42,320 nt of DNA from Marine Group II euryarchaeote MED-G34. Its GTDB lineage: Archaea; Thermoplasmatota; Poseidoniia; Poseidoniales; Thalassarchaeaceae. Position 1 is the stretch's first letter, and each line of letters starts with the position of its first letter. A program made the translations under genes and the position numbers. Shown piece by piece: positions 1 through 42,320 of the stretch. Where the stretch lies: contig NTJT01000006.1 of NCBI GenBank assembly GCA_002457605.1, positions 1-42,320 of the forward strand. Direction: 5' to 3'. The notes below the pieces were generated by a model that saw nothing but the letters and a program-made list of their open reading frames with translations, did not search any database and was not told the DNA's origin.

Positions 1-116
1 GACACTACATCGATACCTCTCTCGGAGAGGATGAGCAAACCGGTGGCTACCGCCTCGCGGGCGACAACGGGCTTAGAACCCACGTCAATTATCCCAGTCC
101 ACGACTCCTCGTCCAA
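1..116 (-). CDS. moaC: MoaC, cyclic pyranopterin monophosphate synthase (5' end only)
   Basis: This is the first 38 codons of a gene that runs off the left edge. The translation contains IIDVGSKPVVAREAVATG, which matches the conserved MoaC N-terminus (MVDVxxKPxxxREAxAxG). MoaC works with MoaA to turn GTP into cyclic pyranopterin monophosphate, the first step of molybdopterin synthesis. There is no ATG in frame. An in-frame TGA lies upstream, and the TTG at 116 is the only start codon that keeps the conserved segment whole, with the common LDEE-type lead-in just after it. A molybdopterin synthase gene (moaE) on the same strand 1.7 kb away supports the call. Only the N-terminus is visible, so catalytic residues cannot be checked. 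Confidence 0.8.
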   Translation of the reverse strand, partial: MDEESWTGIIDVGSKPVVAREAVATGLLILSERGIDVV

Positions 117-245
117 ATAATCGCCTCTCCCGCCTATATGCTCGCGAGTTCATCATCACTATTCAGCAAACCGGCCTATTGACGGAGTCGTAGTTGTGGC
201 GAGTTCGTAGATAACATCTGAAATAGTTGGCGGCAATGGGGTGGC
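117..245. promoter_or_regulatory. Divergent intergenic region between moaC and the ferredoxin gene
   Basis: These 129 bases separate the minus-strand moaC start from the plus-strand ferredoxin start and must hold both promoters. A weak A/T-rich element (GATAACAT, near 210-217) lies about 30 bases before the ferredoxin ATG. No coding potential was found: the minus-strand ATG at 156 opens only a 23-codon frame. Confidence 0.4.
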
Positions 246-506
246 ATGGCCGAGGCGTTTCGAAACAAGGCGACTCCGGGCGCTGTCCCCGATTTAGAAT
301 CAGGCATTACCCATGACAGACCTATCACTGACGGTGTCAAACTACAGGTCATCGACGAACTCTGTGTCGGCTGCTCTTACTGCCTCATGGCCTGTAATGA
401 CGATGCACTAATCGTCGAGGGTCTTTGCGAGGTCATCGAGGATAACTGCACTGACTGCCTGAGATGTCTCCTTTGGTGCCCTACAGGAGCCCTAGTATAC
501 TCCTAA
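246..506 (+). CDS. 2[4Fe-4S] ferredoxin
   Basis: An 86-residue protein with two complete cluster motifs: C40-x2-C43-x2-C46-x3-C50 and C68-x2-C71-x2-C74-x3-C78, the second followed by the usual proline. This is the bacterial/archaeal 2[4Fe-4S] ferredoxin fold with about 35 extra N-terminal residues. Such proteins are soluble low-potential one-electron carriers. Its stop codon is nine bases before the ATG of a flavoprotein, with AGGTGA in the gap as a possible ribosome site, so the two are probably co-transcribed. A role as electron donor to that flavoprotein, to the geranylgeranyl-reductase-like enzyme at 2366, or to the diiron oxygenase at 4574 is an inference from position. BoxA, the partner of BoxB in bacteria, also carries two [4Fe-4S] clusters. 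Confidence 0.88.
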   Translation: MAEAFRNKATPGAVPDLESGITHDRPITDGVKLQVIDELCVGCSYCLMACNDDALIVEGLCEVIEDNCTDCLRCLLWCPTGALVYS

Positions 507-515
507 GGTGACAGG

Positions 516-1862
516 ATGAGCGAGCGCGCAAAGGCAGTGATCATCGGCGCCGGAGTAGGGGGGCTAGCATCAGCCGCAAGTCTCGCACAGACACAAAAGT
601 ACGATGTCTCAGTCTACGAGAGAATGTCTTTCGCCGGTGGCAGGTTCACCCAACACGACCACGACGGTTTTCAAATTCCAACCGGCGCGGTCCATATGAT
701 TCCGCACGGTAAGAAGGGGCCCTTCGCAAAACTGATGCTTGGCAAGCGGAGTAGTGGTGGGCTCAATCTTGGGCGCCATGGAGTCGAATTTCTGCCGACA
801 ACCAAGTTCGCCTGTCAGATCAAGGATGGTAGGTTGCGGCGGGCCAACTCGATTTACGGAGTCCTACCGTGGTTCTCCGTCAAGGACGCGTTGAACCTGC
901 CTCGGCTGTTGATGAAGCCAGCCAAACAACCGTGGGGTAACGAAACCGAGGACGGCAGAACTTGGATGTCAAGGTACTTCTCTAGTGACTTCATCGACTT
1001 TGTCGATGCTTTCGCCAATTTCGCCATCAGTCTGAGATTCGAGCAGATGCCTGCATCAACCGTCGTGAGGATGCTTCAGAACTCATTCTGGAGCGACCGC
1101 CCCCATGTCCCCAAGGGAGGTTGCAAGGGGGTCATCGACGGATTACGAAGCGATCTGCGGGAGAACGGAGCCCGTGTCAAATTGTCCCACGAGGTCACTG
1201 AAATACTGCCCGGCGATGCAGAAGAGGCAACCAAGGACAATCGATTCTGTATCGGCATCAGGCGGCGCGGTCGTGATGAGGGAGTGTGGATTGGGGCCGA
1301 TGCTATCATCCACAATGGCGGCCATCCGAATCTACTCAAGGCGCTCTCGGACGACTTTGAGGTAGCCACAGGAATCAGAGAGCAAGTCCGTGACACTCAG
1401 GCGGTCGGAGGCATAGGCTTCGTGTTCGCTCTAGACGACGATATTCCTCACCGCGGTAGTGGTGTAACGATGTTGCCGGGCTTGGAAAGAGTTGGTGGGT
1501 ACGTAATTCCGACCTTCTCCGATCCGAGCCTCGCACCTGAGGGTAAGCACATGATGATCACACACCAGTATGTACCGGATCCGAGCGTGAAATCAGAGAT
1601 AGAGAAGGGGCGGGAGGATCTCTACGACGCCATCCCGTGGCTCTCTGACCATGGAGAGGAGTTGTGTGTCCACACCTACCACAGAAACTGGCCTTGCAAT
1701 CGCGCCCCACAGGGCGCTGAGCTTCCATCAGATGTAGGCATAGAGGGAGTTCGCCTTGTTGGCGATGGGGTCAAGGGACATGGCTGGATGATGGTCGAAG
1801 GAATAGCATCGAACGTACCTGGGGCAGTGGCCAGTGTCAGTGGTGTGATGGACACGAAATAA
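516..1862 (+). CDS. FAD-dependent oxidoreductase, phytoene desaturase (CrtI)-like
   Basis: A 448-residue flavoprotein. Residues 8-40 form the dinucleotide-binding fold (GAGVGGLASAASLA, then the acidic end of strand two at VYER and GGR). The mid-protein segment PKGGCKGVIDGL is typical of the phytoene desaturase / amine oxidase-like superfamily, where it precedes the strand that buries FAD. The C-terminal GVRLVGDGVKGHGWMMVEG is the second flavin contact. These enzymes oxidise or isomerise polyene and isoprenoid substrates, but the superfamily is broad and the substrate is unknown. No signal peptide or clear membrane segment is seen. It sits directly behind the ferredoxin and is followed, across an antisense moaE, by another flavoprotein. 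Its stop lies directly next to the convergent moaE stop. Confidence 0.72.
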   Translation: MSERAKAVIIGAGVGGLASAASLAQTQKYDVSVYERMSFAGGRFTQHDHDGFQIPTGAVHMIPHGKKGPFAKLMLGKRSSGGLNLGRHGVEFLPTTKFACQIKDGRLRRANSIYGVLPWFSVKDALNLPRLLMKPAKQPWGNETEDGRTWMSRYFSSDFIDFVDAFANFAISLRFEQMPASTVVRMLQNSFWSDRPHVPKGGCKGVIDGLRSDLRENGARVKLSHEVTEILPGDAEEATKDNRFCIGIRRRGRDEGVWIGADAIIHNGGHPNLLKALSDDFEVATGIREQVRDTQAVGGIGFVFALDDDIPHRGSGVTMLPGLERVGGYVIPTFSDPSLAPEGKHMMITHQYVPDPSVKSEIEKGREDLYDAIPWLSDHGEELCVHTYHRNWPCNRAPQGAELPSDVGIEGVRLVGDGVKGHGWMMVEGIASNVPGAVASVSGVMDTK

Positions 1863-2285
1863 TCATCCAAGACCGGTCTTCCAGATTTCACCGTCGGCCC
1901 GAATCTCCTTCTTCCATAATGGGGCCTGCCGCTTCAGCTCATCTATCAGCCAACTGCAGGCCTCGAAACCTTCGGCCCTGTGAGGCGAACCAATGTGGAT
2001 GCATACTATGGGTTCGCCCGGTTCGACCGAGCCTGTGCGGTGGCCCAGCACCACCGAACTCACTCCGAACTGGCCTAGAGCCTGCTCGGCGATCTCGTTC
2101 AGTACTCCGGGGAGTCTTTCCTCCCAAGCGTCGAACTCTAGCCTCTCGACAGCCACTCCATGGTCCTCCCCTCGAGTGAGTCCTACGAAGGAGACTACGC
2201 TGCCGCAGCCATCCGTAGCGAGCATCTCCCGCAGTTCCTCGGGGTCGAGTCGCTCGGACTCGATGAGTACTCTTACGCGAGTCAT
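1863..2285 (-). CDS. moaE: MoaE, molybdopterin synthase catalytic subunit
   Basis: A 140-residue protein with the full MoaE pattern: GSVVSFVGLTRGE near the N-terminus, HRTGSVEPGE in the middle, then SPHRAEGFEACSWLIDELK and PLWKKE. The lysine in the last motif is the conserved active-site lysine. MoaE, with thiocarboxylated MoaD, inserts two sulfurs into cyclic pyranopterin monophosphate to give molybdopterin. The frame opens at a TTG at 2318, but the ATG at 2285 gives the normal length and is preferred. Together with moaC at the left edge it shows that the organism makes molybdenum cofactor. It sits antisense between two plus-strand flavoprotein genes and is not obviously part of their function. 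No MoaD is visible in the window. Confidence 0.92.
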   Translation of the reverse strand: MTRVRVLIESERLDPEELREMLATDGCGSVVSFVGLTRGEDHGVAVERLEFDAWEERLPGVLNEIAEQALGQFGVSSVVLGHRTGSVEPGEPIVCIHIGSPHRAEGFEACSWLIDELKRQAPLWKKEIRADGEIWKTGLG

Positions 2286-2365
2286 GCAGAGCCATCGGGG
2301 TGCTGCGCTTGAACGCAACGGACACGACCCAACCGTTCAAGCGGAGGGCCTGAAGTCGAAGTAAC

Positions 2366-3592
2366 ATGAGCAGTGAGCCAGTCCACATACTAGGTGCAGG
2401 TCTCTCGGGCCTCGCTGCGGCTACCTATCTCGCGAATGCGGGACTTGAGGTGCATGTACACGAAATTCGATCAGATAGTGGGGCTCGCTTCGACGGTGAT
2501 TTCCAAGGCATAGAGAACTGGACCAGTGACTCCGACTTCTTCGATGAGATACGAGAATGGGGCTTCGACCCAGAGGAGTTCAAGTCTGATGCGTTCGATG
2601 TGATTGATCTCGTCCACCCTGACGACGAAATAACTCAACCTCGAACATCAGGACTCGCTTTTCGTGTAGTAGAGCGTGGGACTGCTGAACATTGCATCGA
2701 CCAGGGCTTCAAGCGGATGGCACTCGATGCGGGTGCAGAAATCCACTACGATACCCGTAGAGACCCCAATGACTGTCATATCATCGCCGCCGGCCCGAAG
2801 GAGTCCAGTGCAGTGGCATTCGGGGAGATTTTTCACACCGACCATCCCAATCACGTCACCTTCCAGCTGAATGACAAACTGGCCCCAGGGGCCTATTCCT
2901 ATCTCATCATCATCGATGGCATAGGTCTGATTTGCACCTGTCTGTGGCGCCAACAAAAGAAAACTTCGCGCTACCTCAACGAGACCATCGCATGGTACGA
3001 ACAGCACTACAACCTGAATCGAAGACCGATTAAGAGGGTCGGTGGAAAGGGTGACTTCTCGCTGCCTGACAAGTACGTACACGAGGGTCGCTACTATGTC
3101 GGTGAGGCAGGGGGCCTACAGGACTTCATGTGGGGCTTCGGGATGCGTTACGCGGTTACTAGCGGCGTTATGGCCGCCAAGGCTGTCCTAGGTGAGTGTG
3201 ACTACGAGAGCGAGGTGAGGGGGCGTCTCGTTCCCCTTGTCAGGGCTAGCGCCGTCAACCGTTTCCTGATGAACAGAGTTGGCAATCGAGGTTTCAAGAT
3301 GGTAGCCAACCACTGGATGCGCGACCAGCGCAAGAAGGGAGACGGTCTCGTGTTCATGCGCTGGGTGTACAAGCCTGGACTAATTCGGAGAATGCTGTGG
3401 CCAGTAGTCAGGCTCGGTATGTTGAGGCGTAAACGGCTCGCAGACGGCAGGATGGTTAGTCGCATGCCATTTAGGAAGGCGCTTTCTAGAGATGTCTGGG
3501 AACCAAGTGCCAGAGGCGAAGAAATTGCAGAACATTGGGACCTCGTTCGCAAGGGCGGGGGGAAGACGTCTTTTGTCGAGAACGACGCCTAA
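2366..3592 (+). CDS. Geranylgeranyl reductase-like FAD oxidoreductase
   Basis: A 408-residue flavoprotein starting with HILGAGLSGLAAATYLANAG, the FAD-binding motif. The segment YYVGEAGGLQDFMWGFGMRYAVTSGVMAA (about residues 240-270) corresponds to the family signature GDAAGxxxPxxGxGIxxAxxSGxxAA. Known members saturate the isoprenoid chains of archaeal lipids or of quinones, often with ferredoxin as reductant, but many members are uncharacterised. The basic, hydrophobic C-terminal part (about 300-360) may attach to the membrane. It lies between the ferredoxin/flavoprotein pair and the acyl-CoA/oxygenase genes, all on the plus strand. The stop codon lies in the loop of a hairpin (3584-3599), and the next gene seems to have its own TATA-like box. 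The specific substrate cannot be read from the sequence. Confidence 0.65.
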   Translation: MSSEPVHILGAGLSGLAAATYLANAGLEVHVHEIRSDSGARFDGDFQGIENWTSDSDFFDEIREWGFDPEEFKSDAFDVIDLVHPDDEITQPRTSGLAFRVVERGTAEHCIDQGFKRMALDAGAEIHYDTRRDPNDCHIIAAGPKESSAVAFGEIFHTDHPNHVTFQLNDKLAPGAYSYLIIIDGIGLICTCLWRQQKKTSRYLNETIAWYEQHYNLNRRPIKRVGGKGDFSLPDKYVHEGRYYVGEAGGLQDFMWGFGMRYAVTSGVMAAKAVLGECDYESEVRGRLVPLVRASAVNRFLMNRVGNRGFKMVANHWMRDQRKKGDGLVFMRWVYKPGLIRRMLWPVVRLGMLRRKRLADGRMVSRMPFRKALSRDVWEPSARGEEIAEHWDLVRKGGGKTSFVENDA

Positions 3593-3599
3593 AGGCGTC
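3584..3599 (+). terminator. Hairpin over the stop codon, possible terminator
   Basis: GACGCC, a TAAA loop and GGCGTC form a perfect 6-bp stem. The TAA stop of the flavoprotein gene is in the loop. It is followed by a pyrimidine-rich stretch (CCTCTAACTCC) rather than a clear T run, so its action as terminator is uncertain. Confidence 0.4.
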
Positions 3600-3610
3600 C
3601 CTCTAACTCC

Positions 3611-3624
3611 GTTTGATTGATATG
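3611..3624 (+). promoter_or_regulatory. TATA-like box for the crotonase gene
   Basis: GTTTGATTGATATG begins 35 bases before the ATG at 3646. A similar GTTTGATATA begins 33 bases before the oxygenase gene start at 4574. The spacing fits an archaeal TATA box with a leaderless or very short-leader transcript and was used to choose the start at 3646. Confidence 0.4.
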
Positions 3625-3645
3625 GCGTCCCTCTGTGGCGTTAGC

Positions 3646-4503
3646 ATGACCTCTTGGCCCAAAATGGAGCCGATGACGAACAACTTGGTGAACTACGGAG
3701 TGACGGACAACGGGATAGCTGTCATTGAGCTGTGCTCGGATTCAGCTGGAGAACCCCTCACAAAGGGAAAGACTCCCGTGAACACCTACACCCACTCGAT
3801 GATGTGTGACATCGATGAAGCTGTGCTTAAGGCTCGCTTCGACGATGATGTCACCGTGATTATGCTGACTGGACACGGCGAGAAGTTCTTCTCGGCTGGA
3901 GCCAGTATCAGCATGCTGGACTCTGTCAGTCCCGGCTTCAAGTACTTCTTCTGCCTCCATGCCAATGAAACTCTAAGCAGGCTAGAGCAGACACCCAAGC
4001 TCGTAATCGCCGCCCTCAATGGACACGCCGTCGGAGGTGGCCTTGAGATCGCCATGGCAGCCGACATTCGAATTGGACGCAAGGACTCGGGGCAGGTGGG
4101 TTTGCCCGAAGTATCCCTAGGTGTTCTCGCCGGCACCGGCGGGACTGCCAGACTGTCTCGCCTAGTCGGCAAGGCGAAAGCGATGGAGATTATGGTTACA
4201 GGGCGCAAGTTCTCGTACGAAGAAGCCAAAGAAATGGCCCTAGTTCATGACGTCTGGTCCGGCAGTCTCGATGAGTTCCGTCAAGACACTCTTGACTACG
4301 CTGGACAATTCACTTTACCATATGCAGCTAGCAAAGCCATCGGGAACATCAAGCGCAGCGTCCAAAGTGGGATGGAGATACCTCTTGAGTACCATCTCGC
4401 CCTAGAGAGAGAATTGCAATCAGACTTGTTTCAGAGCGATGATGCCAAGAAAGGGATTGCGGCCTATGTCAACAGGGAAGTACCTGAATTCGATGGGAAT
4501 TAG
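3646..4503 (+). CDS. Enoyl-CoA hydratase/isomerase (crotonase) family protein
   Basis: A 285-residue crotonase. KFFSAGASIS is the first oxyanion-hole strand, normally written FSAGAD. HAVGGGLEIAMAADIRIG carries the second oxyanion glycine and the first catalytic glutamate. LPEVSLGVLAGTGGTARLSRLVG carries the second glutamate. With both acids present, hydration of enoyl-CoA is possible, though isomerase or lyase chemistry cannot be excluded. Start: the frame is open from 3613, but the TATA-like box at 3611-3624 fits the ATG at 3646; the ATGs at 3664 and 3673 are alternatives. It is just upstream of a BoxB-like oxygenase and a 3-hydroxyacyl-CoA dehydrogenase, so it probably acts on the CoA ester they share. 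It is much shorter than the ring-cleaving BoxC (about 550 residues). Confidence 0.85.
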   Translation: MTSWPKMEPMTNNLVNYGVTDNGIAVIELCSDSAGEPLTKGKTPVNTYTHSMMCDIDEAVLKARFDDDVTVIMLTGHGEKFFSAGASISMLDSVSPGFKYFFCLHANETLSRLEQTPKLVIAALNGHAVGGGLEIAMAADIRIGRKDSGQVGLPEVSLGVLAGTGGTARLSRLVGKAKAMEIMVTGRKFSYEEAKEMALVHDVWSGSLDEFRQDTLDYAGQFTLPYAASKAIGNIKRSVQSGMEIPLEYHLALERELQSDLFQSDDAKKGIAAYVNREVPEFDGN

Positions 4504-4508
4504 ATGAA

Positions 4509-4526
4509 CGCACTCTAAAGAGTGCG
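4509..4526 (+). terminator. Hairpin after the crotonase gene, probable terminator
   Basis: CGCACTC, a TAAA loop and GAGTGCG form a perfect 7-bp stem six bases after the TAG stop, followed by AATTTT. The same TAAA loop occurs in the hairpin at 3584-3599. Confidence 0.5.
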
Positions 4527-4540
4527 AATTTTGATACAGC

Positions 4541-4550
4541 GTTTGATATA
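4541..4550 (+). promoter_or_regulatory. TATA-like box for the BoxB-like gene
   Basis: GTTTGATATA lies 24-33 bases upstream of the ATG at 4574 and after a hairpin, so the oxygenase gene appears to have its own promoter and a leaderless transcript. Confidence 0.5.
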
Positions 4551-4573
4551 CCAGTTCTCGCTGCCGATATTGC

Positions 4574-5716
4574 ATGTCAGACGCGGAGATTGTCAAGGAC
4601 TATACTCAGAACTTCGAGGCGTGGATTCACGACTTCAGCGAGTGGCAGACCAGAATAGGCTTCGACCCCTCATGGCTCGGCGACTACCGCTTCGACATCA
4701 AGTTCGATTGGGATACAGCTGGCAGCCAAATTGAGTTCGGTGACTTCGTAGGTAAACCAAAGTGGGATCGCAGGATGCAGATTCCCCAGCAAACCATTCG
4801 CGATGCGATTATCAATATGGTCAGTGTTCAGGGTGATACTGAATTCGCCTCAGTTGAGCAGCAAAACCACCTGCTCGCCTCAGCTCCGACTGAATACGAC
4901 CGTAAGTCTGCTCTAAGAATCATGTGCGAGGAGCAGCGACACGGCTGGCAGATGGCCTACCTATTATGCACATTCTTCGGCGAGCAGGGGATACGCGAAG
5001 CTGCCAAACTGCTCGAGAGAAACGCTCAGGAAGGAACGAGAATACTGGGCTCTTTCAACGAGCCGATTGACCACTGGCTCGACTTCTTCATGTTCACCCA
5101 CTTCATTGATCGTGACGGCAAGTACCAACTCAAGATGCTCAGTACCTCATCGTTCAAACCGCTGGCTGCGAGCATGGGGCCAATGCTGAAGGAGGAGTCT
5201 TTTCATCTCGGAACCGGAGCCAATGGCCTGCGTCGGATAGTGAAGCAGGGTGTCATCCCATGTGACCTCATTCAGAAATATGTCAACAAGTGGGTGAGCA
5301 CTGGACTCGATTTGTTCGGGACCGATGACTCGGCGAGCGCCCAGTGGGCATATGTCTACGGAGTCAAGGGCCGCTACGATGAGCGTGAGGCACAGGAGGA
5401 TGCGGACAGGGAGCACCTGAACGAAGCTAGTAGAGAGTTATACTTCCAAGAACTTCGAGATGAGATGCGGAGAATCAGCAAAGTTCGCAAGGATGGAGAG
5501 CCGGAACTCTACATCCCCTCTGACAAGTTTGAGCGGGGCATAGGTAGGTTCGCCGGCAAGCGTTACACCGTACACGGCGAGGAATTTGAAGGAGATGATG
5601 AATCTTGGGAGGATTACCTCTCGTCAGTCCTCCCATCAGACGAGGACGAGGATCAGTTAGTAAACGAGTACATGCAACAAGAATGGATTCAATATCGAGA
5701 ATGGAAGGGAGACTGA
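4574..5716 (+). CDS. BoxB-like diiron oxygenase (benzoyl-CoA 2,3-epoxidase / PaaA superfamily)
   Basis: A 380-residue ferritin-like protein. It has two ExxH iron-binding motifs, E120-Q-R-H123 and E208-S-F-H211, plus acidic helices around E90/E95 and D170, as expected for a class I diiron centre. The surrounding text (EEQRHGWQMAYLL; NEPIDHWLDFF; DRDGKYQLKMLSTSSF; MLKEESFHLGTG; QWAYVYGVKGRYDE) resembles bacterial BoxB as I remember that family. BoxB uses O2 and reduced BoxA to epoxidise benzoyl-CoA; the related PaaA acts on phenylacetyl-CoA. The protein is shorter than typical BoxB (about 470), mainly at the C-terminus, which here is acidic. No BoxA reductase is fused or adjacent; the ferredoxin at 246 is a candidate donor. 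Flanking crotonase and hydroxyacyl-CoA dehydrogenase genes support a CoA-thioester substrate. The exact substrate is not known. Confidence 0.78.
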   Translation: MSDAEIVKDYTQNFEAWIHDFSEWQTRIGFDPSWLGDYRFDIKFDWDTAGSQIEFGDFVGKPKWDRRMQIPQQTIRDAIINMVSVQGDTEFASVEQQNHLLASAPTEYDRKSALRIMCEEQRHGWQMAYLLCTFFGEQGIREAAKLLERNAQEGTRILGSFNEPIDHWLDFFMFTHFIDRDGKYQLKMLSTSSFKPLAASMGPMLKEESFHLGTGANGLRRIVKQGVIPCDLIQKYVNKWVSTGLDLFGTDDSASAQWAYVYGVKGRYDEREAQEDADREHLNEASRELYFQELRDEMRRISKVRKDGEPELYIPSDKFERGIGRFAGKRYTVHGEEFEGDDESWEDYLSSVLPSDEDEDQLVNEYMQQEWIQYREWKGD

Positions 5717-5735
5717 CTCGGCCGGGGGCCTTGAT

Positions 5736-6296
5736 GTGCAGCATGTCGCGCTGATATCATTTGACAAGGAGCGGTGCGGACCGTTCTTCGAAAGACTGAC
5801 TGAATACTTCCACCAACACCACCACTCCGCAGAGGGCGATGCAGAGGGTTACGAGGAACTGCTGTACATGGTCCGCAGACCGTACACTCCCGAAATGCTC
5901 GACATGATTGATTCATGGATGGGTCTAACAGAACGTGACTGGCGCGAGGAGACTCAGAGAGAGGTTATGTTGGCGTTGTATGCCATTAGGTATCCTGACA
6001 CGCTCCTGATAGAGAGCTTTACCGAGACGGCTAGGTCAGATCTGCGCAGACTGTCCGCATACCTCCACTTCACCAACCATACCTACGCAATCTGGGACGA
6101 AGATACTCGCAAGGGACTGGTCAAGCTCGGAATTGAAATCCCTGCGACTGAATCAGCTAATCCATTCATCTACGGCGCCTATGTGAGTGCCATCGAGTTA
6201 CTGAAGGACGTCGCTCCATTCACTTGCTTCCTAGAGCACGATGTGCCACGCCAGCGGCTATTCCAAGCCGCGCTTGCAGCCTATGGCAGGGAGTAA
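5736..6296 (+). CDS. Uncharacterised 186-residue protein of the oxygenase cluster
   Basis: I do not recognise this protein. It starts at a GTG at 5736; the nearby ATGs are out of frame. It is 20 bases after the diiron oxygenase gene and four bases before the hydroxyacyl-CoA dehydrogenase gene, so it is almost certainly in their transcript. It appears mostly helical and rich in aromatic residues (FFERLTEYFHQHHHS near residue 17; WMGLTERDWREE near 64; LHFTNHTYAIWDED near 113; CFLEHDVPRQR near 164). It has no signal peptide, membrane segment or paired cysteines. Several His and Glu residues could bind metal, but no standard motif is complete. An accessory or structural subunit of the oxygenase, comparable in role to the small subunits of the PaaABC(D)E complex, is a guess from position only. 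Confidence 0.75.
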   Translation: MQHVALISFDKERCGPFFERLTEYFHQHHHSAEGDAEGYEELLYMVRRPYTPEMLDMIDSWMGLTERDWREETQREVMLALYAIRYPDTLLIESFTETARSDLRRLSAYLHFTNHTYAIWDEDTRKGLVKLGIEIPATESANPFIYGAYVSAIELLKDVAPFTCFLEHDVPRQRLFQAALAAYGRE

Positions 6297-6300
6297 TAGG

Positions 6301-7176
6301 ATGGAAGTCCGAAGCGTCGCCGTCATCGGCGCTGGGACTATGGGTGCTGGAATAGCTCAAGTTTGCGCCCAGACCGGTTGGGAGACCCGTTTGTACGACG
6401 CGTTTCCAAAGAGCCTTTACTTGGCGATGACTGTAATCGAGGCTTTCTGGGAGGTAGGAATCGAGCGAGGCAAGAACACATCTGATCAGATGGCTGAATG
6501 GTTGGGAAACCTGAGAGTTGTCAATGACTTGACTGAAGCGGTCGAAGGCGCCGACCTCATCATTGAGGCAGTTCCAGAAAGTATGCAGTTGAAGCAGGAT
6601 ATCTTTGCCGAGTTGGAGCGCCTAGCACCGAGTCACGCAATCCTCGCGACCAACACCTCAGGACTACCAATCTCAGAGATAGCACAATCGACGGGATGCC
6701 CTGATAGGATCATCGGGATGCACTTCTTCAATCCAGTTCCACTGATGAGTCTGCTCGAACTGGTTCGCCACGATGCTGTCTCCGAGGAGACTATCGCAGC
6801 CGCGCAATCAATCGGTTCTGCGATGGGAAAAACAACTATCCTAGTGCGCGATGTACCTGGTTTTGCGACTAGTCGGCTCGGTGTCGTTCTTGGCAATGAG
6901 GCCTTTCGCATGCTGGCCGAAGGAGTTGCCTCTGCAACCGATATCGACAACGCGATGCGCCTAGGCTATCGGCATCCGATGGGGCCATTGGAGCTTAGCG
7001 ACCTCGTGGGTTTGGATGTACGACGTGACATACTCAACAACCTCGCCGATGCCTTCGATGACGAGAGTTACAGGCCGCACCCTTTGCTTGACCAACTGGT
7101 GGAGGCTGGTGACCTTGGAAAGAAGACAGGGAAGGGAATCTACGACTGGACCAGCGGAGAGAAGGTTGAGCGATGA
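6301..7176 (+). CDS. 3-hydroxyacyl-CoA dehydrogenase (3-hydroxybutyryl-CoA dehydrogenase type)
   Basis: A 291-residue stand-alone dehydrogenase. VAVIGAGTMGAGIAQVCAQTG (residues 6-26) is the NAD-binding motif. ATNTSGLPISEIA contains the conserved TNTS segment, and GMHFFNPVPLMSLLELV holds the catalytic histidine of the His-Glu pair. The C-terminal domain ends with HPLLDQLVEAGDLGKKTGKGIYDW, a family hallmark. It oxidises (S)-3-hydroxyacyl-CoA to 3-oxoacyl-CoA with NAD+. The start at 6301 is four bases after the preceding stop; a longer frame from 6241 would overlap the previous gene and lacks family similarity. With the crotonase at 3646 it gives the hydration and second oxidation steps of a beta-oxidation-like route. 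Paa and box pathways also use such an enzyme (PaaH type) after ring opening. Confidence 0.93.
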   Translation: MEVRSVAVIGAGTMGAGIAQVCAQTGWETRLYDAFPKSLYLAMTVIEAFWEVGIERGKNTSDQMAEWLGNLRVVNDLTEAVEGADLIIEAVPESMQLKQDIFAELERLAPSHAILATNTSGLPISEIAQSTGCPDRIIGMHFFNPVPLMSLLELVRHDAVSEETIAAAQSIGSAMGKTTILVRDVPGFATSRLGVVLGNEAFRMLAEGVASATDIDNAMRLGYRHPMGPLELSDLVGLDVRRDILNNLADAFDDESYRPHPLLDQLVEAGDLGKKTGKGIYDWTSGEKVER

Positions 7177-7195
7177 AGAATCTCGTACGTGCGAT

Positions 7196-7270
7196 TGGTG
7201 CGGACACCGGGAGTTGAACCCGGGTTAGCAGGTTGGGAACCTACTGTCATAACCACTAGACCATGTCCGC
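7196..7270 (-). tRNA. tRNA-Gly (anticodon CCC), CCA end encoded
   Basis: The reverse complement folds as a complete tRNA: acceptor GCGGACA paired with TGTCCGC, D arm GTC...GAC, anticodon stem GTAGG/CCTGC with loop TTCCCAA (anticodon CCC, reading GGG), and T arm CCGGG-TTCAACT-CCCGG. It is followed by A and an encoded CCA (7198-7196). No intron is seen. Its 5' end is five bases downstream of the stop of the ACT-domain gene on the same strand. Confidence 0.95.
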
Positions 7271-7275
7271 TTGCA

Positions 7276-7620
7276 TCATTCTGTAGTGTAGCCAATGGTG
7301 GCACTGTCGCCATCTATCGACATGACGTACAGTGATGTGAGGTTGACTCCAGAGTTGCCCATACCCCTTGTGAAAGCAGCCAGAGAACCGGGCTTGTGAT
7401 CCAACTTGGCTGACTTCAGATCCGCTACTGAGTAATCGGCACCCATGCCATCAAGCGCCGCAGAGGTAGCATCTGCATTGTCGGTCAGAATCGCAGCAGA
7501 TGCGGATTCCCCAGATATTGCTACGATAGCCAGTATGTTGACATCTTTCGAAGCGATAGTCTCGCAGAGCTCGGCTAGAGACCCGGGTTCATCACTCATG
7601 TTGATTCTGAATTCTTTCAT
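7276..7620 (-). CDS. Tandem ACT-domain protein
   Basis: A 114-residue protein made of two ACT-like halves. The first has the classic FRINMSDEPGSLAELCETIASKDVNI pattern (ligand-binding DxPGxLA). The second has LDHKPGSLAAFTRGMGNSGVNLTSLY. ACT domains usually bind an amino acid and regulate an enzyme in trans. The protein lies between tRNA-Gly(GCC) and tRNA-Gly(CCC) on the same strand, with only five bases before the latter, so all three may share a transcript. A TATA-like TTCAATATG (minus strand, about 7642-7650) lies 22-30 bases before the ATG, fitting a leaderless start. The ligand is unknown; the tRNA-Gly setting makes glycine a natural candidate, but this is inference. Confidence 0.8.
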   Translation of the reverse strand: MKEFRINMSDEPGSLAELCETIASKDVNILAIVAISGESASAAILTDNADATSAALDGMGADYSVADLKSAKLDHKPGSLAAFTRGMGNSGVNLTSLYVMSIDGDSATIGYTTE

Positions 7621-7700
7621 GAAATGGAGTCATGGGCATCACATATTGAATCTGTCGAAGACGTTTCTGTGGGTGATTTGGGGTATCTGGAACAATCGAA

Positions 7701-7775
7701 TGGTACGAGTGCCGGGATTTGAACCCGGGTTCAGGCGTTGGCAACGCCCGGTGATAACCACTACACTACACTCGT
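7701..7775 (-). tRNA. tRNA-Gly (anticodon GCC), CCA end encoded
   Basis: The reverse complement folds as a complete tRNA: acceptor ACGAGTG/CACTCGT, D arm GTG...CAC, anticodon stem GGGCG/CGCCT with loop TTGCCAA (anticodon GCC, reading GGC and GGU), and T arm CCGGG-TTCAAAT-CCCGG. It is followed by A and an encoded CCA (7703-7701). It is about 80 bases upstream of the ACT-domain gene on the same strand. Confidence 0.95.
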
Positions 7776-7821
7776 GTGGAATCTGGGAAACTAGAATCGC
7801 TTTTCTAAGCGTCGGTTTGTC

Positions 7822-8181
7822 TCAATCCAGCATTAGGAGCCGCTGCTTGATTTCTTCGAGAGTTTTTCTGTAGAAAGCCTCACCCCGGCCCACCGGGTCC
7901 TCAAGCCCCCAATCGTCGTCCATCGATAGGGCCGGACATTCGACGCCACAGCCCATACTGATTATCCGATCAAAACCTGTGATGGAAATATCATCGATTG
8001 ATTTGGGGTACTGCCCGCTCATTTCTATGCCAACCTCTCCGGTCACCTTGATCGCGTCTTGGGCCACTGCAGAACCGGGTCTCGTTCCAGCGGATTGAGC
8101 CTCATGTCCCATGTGCTTGGCTACAGCCTCGGCCATCTGACTGCGGCAGGTGTTGCCGACACAGACAAACAGCAGTCGCAT
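7822..8181 (-). CDS. arsC: ArsC-type arsenate reductase / low-molecular-weight phosphatase
   Basis: A 119-residue protein of the low-molecular-weight tyrosine phosphatase fold. The N-terminal FVCVGNTCRSQMAEA is the P-loop (C-x5-R-S) with the nucleophilic cysteine. ISMGCGVECPAL supplies the two further cysteines that mark thioredoxin-coupled arsenate reductases, here only four residues apart. WGLEDPVGRG holds the general-acid aspartate. Such enzymes reduce arsenate to arsenite by a cysteine relay; phosphatase activity is an alternative. No ArsR, ArsB or Acr3 is adjacent. A TATA-like ATTAAA (minus strand, 8208-8203) lies about 22-27 bases before the ATG, again pointing to a leaderless message. 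Confidence 0.85.
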   Translation of the reverse strand: MRLLFVCVGNTCRSQMAEAVAKHMGHEAQSAGTRPGSAVAQDAIKVTGEVGIEMSGQYPKSIDDISITGFDRIISMGCGVECPALSMDDDWGLEDPVGRGEAFYRKTLEEIKQRLLMLD

Positions 8182-8289
8182 GGTAACCCTGTGCGGTCCA
8201 GATTTAATGAACTAAACCGCAATATTCGCAATACGAAGTCTGAGAAGGCCTGAACAGAATTCAAGTATACCTCATGCCGCGAGCATGAC
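8182..8289. promoter_or_regulatory. Divergent promoter region, arsC / mrp
   Basis: This 108-base region has a minus-strand TATA-like ATTAAA at 8208-8203 for arsC and a plus-strand TATAC at 8266-8270, about 20-24 bases before the mrp ATG at 8290. Both spacings fit leaderless transcription. Confidence 0.45.
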
Positions 8290-9303
8290 ATGACAGATTC
8301 ACCAATCAGCCATCATGTGGGAGGTTCAGAAGAGAAGGCTGCCGAAGATGGTGGCTCTCTTGAGCAGAAAGCGCAGATGGAGCAGGCCTACCAACAGATG
8401 CAACGCAAGTTGAGAATAACCAAACTAGATGAGGATATCAAGCACAAGGTCATGGTGCTATCTGGCAAGGGAGGTGTGGGCAAGTCCACCGTCGCAACGG
8501 GGCTCGCATTGTGCCTCGCGCGTAGAGGCATGAGAGTCGGTTTGATGGACATCGACATCACCGGCCCTAATGTGCCAAAGATGCTTGGCATAGAGGCAGC
8601 TGAGCTGAATGTCGAAGACGGTCAGATACATCCCGCACCTGGGCCTCACGGGCTGAAGGTAATCTCGATGGCTTTCCTGCTCGAGGATCCTGACAAGCCG
8701 GTCATATGGAGGGGGCCAATCAAGCTCGGGGCTATTCAGCAGTTCATTGGTGACGTAGCTTGGGGTGAGCTCGACGCCCTCATCATCGACTTCCCTCCTG
8801 GAACCAGCGACGAGCCCCTTACAGTCAGTCAGAATCTACCAGGAATTGACGGCGTGGTAATCGTCACTACACCTCAGGAGGTGGCGCTGCTCGATAGTCG
8901 CAAGTCGATCAACTTCGCCAAGACGCTGTCTGTCCCTGTGCTGGGCGTGGTCGAGAACATGAGTGGTTACACTATCCGAGGCACAGCCGAGCCTAGCACC
9001 GAGGTCTCAGTAATGGGTCCAGCAGGCGTACCTGTGCAGGCGTTGGCTGATGAAGCAGGTGACTGGTCGCTGACTCTGGATGTCTTCAAGTCCGGAGGTG
9101 GTGCCTCCGCTGCCACAGAACTGGATGTGCCATTCCTCGGCTCCCTGCCTTTCGATCCTGGGATAGTTAGAGGGGGCGATGATGGGGTACATCGGATTAT
9201 TGCTGAGCCCGACGGCGATACAGCGAGCTCGTTCGACTCAATAGTGGACAACATTCTGACCACCCTCGAAGAGGGCTCCGGGCCTCAGGTGCGCATTACT
9301 TGA
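8290..9303 (+). CDS. mrp: Mrp/NBP35-family P-loop ATPase lacking the Fe-S cysteines
   Basis: A 337-residue ATPase. LSGKGGVGKSTVATGLA (about residues 57-73) is the deviant Walker A motif, DIDITGPNVPKMLG follows, and IIDFPPGTSDEPLTV is the Walker B/switch region typical of Mrp/ApbC/NBP35. These proteins normally carry and transfer [4Fe-4S] clusters using a C-terminal CxxC that follows VENMSxxxC. Here the text reads VVENMSGYTIRGTAEPSTE, and the protein has a single cysteine (in ALCLARRG, away from the usual site). Both the CxxC and the N-terminal four-cysteine motif of Nbp35 are missing. The stretch that replaces them is longer than usual and Gly/Ala-rich. The N-terminal 45 residues are probably helical. 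Cluster transfer by the standard mechanism is therefore doubtful. Confidence 0.88.
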   Translation: MTDSPISHHVGGSEEKAAEDGGSLEQKAQMEQAYQQMQRKLRITKLDEDIKHKVMVLSGKGGVGKSTVATGLALCLARRGMRVGLMDIDITGPNVPKMLGIEAAELNVEDGQIHPAPGPHGLKVISMAFLLEDPDKPVIWRGPIKLGAIQQFIGDVAWGELDALIIDFPPGTSDEPLTVSQNLPGIDGVVIVTTPQEVALLDSRKSINFAKTLSVPVLGVVENMSGYTIRGTAEPSTEVSVMGPAGVPVQALADEAGDWSLTLDVFKSGGGASAATELDVPFLGSLPFDPGIVRGGDDGVHRIIAEPDGDTASSFDSIVDNILTTLEEGSGPQVRIT

Positions 9304-9308
9304 CGGAG

Positions 9309-9321
9309 CCTCTCGCAGAGG
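9309..9321 (+). terminator. Small hairpin after mrp
   Basis: CCTCT, a CGC loop and AGAGG form a perfect 5-bp stem a few bases after the mrp stop, followed by GGTCGATTT. It is a weak terminator candidate. Confidence 0.25.
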
Positions 9322-9362
9322 GGTCGATTTGATGGCGCGCTCACGACCCGAAAAGGATAGGC

Positions 9363-11450
9363 ATGGCAGCGGGCACTGGCATCTACATCACCTGGGTCAC
9401 AGGTGCAATCATACTCAGCATAGCGATGATGCCATTGTTCAAGCCGAAGTATGCGAAACTCAGTCTTGACGGTTTCATCGACATGTTCAGGCGCTACTGG
9501 GCGCATATGATTGTGGTCTTCTCGGTCTATCTCTGGAAGGATTTACTGGATGGCATGGACAGGACCCTGATGGCCAACACCCAGATCGATATGACTCCCT
9601 ATGTGTATGCCGTAGAGGGTGACATCGTGCTGTGGGTACAGCAGGGGCTCCGTAACGCGTTCCTCGACGAAGCTCTCACTCACTTCTACGTCATGGGCTT
9701 CATGACCGCCACCTTCGCCTCCTTCCTGTATCCGATATACTTCGATGACAGGCACATGGCTGACAGGGTGTCGCTGTCGATGTTCTGGGTCTACGTCATA
9801 GCCATCCCATTCTACCTGTTCTTCAACGTAGGAGTGACCGGGGGCCATATTCCGGCTATGCAGACCATCGCCTACGACCTGACTCCCGAGATCAATAACT
9901 GGTTCACCCGCATAGATCCGTTCTCAAACGGAATGCCCAGCCTGCACATTGGGCTACCATTCGCAATCTGGCTGACCATGCAAAGATGGGACGATGACGG
10001 CAGGTGGGAGAAGTACCGCAACTTCCTGATGGCATTCACAATGTTGACTGCTTTCGCCATCATCTACCTCGGCATTCACTGGATAGTAGACATCATCGGT
10101 GGCATGGCGGTAGGCATCATAGCAGTCCAGATGACTTCTAGGACCAATCAACCATTATGGAATGTTGCAGATGAGCGTTTATTCAGTCGCAGGCTGGCGC
10201 GCGCTATCGCAGATCCGAGTAAGTCAATCCAAGGTACAGTCAGCAGCATTGTCTCTGTGTTCAGACCATTTAGGGAGCCGAGCAGGAAGCAGACCAGTGC
10301 GATAATCGCAGCACTACTCCTCTCCACTGGCTTAGTGTTGCTATGGGATGCCACGCATCAGGACTTTCCTGTCGAAGGAGTGGAGTGGCCGACGTCGGCT
10401 GCCGGCTCTGATGGGTGGCTGGTTTCGGTCGAGGAGGACCCTGAATCTATGGGTGTCTCGATAAGTGTCTGGAATGTGAGTGCCGAGCAAGGCAGTATAT
10501 TATCGGGCGAGCCATGGGATTTTTCACCAGCCGTCGTCATCTCGGGCTCCTCTCTGGTGCTTCACGACTCGCATAGGTTGGATTACTACAATCTTGAGTC
10601 AGTCAGCGCCGAGTTCACTCCGAAGTTCAGTCGCAACGAGAGTGAAGTGTTGCTCGATGTAGCCATAGCCGAGTCGGCGACAGGTCAACCTCTGCTGATA
10701 ATGGTCCACGAAGGTTATCTGGAGGTCGTGGATGACAATCAGGTACCTGTCACCACAATAGTATCTGAGGGGGCATTTTCAATCGTAGCCGCATCCGAGC
10801 AGTTGGTGGCGTGGGCTGTTGGAGCATCAACCTCGCCTACTGTGAACGTGACTTCGATTTCAGGTAGCATCTCCATCAGACTAACTCTGGATGTGACGGC
10901 CTCCGAAGATGAGGATGATTACTTGGAGGAGATCTCCGGCATCGCAGTAAACTACAGTGAAGCGGAGATTATCGACATCGACATGGATCCGTCTTGGGTT
11001 GTCGCGGTAGTCGATGTCGGCCCAGTCAACCGAACTATTCTGGTGAACATACTGACCGGGGAGCAGACTTTGCTCTCCAACCCGATTTGGCAGTCATCGT
11101 CTGCAAGCGTCGCTCACGGACGCGTTGCATTCCTCCAGATACCGTCTTGGGATCCGTCGCTGGACCCTGAAGAAGTGGCAACAGCCAATGACGTCTACTT
11201 ACATGACATCGGGGCGAACACTACTCTGGCGATAACCCACGACGACGACGTCGATCAGTTGGACCCCCAAGTGCTACTGGAGGACGTAGCTTGGGTCGAG
11301 GTTGACTCTGACGGGACATCTTCTCTCAAGGTGTATTCAGGAGAGACTTTTCAGCCATACTCATCAGTGATTCTGCAAGCAGCAATCCTGATGTTGATAC
11401 CACTATTATTCCTGTGGGCGTACCAAGCCGCCTCAGAACGCCGAAACTGA
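9363..11450 (+). CDS. PAP2-superfamily membrane phosphatase/transferase with large exported C-terminal domain
   Basis: A 695-residue two-part membrane protein. Residues 1-260 contain about six membrane helices and the PAP2 signature: GMPSLH at 190-195 and GIHWIVD at 238-243 carry the catalytic histidines and aspartate. The spacing resembles the PAP2_3 / inositolphosphotransferase (Aur1-like) branch, which handles lipid phosphates or phosphoinositol headgroups. Another membrane helix follows at about 313-330 (SAIIAALLLSTGLVLLW). Then comes a soluble, acidic, beta-rich domain of about 340 residues with Asn-linked glycosylation-type sequons and repeated WxV/VVDVG-like strands, possibly a propeller, and a final helix at about 672-690. 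The 3' end overlaps nadA, which is on the other strand, by 18 bases. The role is probably in polar-lipid or glycolipid metabolism; the exported domain is unrecognised. Confidence 0.72.
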   Translation: MAAGTGIYITWVTGAIILSIAMMPLFKPKYAKLSLDGFIDMFRRYWAHMIVVFSVYLWKDLLDGMDRTLMANTQIDMTPYVYAVEGDIVLWVQQGLRNAFLDEALTHFYVMGFMTATFASFLYPIYFDDRHMADRVSLSMFWVYVIAIPFYLFFNVGVTGGHIPAMQTIAYDLTPEINNWFTRIDPFSNGMPSLHIGLPFAIWLTMQRWDDDGRWEKYRNFLMAFTMLTAFAIIYLGIHWIVDIIGGMAVGIIAVQMTSRTNQPLWNVADERLFSRRLARAIADPSKSIQGTVSSIVSVFRPFREPSRKQTSAIIAALLLSTGLVLLWDATHQDFPVEGVEWPTSAAGSDGWLVSVEEDPESMGVSISVWNVSAEQGSILSGEPWDFSPAVVISGSSLVLHDSHRLDYYNLESVSAEFTPKFSRNESEVLLDVAIAESATGQPLLIMVHEGYLEVVDDNQVPVTTIVSEGAFSIVAASEQLVAWAVGASTSPTVNVTSISGSISIRLTLDVTASEDEDDYLEEISGIAVNYSEAEIIDIDMDPSWVVAVVDVGPVNRTILVNILTGEQTLLSNPIWQSSSASVAHGRVAFLQIPSWDPSLDPEEVATANDVYLHDIGANTTLAITHDDDVDQLDPQVLLEDVAWVEVDSDGTSSLKVYSGETFQPYSSVILQAAILMLIPLLFLWAYQAASERRN

Positions 11451-12536
11451 TTCCTCAGTGAGTCGAAACATCTCGTCGAGGCTACTTCTCGCTCTCTCAA
11501 TGACATCTGCATCGAGTTCGATGACCTGCTCGGGACGAGGGTTTCTGAGTGCCTGTAGAATGTCCTCGAGCTGGGTCGTCTTCATGTGAGGGCACATCAC
11601 ACATGCTCCTATCAGATTTAGATCATCATCAGACTCTGCCATCACCCTATCAGCAGTACCACACTCAGTGATTAGCATCAGATCCTTTTTTCCCTCCGAG
11701 GCTAGGCGTAGTGCCTCGTTCATCAGCACCTCACTGCTGCCGACGAAATCACTCTCCTCTATTACTTCGGCATCACACTCAGGATGACTGAGTACCTTCA
11801 GATCGATGCCGACCGCAGCAGTGCGTCTCCTCCAGTTACGAATCTTATCGCCTGTGAATGCAGCGTGCACCTCGCACTCTCCATCGAACACAATTACTTC
11901 CTTCTTTCCTACCAAGTGGTTCTGCAGATGCTTACCCATGAAACGGTCAGGGACGAAGATTAGACTGTCACCCGGAAGCATCTCACAGATTCTCATGTAA
12001 TTGCTGCTGGTTACGCAGACATCGCACTCGGCCTTGACCTCAGCACTGGTGTTGATGTAGCACACGACGGGGACTCCAGGATGTTTCCGCTTGAGGTCGC
12101 GGATGTCCTGAGCGGTGATACCATCGCTCAAAGAGCAGCCTGCCTCGGGAGACGGATGGAGCACAAGTTTGTGCGGGCTCACTATCTTAGCAGTCTCGGC
12201 CATGAAACGAACGCTGGAGAACAAGATAGCCTGCTGAGGGGCGTCCCGGGCCTCCTTTGAAAGTGCGTAACTGTCAGCCACCGAGTCGGCTACGCCGTAA
12301 GTGATGTCCGGGGTCTGATAGGAGTGAGCAATTAGGAAAACGTCGTTCTCCCGCTTCAGATCGTTAATCTCCAGAGTGAGCGGTGCAATCGCTCTGCAAG
12401 TATCCAGACTCCACCTCACTGGCTGCTTAATGGCACTTTGCAGACGTATTGCCTCCATCTCAATTTCAAATTCTGAGTAAGAACCTGGAATCAGGCTGCC
12501 ACGTGGCATCGGAGCGGACGGAAGCTCGATTGTCAT
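11433..12536 (-). CDS. nadA: Quinolinate synthase NadA
   Basis: A 367-residue enzyme that condenses iminoaspartate and dihydroxyacetone phosphate to quinolinate, the entry to de novo NAD synthesis. Motifs include FLIAHSYQTPDI, FSSVRFMAETAKIVSP, HPSPEAGCSLSDGI, VVCYINTSAEVKAECDVCVTSSN, FVPDRFMGKHL, SHPECDAEV and ACVMCPHMKTT. Three of these cysteines (in EAGCS, HPECD and CVMC) are in the places of the [4Fe-4S] ligands. The ATG at 12536 is preferred to a TTG at 12563. No nadB or nadC is next to it. It diverges from bud32, and its 3' end overlaps the convergent PAP2 gene. Confidence 0.96.
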   Translation of the reverse strand: MTIELPSAPMPRGSLIPGSYSEFEIEMEAIRLQSAIKQPVRWSLDTCRAIAPLTLEINDLKRENDVFLIAHSYQTPDITYGVADSVADSYALSKEARDAPQQAILFSSVRFMAETAKIVSPHKLVLHPSPEAGCSLSDGITAQDIRDLKRKHPGVPVVCYINTSAEVKAECDVCVTSSNYMRICEMLPGDSLIFVPDRFMGKHLQNHLVGKKEVIVFDGECEVHAAFTGDKIRNWRRRTAAVGIDLKVLSHPECDAEVIEESDFVGSSEVLMNEALRLASEGKKDLMLITECGTADRVMAESDDDLNLIGACVMCPHMKTTQLEDILQALRNPRPEQVIELDADVIERARSSLDEMFRLTEESVSAF

Positions 12537-12594
12537 GTCTCCCGGACCTTCGTTGATGTGCAACCGCTTTCAAGGCATCTCATCTCGGAGTTGC

Positions 12595-13248
12595 ATGGGC
12601 ACCGCCACCATACCGATGTGGGAACCTTCCGAAGTGCTTCATGAGGGTGCAGAGGCTACTGTCACAGCTGGTACCTGGATGGGTAAGCCAGCAGTCCTGA
12701 AAATGCGTAGACCTCGAGGCTACAGGCACCCCGATTTAGACCGCAGGCTGACACGCCAACGTCTTTCAGTGGAAGCCCGAGTTCTTGGGAGACTGCACCT
12801 CATTGGATTTCCCTCGCCCTCCCTGTACGATTTAGATGTCGAGGGAGGCTGGATGCTGCTCTCTCGCATGGACGGCAGACCTCTATGCGATGCCCTCAGG
12901 GACGGTTCAGCAGATCTCGCCACGGTCAAGTCCACCGGGGCGCTAATCAGAAGGTTGCATGAGGAAGGTTTCTCCCACGGAGACATGACTACGCACAACA
13001 TACTAGTCGATGCCTCGGGCTCCCTGAGTCTGATTGACTTCGGCCTCGCTAAGATTTCACCGGAACTCGAGCACATGGGACTGGATCTGCAAGTCCTCAA
13101 CGAATGTCTGACGGCTAGTCACTCCGAGTTTGAGGGTGCTGTGGAGGCAATGGTAGATGGTTACCTCAGAGACGGAGGGAGCGAATTTGGAAGTGATGTC
13201 ATCTCTAGGTTCGACGCTATCAGGAGCAGGGTCAGGTATCATGGATAG
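12595..13248 (+). CDS. bud32: Bud32, KEOPS complex kinase/ATPase
   Basis: A 217-residue atypical small kinase. HEGAEATVTAGTW is the glycine-loop equivalent. VLKMRRPRGYRHPDLDRRLTRQR holds the ATP-binding lysine and the Bud32-specific KxYRxPxLDxxLxxxR pattern. FSHGDMTTHNILVD is the catalytic loop (HGDxTTxN), and LIDFGLAKIS is the DFG-type motif. Bud32 works in KEOPS with Kae1, Cgi121 and Pcc1 to form t6A37 on ANN-reading tRNAs. Here it is a separate protein, not a Kae1 fusion. The frame opens at 12535; the ATG at 12595 has GGAG four bases upstream, while the ATG at 12616 (MWEPSEV) is also possible. It is followed eight bases later by rdgB, probably in the same transcript. Confidence 0.92.
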   Translation: MGTATIPMWEPSEVLHEGAEATVTAGTWMGKPAVLKMRRPRGYRHPDLDRRLTRQRLSVEARVLGRLHLIGFPSPSLYDLDVEGGWMLLSRMDGRPLCDALRDGSADLATVKSTGALIRRLHEEGFSHGDMTTHNILVDASGSLSLIDFGLAKISPELEHMGLDLQVLNECLTASHSEFEGAVEAMVDGYLRDGGSEFGSDVISRFDAIRSRVRYHG

Positions 13249-13256
13249 GCGATGTG

Positions 13257-13850
13257 ATGAGAATACTGTTCGCAACCAGCAATCTCAACAAAGTGAAGGA
13301 GGCGTCCGTAGTACTGGAACTATCCGGCCATCGCGTCGAGCAATTGCTGGTCGATGGTGCCCCTCCTGACTTCAAGGAGCCGAAGGAACTCGGCCTAGAA
13401 GCTGTGGCCGAGGCCAAGATCGAGCAGGCGCTCAAACTGATACACGGCACCGAGTTCGAGGGATCTGCAATAATGGTCGAGGATTCTGGGGTCTTCCTCG
13501 ATGCCTTCGAGAACTGGCCGGGAGCTGCATCATCTGATGTCGAGAGGGAAATCGGTCTGGAAGGATTGCTCGGGATGTTGACCGACAATCGACAGAGGGG
13601 CGCCGAGTATAGGGCCGTCGTCATTGTATCCGATGGAGTCATGACGTGGAACAGTACAGGTGTTTGCAGAGGTATTATCTCCGAGAAAATTAGAGGAGAA
13701 CAAGGGTTTGGATACGACCCCATCTTCATCCCTGACGAGGGTGACGGGCGTACCTTTGGAGAGTGGGGAGAGGGCAAAAGAAGCGGAATCACACACAGAG
13801 CAAGGGCGATGAACCGTCTCGCGGACCTCCTCAACTCCCCGTCAAGGTGA
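13257..13850 (+). CDS. rdgB: XTP/dITP diphosphatase (RdgB/HAM1 family)
   Basis: A 197-residue pyrophosphatase that removes ITP, dITP and XTP from the nucleotide pool. It shows FATSNLNKVKEA at the N-terminus (family pattern ATxNxxKxxE), VEDSGVFLDAFENWPG with the metal-binding acidic residue, GFGYDPIFIPDEG and SHRARA-like ITHRARAMNRL at the C-terminus. The length is normal. A GTG at 13254 directly precedes the ATG at 13257, and the ATG is preferred. It follows bud32 by eight bases. The gene is followed by a small hairpin (CGGAG-CGCT-CTCCG, 13854-13867). Confidence 0.95.
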   Translation: MRILFATSNLNKVKEASVVLELSGHRVEQLLVDGAPPDFKEPKELGLEAVAEAKIEQALKLIHGTEFEGSAIMVEDSGVFLDAFENWPGAASSDVEREIGLEGLLGMLTDNRQRGAEYRAVVIVSDGVMTWNSTGVCRGIISEKIRGEQGFGYDPIFIPDEGDGRTFGEWGEGKRSGITHRARAMNRLADLLNSPSR

Positions 13851-13883
13851 AGGCGGAGCGCTCTCCGTGACAGGCCGATAGGC

Positions 13884-14792
13884 ATGGTCTCACTGACTCG
13901 TATGGTCCTCTGGGCGGCGGTTCTGCTAGGTATTCCACTGTTTCTAATCCTACAGGGTGAGGCGACCATGATTACTAGAGTCGCAGGTGGTACGATACTA
14001 CTTGCTCTGGTATCGATTCTGATGTTCTCAGGCCGTTCTCCTGTGCCTAAGCCACCTAAAGCCGAGATTGTGGTTGTAGAGGAGCCACAGGCCGAATTCG
14101 ACCTACCTGAGCCCGTGCTTGAGCTTGAGGGAGCAAGCGAGCGGCGCGAAGATAAGATCAAGCGGAGTAGGGGGAAAGTGGCACAACCCGTTGCTGAGAT
14201 GATGTCGTCACCTATTCCTATGCCGCCACCAGTCTCGGTGAATGAAGGTGAAGGGGTGCCACCTCTACCTATTCCTCCTGTCCCAGGTGATGGCACCGTT
14301 GTGGCATCGAGATACGTGGCCGAATCGGACCCACAATCAGGAGAAGAGGCAGAAGTCGAGGCGTACGTCAGTGACAGGAGGGTCAAGCGAGCCGAGATAC
14401 GTTCCAAACTAGTTAGGAAGCGTAGGATGGACTTAGCAGAGAGGAGGGCGTCCAAGGCGAGGGCCTGGTCAGCTGTTGAAGACGGTGAGGATCTCGCTGC
14501 TCTGCTGAAGGACCCAAATCATGGGCTGACTGTGCTTGAGGAACCCGAAGAAGCAGATACTAGCAAACCACAGGGCGTTTCCTACATACGAATCGATGAT
14601 GAGCGTATCCTGAAAGTCAAACTGCCTCTGGAAATACCGACAAAGAAGACACCAACACTGGCTCCTCCGGAGGTGTCTGAGATGCCTTTGCCCCCTCCTG
14701 AGAGCATGCCTCCTCCTCCTGGAATGCCGCCAATGCCCCCTCCTCCTGGAATGCCGCCAATGCCTCCACCAGTCACACGCGAAGAGAATTAG
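13884..14792 (+). CDS. Membrane protein with proline-rich cytoplasmic tail
   Basis: A 302-residue protein of unknown function. Two membrane helices lie at about residues 7-24 and 33-49, joined by a short loop. The rest is hydrophilic and of low complexity. It has a proline/glutamate segment (about 53-80), a basic stretch (VKRAEIRSKLVRKRRMDLAERRASKARA, about 168-195) that is probably helical, and a C-terminal tail with two copies of PPPPGMPPM. The tail is encoded by a 27-base tandem repeat. Proline-rich tails often serve as docking sites for partner proteins, but none is known here. It lies between rdgB and a crotonase on the same strand; the nearest gap is 44 bases. Confidence 0.7.
   Translation: MVSLTRMVLWAAVLLGIPLFLILQGEATMITRVAGGTILLALVSILMFSGRSPVPKPPKAEIVVVEEPQAEFDLPEPVLELEGASERREDKIKRSRGKVAQPVAEMMSSPIPMPPPVSVNEGEGVPPLPIPPVPGDGTVVASRYVAESDPQSGEEAEVEAYVSDRRVKRAEIRSKLVRKRRMDLAERRASKARAWSAVEDGEDLAALLKDPNHGLTVLEEPEEADTSKPQGVSYIRIDDERILKVKLPLEIPTKKTPTLAPPEVSEMPLPPPESMPPPPGMPPMPPPPGMPPMPPPVTREEN
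14712..14764 (+). repeat. Tandem 27-base repeat encoding PPPPGMPPM
   Basis: Two identical 26-base units (14712-14737 and 14739-14764) are offset by 27 bases, so the repeat stays in frame and encodes a nine-residue proline-rich unit twice. The exact nucleotide identity suggests recent duplication. Confidence 0.9.
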
Positions 14793-14836
14793 TCGGGTAA
14801 CTGAAAATTGAAGCGGGAGGGGGCTGTGGACATCGC

Positions 14837-15670
14837 ATGAGTGGAGTACTGCTTACTGAAGACATCACTGTTGACGGATGTAGTCCCTCCGGTGGAGTCG
14901 TGGCCGTCTGGACATTGAACCGCCCCGAGAAGCTCAATGCTCTGAATCGCGACTCACATTTGGCGATTAAGGAACAGTGCGTACGGGTCGAGTCAGACGA
15001 CGCGGTCAGGGCCGTGGTCATCCGAGGCGCCGCCCCGCCAACGCCTGAGGAAGGGAAGCGGGCCAAACCGGCAGCCTTCGCTGCGGGTGCAGATATCTCC
15101 GAGTTCGCAGGTAAGAACTCGGACGATGTACGTGAATTCTTCGCGAACAATGCTTGGGAGGCGGTCTGGGGTCTTTCCAAGCCAACCATCGCCATGGTAG
15201 ACGGTTTCGCATTAGGCGGGGGCACTGAACTCGCTCTGGCCTGCGACCTGAGAGTCGCCTCTACTCGGGCCAAATTCGGGCAGCCAGAAATTAATCTCGG
15301 ACTGATACCAGGCGGAGGTGGGACTCAACGCCTATGCAGGCTGCTGGGATACGGCAAAGCGATGGAAATGACTCTGACCGGAGATATGGTAGAGGCAGAG
15401 GAGGCCTTGAGCATTGGTCTGGTTAACAAGGTAGTCGAACCTGAAGAACTCGAAGTAGAGACGTTTGCGCTAGCCGAGAATATAGCTAGGAAGTCGCCTT
15501 ACACCGTCAGGGTCGCGAAGCGTGCCGTTCGTGCTGCTCTAGATCTTCCGTTCACAGAAGGAATTCTCACCGAGCGTTCGGAGTTCGTGGCTCTGTTCGA
15601 CACCGAGGACAAGGAAATCGGAGTGTCGGCCTTCCTCAAGCGAGAGGATGCAGAATGGGTCGGCAGATAG
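14837..15670 (+). CDS. Enoyl-CoA hydratase (crotonase family)
   Basis: A 277-residue crotonase with the full set of family residues. LNRPEKLNALNRDSH is the N-terminal strand pattern. AFAAGADISEFA forms the first oxyanion strand. FALGGGTELALACDLRVA carries the first catalytic Glu, and GQPEINLGLIPGGGGTQRLCRLLG the second. With both glutamates it should hydrate trans-2-enoyl-CoA to 3-hydroxyacyl-CoA. Compared with many homologues there is a 12-residue insert after VVIRGAA (PPTPEEGKRAKP). The gene is followed 19 bases later by the UPF0200 kinase gene. It is a second, more canonical crotonase than the one at 3646, so the two probably serve different substrates. Confidence 0.93.
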   Translation: MSGVLLTEDITVDGCSPSGGVVAVWTLNRPEKLNALNRDSHLAIKEQCVRVESDDAVRAVVIRGAAPPTPEEGKRAKPAAFAAGADISEFAGKNSDDVREFFANNAWEAVWGLSKPTIAMVDGFALGGGTELALACDLRVASTRAKFGQPEINLGLIPGGGGTQRLCRLLGYGKAMEMTLTGDMVEAEEALSIGLVNKVVEPEELEVETFALAENIARKSPYTVRVAKRAVRAALDLPFTEGILTERSEFVALFDTEDKEIGVSAFLKREDAEWVGR

Positions 15671-15689
15671 CCTAGGCCCAGTAAGCGTC

Positions 15690-16265
15690 ATGTCCAAGGA
15701 ACTCTCACCACAGACCATGACGGGGCGCGTGTTGGTGCTATGCGGCCCACCCGGCTCAGGTAAGGGTGTAGTGGCACGAAAAGCATCCGAGCGAGGGATG
15801 AGTATCCTATCACTGGGTGACATCGTACGCTCTGAGATGGCCTTGAAGGGTTTGCCTGAGACTCCAGAGAACGTAGGCAAGACTGCTCTCTCGATGCGCG
15901 AGGAGCATGGTGAGGAGATTGTTGTTGAGAGGCTGATTCCGAGTTTGATGAGCACCTTGGAGGTGTCAGATGTTCTCATTGATGGGATGCGCCAACCCGA
16001 AGAGATGGATCGGTTGAGAGAACATATCGATGATATCACGGTGGTCGCGATGTCAGCGTCGCCTCAATCGAGATTAGAATGGCTCGAAGGGCGCGGGCGC
16101 GGAGAGGATGGTGGCGGAGCGGAGTTCGCCGAACGCGAGGAGCGTGAATGGGGATGGGGGCTTGAGATACTGATGGATCAGGCTCACGCTATTATCCTCA
16201 ACGAAGGTTCTCTCGAGGAGCTTGAGGAGAGGTCCGACATGATACTTGAAACGCTGGGATTCTAA
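15690..16265 (+). CDS. UPF0200-family P-loop kinase (dephospho-CoA kinase-like)
   Basis: A 191-residue P-loop protein. VLCGPPGSGKGVVARKASERG is the Walker A loop. LSLGDIVRSEMALKGLPETPENVGKTALSMREEHG is the very conserved archaeal UPF0200 segment, followed by VLIDGMRQPEEM (Walker B), SPQSRLEWLEGRGR (lid) and a C-terminal ILNEGSLEELEER. The family is archaeal and resembles adenylate and dephospho-CoA kinases, but its reaction has not been settled to my knowledge. The start at 15690 avoids overlap with the crotonase; 15717 (MTGRVLV) is an alternative. It converges on the 2PGK-like gene with no spacer between the two stops. Confidence 0.85.
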   Translation: MSKELSPQTMTGRVLVLCGPPGSGKGVVARKASERGMSILSLGDIVRSEMALKGLPETPENVGKTALSMREEHGEEIVVERLIPSLMSTLEVSDVLIDGMRQPEEMDRLREHIDDITVVAMSASPQSRLEWLEGRGRGEDGGGAEFAEREEREWGWGLEILMDQAHAIILNEGSLEELEERSDMILETLGF

Positions 16266-16847
16266 TTACTCGAACGAATCACCTATCTTTCTAACTGGAT
16301 CGCCGATACTAGTATCGAGGACGAGCCAACCGGATTCGTCAGCCTTTTCCAGCATCTCCTCTTGAATCGCCCTGATACGGTCAAGATTGTTCAGATAGTG
16401 GTCCAATCCACGGTCATTGTGCTTCTCTCTCATCCTGATGAACTGGCGATGGGTGTCTTCATCCTCTACGTGTAGCAGCACTCCACTGGCGATCCCTCCC
16501 GATTTCCTCCAACCTTCGAGAATACCACTGCCTGGGATGATATGGACACCTTCCAAGAGTAGGTCAGAGCGTTTTGAAATTGCTCTATTCACAACCGCCC
16601 GAATAGCCTCAGAGAGAACTACTACGGTCTCGTGCCAATCCTCGATGGCCCCGCTTCCCGCAGGTTCGAAGGAAGAACGATGCAGAGCAGGTGCCTGCTC
16701 GGAACTGAACTGAGTCCTCAGGGCCTCTCGGATGGTATCGGTGGATGCGCTCTTGGAGAATCCCAGAGATGATGATGCTCTGGCAGAGATAGTCGACTTG
16801 CCGACACCGCTGCTGCCGGTGATGACCAGTAGTCGGGGTCTACTCAT
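16266..16847 (-). CDS. 2-phosphoglycerate kinase-like P-loop kinase
   Basis: A 193-residue kinase. VITGSSGVGKSTISARASSSLG is the Walker A loop. STDTIREALRTQF, RSSFEPAG and LLLEGVHIIPG follow the pattern of archaeal 2-phosphoglycerate kinase, which makes 2,3-bisphosphoglycerate for cyclic 2,3-diphosphoglycerate, a thermoprotectant and phosphate store in some methanogens. Those proteins usually have an extra N-terminal ATP-cone-like domain; this one is only the kinase core. The actual substrate in a marine mesophile is uncertain. The ATG at 16847 is eight bases after the stop of the aldehyde dehydrogenase gene on the same strand, so the two probably form an operon. A TTG at 16859 would overlap. 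Confidence 0.7.
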   Translation of the reverse strand: MSRPRLLVITGSSGVGKSTISARASSSLGFSKSASTDTIREALRTQFSSEQAPALHRSSFEPAGSGAIEDWHETVVVLSEAIRAVVNRAISKRSDLLLEGVHIIPGSGILEGWRKSGGIASGVLLHVEDEDTHRQFIRMREKHNDRGLDHYLNNLDRIRAIQEEMLEKADESGWLVLDTSIGDPVRKIGDSFE

Positions 16848-16855
16848 ATTGGCCC

Positions 16856-18274
16856 TCAACGTTGGATTGCCTTAATCTCAAGGTACTCCTCAAGCCCGTG
16901 AACTCCGAGCTCGCGACCGTTCCCAGAGAGCTTGTAGCCACCGAATGGCGCTGAGACGTTGAACAAACCTCCGTTGATGCTTACCTGCCCGGTTCGCATC
17001 CGACGGGCGACCCGCATGGCCCGTTCAGCATCGCCCGACCAGACACCTCCAGAGAGTCCATACTCGGAGTCGTTGGCCAGCAAGATTGCCTCGTCCTCAT
17101 CTGAGTAGGTGGTGATAGAGAGGACGGGTCCGAATATCTCCTCTCGGAAGATAGTCATCTCAGGAGTCACGTCGGCAAACACGGTGGGTCTGACAAAGAA
17201 GCCTGAATCCAGCCCCTCTGGCATACCCTGACCCCCAACAATCAGAGTAGCCCCCTCCTCGATTCCACTGGCAATGAACGAGGCAACGCTCTGTTGCTGT
17301 CGCTTTGACACCATAGGGCCGCAACGTATCGTTTCGTCGAGCGGGTCACCAACGGTGTACTTGGTCATCTTGTTAGAAATAATCTCAATCACCTCATCGC
17401 GTTTGGACTCAGGGATGAGTAGTCTCGTCAGCGCCGAGCACTCCTGTCCAGAATTGCTGAAGCAGGAATAGATTGCAGAGGAGGATGCCTTGGTGATATC
17501 GGCGTCGTCGAGGATGATGTTGGCGCTCTTACCACCGAGCTCGAGGGTGACCCTCTTGACGCTGGGGGAGGCCAGTTCGCTGACCCTCACTCCCGCGCTA
17601 GTAGAACCAGTGAAGCTGACCATGTCGACATCAGGGTGGCTGCTCAGAACCTCGCCAATCTCCCTACCGTGTCCAGAAACTAGGTTGAACACCCCAGCAG
17701 GCAACCCAATGTCATGGATGATATCTGCGAGTGCGAAGGCGTTCAGTGGCGCCTCCTTGGACGGCTTGACCACCATGGTACAGCCAGCAGCGATAGCGGG
17801 AGCCACCTTACCGATAATCTGGTGAAGAGGGAAGTTCCAAGGAGTGATCATCGCGACCACTCCAATAGGCTCCTTGACCACAAGTGAGTTGCGGACCTCT
17901 TGCTCCCACTCGAATCCATCTAGAATCTTCGCATATGAGCGAGAGACCACTTTCGGAGTTCCCACCATAGCCATCCTGCAGTAATTGATGGGAGTGCCGA
18001 CCTCGGCCGTAATCAATTGAGATAGTTCCTCAGTCTGCTCCTTTATGGCTGCGGAAAGTCTGTTTAGGAACTCTGCACGCTCTTCTACCGGAGTCTGTGA
18101 CCAAGAAGGGAAAGCGGAGTGCGCTGCGGCCACCGCGGCATCCACGTCTGCGGCCGAACCAACCGGTACCGAACCAATCAATTCCTCACTAGCTGGATTG
18201 GTCACTTCAATCGTGCCTTCGCCGAGAGGTTTGACCCACTGACCGGCGATATACAACTCCTCGCGCGTCTGCAC
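16856..18274 (-). CDS. NAD(P)-dependent aldehyde dehydrogenase
   Basis: A 472-residue class of the ALDH superfamily. MITPWNFPLHQIIGKVAPAIAAG and VVKPSKEAPL form the cofactor site, SFTGSTSAG the nucleotide loop, LELGGKSANIIL the catalytic glutamate, NSGQECSALTRL the catalytic cysteine and EEIFGPVLSI the conserved C-terminal motif. It oxidises an aldehyde to the acid; the closest pattern is the broad betaine/aliphatic aldehyde group, so the substrate cannot be named. The frame opens at a TTG at 18313, but a minus-strand TATA-like CTCATAAGAC at about 18305-18296 lies 22-31 bases before the GTG at 18274, which also gives the typical N-terminus (YIAGQWV soon after the start). A 2PGK-like kinase gene follows eight bases downstream. 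Confidence 0.93.
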   Translation of the reverse strand: MQTREELYIAGQWVKPLGEGTIEVTNPASEELIGSVPVGSAADVDAAVAAAHSAFPSWSQTPVEERAEFLNRLSAAIKEQTEELSQLITAEVGTPINYCRMAMVGTPKVVSRSYAKILDGFEWEQEVRNSLVVKEPIGVVAMITPWNFPLHQIIGKVAPAIAAGCTMVVKPSKEAPLNAFALADIIHDIGLPAGVFNLVSGHGREIGEVLSSHPDVDMVSFTGSTSAGVRVSELASPSVKRVTLELGGKSANIILDDADITKASSSAIYSCFSNSGQECSALTRLLIPESKRDEVIEIISNKMTKYTVGDPLDETIRCGPMVSKRQQQSVASFIASGIEEGATLIVGGQGMPEGLDSGFFVRPTVFADVTPEMTIFREEIFGPVLSITTYSDEDEAILLANDSEYGLSGGVWSGDAERAMRVARRMRTGQVSINGGLFNVSAPFGGYKLSGNGRELGVHGLEEYLEIKAIQR

Positions 18275-18342
18275 GTCCGTTCGACTGCGTGTCGTCTTAT
18301 GAGATTCATGCAATTCAATAACTGGGATGTTCTCAGGAATAT
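18275..18342. promoter_or_regulatory. Divergent promoter region, ALDH / sixA-like
   Basis: In 68 bases the plus strand has CAATTCAATAACTG (18311-18324), about 20-32 bases before the GTG at 18343. The minus strand has CTCATAAGAC about 22-31 bases before the GTG at 18274. Both genes appear leaderless with GTG starts. Confidence 0.4.
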
Positions 18343-18804
18343 GTGACTAGACGACTCATCGTGATGCGACATGCCGAAAGTAGTAGCGAGCACCGAGGCC
18401 TCCTAGATCATGACAGGACCCTGAACACTCAAGGCCAGAGAGATGCTTGTCTCATAGGTGATGCTCTGGCCGAGCGTGGGTGGCTGCCGCAACTGGTTCT
18501 AGTGAGCAGTTCCACACGCACTTTGGAGACTATGGAGGGAATGGCGCAACACATGGAAGGTGTGAGGGCAGAGGTAAGGCCTGAAATCTACCATGCTGGA
18601 ATAAGCACACTGCTGACCCAATTAGAAGGAATACTGGATGAAGGCACAACGATGATTCTTGGACACAATCCCGGTTCGGAGGTGCTGATTAACCATCTTA
18701 CTGGAGAGTGGCACACGATGCCTCCAGCGGCGGCTGCGTTACTATCCGAGTCCGGAGGGGACTGGTTGATTGAAGGCATAATACGCCCTAGGGAAATAAA
18801 CTAG
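18343..18804 (+). CDS. SixA-type histidine phosphatase
   Basis: A 153-residue member of the histidine phosphatase superfamily. LIVMRHAESS at the N-terminus carries the phospho-accepting histidine (RHA in place of RHG, as in SixA). STRTLETMEGMA is the arginine-containing helix, and MILGHNPGSEVLINHL holds the second catalytic histidine. SixA removes phosphate from histidine on phosphorelay or PTS proteins. No partner histidine-phosphotransfer protein is seen here, so the target is unknown; a small-molecule phosphatase is possible. The start is GTG (18343), because the ATG two bases earlier is followed at once by a stop. Confidence 0.85.
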   Translation: MTRRLIVMRHAESSSEHRGLLDHDRTLNTQGQRDACLIGDALAERGWLPQLVLVSSSTRTLETMEGMAQHMEGVRAEVRPEIYHAGISTLLTQLEGILDEGTTMILGHNPGSEVLINHLTGEWHTMPPAAAALLSESGGDWLIEGIIRPREIN

Positions 18805-18843
18805 AGGAATTCAATCAGTAGGATGCTAACGGCTTCCATACTC

Positions 18844-21800
18844 TCACCACTCGGTATCTGATTTCCGCAAGGAAATCGCGAAGACTGTGATCCCGACAAT
18901 CAGCAAGAGGCCCACGGACACAAAAACGAGGGTTGTCGAATTGTCACTGAACCAGTTACCCCCTCCTCCACCTGCGCCCAACTTCTCAAGTTCGAGGATG
19001 TGAGTCTGTTCGATAGTCGGCGTAGTGGACAAGTAGGTATCTGTAGCTCGTATTTGGATGGTAATGTTGCCCTCCGGCAGACTCGCCCGGGCATCGAACT
19101 GCAAAGTGTAGACGCCGTCACCTGATACTCGATCTCCACCGGTGCCGTCGTCGACCATTAACAGCCAGATTTCGGAGCTGCCAATTGGAGCCAGCCTTCC
19201 TATCTTGGCCTGCACTGACGAGATTCCGTCCGGGTCATCGATACTTGCTTCGAGAGAATGAGAGATGGGGTCGCCACTGTGTGGAACATGAATCTCCTCA
19301 GCTGTCTCTCCGGATCTGAGCAAACTTACCGAGGTAACTGATGGTGCCTCGTTCTCGATGGTTAGCATCGGCGCATCCACCGGGAAGCCGTTGAGATGAG
19401 TGTGGACAGCCATCACGGTCTCGCCATCACCGTCTGTGATTCTGACTGGGATGGAACGTTCACCGGGAGAAATCCCATCTGGTACTATGAAATTTCCACT
19501 CCACACTCCATCTGACTCTGAAAGTGCGCTGAGCGCGCCTCCTGCACTCAGTAGATCAATACCAACTGAGTCAATGCCATGCCCGTCCAGCGCGGTGATA
19601 CTGACATCGACTGTCTCGCCTCGCCTAGCGGTATCAGGCATGAAATCTAATGAAATCATCCTCGGCGCGGCATTGATGATCTCGATGGATGTCTGCTCCT
19701 CAACTGTGACCCAGAAGTCCTCAATGAATACTGATGAGTTCATCATTCCATGTTTGAGGCCATCGTAGGTAATCAGCGCAGTCCAGATGTCATCGTGGAT
19801 GGTGTGGTCGCCCTGTAGACCAGAGTCAGAGAGTTCGATAGTGCCAAGTCCTAACTCCGACAGGTCGATGGTGACAACTGTGACATCTGTATCGAAGTCG
19901 TATACTAGGGCCTCTAAGTGGGCTGAGTCTCCCTCTGTAAGCAGCCTACCTTCACGGAAGCCTATCGATACCAGTGAAGGTGGGGTGTTCTCTTCCTCGG
20001 AAACTACTGAGGGCGACAGCACTCTGTCAACAAGTTGGTGCTCGACGAAGGCAATGCTGTCACCCGAGTCATTCTGACCAATTTCGATCTCCACCCACCG
20101 GTGAACCTCGTTGAGCAGGCCTGCGAGAGGCCCCTCATTGACGATACTGCCCGAAGCGTGGCTGTTCCCCCCATAGCCACCTAACCACTCGGCGACTTCG
20201 ACTATGTGGCCATCCATCTCTCGCTCGACGATGGCCGTCACCTCAATACTCAGTATCATCGCGTCGTTACCAACCAGTGAGAAACGGTCACCGACGACGA
20301 CGATCTCTGGTGAAGCGCCGGTCTCCCTAGAAATGTGGTTCTCGAACACGACCTCGGGTTTAGGGGGAACAGCCTGCATGATTATTGGAGAGACTTCTGG
20401 GTACTCGTTGGTGACCGTACCGTTGTCCTCTATGTACTGATAACGTATGGTGCGGTTTTCCCAGTCAGTCTGTGGGACGATGAACTCGTAAGTCAGGTTG
20501 TGCTCGGCCTCCCACTCTTCCGTGATTGGCCCAATCGGCGTAGCAGAGACGTTGAACCAGAACTCATTCTCAATTTTGTCGACCTCGAACATCGCCCCAG
20601 TCGCGTTCTCCTGCGTGCCGGAATCGACTATTCTCCGGATGAAACCGAAACTTCCCTCGGCATCGCCATCGTAAGTGCCATCGACTCGTATGGTCTCTGC
20701 GACGGTCTCACCGCCCTGGGTTTCAAAGTGGATGATTGGGATAGTGCCATTGACCTCGACCTCGAAGAGCTCGTCCTCGATGACGAAACCAAATTCCCCC
20801 CCTCCGAGAATCAGGAAGTGCTGCTCTTCCCTCGTGCCGTCCTCCCAGCGCTCGAGTATCCTGAACTCATCGAGGTCGAAGGAGAACTGCTCTCTGTCCG
20901 CTCCATTGAGGCGTAGAGTGGCGTTGGCCTCAATCTGTAAATGCTGTAGGCGTCTGCGATCGTCCTCATCCCAAGTCTCGTAGTAAAACGATGACAGTTG
21001 ACCGAATCCTCCTCCGCTGCTGTTGTTATCGCCACCGCCGAAGGAGAGCCATCCTGTGCCATCAATGAGAAAGCGCTCAGTGAGTTCTCCCTCGTCCCAT
21101 GAACGTAGTACGTAGACGTCATTGACCTGGACATCGGCTGAGAAGCCATTGCTTTCTCCGTTCTCACCCTCCTCGGTGGTGTTGAGGAAGAGTGAACCAT
21201 TGCCGCTCATCTCGAAATCCTGTCGGAGAAGTTCAACACCGTCGTAGGTCTCGTTCAGCCAGATTCGGTCGAGATTGAGCTCGAGGACAAGTCCCTCGGT
21301 GCCGTTCATCGAATCCACAGTCAGGGTCCCGTTGCCCAGTTCGTTAGACTCGAGGATACTGTCTGTCCTCTTCTGCCAGCCCCGGCCCTCAAAGTCGATT
21401 CCATTGCCCTGCTCAGCACCCTCCATTGACCAAGTCGTCTCTCTGGTTATCTCGTGATCAGCCACGGGCTGATTCCAGTTGGTGATGGCGAGGTCCCTAG
21501 AGCAGGACGTCTCGCCGGTGACGACAGAAATTGAAATTGAGTCGCCGAACACAGGTTCGGTAGAGAGGGTGATGTCAACCTCCCCTCCGGCGCTCAGCAC
21601 CGTGGTGTTGGATGTGTCAGCTATCTGCTCACCGTCCCTGTGATGCTGAACTTCAACGCTGAGGGCGGTCGGAGAACTACCATTGATGAATGGTGGATCG
21701 AAGACTACGAGGTAGCGGTGCAGGACGTCGTAGGTCATGTTCCATCCACCGTCCCAATGATCCTCGACGTCCCAGTCAACAAGTATCATGCAGGTCGTAG

Positions 21801-21888
21801 GCTCGTCGCCCTCTCCAACTACCATTGCAGCAGGGATGCTGAACAGGAGAATGGTTAGAACTGCAAGGGTCGCTATCGCGCGAGGCAC
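18844..21888 (-). CDS. Large exported surface protein with Ig/PKD-like repeats and C-terminal anchor
   Basis: A protein of about 1014 residues. The frame has no early ATG. From the GTG at 21888 it begins MPRAIATLAVLTILLFSIPA, a good signal peptide, and a TATA-like TTCATATCT lies 23-31 bases upstream; TTGs at 21909 and 21921 are alternatives. The body is beta-rich and acidic with many Asn-glycosylation sequons in the first half. Later repeats (MISLDFMPDTARRGETVDVSI; TSVSLLRSGETAE; VQAKIGRLAPIGSSEIWLLM; GGDRVSGDGVYTLQFDA) resemble cell-surface Ig-like modules. It ends with a glycine-rich linker, a membrane helix (TLVFVSVGLLLIVGITVFAIS) and a short basic tail. It probably sits on the outer cell surface, as S-layer-associated or adhesive material. 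No enzymatic domain was recognised. Confidence 0.8.
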   Translation of the reverse strand: MPRAIATLAVLTILLFSIPAAMVVGEGDEPTTCMILVDWDVEDHWDGGWNMTYDVLHRYLVVFDPPFINGSSPTALSVEVQHHRDGEQIADTSNTTVLSAGGEVDITLSTEPVFGDSISISVVTGETSCSRDLAITNWNQPVADHEITRETTWSMEGAEQGNGIDFEGRGWQKRTDSILESNELGNGTLTVDSMNGTEGLVLELNLDRIWLNETYDGVELLRQDFEMSGNGSLFLNTTEEGENGESNGFSADVQVNDVYVLRSWDEGELTERFLIDGTGWLSFGGGDNNSSGGGFGQLSSFYYETWDEDDRRRLQHLQIEANATLRLNGADREQFSFDLDEFRILERWEDGTREEQHFLILGGGEFGFVIEDELFEVEVNGTIPIIHFETQGGETVAETIRVDGTYDGDAEGSFGFIRRIVDSGTQENATGAMFEVDKIENEFWFNVSATPIGPITEEWEAEHNLTYEFIVPQTDWENRTIRYQYIEDNGTVTNEYPEVSPIIMQAVPPKPEVVFENHISRETGASPEIVVVGDRFSLVGNDAMILSIEVTAIVEREMDGHIVEVAEWLGGYGGNSHASGSIVNEGPLAGLLNEVHRWVEIEIGQNDSGDSIAFVEHQLVDRVLSPSVVSEEENTPPSLVSIGFREGRLLTEGDSAHLEALVYDFDTDVTVVTIDLSELGLGTIELSDSGLQGDHTIHDDIWTALITYDGLKHGMMNSSVFIEDFWVTVEEQTSIEIINAAPRMISLDFMPDTARRGETVDVSITALDGHGIDSVGIDLLSAGGALSALSESDGVWSGNFIVPDGISPGERSIPVRITDGDGETVMAVHTHLNGFPVDAPMLTIENEAPSVTSVSLLRSGETAEEIHVPHSGDPISHSLEASIDDPDGISSVQAKIGRLAPIGSSEIWLLMVDDGTGGDRVSGDGVYTLQFDARASLPEGNITIQIRATDTYLSTTPTIEQTHILELEKLGAGGGGGNWFSDNSTTLVFVSVGLLLIVGITVFAISLRKSDTEW

Positions 21889-21901
21889 GGAACGTGCCTC
21901 G
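21881..21901. promoter_or_regulatory. Perfect 9-bp palindrome over the start of the surface protein gene
   Basis: CGAGGCACG, a 3-base loop and CGTGCCTCG. On the minus strand the GTG start (21888) is at the second base of the downstream arm, and the expected transcription start is at the hairpin. It may be an operator or an mRNA structure that hides the start codon. Confidence 0.5.
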
Positions 21902-21936
21902 ACCTTCAAGATATGAACCAATGGGGGCGTTGTTAC

Positions 21937-22350
21937 TCAGAACAGAGGCTCTTCGTAGTCGTCATCCTCTCCTGAACGCTCGCGCCACAGGGACACAGGG
22001 ACGTCTTCGTAGATTCCAGCGTACGGGTCCTCTTCCTCACTGGAGTCCTCGTTCTCCTCCCATAGGCGAGCCAGTTCCTCAGCGTTGGACTTGAACTTCC
22101 AGTAGTGGATTCTCCACTCCCTGCCGTCCCACAGCGTTGTCTCCTCAGACTCAGTGGTTAGAAGGTCATAGTCCTGCAGTTGGTAGAACAGGTTGCGGTC
22201 GGTTGGCTCTAAGGCATTGTCAATGATACGGTTCGAGAAACCAAAGAACCCCAGCGCGTGCTCCGCTATCGATTCGGCTACAACAGTCTCCATGTCAATG
22301 TCGACCTTGTGCCGTATGGCCTGTGTGAGTTGTGCTAGCGTCAGACCCAT
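21937..22350 (-). CDS. Conserved archaeal small protein (DUF6015-like, tentative)
   Basis: A 137-residue soluble protein. The N-terminal half (LTLAQLTQAIRHKVDIDMETVVAESIAEHALGFFGFSNRIIDNALEPTDRNLFYQLQDYDLLTT) looks like a helical domain ending in a turn as in winged-helix or SAM-like folds. RIHYWKFK is a short strand. The last 35 residues are very acidic. The pattern of a helical domain, then DRNLFYxLxxxxLLTTExExT, then WRIHYW resembles a protein family seen in Thermoplasmata (DUF6015, from memory). Its function is unknown. A minus-strand TATA-like CATATTA lies about 22-28 bases before the ATG. It diverges from the agmatinase gene and is upstream of the surface-protein gene on the same strand. 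Confidence 0.75.
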   Translation of the reverse strand: MGLTLAQLTQAIRHKVDIDMETVVAESIAEHALGFFGFSNRIIDNALEPTDRNLFYQLQDYDLLTTESEETTLWDGREWRIHYWKFKSNAEELARLWEENEDSSEEEDPYAGIYEDVPVSLWRERSGEDDDYEEPLF

Positions 22351-22472
22351 CGCATACGCCCCCGGTGGCCTAATATGGAAGGCCGCGCTATTTCAACAGT
22401 CCTTCGCACAGCCTCGTTTTTCGCCATTCTACTCTCCGAAGTGGTTAATCTGCTCGCTACTTTCGCAATGCC
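22351..22472. promoter_or_regulatory. Divergent promoter region upstream of agmatinase
   Basis: These 122 bases hold a minus-strand TATA-like CATATTA (about 22378-22370) for the small protein and a plus-strand GGTTAATC (22443-22450), 23-30 bases before the agmatinase ATG at 22473. Nothing else was seen. Confidence 0.4.
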
Positions 22473-23390
22473 ATGGAAGGCCCCAATAGACTGAGGTTTC
22501 TAGGGCTAGAGGAGTCTGACTCAGGCCCTTGGGACGTGGTGATACTGCCGGTGCCATATGAGATGACGACGAGTTGGGGCGAGGGCACCGAGAAGGGACC
22601 CAAAGCTTGCATAGAAGCGAGTTCCCAAGTGGAGCTCTATGACTCGATACTTCCTCATGACTTGCCGTGCGGACTCAATATCCATACCGCTGAGGCCTGG
22701 GGCTCAGAAGCCGGCACCCTGTTAGAGCAGTTGGATTCGATTCGCGACTACGCTGTAAAGTGGCTCGACGGATCTCAGTTCCCAATCTTCCTCGGAGGTG
22801 AGCACGGCATCCTGCCTCCACTGATGCAAGCCGCCGCTGGACATCCTGAGATAGAAGGGGACCTAGGTCGTCTGACACTAGTACAGATCGATGCCCACGC
22901 CGACCTGAGAGACGAGTTGGGAGGAGAGCGCTTCTCGCACGGCACCGCTGTACGCCGGGCTCTCGATGAGGGTGTTGGAAGGGTATTACAGATTGGCACA
23001 CGGACGTTGTCTCGTGAGGAGGCGACTTTTGCCGAGTCCGACGAGCGGGTCGAGACATGGTATGCCCGAGAATTCATGGGTGTATGTGATGGTCAAGCAG
23101 GATGGGCTGCGCTCATGGATAGGATTACTCAAATCGAGGGTCCCGTCTGGTTGACCTTCGATGTCGATGGACTAGACGGTTCGCTTGTTCCAGACACCGG
23201 CACTCCAGTTCCCGGAGGATTGAGTCATTGGGCCGCTGTTGAGATCATCGAGGGACTATTCGCAAGTGGTGCGGAGGTTATTGGGGCCGATGTGAACGAA
23301 ATCGTCCCCGGAGAGGATCGTTTGACCCAATTCAATGCAGCACTCATCGCCACCAAGATATTGGCCGCTCACATCGCAAGCCGTGGTTAG
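22473..23390 (+). CDS. speB: Agmatinase / arginase-family ureohydrolase
   Basis: A 305-residue metal-dependent ureohydrolase. The manganese ligands are in FLGGEHGI, IDAHADLRD and FDVDGLDGS, and FSHGTAVRRALDEG is the family-specific substrate loop. Near the end, ADVNEIVPGED matches the conserved (D/E)xxExxP segment. The family includes agmatinase, arginase, guanidinobutyrase and formiminoglutamase; the length, the N-terminal YEMTTSWGEGTEKGP region and archaeal setting favour agmatinase, which gives putrescine and urea. It would serve polyamine synthesis from arginine. No arginine decarboxylase is nearby. The gene is followed 60 bases later by a secreted carboxypeptidase gene on the same strand. 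Confidence 0.9.
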   Translation: MEGPNRLRFLGLEESDSGPWDVVILPVPYEMTTSWGEGTEKGPKACIEASSQVELYDSILPHDLPCGLNIHTAEAWGSEAGTLLEQLDSIRDYAVKWLDGSQFPIFLGGEHGILPPLMQAAAGHPEIEGDLGRLTLVQIDAHADLRDELGGERFSHGTAVRRALDEGVGRVLQIGTRTLSREEATFAESDERVETWYAREFMGVCDGQAGWAALMDRITQIEGPVWLTFDVDGLDGSLVPDTGTPVPGGLSHWAAVEIIEGLFASGAEVIGADVNEIVPGEDRLTQFNAALIATKILAAHIASRG

Positions 23391-23440
23391 TAGTCAATAG
23401 GCTCACAGAAAGTGACAACGATTGTAGGTGATGGCCCTCT

Positions 23441-23461
23441 CAGCGGCGCTATGCGCCGCTG
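23441..23461 (+). promoter_or_regulatory. Perfect 9-bp palindrome over the start of the M14 peptidase gene
   Basis: CAGCGGCGC, a TAT loop and GCGCCGCTG form a perfect hairpin whose loop contains the first two bases of the ATG at 23451. It has the same stem and loop lengths as the one at 21881-21901. Confidence 0.5.
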
Positions 23462-24884
23462 TGCAGCAATCGTCCTCGCATCCGTGATGCTCTCAGTATC
23501 GGCAGCGCCGGTTGCAACAGCACAGGTTGGTCAGCCGGACATCGTTCAGGAGCACTGGTATCATTCCTATGCAACACTGACCTTGGACGTCAATGCATGG
23601 GCGGATGATTATCCTGAGATCGTCAATCTGCTCGTCGTGGGTCAAACGGAGATGGGGAGAAATCTCTGGATGTTGCAGATCTCAGATTGGAGTCAGGAAA
23701 TCAAGCCCGATGGGACTGCCAAAGAGGTGGTTTACATCGACGGTGGGCACCATGGAAATGAGCACCTGGGCACGGAGCTTGCTTTCCTGGTTGCCGAGTA
23801 TTACATCGAGGGATGGGCAGATGGCGAGCAAGAGGTACTCGATGTATTGGCTACTACGGAATTGCATATCCTCATCATGCTGAATGCGGATGGCAATGAC
23901 TTCGATACAAGATGGAATGTCAATCAAGTGGACCTGAATAGAAACTACGACCACTACTGGAACACATGCCCTACAACTCAGCCTGGAAGTTCTGCATTCA
24001 GTGAGTCTGAAACTCGTTTCAACTCGATTTACATGAACGAGGTCGTGCCTCATGCCGACCTATACATCACAATGCACACGGGAGTCTGGATCATGCTCTA
24101 CCCCTGGGGTAAATGGCCAGAGCAGCCCTCAGACTGGGAGATGTTCCATTTCATCAGAGATGATGTGCATGCCAACATATCCGACATTCCGATTCAGAAT
24201 GCAAATCAAGGCCTCTACCCGAACTGTGGAACCAGCCGGGACTACGGGTACGGCGTGATGGGGTATCCCACATTCACATTCGAGACTGACGACGAGCAGT
24301 GGTTGCTGGGAACAGTGGAGGCACTATCAGAAAGGCTCGGTGAGGAGCTTGATGTGATGAATTACCTAATCGAGAATGTGTGGTACTGGAGGGCACGTCT
24401 TGTTGTCGATTCCCTAGAGGTGGAAGATGGGAAAGTGCATCTTGGCGTTTCTAACCTAGGACACGCGAGCACGTCGAATGCCACACTGCTGTACTTCGAG
24501 GACGAAGATTCGCTGGAATTTTGGCTCCCTGGGTCGGATGAACCGACCGAAGTGACAGGGGCGATGGATATACAGGAGAGGGAATCAGACTTCAACTTCT
24601 CCACCCCAGGATACGGCTTCGCAGTCAATGCCACAAATAGCACCGTCACAACACTCGATTTTACAGGCGCTCCAATTTCCAGCGGCGGAGGAATTTGGGT
24701 CCTGTACTACCAGAAGAGAGTGGTAGATTCCTCGATGTGGGTCGGTGAAGCGGTCAACGAGAGCGTCGTGAAAAGTAAGGACGGTGTACTACAGGGCCTT
24801 CTTCCGGCCCCTTCGATGCTGCTTGTCTTCGTCGCCTTCGCTCTAGCGGCGATAAATAGACAAAATCGCAAGTTTGAGCAATAA
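23451..24884 (+). CDS. Secreted M14 zinc carboxypeptidase
   Basis: A 477-residue exported peptidase. From the ATG at 23451 it begins MRRCAAIVLASVMLSVSAAP, a signal peptide ending near ATAQ; a GTG at 23412 would add 13 residues. The catalytic domain has GGHHGNEHLG (HxxE zinc ligands), LNADGNDFDTRWNVNQVDLNRNYDHYW (substrate-binding NR pair), ITMHTGV (third zinc ligand) and YPTFTFETDDEQ (catalytic glutamate). A C-terminal beta domain (about 335-440) follows. The end, GLLPAPSMLLVFVAFALAAINRQNRK, is a short motif, a membrane helix and a basic tail, as in sortase-like anchor signals; the motif itself is not one I can name with confidence. It removes C-terminal residues from external peptides. It fits a protein-degrading lifestyle together with the next gene. 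Confidence 0.9.
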   Translation: MRRCAAIVLASVMLSVSAAPVATAQVGQPDIVQEHWYHSYATLTLDVNAWADDYPEIVNLLVVGQTEMGRNLWMLQISDWSQEIKPDGTAKEVVYIDGGHHGNEHLGTELAFLVAEYYIEGWADGEQEVLDVLATTELHILIMLNADGNDFDTRWNVNQVDLNRNYDHYWNTCPTTQPGSSAFSESETRFNSIYMNEVVPHADLYITMHTGVWIMLYPWGKWPEQPSDWEMFHFIRDDVHANISDIPIQNANQGLYPNCGTSRDYGYGVMGYPTFTFETDDEQWLLGTVEALSERLGEELDVMNYLIENVWYWRARLVVDSLEVEDGKVHLGVSNLGHASTSNATLLYFEDEDSLEFWLPGSDEPTEVTGAMDIQERESDFNFSTPGYGFAVNATNSTVTTLDFTGAPISSGGGIWVLYYQKRVVDSSMWVGEAVNESVVKSKDGVLQGLLPAPSMLLVFVAFALAAINRQNRKFEQ

Positions 24885-24979
24885 TTACTTATTTTATTTT
24901 TGAAAATAGTCTCGAAACTTCATCTTTCAAAGGCAATTCTTTGTATATCACTACCGAATCGGAGGCTTCGGCGATATTC
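24885..24979 (+). promoter_or_regulatory. AT-rich promoter region of the leucyl aminopeptidase gene
   Basis: A very A/T-rich stretch (about 24885-24910) follows the carboxypeptidase stop and stands out from its surroundings. A further TTTGTATATC (24940-24949) lies 31-40 bases before the ATG at 24980, and GGAGG is at 24961-24965. These are the likely promoter and ribosome-site elements. Confidence 0.45.
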
Positions 24980-26503
24980 ATGGAATGGAACAACAGCAAG
25001 TTCGGAGAAGCTAGAAAACAACTGCTACTACCTCTCTTCGAGGGCATCAGGAAGGCTCCTAACAACGCTCTTTCGGGGCTGAGTAGAAGTCAGCGAAGTC
25101 TAGTTCGGGAGGCGATAGCCTCGGACGACTTCGAAGGCAAGAAGGGCCAGAGGATGGCTGTCTGGACTCCTGGGTGCAGGGTGCTGTTGGTAGGCATGGG
25201 CAAGAAGGACGGGTTCGGGCACAGGAAGGCCCGGAATATCGGTGCCCGCGTCATAGCCGCTCTCTCCAAGAAGAACGGGCTAGAACTGACTGTCCGCTTC
25301 ACCTCGGGCTGGTCAAGCGAGCGCATGCTCGACTTCGCTGAGGGCATGATGCTGCGCGACTACGAGTTCCTTGAGCACCAAGGGATCGATGACGAGCACA
25401 TCACCGAGCCGTGGTCGGCTGACTTCCAAGCCAGCGCCCGCCATCAGGATGCGCTCGCAGATGGGCTCTCCAGAATCCACTCGGTTGTCGGCGGGGTCCA
25501 CCTCGCTCGCGACCTCGGCAACGAGCCTGCAAACGTGCTGTTCCCGATGGAGTATGCCCGCAGAGCTGTTGAGTGGGCAGAGAACAAGGACAACGTCACC
25601 GTGGAGGTCTATGACTGGGACAAGTTGCGCGAACTCGGTATGGGCGGTCTGATTAACGTCGGCAAGGGCAGCGACAGGAAGCCCTGCATGGTGCTGTTCA
25701 CGCTCAACCCTGACGCTGACGAGGGCATTCAGAGGCCTTGCATTGTCGGCAAGGGAATCACCTTCGACACCGGCGGCATCTCGATCAAGCCATCAAGAGG
25801 AATGTGGGACATGAAGTACGACATGTGCGGGGCCGCCACCGTCTTCGGTCTCATGGAGGCCTTGCATTCAACCGGTTACGAGCGCCGTGTGAACGGTGTT
25901 GCCTGCTTGGCTGAGAACATGCCTGGGTCAGGAGCATACCGCCCCGGTGATGTGTTCGAGACCTACTCGGGGAAGACTATTGAGGTGTTCAGCACCGACG
26001 CCGAGGGACGCAACGTACTCGCGGACGGGCTATGGAAAGCGGGTGAGTTTGACCCTGAATACATCGTCGACCTCGCGACACTGACAGGTGCCATCGTGGT
26101 CGCGCTGGGCAACCAGATCACCGGCATGTGGGCCAACGACGAGAGCATCGGAAAGCGGATTACGAAGGCGGCCAACGGGTCGGGCGAGACAGTCTGGAGA
26201 ATGCCTCTGAACGCCCAGTTCAGGAAGTACATGACTGACTCGGCATTCGCTGACATCCGCAATGGCTCAATCGGTGGTAGCGCCGGCTCGTCCAACACCG
26301 CGGCCTCGTTCCTTGAGTACTTCGTGCCGCACCGCGGCTACGATGAGGATGCTGACAAGATACCATGGGTGCACCTCGACATCGCCGGGACCGCATGGGG
26401 GCCGGGCTCGAAGGCCCGCTCCGAAGGTGCTAATCCATTGTTTGAGTTCGGGGTCTCAGGAGTTCACGTAAGGACCCTGCACCGACTCATCACCGATGGC
26501 TAA
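24980..26503 (+). CDS. pepA: Leucyl aminopeptidase (M17 family)
   Basis: A 507-residue cytosolic aminopeptidase. VGKGITFDTGGISIKPSRGMWDMKYDMCGAA carries the metal-binding lysine and aspartates, and EVFSTDAEGRNVLADGL is the M17 signature with Asp and Glu ligands and the catalytic arginine. SGSSNTAASFLEYF and WVHLDIAGTAW are typical of the C-terminal domain. The frame opens at a TTG at 24941. Starting at the ATG at 24980 gives an N-terminal domain of the normal length (a strand ending in PLFEG about 20 residues in) and is preferred. M17 enzymes form hexamers and release N-terminal amino acids, completing peptide breakdown after import. The stop is directly next to the stop of dnaK on the other strand. 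Confidence 0.95.
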   Translation: MEWNNSKFGEARKQLLLPLFEGIRKAPNNALSGLSRSQRSLVREAIASDDFEGKKGQRMAVWTPGCRVLLVGMGKKDGFGHRKARNIGARVIAALSKKNGLELTVRFTSGWSSERMLDFAEGMMLRDYEFLEHQGIDDEHITEPWSADFQASARHQDALADGLSRIHSVVGGVHLARDLGNEPANVLFPMEYARRAVEWAENKDNVTVEVYDWDKLRELGMGGLINVGKGSDRKPCMVLFTLNPDADEGIQRPCIVGKGITFDTGGISIKPSRGMWDMKYDMCGAATVFGLMEALHSTGYERRVNGVACLAENMPGSGAYRPGDVFETYSGKTIEVFSTDAEGRNVLADGLWKAGEFDPEYIVDLATLTGAIVVALGNQITGMWANDESIGKRITKAANGSGETVWRMPLNAQFRKYMTDSAFADIRNGSIGGSAGSSNTAASFLEYFVPHRGYDEDADKIPWVHLDIAGTAWGPGSKARSEGANPLFEFGVSGVHVRTLHRLITDG

Positions 26504-28381
26504 TCACTCGTCATCATCGGAGTCTACGACTTCGAAGTCCGCCTCGACGATGTCCTCGTCGCCATCCTCCGCCTGCTGCTCAGCCATCTCGGCGGCAGCC
26601 GCCTCGTACAGCTTAGTCGAGATGCCGTGCATCTCCTGTTCGACTTCACCTATCTTGGCCTGGACGGCAGCCTCATCGAGGTCCTCGACTTCGATGGTGG
26701 TTTCGCCATCCTCCTTAGTGATGAGTGCCCTCAACTCATCGAGTTTGGAGTGAACTGGATCGGCATCGAGGTCACTGACTTTCTCAGCGGCGTCCTCTAG
26801 CATCCGCTTGGTTTGATAGACGATGCTATCAGCCGAGTTGAGGAGATCAATTCCCGCCCTCCGTAGTTTGTCCTCCTTAGCGAACTTCTCCGCATCGGTG
26901 ATCTTCTGCTTGATATCGTCCTCAGAGAGGGAGGTCTGACTCTCAATCTTGATTGACTGCTCGGTGCCTGTTCCCAAGTCTTTTGCGGAAACGTCTACTA
27001 TGCCATTGGCATCTATATCGAAGGTAACCTCGATCTGAGGGATACCACGTGGAGCCGATGGGATACCCATCAAATGGAAGCGTCCGAGAGTAGTGTTGTC
27101 CTTGGCGAACTCGCGCTCACCCTGTAGCACATGGACCTCTACTGCTGGTTGATTGTCAGCAGCAGTGGAGAAGGTCTCAGAGCGACGTGTCGGAATCGTA
27201 GTGTTGCGCTCGATCATCGTAGTCATTACACCACCGAGAGTCTCGATTCCAAGAGTCAATGGGGTGACATCCAGCAGTAAGACATCTGTGACTCCCTCGT
27301 CGCCAACTATGATGCCAGCTTGGAGTGCGGCCCCCACAGCGACAGCTTCGTCGGGGTTGATACCCTTGAATGGGGGTTTGCCAGTCTCTTTCTCGATGGC
27401 TTCCTGCACTGCAGGAATGCGAGTACTGCCGCCGACTAGAAGGATTTTGTCGATGTCACCAGCTTTGACACCGGCGTCCTTCATAGCTCTGCGCGTTGGC
27501 TTCATCGTCATCCTGATGAGGTCGGCAGTGAGATCGTCGAACTTGGCACGTGAGAGGGTCATATCGAGGTGTTCCGGCTGACCATCCCTCATGGTGATGA
27601 AAGGTAAGTTGACCTGCGTCGAATTGGTTCCCGAGAGTTCTATCTTGGCTTTCTCTGCCGCTTCTCGCAACCGACTCATGGCCTGCATATCCTTTGAGAG
27701 GTCGATTCCTGAGGACTTCTTGTATTCTGAGACTATCCAGTCTATCACCACTTCGTCAAAGTCGTCCCCACCCAGTCTGTTGTCACCGCTGGTCGCCTTG
27801 ACCTCAATCTGTGGCTGCCCATCAACCTGGTATATCTCAAGGATAGATACGTCAAAGGTTCCACCTCCGAGGTCGAACACAAGGATGGTCTGGTCCTCCT
27901 CCTTATCGACGCCATAGGCGAGTGCCGCCGCAGTAGGCTCGTTGATGATTCTTAGTACTTCGAGGCCAGCGATTCTGCCAGCGTCTTGAGTGGCCTTCCT
28001 CTGTGCGTCAGTAAAGTACGCCGGACAGGTGATAACTGCCTGCTTCACTTCCCTTCCTAGGTACTCCTCAGCATCAGACTTCAACTTCTGAAGCACGAAT
28101 GCGGAGACCTCCTGAGGTGTGTATTCGTCATCATCGATTGTCTTGTTCCAATCAGTCCCCATCTCTCTCTTGACCGAGAGTATGGTCCTTTCGGAGTTGG
28201 TGACTGCTTGACGCTTCGCGGTGATACCAACCAACCGCTCGCCGTCCTTGGCGAAAGCCACAACGCTGGGAGTGGTTCGGGAGCCCTCTGAATTCGGAAT
28301 TACTACCGCTTGTCCGCCTTCGAGGGTAGCAACGCAGCTGTTAGTTGTTCCAAGGTCAATTCCAATTACTGGTTCGCTCAT
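26504..28381 (-). CDS. dnaK: Hsp70 chaperone DnaK
   Basis: A 625-residue Hsp70. [17 protein letters not shown] is the phosphate-1 loop, [17 protein letters not shown] the phosphate-2 region and [13 protein letters not shown] the adenosine motif. The substrate domain starts near [17 protein letters not shown], and the tail ends in acidic [14 protein letters not shown]. It is a bacterial-type DnaK, which archaea are thought to have acquired. The ATG at 28381 has GGAGG eight bases upstream, one of the clearest ribosome sites in the window and unlike the leaderless neighbours, as expected for an internal operon gene. It follows an Hsp20-like gene by 30 bases. No grpE or dnaJ is present in the window. 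Confidence 0.98.
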
Positions 28382-28411
28382 TCTCGATTCCTCCAATGAT
28401 TCCGTTCGGCT

Positions 28412-29011
28412 CTATGCCAAATCGAATGTAATATCTAAGATGCCGTTGTTCAGTTGCCACTCACGAATCTGGTTCGCTGCATCTGGGAGTATGAAGCGCT
28501 TGAGAGGTCGTGTTTGGGTTCGCCGCATCAGTTGCAGCACCTCGCCGCCACTGCTGAGTACAAGTTCGATGTCCTCAGATCTGACGTCGAGTATTCTAGA
28601 GATGTCTATGGTGATGGACATCGTGCTACCGTGCACATAGACGTCCTCTTCGGGTAGATCTGAGACTTCGGGCTCTTCGGGCTCCTCTACCTTAGCCTCC
28701 ACCTGCTCGACTGAACCCTCTACCTCGATATTGACGCCCATCTTCTTGAACAGGTCTGAGAATCCCCCAGGGCTGTTCATCATCGAATCCATCATCCGAC
28801 GCAGTTCTTCGGGATCAGTGTTGGATTCGACCTTGAATTGTGAGTGAGAGATCTTAGTAGGATCGATACCCATCTGCTCGAACTGATCCATGACCTTCTT
28901 CATCATCTCCTCAAGCGCCTTGACGTCGATGGGCATCCCCATCTGCTCGAACATCCTCGCCATCTCGGCGAACATGTCGTCAGCCCACTCATCACGCTCG
29001 CTGTCACTCAT
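28412..29011 (-). CDS. Hsp20/alpha-crystallin-like protein upstream of dnaK
   Basis: A 199-residue acidic protein. Residues 1-60 are Met- and Glu-rich and helical (MFAEMARMFEQMGMPIDVKALEEMMKKVMDQFEQMG). After an acidic linker (EAKVEEPEEPEVSDLPEED), the last 75 residues (YVHGSTMSITIDISRILDVRSEDIELVLSSGGEVLQL...NGILDITFDLA) form the beta-sandwich pattern of an alpha-crystallin/CS domain. The ATG at 29011 is preferred to a GTG at 29020. It is the first gene of a transcript with dnaK and diverges from the thermosome gene, which supports a chaperone or co-chaperone role. The family call is tentative because the strands are short and the usual C-terminal IxI is absent. A link to GvpH-type proteins is possible. 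Confidence 0.65.
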   Translation of the reverse strand: MSDSERDEWADDMFAEMARMFEQMGMPIDVKALEEMMKKVMDQFEQMGIDPTKISHSQFKVESNTDPEELRRMMDSMMNSPGGFSDLFKKMGVNIEVEGSVEQVEAKVEEPEEPEVSDLPEEDVYVHGSTMSITIDISRILDVRSEDIELVLSSGGEVLQLMRRTQTRPLKRFILPDAANQIREWQLNNGILDITFDLA

Positions 29012-29151
29012 TGATACCACTACTCAACCTGAGGTTGTATAGTGCGATAGTACTGCCGTATATGAACCGCACGGTCACGCACGCACGAGAACCGAGCTAT
29101 GTCGCGCCGAACGGACGGGTTCAAAGCAAGACTGTCATTCGGCGACTCAGC
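29012..29151. promoter_or_regulatory. Divergent chaperone promoter with palindrome
   Basis: A minus-strand TATA-like ACTATACAA (about 29044-29036) lies 25-33 bases before the Hsp20-like ATG. Just downstream of it is the palindrome CAACC-TGA-GGTTG (29025-29037), a likely operator. On the plus strand, TTCAAAGC (about 29120-29127) lies 25-32 bases before the thermosome ATG at 29152, and CGTATATG (about 29056-29063) is another A/T-rich element. Confidence 0.45.
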
Positions 29152-30765
29152 ATGGTTGAGTCAGAGCATGATGTAGCCCTAGAAGACACCGACCGCCTGC
29201 ACGGGCGCTCAGCTCTGGTCGACAACGTCAAGGCCGCATCTGCGCTTGCGGGAGCGGTCCGTTCGACGCTCGGTCCACGTGGTCTGGACAAGATGTTGGT
29301 GGAGGACGGTGGTTCGACGACGATAACCAACGACGGCGTCACCGTGCTAGAGACTGCCAAAGTGGAGCATCCTACAGCTCGACTACTGATATCAACCTCG
29401 TCGGCTCAGGACCGTGCTGCTCGCGACGGCACCACGACCACAGTAATCCTGACCTCCGAGTTACTACAGAACGCGCTTGAGCTGGTTCGTTCCGGAGTGC
29501 ACCCATCAATAATCATGAACGGGTATCAGATTGCTCTGGCGGAGGCGCTCGATGAGATGGAGAGAATCTCGCGTATTCCTAAAGATGATTTCGAGATGCG
29601 TGCGGCTGTAGCCACTTCGATTTCAGGGAAGGTCGACTCAACTGTTGGCCGGCACCTGACCGAGTTGGCTATAGAGGCCGCTGAGGCACTCGCCGGCGAA
29701 GACGGCGGTCAAGATCTCGAGAGGCTACGGGTGAAACGCCTACTAATCAAGGACGGTGGAGTATTGGACTCTGAGGTCGTACACGGCCTCGTTCTACCTA
29801 AATCAAGGATGGATATGGCATCAGTGGCCGACACCGACGGAGGTCGGATAGCCATCATCGATGGTGGCATGGAGAGTCCTAAACTCGATCTCGAGGCCTC
29901 AATCGAAGTCACCAGCGCGGAGGCATTGAGAGGATTTCATGAGCGGGCTAGGGAGCGCATGCGTGAGCAGGTCGATCTTCTGGTTTCACTCGATGTTGAC
30001 CTTCTAGTAGTCCGCGACGGTATTGCCGAGGAGGTTTCGACCATGCTGACCGATGCCGGTATCACGGCGTACCGACGTTACGAACGTGAGGATCTTGAGA
30101 GATTGGCAAGAATCACTGGCTCTGCAATGGTCCGTGACGCCAAGAGGATCAAAGGCGAAAGCATCGGCACATACAGTTCTCGTTCGGAGTGTTCCTACTC
30201 TGGAGTCAAGCATACTCACATCGAAGGTCCCGAAGGCGGAGCGGTCACGGTTTTGATACGGGGCTCCTCTCCTTCTGTCAGAGAAGAGGTCAAGCGTACC
30301 TTTGATGATGCCCTAGGAGTTGCCCACAGGCTCTCAGCCGACTCACGCATGCTACCTGGAGGGGGGGCAACTCAGACTCACTTAGCTCGGCATCTGCGAG
30401 CCTTTGCTCCGAGTCAGGCCGGTCGCGAACAGTTAGCCATAGAGGCTTTCGCGGCCGCTCTTGAGATTGTGCCTAGAACTCTCGCCGAGAACTCCGGGCT
30501 TGACCCAATCGATGAGATTCTTGAGTTGTCTGCAGCCCAGACTGAATCCACGGAGGAAGGTGCATGGATAGGAATGGATGTGGCATCAGGGAACAAGATG
30601 AGGATGGATGAGATTGGAGTGTTCGACCCGTTGTTCGTCGCCCACCATGCTCTTGCGGGAGCTACCGAGGCTGCCAACAGCGTGCTGAGGATTGATGATG
30701 TGCTCTGGGCCAAACAAGACGCCCAGACTCCTGACTGGCAGAGTGAGATGGAAGATCAGGACTGA
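29152..30765 (+). CDS. thsA: Thermosome (group II chaperonin) subunit, divergent
   Basis: A 537-residue chaperonin. STLGPRGLDKMLV, TITNDGVTVLETAKVEHPTA and SAQDRAARDGTTTTVIL are the equatorial ATP-site motifs; LPGGGATQTHLARHL and IEAFAAALEIVPRTLAENSGLDPID are the C-terminal equatorial motifs. Group II chaperonins form double rings with a built-in lid and fold proteins using ATP. The highly conserved VGDGTTT reads ARDGTTT here, with Arg in place of the Gly before the metal-binding Asp. The start at 29152 gives the usual lead into the TDRLHGRSA segment. The frame is open to 29011, so an N-terminal extension from ATG 29062 is possible. Its 3' end overlaps the convergent threonine dehydrogenase gene by 10 bases. 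Confidence 0.95.
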   Translation: MVESEHDVALEDTDRLHGRSALVDNVKAASALAGAVRSTLGPRGLDKMLVEDGGSTTITNDGVTVLETAKVEHPTARLLISTSSAQDRAARDGTTTTVILTSELLQNALELVRSGVHPSIIMNGYQIALAEALDEMERISRIPKDDFEMRAAVATSISGKVDSTVGRHLTELAIEAAEALAGEDGGQDLERLRVKRLLIKDGGVLDSEVVHGLVLPKSRMDMASVADTDGGRIAIIDGGMESPKLDLEASIEVTSAEALRGFHERARERMREQVDLLVSLDVDLLVVRDGIAEEVSTMLTDAGITAYRRYEREDLERLARITGSAMVRDAKRIKGESIGTYSSRSECSYSGVKHTHIEGPEGGAVTVLIRGSSPSVREEVKRTFDDALGVAHRLSADSRMLPGGGATQTHLARHLRAFAPSQAGREQLAIEAFAAALEIVPRTLAENSGLDPIDEILELSAAQTESTEEGAWIGMDVASGNKMRMDEIGVFDPLFVAHHALAGATEAANSVLRIDDVLWAKQDAQTPDWQSEMEDQD

Positions 30766-31715
30766 TTGCTCAGTCTGTCAAGCATCTCGTCGGTCATTCG
30801 GCCTAGGTCATATTCCGCCTTCCAACCCCAATCTTCCCGAGCCGTCGAATCGTCAACATCATCGGGCCAAGAGTCCGCGTACTGTTGACGTTCGTCGGGC
30901 TTGAAATCACAGGTGAAGCCATCCACCCTCTCCGATATCGCATTAGCCAGATCTCCAGCAGTGAAAGACATCCCAGCGAAGTTGTATCCACCTCTGGATG
31001 GTCCAATAGAGTCAATGGGGGCCTCCATCAGTTCCATCGTACCCCTGATGGCATCGTCGATATACATCATGGGAAGTCTCGTATCAGGGCCAACGAAGCA
31101 GTTGTAATGCCTCTCATTCAGTGCGGCATGGAAAATCTCTACTGCATAGTCGGTAGTTCCTCCTCCTGGTGGTGATTTCCAAGAAATCAAACCTGGGTAC
31201 CGAATCCCTCGGACATCCACGCCGTACTGCTTCCAATAGTTCATTGCCATCACCTCCCCAGTGACTTTGGTCAAGCCGTAAGTGGTGGTAGGATTGAGTG
31301 GTGTCACTTGCGGAGCGGTTCTTGGGGTATCGGGTCCGAAGACCGCTATCGAAGATGGTGAGAATACCCTCAGTCCGTGTTCCTTGGCGGCCTCCAGCAC
31401 GGTGATAGTGCCACCGACGTTGACCCTCTGGCACAGTTCAGGTTTCTTCTCTCCAACCGCCGAAAGAATCGCAGCGAGATGGTATATCTCACCGACTTCT
31501 TCCTCCCTTACCACCGAGTCCATGCTATCTCCGTCTAATACGCTGAGTAGTCGGAACGGCCCGCTTTCGAGCAATGGGTGCCCGGGCACCTCGCGAACAT
31601 CCGAGGCGATTACCGAGTCACTACCATGCCGATTCCTCAAGGCCTCGACTAGGTCAGTTCCGATTTGCCCCAGAGCACCGGTTACCAGAATTCTGTCCCC
31701 AGTGGTCTCGGCCAT
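30756..31715 (-). CDS. tdh: L-threonine 3-dehydrogenase, SDR (GalE-like) type
   Basis: A 319-residue extended short-chain dehydrogenase. ILVTGALGQIGTDLVEAL is the NAD motif, and YGLTKVTGE carries the catalytic Tyr and Lys. The segment PGLISWKSPPGGGTTDYAVEIFHAAL is diagnostic for the SDR-type threonine dehydrogenase, as are LPMMYIDDAIRGTMELMEAP and the late ADSWPDDVDDSTAREDWGWKAEYDL. It oxidises L-threonine to 2-amino-3-oxobutyrate, which a ligase (Kbl) splits to glycine and acetyl-CoA. No kbl is in the window. The ATG at 31715 is supported by the family N-terminus. It diverges from CTP synthase, with 108 bases between the starts. Confidence 0.93.
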   Translation of the reverse strand: MAETTGDRILVTGALGQIGTDLVEALRNRHGSDSVIASDVREVPGHPLLESGPFRLLSVLDGDSMDSVVREEEVGEIYHLAAILSAVGEKKPELCQRVNVGGTITVLEAAKEHGLRVFSPSSIAVFGPDTPRTAPQVTPLNPTTTYGLTKVTGEVMAMNYWKQYGVDVRGIRYPGLISWKSPPGGGTTDYAVEIFHAALNERHYNCFVGPDTRLPMMYIDDAIRGTMELMEAPIDSIGPSRGGYNFAGMSFTAGDLANAISERVDGFTCDFKPDERQQYADSWPDDVDDSTAREDWGWKAEYDLGRMTDEMLDRLSNQS

Positions 31716-31823
31716 GCACTCCGGTTATTCAGACGATACTTGAACATGGAGTAGTTAGAGCCACCATGTCGAATAGCCAACCTTGATATGCGAGACTCAA
31801 CGGCTTCAGACCCCGTTGATTGC
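31716..31823. promoter_or_regulatory. Divergent promoter region, tdh / pyrG
   Basis: A plus-strand TTGATATG (31783-31790) lies 34-41 bases before the preferred pyrG ATG at 31824, implying a short leader. A minus-strand tdh promoter element is less clear. The ATG at 31788 overlaps the TATA-like box and is therefore unlikely to be the pyrG start. Confidence 0.35.
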
Positions 31824-33479
31824 ATGAGATATGTCGTAGTCACGGGAGGTGTGCTGTCAGGACTCGGTAAGGGAGTCACTGCTAGCAGCATAGGCGTCCT
31901 GCTCAAATCCGCTGGACTGCGAGTCACTTCGGTGAAGATAGATCCCTATCTCAATGTCGATGCTGGTACCATGAGTCCGTTCGAGCACGGTGAGGTCTTC
32001 GTGCTCGATGACGGGGGAGAAGTCGACTTAGACCTAGGTAACTACGAGAGGTTCCTAGACATAGCTCTGACAAGGGACAACAACATCACTACCGGTAAGG
32101 TGTACGCCACGGTAGTCGAGCGTGAGCGCAGAGGCGACTACCTCGGCAAGACCGTACAGGTCATCCCTCACATCACCGATGAAATTCAGGAATGGATTGA
32201 GAGGGTCGCGCATCAGTCTAGTGATGGTAACAACGGTACTCCCGATGCTTGTGTGATAGAATTAGGAGGGACCGTTGGCGACATCGAAAGTGCACCTTTC
32301 ATAGAGGCTCTCAGGCAGTTCCAGTTCAGAGTAGGCAGAGACAACATCTGCTTTGTCCATGTTAGTCTGGTCCCTGTGATGGGGCCGGTCGGCGAACAGA
32401 AAACCAAACCGACCCAGCACACCGTGAAGGAGTTGCGCGGACTGGGAATCATTCCCGACATACTCGTTTGCAGATCAGCAAACCCACTGCACGATGATAC
32501 TCGTTCGAAACTTGCCGCGTTCTGCCATGTCTCCAAGGAGGCAGTAGTGTCCGCTCACGATGTCTCGAACATTTACCGGGTTCCCCTGATGTTTGAGGAA
32601 CAAGGTGTCAGCGGAGTATTAGCCGAACGCTTCGGCTTTGAGGTGGTCGCAGAACGTCCTCTGCTTGCTGAGTGGAAGGCGATGGCAGACCGCGTTGACA
32701 ATGTCGAGGAAGAGGTTCACATCGCTATGGTGGGCAAGTACACCGGCCTGTCGGACTCTTACCTGAGCGTCATCAAGGCCTTGCAACATTCTTCCTACGC
32801 AGTAAACCGAAAGCTCGTCATAGACTGGATAGAGTCAGCCGACCTAGATGATGCGACTGCTGCCTCCGACCCTGAGGCCCACGCAGGAGCATGGGGGCTC
32901 CTCAAAGACGCAGACGGCATTCTTGTCCCAGGGGGATTCGGTGGCAGAGGGATAGAGGGCAAGATCAAGGCCGCCGAGTTCGCGAGGTTGAATTTGGTGC
33001 CGTACCTCGGAGTATGCCTGGGCCTACAGGTAGCTACCATCGAGTTCTGCCGCAACGTCCTCGGGATGGAAGGAGCGAATTCAACGGAGTTTGACGAAGA
33101 CACCCCTCACCCGGCTGTAGTCTTCATGCCGGAGATCTCCAAGACCCATATGGGAGGCACCATGCGTCTGGGGACAAAGCCTACTCCGTTCCTCGTCGAT
33201 GATTGCAAAATGCGTCGACTGTATGGTGGCGCCGATCACGTAGATGAACGCCACCGCCACCGCTACGAAGTCAATCCTGAGCTAATCGAACAGATTGAAA
33301 GTGCCGGTCTGAGATATGTGGGTAAGGACGAGACTGGTCAGCGCTGCGAGATAATGGAGCTCGATGACCACCCCTATTTCGTCGGGACTCAGTACCATCC
33401 CGAATTCAAATCGCGCCCGGGTAGACCCAGTCCACCTTTCCTCGGTCTGATGAAGGCGGCATGTGGGCTGGAGATTTAG
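31824..33479 (+). CDS. pyrG: CTP synthase PyrG
   Basis: A 551-residue two-domain enzyme that makes CTP from UTP, ATP and glutamine. The synthetase half starts with [20 protein letters not shown] and contains [29 protein letters not shown] and [18 protein letters not shown]. The C-terminal class I glutaminase half has [28 protein letters not shown] with the catalytic cysteine and [12 protein letters not shown] with the catalytic histidine and glutamate. A frame from 31788 would add 12 residues not found in the family. Its TAG stop overlaps the TAA stop of the convergent NAD kinase gene in the sequence TTAG. Confidence 0.98.
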
Positions 33480-34630
33480 TCGACTGCCACTGGCAGGACT
33501 CTCGTGGTCCTGTAACCCTGTAGGACCTTCATGTAGCGCTTGGCCGCGAACTCTGCATCGAGTTCGGCATCACCGGTCTCAATGCGTAGCCTCCTGACAG
33601 TCAACAGCTTGGCTGGAGTCACAACCCCGAGTATACTGTCTATGCCGACCGCACGCAGGACCTCCGGGGAAAGTTGCAGGTTACCTCTGCCAATCAGGAA
33701 ACCTTGGCCCCCCATAGGGGAAAGTAGCAGTGTGATTGGTCCTGTGTGTGATGATAGGATCTTCAGCAGACCTGCTTCATCTAAATCGGTCCCGACTTGT
33801 TCTGTACCCTTAGTAGCATCAATACCAAGGTTGGTCAACTCAAAGCCGTTCATATCTCCGATGGTCCGCAATGTCCCTCCTGAGCCCCAGATGACGAGTC
33901 TCTCATCATTGATGATGAGTTCTCCAATATGGTCGGCCAGTCCCTCGGTGGTGTCCTCCTCACCGGTAGTCTCGATGCGTTGCTTAGAGCCTTGCATCCA
34001 GCGCGGGCTAGCGGGTGTCATCGCCTCAGCGTACAACTGCACTACCCACTCACCCTTCCGATAGCGTTCCTCGTCGAGGTCCAACACCTCGGTACTAGCC
34101 AGTAGTAAATCGTCATTGAGCCAGGCAGAAAGTACCTCTGCAGCGGCCCTCGGAGAGGCGGCAAAGCAGCCGGAGTGCATCTTGACTCCGGTCGGGACTC
34201 CGATAACAGGAGTCTTTGGATGACCGGTCGACTCCAATGCAGCGATGATATCGCGTGTGGTGCCGTCGCCACCAGCGTAGACGAGCAGGTCGATGCCATC
34301 CTCGAGGAGAGTTGTTACCACTGCGGTGGTGTCGGACGCGGAAGTGCCACCTGAAGATGAGTGAACTGTGCTGATAGAGCCGATTTTGGCTCCTTTGGGG
34401 AGCCAATTGGTGCCCATACTGCCTTCGCTAGTCAGCCACTCGATGTCTTCAAATCCAGCTCTGTGTATCTTGGAGAAGTGTTCAAGCATCAAGGTCAGTC
34501 GAGGCCCTGAACGATCCTCGGCCCCCATGGATCGTGCCAACTCGGCCTGTCCGTCAGAACCCTTCAGACCCAGTTTGCCGCCGAGACCGGCGTCGGGATT
34601 GGCCAACAGCCCAAGACGCACCATGGGCAT
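33476..34630 (-). CDS. Archaeal long-form ATP-NAD kinase (COG3199 type)
   Basis: A 384-residue member of the ATP-NAD kinase/AcoX family. [24 protein letters not shown] at the N-terminus, [14 protein letters not shown] (GGDGT at 120-124) and [24 protein letters not shown] are characteristic of the long archaeal form. [14 protein letters not shown] and the C-terminal [14 protein letters not shown] close the domain. It would phosphorylate NAD to NADP. The ATG at 34630 and the ATG at 34624 (MVRLGL) are both possible starts. It is divergent from the carbamate kinase gene, only 47 bases away, and its stop overlaps the pyrG stop. Confidence 0.85.
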
Positions 34631-34677
34631 GCCAAAGGGCGCGTGTTCTTATCGCTTCACGCTTCCGCGCCAGACTC
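34631..34677. promoter_or_regulatory. Compact divergent promoter, NAD kinase / carbamate kinase
   Basis: Only 47 bases separate the two ATGs. TTCTTATC (about 34646-34653) lies 25-32 bases before the carbamate kinase ATG, and its complement GATAAGAA lies 16-23 bases before the NAD kinase ATG. One A/T island may serve both directions. Confidence 0.4.
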
Positions 34678-35586
34678 ATGAGGGTCGTAGTGGCGCTTGG
34701 AGGCAACGCACTTCTGAAGCGCGGTCAACCACTGACGGCTGAGAACCAGCGCCGCAACGTGGCGATAGCCGCCAAGGCGTTGGCCCCACTGGCACACGAC
34801 TACCAGCTTGTCATCTCTCACGGTAATGGCCCACAGGTCGGACTACTGTCGTTGCAGTCGGCGGCCTACGAGGAAGTCGAAGAGTACCCTCTCGACATCC
34901 TAGGAGCTCAAACCGAAGGAATGATTGGCTACATGATAGAACAAGAACTAGGCAACCTGCTTCCTATGGAAGAGCCGTTGGCGACCATCCTGACCATGGT
35001 GGAGGTCGACCCAGAGGACCCCGCCTTCAATAATCCGACCAAGCCGATAGGCCCGGTTTACAGTGAGCAGGAAGCCAAGACACTGGCCGAACAAAAGGGG
35101 TGGAGCGTTGCTCCCGACGGCGAGCATTGGAGAAGAGTTGTGGCATCCCCCGAGCCTCAGAGAATTTTCGAGATGAGGCCGATTCACTGGCTGCTCGAGA
35201 ATGGTGCCACCGTAATCTGTGCGGGCGGCGGTGGCATACCAACTGTGTACAAGCCGGACGGGACACTCGAGGGTGTCGAGGTGGTGGTTGACAAGGATAG
35301 AGCCAGCGCGCTGCTCGCCTTCGAGCTCGATGCGGGTCTGCTCATCCTCGCTACTGACACTGATGGCGTCTACCTCGACTGGGGGACCGAGGATGCTCGC
35401 ATAATCAATAGGACTACGCCCGAACAGATGGAGCAGTACGAGTTTGAAGAAGGTTCGATGGGTCCCAAGGTGGAGGCGGCCTGCGGCTTCGTGCGCCGGT
35501 CGGGAGGAAGAGCGGTGATAGGGTCCCTCACAGACATGCAGGGCATGGTCGCTGGCACCGCTGGCACCCAATTCGTACTCGAATGA
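34678..35586 (+). CDS. arcC: Carbamate kinase
   Basis: A 302-residue amino-acid kinase fold protein. [24 protein letters not shown] is the N-terminal phosphate-binding region, [13 protein letters not shown] the substrate loop, [12 protein letters not shown] the central glycine-rich motif, and [15 protein letters not shown] and [14 protein letters not shown] the family C-terminal motifs. It interconverts carbamoyl phosphate + ADP and carbamate + ATP. No arginine deiminase or ornithine carbamoyltransferase is adjacent, so it may consume carbamoyl phosphate from another source. The ATG at 34678 matches the family start; the upstream open frame overlaps the NAD kinase gene. A clear intrinsic-type terminator follows the stop. 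Confidence 0.95.
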
Positions 35587-35588
35587 TT

Positions 35589-35608
35589 CAGGCCTACGGC
35601 CTGTTTTT
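35589..35608 (+). terminator. Intrinsic-type terminator after carbamate kinase
   Basis: CAGGCC, a TAC loop and GGCCTG form a perfect 6-bp GC-rich stem starting two bases after the stop, followed by TTTTT. It is the best terminator candidate in the window. The palindrome also spells the stem in both directions, but the T run fits the plus strand. Confidence 0.65.
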
Positions 35609-35661
35609 CGCGATTGGCTTCATATCCAATGCACTTCGCCAACGCGCTGAGGATACCTAAG

Positions 35662-37614
35662 ATGACAATGATTTCTGTTGATGTCGGCGCCGCGGACATC
35701 CACGAGTACGCCTCAGGAATTACAGTCGGTGAGGTCGTCATGAATGTCCACGGCAAGAAGTCCGGTGCCGTAGCCGCACTAGTCGATGGTAGTGAACGGG
35801 ACTTCTCGCACATCCTCGATTCCAATTGTAACATCGAGGCCATCACCGGAGACTCTGAGGAGGGTCTGTACATCCTACGCCACTCTTGCGCTCACCTACT
35901 AGCTCAAGCTGTGACTGAACTGTTTCCTGATGCCAAGCCAACTATTGGGCCGCCGATTGATACAGGCTTCTACTACGACTTCCACATGGATCCGATTGGT
36001 GATGAGGAGCTCAGGGCGATTGAAAAGAAGATGATTGAGCACATTCGAGCAAACCATGCAATCATCCGCGAGGACCACAGCAACGACGTGTTGCGTGAGA
36101 TGTTCGCATCGAACCCCTTCAAGCTTGAGATAATGGACGACAAGATTGGTCACGACGTAGGTTCGTCTGCTTACCGCCAAGGGGACTTTGTCGATTTATG
36201 CCGTGGCCCGCACGTACCCAGCACCTCGTATCTGCGCTGGTTCAGGTTGTCCAGCACAAGCCAGGCCTACTGGAGGGCCGACAGTAAGCGTGAGTCCCTA
36301 GTTCGAATCTACGGCATGTGCTACCCAAGCAAGGAGGCGTTGAAGGAAAGGGTGCGCCAACTGGAGGAGGCGGCCAAGCGAGACCACAAGAAAATCGGTA
36401 AGGAAATGGAGCTCTATATGATTGACGAACTCATTGGCAAGGGGTTGCCGGTGTGGCTACCCAATGGAGAGACCCTCAAGTCTGAGATTGAGCGCTTCGC
36501 GGTCGAGACTGAGGAGGCCTACGGCTACGTCAGGGTGACTACCCCGGTTCTCGCCAAGCAACAACTGTTTGAGGCCAGTGGGCACCTTCCGCACTACGCC
36601 GACTCGATGTATCCTCCCATGGAAATGGACGACGGGTCTTACTACCTCAAGGCGATGAATTGCCCGATGCATCATCTCGTGTACCGTAACAAAAAGCGAT
36701 CCTATCGCGACCTGCCCCTGCGCATCGCTGAGTACGGTACTGTCTACCGCAACGAACTCTCTGGAACTCTCACAGGGCTACTGCGCGTCAGGATGCTGTC
36801 GATGAATGATGCTCATATCTACTGCACCCTCGACCAAGTAGCGCAGGAATTCGCTGACAATATCAGAATGGTGCAAGACTACTATGCTGCCTTCGGCTTC
36901 GAGAGTTACCACTTCCGGCTCTCTCTTTGGGACCCTGCCAACTCCGAGAAATACATCGATCAACCCGAGAACTGGGCTGCCACCGAGAACTATCTCAGGA
37001 ACATATTGGACAGTCTCGGTGTTCCATACGTCGAGGCAGTCGACGAGGCCGCATTCTACGGCCCCAAGGTCGACATTCAATTTACTACATTACTAGGTCG
37101 CGAGGAATCAATGTCAACCATTCAGCTAGACTTCGCCGCTAAGGAGCGCTTCGCCCTGTCCTACAAAGATGAGAGCGGGGCGGAGAATGGCGAGGTCTTC
37201 GTCATCCACCGTGCACCGTTGTCGACGCATGAGAGATTCGTCGCCTTCCTGACCGAACACTGGGCAGGGAATTTCCCGACCTGGCTATCTCCTGTTCAAG
37301 TCCAAGTCATTACCATCTCCGAGAAGCACAAGGAGTACGGTTCTAGAGTGTATGATGCCCTTCATGAAGCAGGAGTCAGAGTTCGCATCGACGACTCGGA
37401 CAGCACCATTGGAAAGAAGATCCGTATGCACCGGTCGCAGCGTCCAGCCTACATGGTAATCATCGGCGACGAGGAATCGGCTAACGGAACTGTCTCAATC
37501 AGGGGGCGTAACAACAACCAGCGCAACGGAGTCGCGTTGGACGAATTCGTAGCGGAGATTTTTGCTGAGATAACCAATCGCAGCACTGAACTCGGTATTG
37601 TGCCTCCAGAGTGA
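35662..37614 (+). CDS. thrS: Threonyl-tRNA synthetase, bacterial type
   Basis: A 650-residue synthetase with all four bacterial/eukaryotic parts: a TGS domain (1-60), the N2 editing domain with H74-x3-H78 and C180-x3-H184, a class II catalytic core and an anticodon-binding domain (from about 550). In the core, KAMNCPMHH holds the zinc cysteine, NDAHIYC the first zinc histidine and VIHRAPLSTHERF the last motif. The motif 2 loop reads RVRMLSMNDAH where the usual form is RVRxFTQDDAH. Most archaea use a different editing domain, so this gene was probably acquired from bacteria. The start at 35662 has TGAGG nine to thirteen bases before it and a TATA-like TTCATATCC near 35618-35626. It directly precedes trhO. 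Confidence 0.97.
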   Translation: MTMISVDVGAADIHEYASGITVGEVVMNVHGKKSGAVAALVDGSERDFSHILDSNCNIEAITGDSEEGLYILRHSCAHLLAQAVTELFPDAKPTIGPPIDTGFYYDFHMDPIGDEELRAIEKKMIEHIRANHAIIREDHSNDVLREMFASNPFKLEIMDDKIGHDVGSSAYRQGDFVDLCRGPHVPSTSYLRWFRLSSTSQAYWRADSKRESLVRIYGMCYPSKEALKERVRQLEEAAKRDHKKIGKEMELYMIDELIGKGLPVWLPNGETLKSEIERFAVETEEAYGYVRVTTPVLAKQQLFEASGHLPHYADSMYPPMEMDDGSYYLKAMNCPMHHLVYRNKKRSYRDLPLRIAEYGTVYRNELSGTLTGLLRVRMLSMNDAHIYCTLDQVAQEFADNIRMVQDYYAAFGFESYHFRLSLWDPANSEKYIDQPENWAATENYLRNILDSLGVPYVEAVDEAAFYGPKVDIQFTTLLGREESMSTIQLDFAAKERFALSYKDESGAENGEVFVIHRAPLSTHERFVAFLTEHWAGNFPTWLSPVQVQVITISEKHKEYGSRVYDALHEAGVRVRIDDSDSTIGKKIRMHRSQRPAYMVIIGDEESANGTVSIRGRNNNQRNGVALDEFVAEIFAEITNRSTELGIVPPE

Positions 37615-37623
37615 GTGACAGTC

Positions 37624-38442
37624 ATGATTGTGAACATCGCCGGCTACCGCTTCGTCAATCTGCCCGACAGAGACGAGCTTCGTGAGCCGCTACTGGAACG
37701 CTGTCTCGAATTGGGACTCAAGGGTACGGTCCTTCTGAGTCCCAATGGGATTAATTTCTTCCTCGCGGGCACCCAAGAAGCCACCGACTATTTCCTACAG
37801 CACCTTGAGTCCGACGCTCGCTTCGTAGGCATCCCGACTAAAATCAGTCACACAGACTACCAACCATTCCGAAGGATGCTCGTCAAACGCAAACAAGAGA
37901 TAATTGCTCTCGGAAGGGATGACATCAGACCAGTAGATTTCACCGGCCCCCACATATCGCCCACGGAGTTCAAGCAGATGCTCGATGGGGGCGAGGACAT
38001 CGTGGTGCTCGACACTCGGAACGATTACGAAACTAGAGTAGGCACTTTCGATGGCGCGATAGAACTCGACATACCCTCATTCAGAGATTTCCCTGATGCA
38101 ATAGAGTCTCTGCCTGATGATTACAAGTCGAAGACCCTGGTGATGTACTGCACCGGAGGGATTCGCTGTGAGAAGGCATCCGCTGTCATGCTCAAAGCCG
38201 GGTTTGAGGATGTCAGGCAGCTCGAGGGTGGGATTCTCGGATACTTGGAAGAATGCGGCGGCTCTCATTGGAGTGGTGACTGCTTCGTTTTCGATCAGAG
38301 AGTTGCTCTGGACCACCAGCTTGAGGAGGCGGAGATAGTGATGTGCTTTAGGTGCCGGGAGCCTCTTTCCTATGAGGAGCAGAAGTCAAAGCGTTATGTA
38401 ATCAACCAGTACTGCCCATACTGCTTTGAGAGTAGGTGTTAG
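37624..38442 (+). CDS. trhO: TrhO (YceA), O2-dependent tRNA uridine(34) hydroxylase
   Basis: A 272-residue rhodanese-domain protein. The N-terminal domain (VNIAGYRFVNLPDRDELREPLLERC, GTVLLSPNGINFFLAG) is acylphosphatase-like. The rhodanese domain holds VVLDTRNDYETRVGTFDGA and the active cysteine in YCTGGIRCEKAS. The end has C-x2-C (MCFRCREPL) and C-x2-C (QYCPYCFESRC) pairs, a probable zinc site. In bacteria TrhO makes 5-hydroxyuridine at position 34 of tRNAs, using O2. A GTG at 37615 directly follows the thrS stop; the ATG at 37624 gives the typical start (MIVNIAGYRFVN) and is preferred. Its stop overlaps that of the convergent membrane protein gene in TTAG. Confidence 0.92.
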   Translation: MIVNIAGYRFVNLPDRDELREPLLERCLELGLKGTVLLSPNGINFFLAGTQEATDYFLQHLESDARFVGIPTKISHTDYQPFRRMLVKRKQEIIALGRDDIRPVDFTGPHISPTEFKQMLDGGEDIVVLDTRNDYETRVGTFDGAIELDIPSFRDFPDAIESLPDDYKSKTLVMYCTGGIRCEKASAVMLKAGFEDVRQLEGGILGYLEECGGSHWSGDCFVFDQRVALDHQLEEAEIVMCFRCREPLSYEEQKSKRYVINQYCPYCFESRC

Positions 38443-40154
38443 ACTCGGCGGTTCTGCGACTCAAGCATCTCACTGGCAGCCCCTAATGCCTTGTGACAAG
38501 AATCAATGTCGCCCTGCTCCAGAGCATTGGATGCTTCGGATACTGCCTTCTCTGCAGCCATCCTGTCTGGATCCACCGGACCTATCCCGGCGGAGTCGAG
38601 TCTGCGGCGCAGGGCCTTCCACTCCTCGTCGACGAAGCGAACAAGTTCTGTCGCTTCTGATGCCTTGTGCTCATGAGACTGTAGGTCCGAGGTCAGGAGG
38701 TTCAACACCTGTACGGCATCTTGCCACTCACCAGCATCTGCCATCGCTACAACCTGTTCGAGCCTAGTCTCCCACTCAGATTTTTTCGCGGTTGGGAATC
38801 TAGCCTCAATCTGCTTAGTCTGACGTAGTGCCCGCTGCACCTCCTGCATCGCGTCAGAGGTTGCACGGACGTCCCTCAGAACACTGTCAGCAAGGCCCTT
38901 TGCAAGAGCAGGGTCGCCTGAATCAATGGCCTTGCGAGCCTGATCCAAACGGTCCTTTGTGACTATTTGGATGTCATCCTCGGCCGCCGCCACCGCATGC
39001 TCGGCATCGCTCAGCGACTTGGCTGCAGCTTCCTCGGAGGAGCCAAGGCTCTCGAGATGTTCTGGGATTGATGAGGCGATGTGTAGGGCCTCCTTGGGCT
39101 CCTCTGCATGTAACGCCTCCTCGGCGGCTCTGAGTATGTCTCTCACTGCATCGGCCTGATGGCCGGTGTGGCCTCCTACCGCAGCCACTGACTCAGCGAT
39201 TGCGTCTGCTGCCCTCTGCCAGTGCTCCTCAATCACCGCAGCCTTCTCCTTAGCGCGTCGGTACAATAATTCGGCCTCGCGAGGCGCCCCCAGATTGGCC
39301 TCCCTATCGCCGGCCTCGAAGGCCTTTCTCGGTCCAAGTGCTTCGAGGGTGATCTCTTCGGCACGCTTCACAGCATCGAGAGCATTAGAGCGTATGGCAT
39401 CGAGATCGACTGCGACTGCCTGAGTTCGCTCCATCTCAATCTCTGCCTGCGCAATCAAATCCATCCCTCTGGAGGGATTTTTGTAGCCTTCCTCTCGGGC
39501 CGTCTTGAGTAACGATGCCGACTGTTCGAGGCCCGACCCACCCTCTCGGAGGGAGAGAATTCGCGACTCCACCTGCTCGAGCCTGTTGGAAAACTCGGCC
39601 CTAGCCTCGTAATCGTCGTCCTTGGCTCGAAGATCAGGGACCATCGTCACCAACGATGCCATGATGATACCTGCCCATAGGACCGTATCGCCACTCATCG
39701 AAACCAGTATGGAAACGGCGATGGCGAGTCCGGCAATACTTGTCAGACCCCTCCATTTGCGAATTCCGATGCTGCCACCAAGTAGGTGGTTGGTGTAGCG
39801 CCATAGGAAGACGGCTATCGTTGCCAGCATCAAGGATGCAATCAACTCATCCCCCTCTCCATAGTGAATCCCAGCTAAGGCCAGAACACTGGGCCAGGCA
39901 ATGTTTGCCGCTGTACCCAATCTAGATCGCTCAACCGGCCCGTAGTCTATCAGATCGGGGAGGAGCAGTGCCGAGGCAAACAGCACTAGAACAGGGCCTA
40001 CCTTCGGAAGCATCTCGGCCCCACTGGTGACTGCAGGGGCAAGCCACCAACCTCCTCCACCAATCAGCACGAGTGTGCAAAAAAGCGCTAGTCTCTCGAC
40101 CCTGAGTCTATGCGCCAAGAAGGTCTTCTCGGGGTAGTCGGGAAGCAGGACCAT
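38439..40154 (-). CDS. Membrane protein with long coiled-coil cytoplasmic domain
   Basis: A 571-residue protein of unknown function. About six membrane helices lie in the first 175 residues (near 20-40, 50-68, 83-97, 103-120, 137-153 and 157-172). From about residue 185 on it is almost wholly helical, Ala/Glu-rich and coiled-coil-like, with repeated segments of about 60-70 residues (e.g. DLIAQAEIEMERTQ; AADAIAESVAAVG; QARKAIDSGDPALAKGLADS; AVSEASNALEQGDIDSCHKAL). Phrases such as AxxALxxGDxxxA recall TPR-like or archaeal alpha-helical repeat proteins. It could be a scaffold or sensor at the membrane. It precedes no clear operon partner: 53 bases separate it from the next gene upstream on the same strand. 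Confidence 0.75.
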   Translation of the reverse strand: MVLLPDYPEKTFLAHRLRVERLALFCTLVLIGGGGWWLAPAVTSGAEMLPKVGPVLVLFASALLLPDLIDYGPVERSRLGTAANIAWPSVLALAGIHYGEGDELIASLMLATIAVFLWRYTNHLLGGSIGIRKWRGLTSIAGLAIAVSILVSMSGDTVLWAGIIMASLVTMVPDLRAKDDDYEARAEFSNRLEQVESRILSLREGGSGLEQSASLLKTAREEGYKNPSRGMDLIAQAEIEMERTQAVAVDLDAIRSNALDAVKRAEEITLEALGPRKAFEAGDREANLGAPREAELLYRRAKEKAAVIEEHWQRAADAIAESVAAVGGHTGHQADAVRDILRAAEEALHAEEPKEALHIASSIPEHLESLGSSEEAAAKSLSDAEHAVAAAEDDIQIVTKDRLDQARKAIDSGDPALAKGLADSVLRDVRATSDAMQEVQRALRQTKQIEARFPTAKKSEWETRLEQVVAMADAGEWQDAVQVLNLLTSDLQSHEHKASEATELVRFVDEEWKALRRRLDSAGIGPVDPDRMAAEKAVSEASNALEQGDIDSCHKALGAASEMLESQNRRV

Positions 40155-40207
40155 GTCCCCTCACCCTAAGTTGGGGGTCAAGAGGTGTGCGGATACCTGA
40201 GTGGTGC

Positions 40208-42320
40208 TCACGGCCTCTGTGATTCGGCGCCCCAAGTACGGTGAGCGAGCCATGCGAACAGCATCAGCACGCTCAGCACACCCAACAGTACCTGCATTGG
40301 CATCTGCCATTGCGACACAACGACGTAGTCGTTCTTTATCTCTAAAACGCCGTCACTGCCCGCGCTGTCACTGGACCAAACAAACCTGAGATCGATTGGA
40401 TCTGTGTTGTTTAGGTTCAGGAATAGTTCGGCGCTGAAGACTCCGGGTCCAGCTGGATCGGCAGCGCTGACCACTACCTCGTCAGAACAGACAGTTCCCG
40501 AACACAGAACTCCTGAGCCGATGTCTGCTCCTGTGTTCTGCATAGTTACGATAATATTGATCGCTTCACCCTCAACAAGATTGCCAATAACATGGTGGTC
40601 TAAGACTGAAGTGTTAACACCGAATGTGGGCGAAACAGCTAGGCCGAAGGAAATCTGCTCCATGTTGTCCACGGAATCCCAGGCTAAGATGTGAATGAGG
40701 TAGGTCGCTGGTTCATACAGAGGCAGCGAGAGTTTCTCAATCTCGCTCCATAGATCTGTCTCGGCTATCACCTGTCCATCCACCCTAACCTCCCAAGATA
40801 CATCGTCAATTGCATCCAGATCGTCAAAGGACTCGGTCAGAGAGAGGGTGATGGCCTCGCCCGCGCGTGCGGGTGACTCGGGAGATATCGGAGTACCATT
40901 AGAGATGATATTAGGGATTATCGTTGGACCGGATCCGTCAGAGATGATGATTGTCCACTCTCTCGTAACGATATTTGAGGCATCGTCTGTAATAGTGAGA
41001 GAAAGATTGTACTCACTTGGCTCTTTGGCCTGATGACGGTCGGTCACGTTGAGGTGCATCCCATTGACCTGTTCTCCTTGGAAGAAGCGATCCATGAACT
41101 CGAGGTAGTCGGAGCCGGTGTGCCTCCATCCCGCGGACTTGTCGGATGTGATGTCGATACTGACTGGCAGACCGCTGGAGTCTGAGGTGCTGAAGGTGAA
41201 GTAGAACTCGCTACCTGAAGTCACCTCAATGTGAGTCTGCTCGCTATCCAGCACGGTAGTGTTTCCATCGACTTGGATCTCAAAGATTGCTTCCCAAGTA
41301 GGGTCGACGCCGTCAATCAAGATGTTTTCGTACCACTGGCTTGAAGAAGAGAAAGAGTCCATGCAGTGCATAACGACTGATGCGACGTCTCCGTCTGAGT
41401 AATTCAACTCTGATGCAGTGAAATATAGGTCCCAGCCGTCGGAACGGAGCATTTGGGTGCCGTTGTTGTGCACCGTCCACCACTGCTGAGTATCATCGAG
41501 GACGCTATCTGTGCACCCACCCGAGTACACGGTCGGGCTATTCAGAGGAATTCGGTTGTTTCCTGTATGCCTCTCCGCGATCGCGTTGGGCGGCATGTTC
41601 TCACCCAGAGTGATACGAATATCTGAAGCCACGGGGGCCTGATGGCGGAACACCGTGAAGTCATTTGGGCTGCCCTCAATCACACTCTGCATGGCGCTAT
41701 ATCGGAACTCCCACTGATCGGGAAGGGTGATTCTGAGAGGGATTTCCTCTATCACGCCGCCCACGCGTGGAATGTCGAGAATTCTGGTCGAGCGGCTGTC
41801 AGTCATCCCCGTTAGATCAGCACTTTCCATCCAGCCCCAACTGCCGTTGCTGTCAACCGAGCCGTTTATGGGTGGGATTACGACGATGTCAACCCCTTTC
41901 ACCATCTGCAACGGAGAATAGTCGACGATGCAACAACCCATCATCTCGGAGTTGGTAAGATTACGGGCATTCTCCACCAATACAACGAAATCAGCAATCT
42001 CAGGTATGCTCAACCATCCATTGCCATCACCTAAGTGCTGGTCAATCTGGGCGCGCACTCCGAGCGCCCTGTCAGGTAGTAAATCGACACCGTAGTCATC
42101 CCGCAGAGAGACGTTTGCGCTCCATGAAGCTGAGATATTTGAAGACGGTGATATCGGTCCTGAGATATAGAGTTGAGAGTCGCCCAAGACGTCATCGTCC
42201 TGCGGTGGTAGAGGCTCGGGCCATTCCCAAACAGGTTCGTTGGATTCGAGCGCTGTGGCATTGGAGTAGTCTACTGCGAGCATTGCTTCTTCCAACGTGT
42301 TCTCGCGAACCGAGTTCCAT
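40208..42320 (-). CDS. Large surface protein with C-terminal anchor (5' end beyond window)
   Basis: At least 704 residues; the frame stays open to the right edge without a stop, and no signal peptide is visible, so the start lies outside. The body is acidic, beta-rich and rich in Ser, Asp, Asn and NxS/T sequons. It has Ig-like or cadherin-like segments such as HLNVTDRHQAKEPSEYNLSLTITDDASNI and SPARAGEAITLSLTESFDDLDAIDDV. Cysteines occur in a few places (MGCCIVDYS, SGGCTDSV, GVLCSGTVCSDE). The end has a membrane helix (WQMPMQVLLGVLSVLMLFAWLA) and a short basic tail. It is the same kind of molecule as the protein at 18844, but no clear sequence repeat is shared. Function unknown; probably outside the cell. 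Confidence 0.75.
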   Translation of the reverse strand, partial: WNSVRENTLEEAMLAVDYSNATALESNEPVWEWPEPLPPQDDDVLGDSQLYISGPISPSSNISASWSANVSLRDDYGVDLLPDRALGVRAQIDQHLGDGNGWLSIPEIADFVVLVENARNLTNSEMMGCCIVDYSPLQMVKGVDIVVIPPINGSVDSNGSWGWMESADLTGMTDSRSTRILDIPRVGGVIEEIPLRITLPDQWEFRYSAMQSVIEGSPNDFTVFRHQAPVASDIRITLGENMPPNAIAERHTGNNRIPLNSPTVYSGGCTDSVLDDTQQWWTVHNNGTQMLRSDGWDLYFTASELNYSDGDVASVVMHCMDSFSSSSQWYENILIDGVDPTWEAIFEIQVDGNTTVLDSEQTHIEVTSGSEFYFTFSTSDSSGLPVSIDITSDKSAGWRHTGSDYLEFMDRFFQGEQVNGMHLNVTDRHQAKEPSEYNLSLTITDDASNIVTREWTIIISDGSGPTIIPNIISNGTPISPESPARAGEAITLSLTESFDDLDAIDDVSWEVRVDGQVIAETDLWSEIEKLSLPLYEPATYLIHILAWDSVDNMEQISFGLAVSPTFGVNTSVLDHHVIGNLVEGEAINIIVTMQNTGADIGSGVLCSGTVCSDEVVVSAADPAGPGVFSAELFLNLNNTDPIDLRFVWSSDSAGSDGVLEIKNDYVVVSQWQMPMQVLLGVLSVLMLFAWLAHRTWGAESQRP

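Follow-up and report, generated by a model that had tools for sequence, protein, structure and literature searches.

In the window, by which we mean the whole 42,320-nucleotide stretch of DNA analysed here, two perfect inverted repeats cover the start codons of two genes for exported proteins and are probably gene-control elements. The best reading, ranked first with a probability of somewhat over four in ten, is that each acts as an RNA stem masking the start codon solely on transcripts that read through from the gene upstream. The host genome (1.03 Mb, 66% complete) belongs to Marine Group IIb (Ca. Thalassarchaeaceae), and its nearest named relatives are Ca. Thalassarchaeum and Thalassarchaeaceae of the same group.

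Both palindromes, each with a 9-bp stem and a 3-nt loop, exist as the sequence-only reading had described them, and no other stem of at least 9 bp with such a loop occurs in the window. On the minus strand, CGAGGCACG-GAA-CGTGCCTCG (21881..21901; 5' arm 21901-21893, loop 21892-21890, 3' arm 21889-21881) holds within its 3' arm the GTG start codon (21886..21888) of a large surface protein without a Pfam family (18844..21888). On the plus strand, CAGCGGCGC-TAT-GCGCCGCTG (23441..23461; 5' arm 23441-23449, loop 23450-23452, 3' arm 23453-23461) carries the ATG (23451..23453) of an M14 zinc carboxypeptidase gene (PF00246, 23451..24884), which spans the loop and the first base of the 3' arm. The signal peptides of both proteins were judged by eye. 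PMC9723583 lists carboxypeptidase A among the strongly transcribed peptidases in both Marine Group II families. Two further genes sit between the surface-protein and M14 genes, each co-directional with its neighbour: a DUF6015 gene (PF19479, 21937..22350, minus strand), which stops 48 nt ahead of the GTG, and an arginase/agmatinase-family gene (PF00491, 22473..23390, plus strand), which stops 60 nt ahead of the ATG. As had been noted, the palindromes share their geometry and differ in sequence, with no half-site common to both.

The reading frame of the surface protein opens at TTG 21921, but two relatives (L042, L052) have in-frame stops between the equivalent of this codon and the palindrome, and the start is therefore placed at GTG 21888. 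In a similar way, M14 relatives with a centre one base shorter have a stop in the upstream frame, so that ATG 23451 is taken as the M14 start. It follows that the 5' arm is non-coding in both genes. That the true starts might lie far from the palindromes, which the sequence-only reading had named as an argument against itself, is not what we found: they lie inside both.

By number, the palindromes are not very unusual. An order-1 simulation gives 0.15 palindromes of this geometry per window, in agreement with the earlier estimate of about 0.16, and at least two occur in 5 of 200 simulations. In the congeners there are 14 such palindromes in 765,614 bases, that is 0.77 per window length, and four of the 14 are the same two elements. 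Number alone is thus weak evidence, and the case rests on position and conservation. The earlier claim that two in one window are a sign of selection is accordingly weak as far as the number goes and strong with regard to position and conservation. A third start hairpin in the window, at a NUBPL-like gene (8290-9303), was rejected as a further case as it is not conserved in relatives.

Among relatives, a stem of at least 7 bp is present near the start in 36 of 100 distinct M14 start regions and in 14 of 50 surface-protein start regions (protein identity at least 45%). At the same loci, the starts of the adjacent genes have such a stem in 0/92 (DUF6015) and 0/94 (agmatinase) cases, and further control starts in 4/82 (M17) and 2/57 (Hsp70). 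Within the genus, the surface stem of at least 7 bp is found in all 12 congeners with a complete start (L031-L042), a count outside which G005 falls because its surface gene is cut off. The exact M14 arms occur at the M14 gene in 10 of 13 genus genomes, the other three being G005, without an M14 match, and G011 and G012, with a divergent M14. In the latter two (L084 and L080, respectively) this divergent gene occupies the same place and has a different, 5-bp hairpin upstream of its ATG. Outside the genus, the M14 form is present in g4, g7, g10 and g11 and the surface form, with a stem of at least 7 bp, in two g11 genomes; in genus g9, most rows of g6 and g11 and the more distantly related groups, the palindromes are decayed or absent. 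Loss of pairing in homologues that keep the protein, which had been named as contrary evidence, is thus seen in part of the family, for example in g9 and the g6/g11 group, and not within most of the genus. An exact-arm search of 118 genomes found the M14 pattern in 36 and the surface pattern in 18, almost always as a single site per genome at the gene, with a few scattered matches elsewhere. The surface core GAGGCAC/GTGCCTC is identical between proteins that are only 44-48% identical.

The M14 stem is conserved in its pairing beyond its sequence. In 73 M14 rows a start codon stands at the aligned position; of these, 22 have all eight pairs and 36 at least seven. The compensatory changes that the sequence-only reading had proposed to look for are seen at pairs 3, 4 and 6: G-C has become T-A at pair 3 in L107 and L090 and A-T at pair 6 in L124 and L137, while pairs 4 and 6 have changed jointly in g9, with two other pairs disrupted. 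In L107/L090, L124 and L137 the changes in the coding arm are synonymous and matched by the non-coding arm. Watson-Crick cells number 373 in 61 rows of one clade (of 71; ten lacking ATG or GTG at the aligned start were dropped), a value reached by none of 2000 shuffles (mean 326, maximum 348), which ignore relatedness and in which, as in the data, the better of two spacings was taken. For the 39 variant rows alone, the count is 197 paired cells out of 312, compared with a shuffle mean of 165, and 0 of 5000 shuffles reach 197. The number of M14 pairs with a double change, three, is not beyond that of the shuffles (427/2000 reach 3). For the surface stem, conservation of pairing beyond sequence is given by one changed pair (L041, L042) alone, the core being otherwise invariant. 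U.G pairs occur in the M14 stems of L102 and L137, and one-sided mismatches in those of L104 and L148. The M14 centre is 4 or 5 bases long and has switched from one length to the other at least six times on a quickly built tree with 26 weak forks, the arms being retained; the surface spacing is likewise 4 or 5, with a 1-bp change in L037 and L040. Such flips between 4 and 5 are normal for a loop.

These data bear on the view that the palindromes arose by chance, are functionless and persist through common descent and the coding constraint on the 3' arm. Two stems per window are only mildly unusual in the simulations, as this view would have it, but the non-coding arm is conserved and covaries with the coding one and neighbouring starts are free of such stems. 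On the strength of the neighbour-gene controls and the covariation we reject chance or coding constraint, to which we would give hardly any credence. Selection, as originally suggested, is supported for the pairing by conservation, compensatory changes and the neighbour-gene controls.

An unbiased motif search in 184 upstream regions of first genes yielded VTTSAW, which peaks sharply at -31/-30 relative to the ATG (24 regions; log-likelihood gain 118, versus 33 with shuffled input), as expected for the TATA-like box of leaderless genes, which this motif may represent. A promoter-like motif lies about 30 nt ahead of the start codon in both genes: GGTTCATATC at 21910..21919 (minus strand; -31 to -22 from the start codon, pwm 8.2) for the surface gene and CGATTGTAGG at 23419..23428 (plus strand; -32 to -23 from the ATG, pwm 5.1) for the M14 gene. 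Its distance to the start is also kept in surface orthologues without the palindrome. Because of this motif at -30, the own mRNA of each gene is predicted to be leaderless, that is, to begin at the start codon and to lack the 5' arm. Masking of the start codon would therefore be possible solely on transcripts entering from the upstream gene. Our full-text literature search found no paper on leaderless genes or transcription starts in Marine Group II.

In the mechanism that we propose, each palindrome would be a cis element whose pairing over the start codon is maintained. Read-through RNA from the agmatinase gene into the M14 gene, or from the DUF6015 gene into the surface gene, would carry both arms and fold, placing the start codon in the stem or loop such that a ribosome could not start there. 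RNA made from the gene's own promoter would start with the start codon itself, be free of the 5' arm and be translated. The element would in this way tie expression to that promoter and keep read-through silent. In support of the RNA stem, the 41-nt folds of the two start regions are stable (-19.5 and -18.1 kcal/mol), and the predicted leaderless 5' ends of both genes fold no better than shuffled sequences. No Rfam covariance model matched the part of the window from 21000 to 24500 at E up to 1.

The close same-strand neighbour upstream also counts for the RNA stem. A same-strand gene ends 23-79 nt upstream in every one of the 36 M14 rows that have a stem of at least 7 bp, and in all 14 stem-bearing surface rows DUF6015 ends at most 100 nt upstream, although the ORF caller placed one of these (L037) behind an opposite-strand frame. 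The 62 M14 rows without a stem comprise 53 with a same-strand and nine with an opposite-strand neighbour, at gaps of up to 455 nt; the latter nine fall in one lineage and therefore represent about one event. Since so many stemless rows have a same-strand neighbour as well, the association is weak and follows the tree. Genus g9, in which the same-strand neighbour is only 28 nt away and the M14 palindrome has nevertheless decayed, counts against the stem. The short same-strand gaps could also be taken to mean that the hairpin serves the upstream gene, as a 3'-end or intercistronic structure stabilizing or ending the agmatinase or DUF6015 transcript, all the more as palindromes of at least 8 bp are frequent 0-80 nt after stop codons, too. 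We consider this improbable: the palindrome centre is fixed relative to the downstream start (+0.5 to +1 for M14, -2 to -2.5 for the surface gene), whereas the upstream stop lies anywhere from 23 to 79 nt away.

A close rival to the masking stem, ranked second and a real if tentative possibility, is that the dyad, lying over the transcription start of a leaderless promoter, is the binding site of a dimeric transcription factor that acts as a repressor. The start codon would then be part of the dyad solely because start codon and transcription start coincide. Archaeal repressors have dyad operators near the transcription start. The perfect 20-21-bp dyads between promoter element and first codons are similar to these, and both genes have the leaderless-type -30 element that also produces the genus-wide motif peak. 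As judged from its position relative to the -30 motif, the dyad overlaps the region of the promoter and the putative transcription start. Furthermore, a dyad of the same size is conserved at the thermosome gene in 10/10 orthologues, with its core again at a second promoter. In genus g4 the M6-peptidase dyad likewise favours the operator: it covers the promoter element, a position from which no start could be masked, and thus also speaks against the RNA stem. Finally, the sequence of the arms is more strongly conserved than a stem of purely structural role would require, which suits a protein that reads sequence, and the one-sided mismatches in L104 and L148 likewise count against the stem. The conservation of the M14 arms by column was computed solely on the 36 rows with at least 7/8 pairs and is partly so by construction as the rows were preselected for pairing.

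Other features distinguish the two dyads from such operators. The spacing of the half-sites is not fixed but varies by 1 bp, at least six times for M14 and in L037 and L040 for the surface gene; the M14 arms change symmetrically in several lineages; and the dyads are not common to other promoters. By exact arms, no second promoter with the same half-sites was found for either element in the 118 genomes beyond the scattered matches, and the surface arms with up to two mismatches, searched for in 13 genomes, occur at counts like those of a reversed-pattern control. A single regulator shared by both palindromes of the window is rejected, there being no common half-site and no further sites in these searches. 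Taken together, leaderless promoters, conserved arm sequences and the precedent of the thermosome dyad speak for DNA binding, whereas spacer change, covariation, wobble pairs, the single site per genome and the case of PepC (see below) favour RNA structure. Were the operator view true, repressor site, transcription start and start codon would coincide in a compact promoter layout.

The masking stem has a counterpart in phage T4 late genes. For I-TevI, segB, soc and e, PMC2988022 describes a stable stem that masks the initiation site solely on transcripts from upstream promoters, while the gene's own promoter yields RNA without part of the stem. The M14 and surface stems likewise include the translation initiation site, and our working model resembles that description in that RNA from the own promoter is predicted to lack the 5' arm and masking would be confined to upstream transcripts. 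In contrast to the T4 stems, which mask a Shine-Dalgarno site, the M14 and surface genes are without a visible one and have the start codon itself in the stem or loop. They are, moreover, archaeal and predicted to be leaderless.

A similar hairpin, TGGCTCACC-NNA-GGTGAGCCA, stands directly before the ATG of a cytosolic-looking aminopeptidase gene that we take to be PepC-like (TGGCTCACC-AGA-GGTGAGCCA in the host genome, L316). It covers the Shine-Dalgarno sequence AGGTGA in 5/5 genus genomes. A stem of at least 7 bp is present in 8 of 30 rows, including 5/5 in the genus, and in two g11 rows it is kept with a U.G pair (seen in L332/L336). The start was located in seven of these eight rows, the remaining one being a mislocated match, and all seven have a same-strand gene that stops 40-56 nt upstream. 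The PepC hairpin is thus like the M14 and surface elements in its 8-10-bp stem, its 3-nt loop, its position just before or over the start and the same-strand gene close upstream, and differs in that its 3' arm holds the Shine-Dalgarno sequence that the other two genes lack.

The link with protein export suggested by the sequence-only reading was not borne out. Conserved start-region palindromes occur also at genes that do not look exported, among them the PepC-like gene and genes that we likewise take to be ParA-like and thermosome. When the starts of the genus were scanned for stems, as had been proposed, palindromes outside the two genes proved no commoner than chance at leaderless-type starts: an 809-kb sample held about 12 of at least 7 bp, compared with about 11 by chance, the latter figure being a hand estimate from the density of the sample (290 palindromes, 833 candidate starts). 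On both grounds we reject a signal-peptide rule. The matches at L214:15375, L227:12266 and L216:2156 were set aside, another in-frame start seeming likelier, as was that at L088:8542, which is internal. Stems of at least 8 bp are rarer inside genes than after stops or upstream of starts, where 24 fall in the four 20-nt bins from -80 to 0; an intergenic excess therefore exists.

Start-proximal palindromes in the genus seem to serve more than one purpose. The thermosome dyad GGCGACCC-CTA-GGGTCGCC lies between promoter element and ATG, is invariant in all ten orthologues (L260 and nine others), and its core recurs upstream of an exported-protein gene in 8 of 18 loci read. With its fixed spacing it resembles a classical shared operator in look and may mark a two-site regulon. 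The M6-peptidase gene (PF05547) has a palindrome over the ATG in 3/5 congeners and, in genus g4, one over the promoter element in 4/5 rows. These four (L234, L235, L237, L238) have a 9-10-bp palindrome centred on the promoter element that differs from the ATG palindrome of the congeners. The ParA-like ATPase gene has a start palindrome in four stretches from four genomes. Rather doubtful, in our estimation, is the wider proposal that a set of genes in Marine Group IIb, several peptidases among them, is insulated by stems whose 5' arm lies between own promoter and start, such that read-through RNA would be silent and leaderless mRNA translated. If the read-through reading is true, it would reveal how a compact genome with leaderless genes prevents read-through out of one gene from expressing its neighbour. 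It would also provide a sequence signature by which controlled peptidase genes could be recognized in an ocean archaeon that is very abundant.

Two minor observations concern the neighbourhood and the window at large. The core of DUF6015 is almost invariant throughout Marine Group II, and its predicted fold is winged-helix-like (mean pLDDT 63; best fold match the winged helix of TFIIE-alpha, E 2.5e-3). A role of DUF6015 as a regulator was set aside, the model being of low confidence and the match too weak. At 3584-3599 of the window, a gene that ends at 3592 has its stop codon in the loop of the hairpin GACGCC-TAAA-GGCGTC. In four congeners the corresponding loop contains TGA or TAG and is closed by a stem of 7 bp, and a stem of at least 6 bp is present in 6/6 of these regions.
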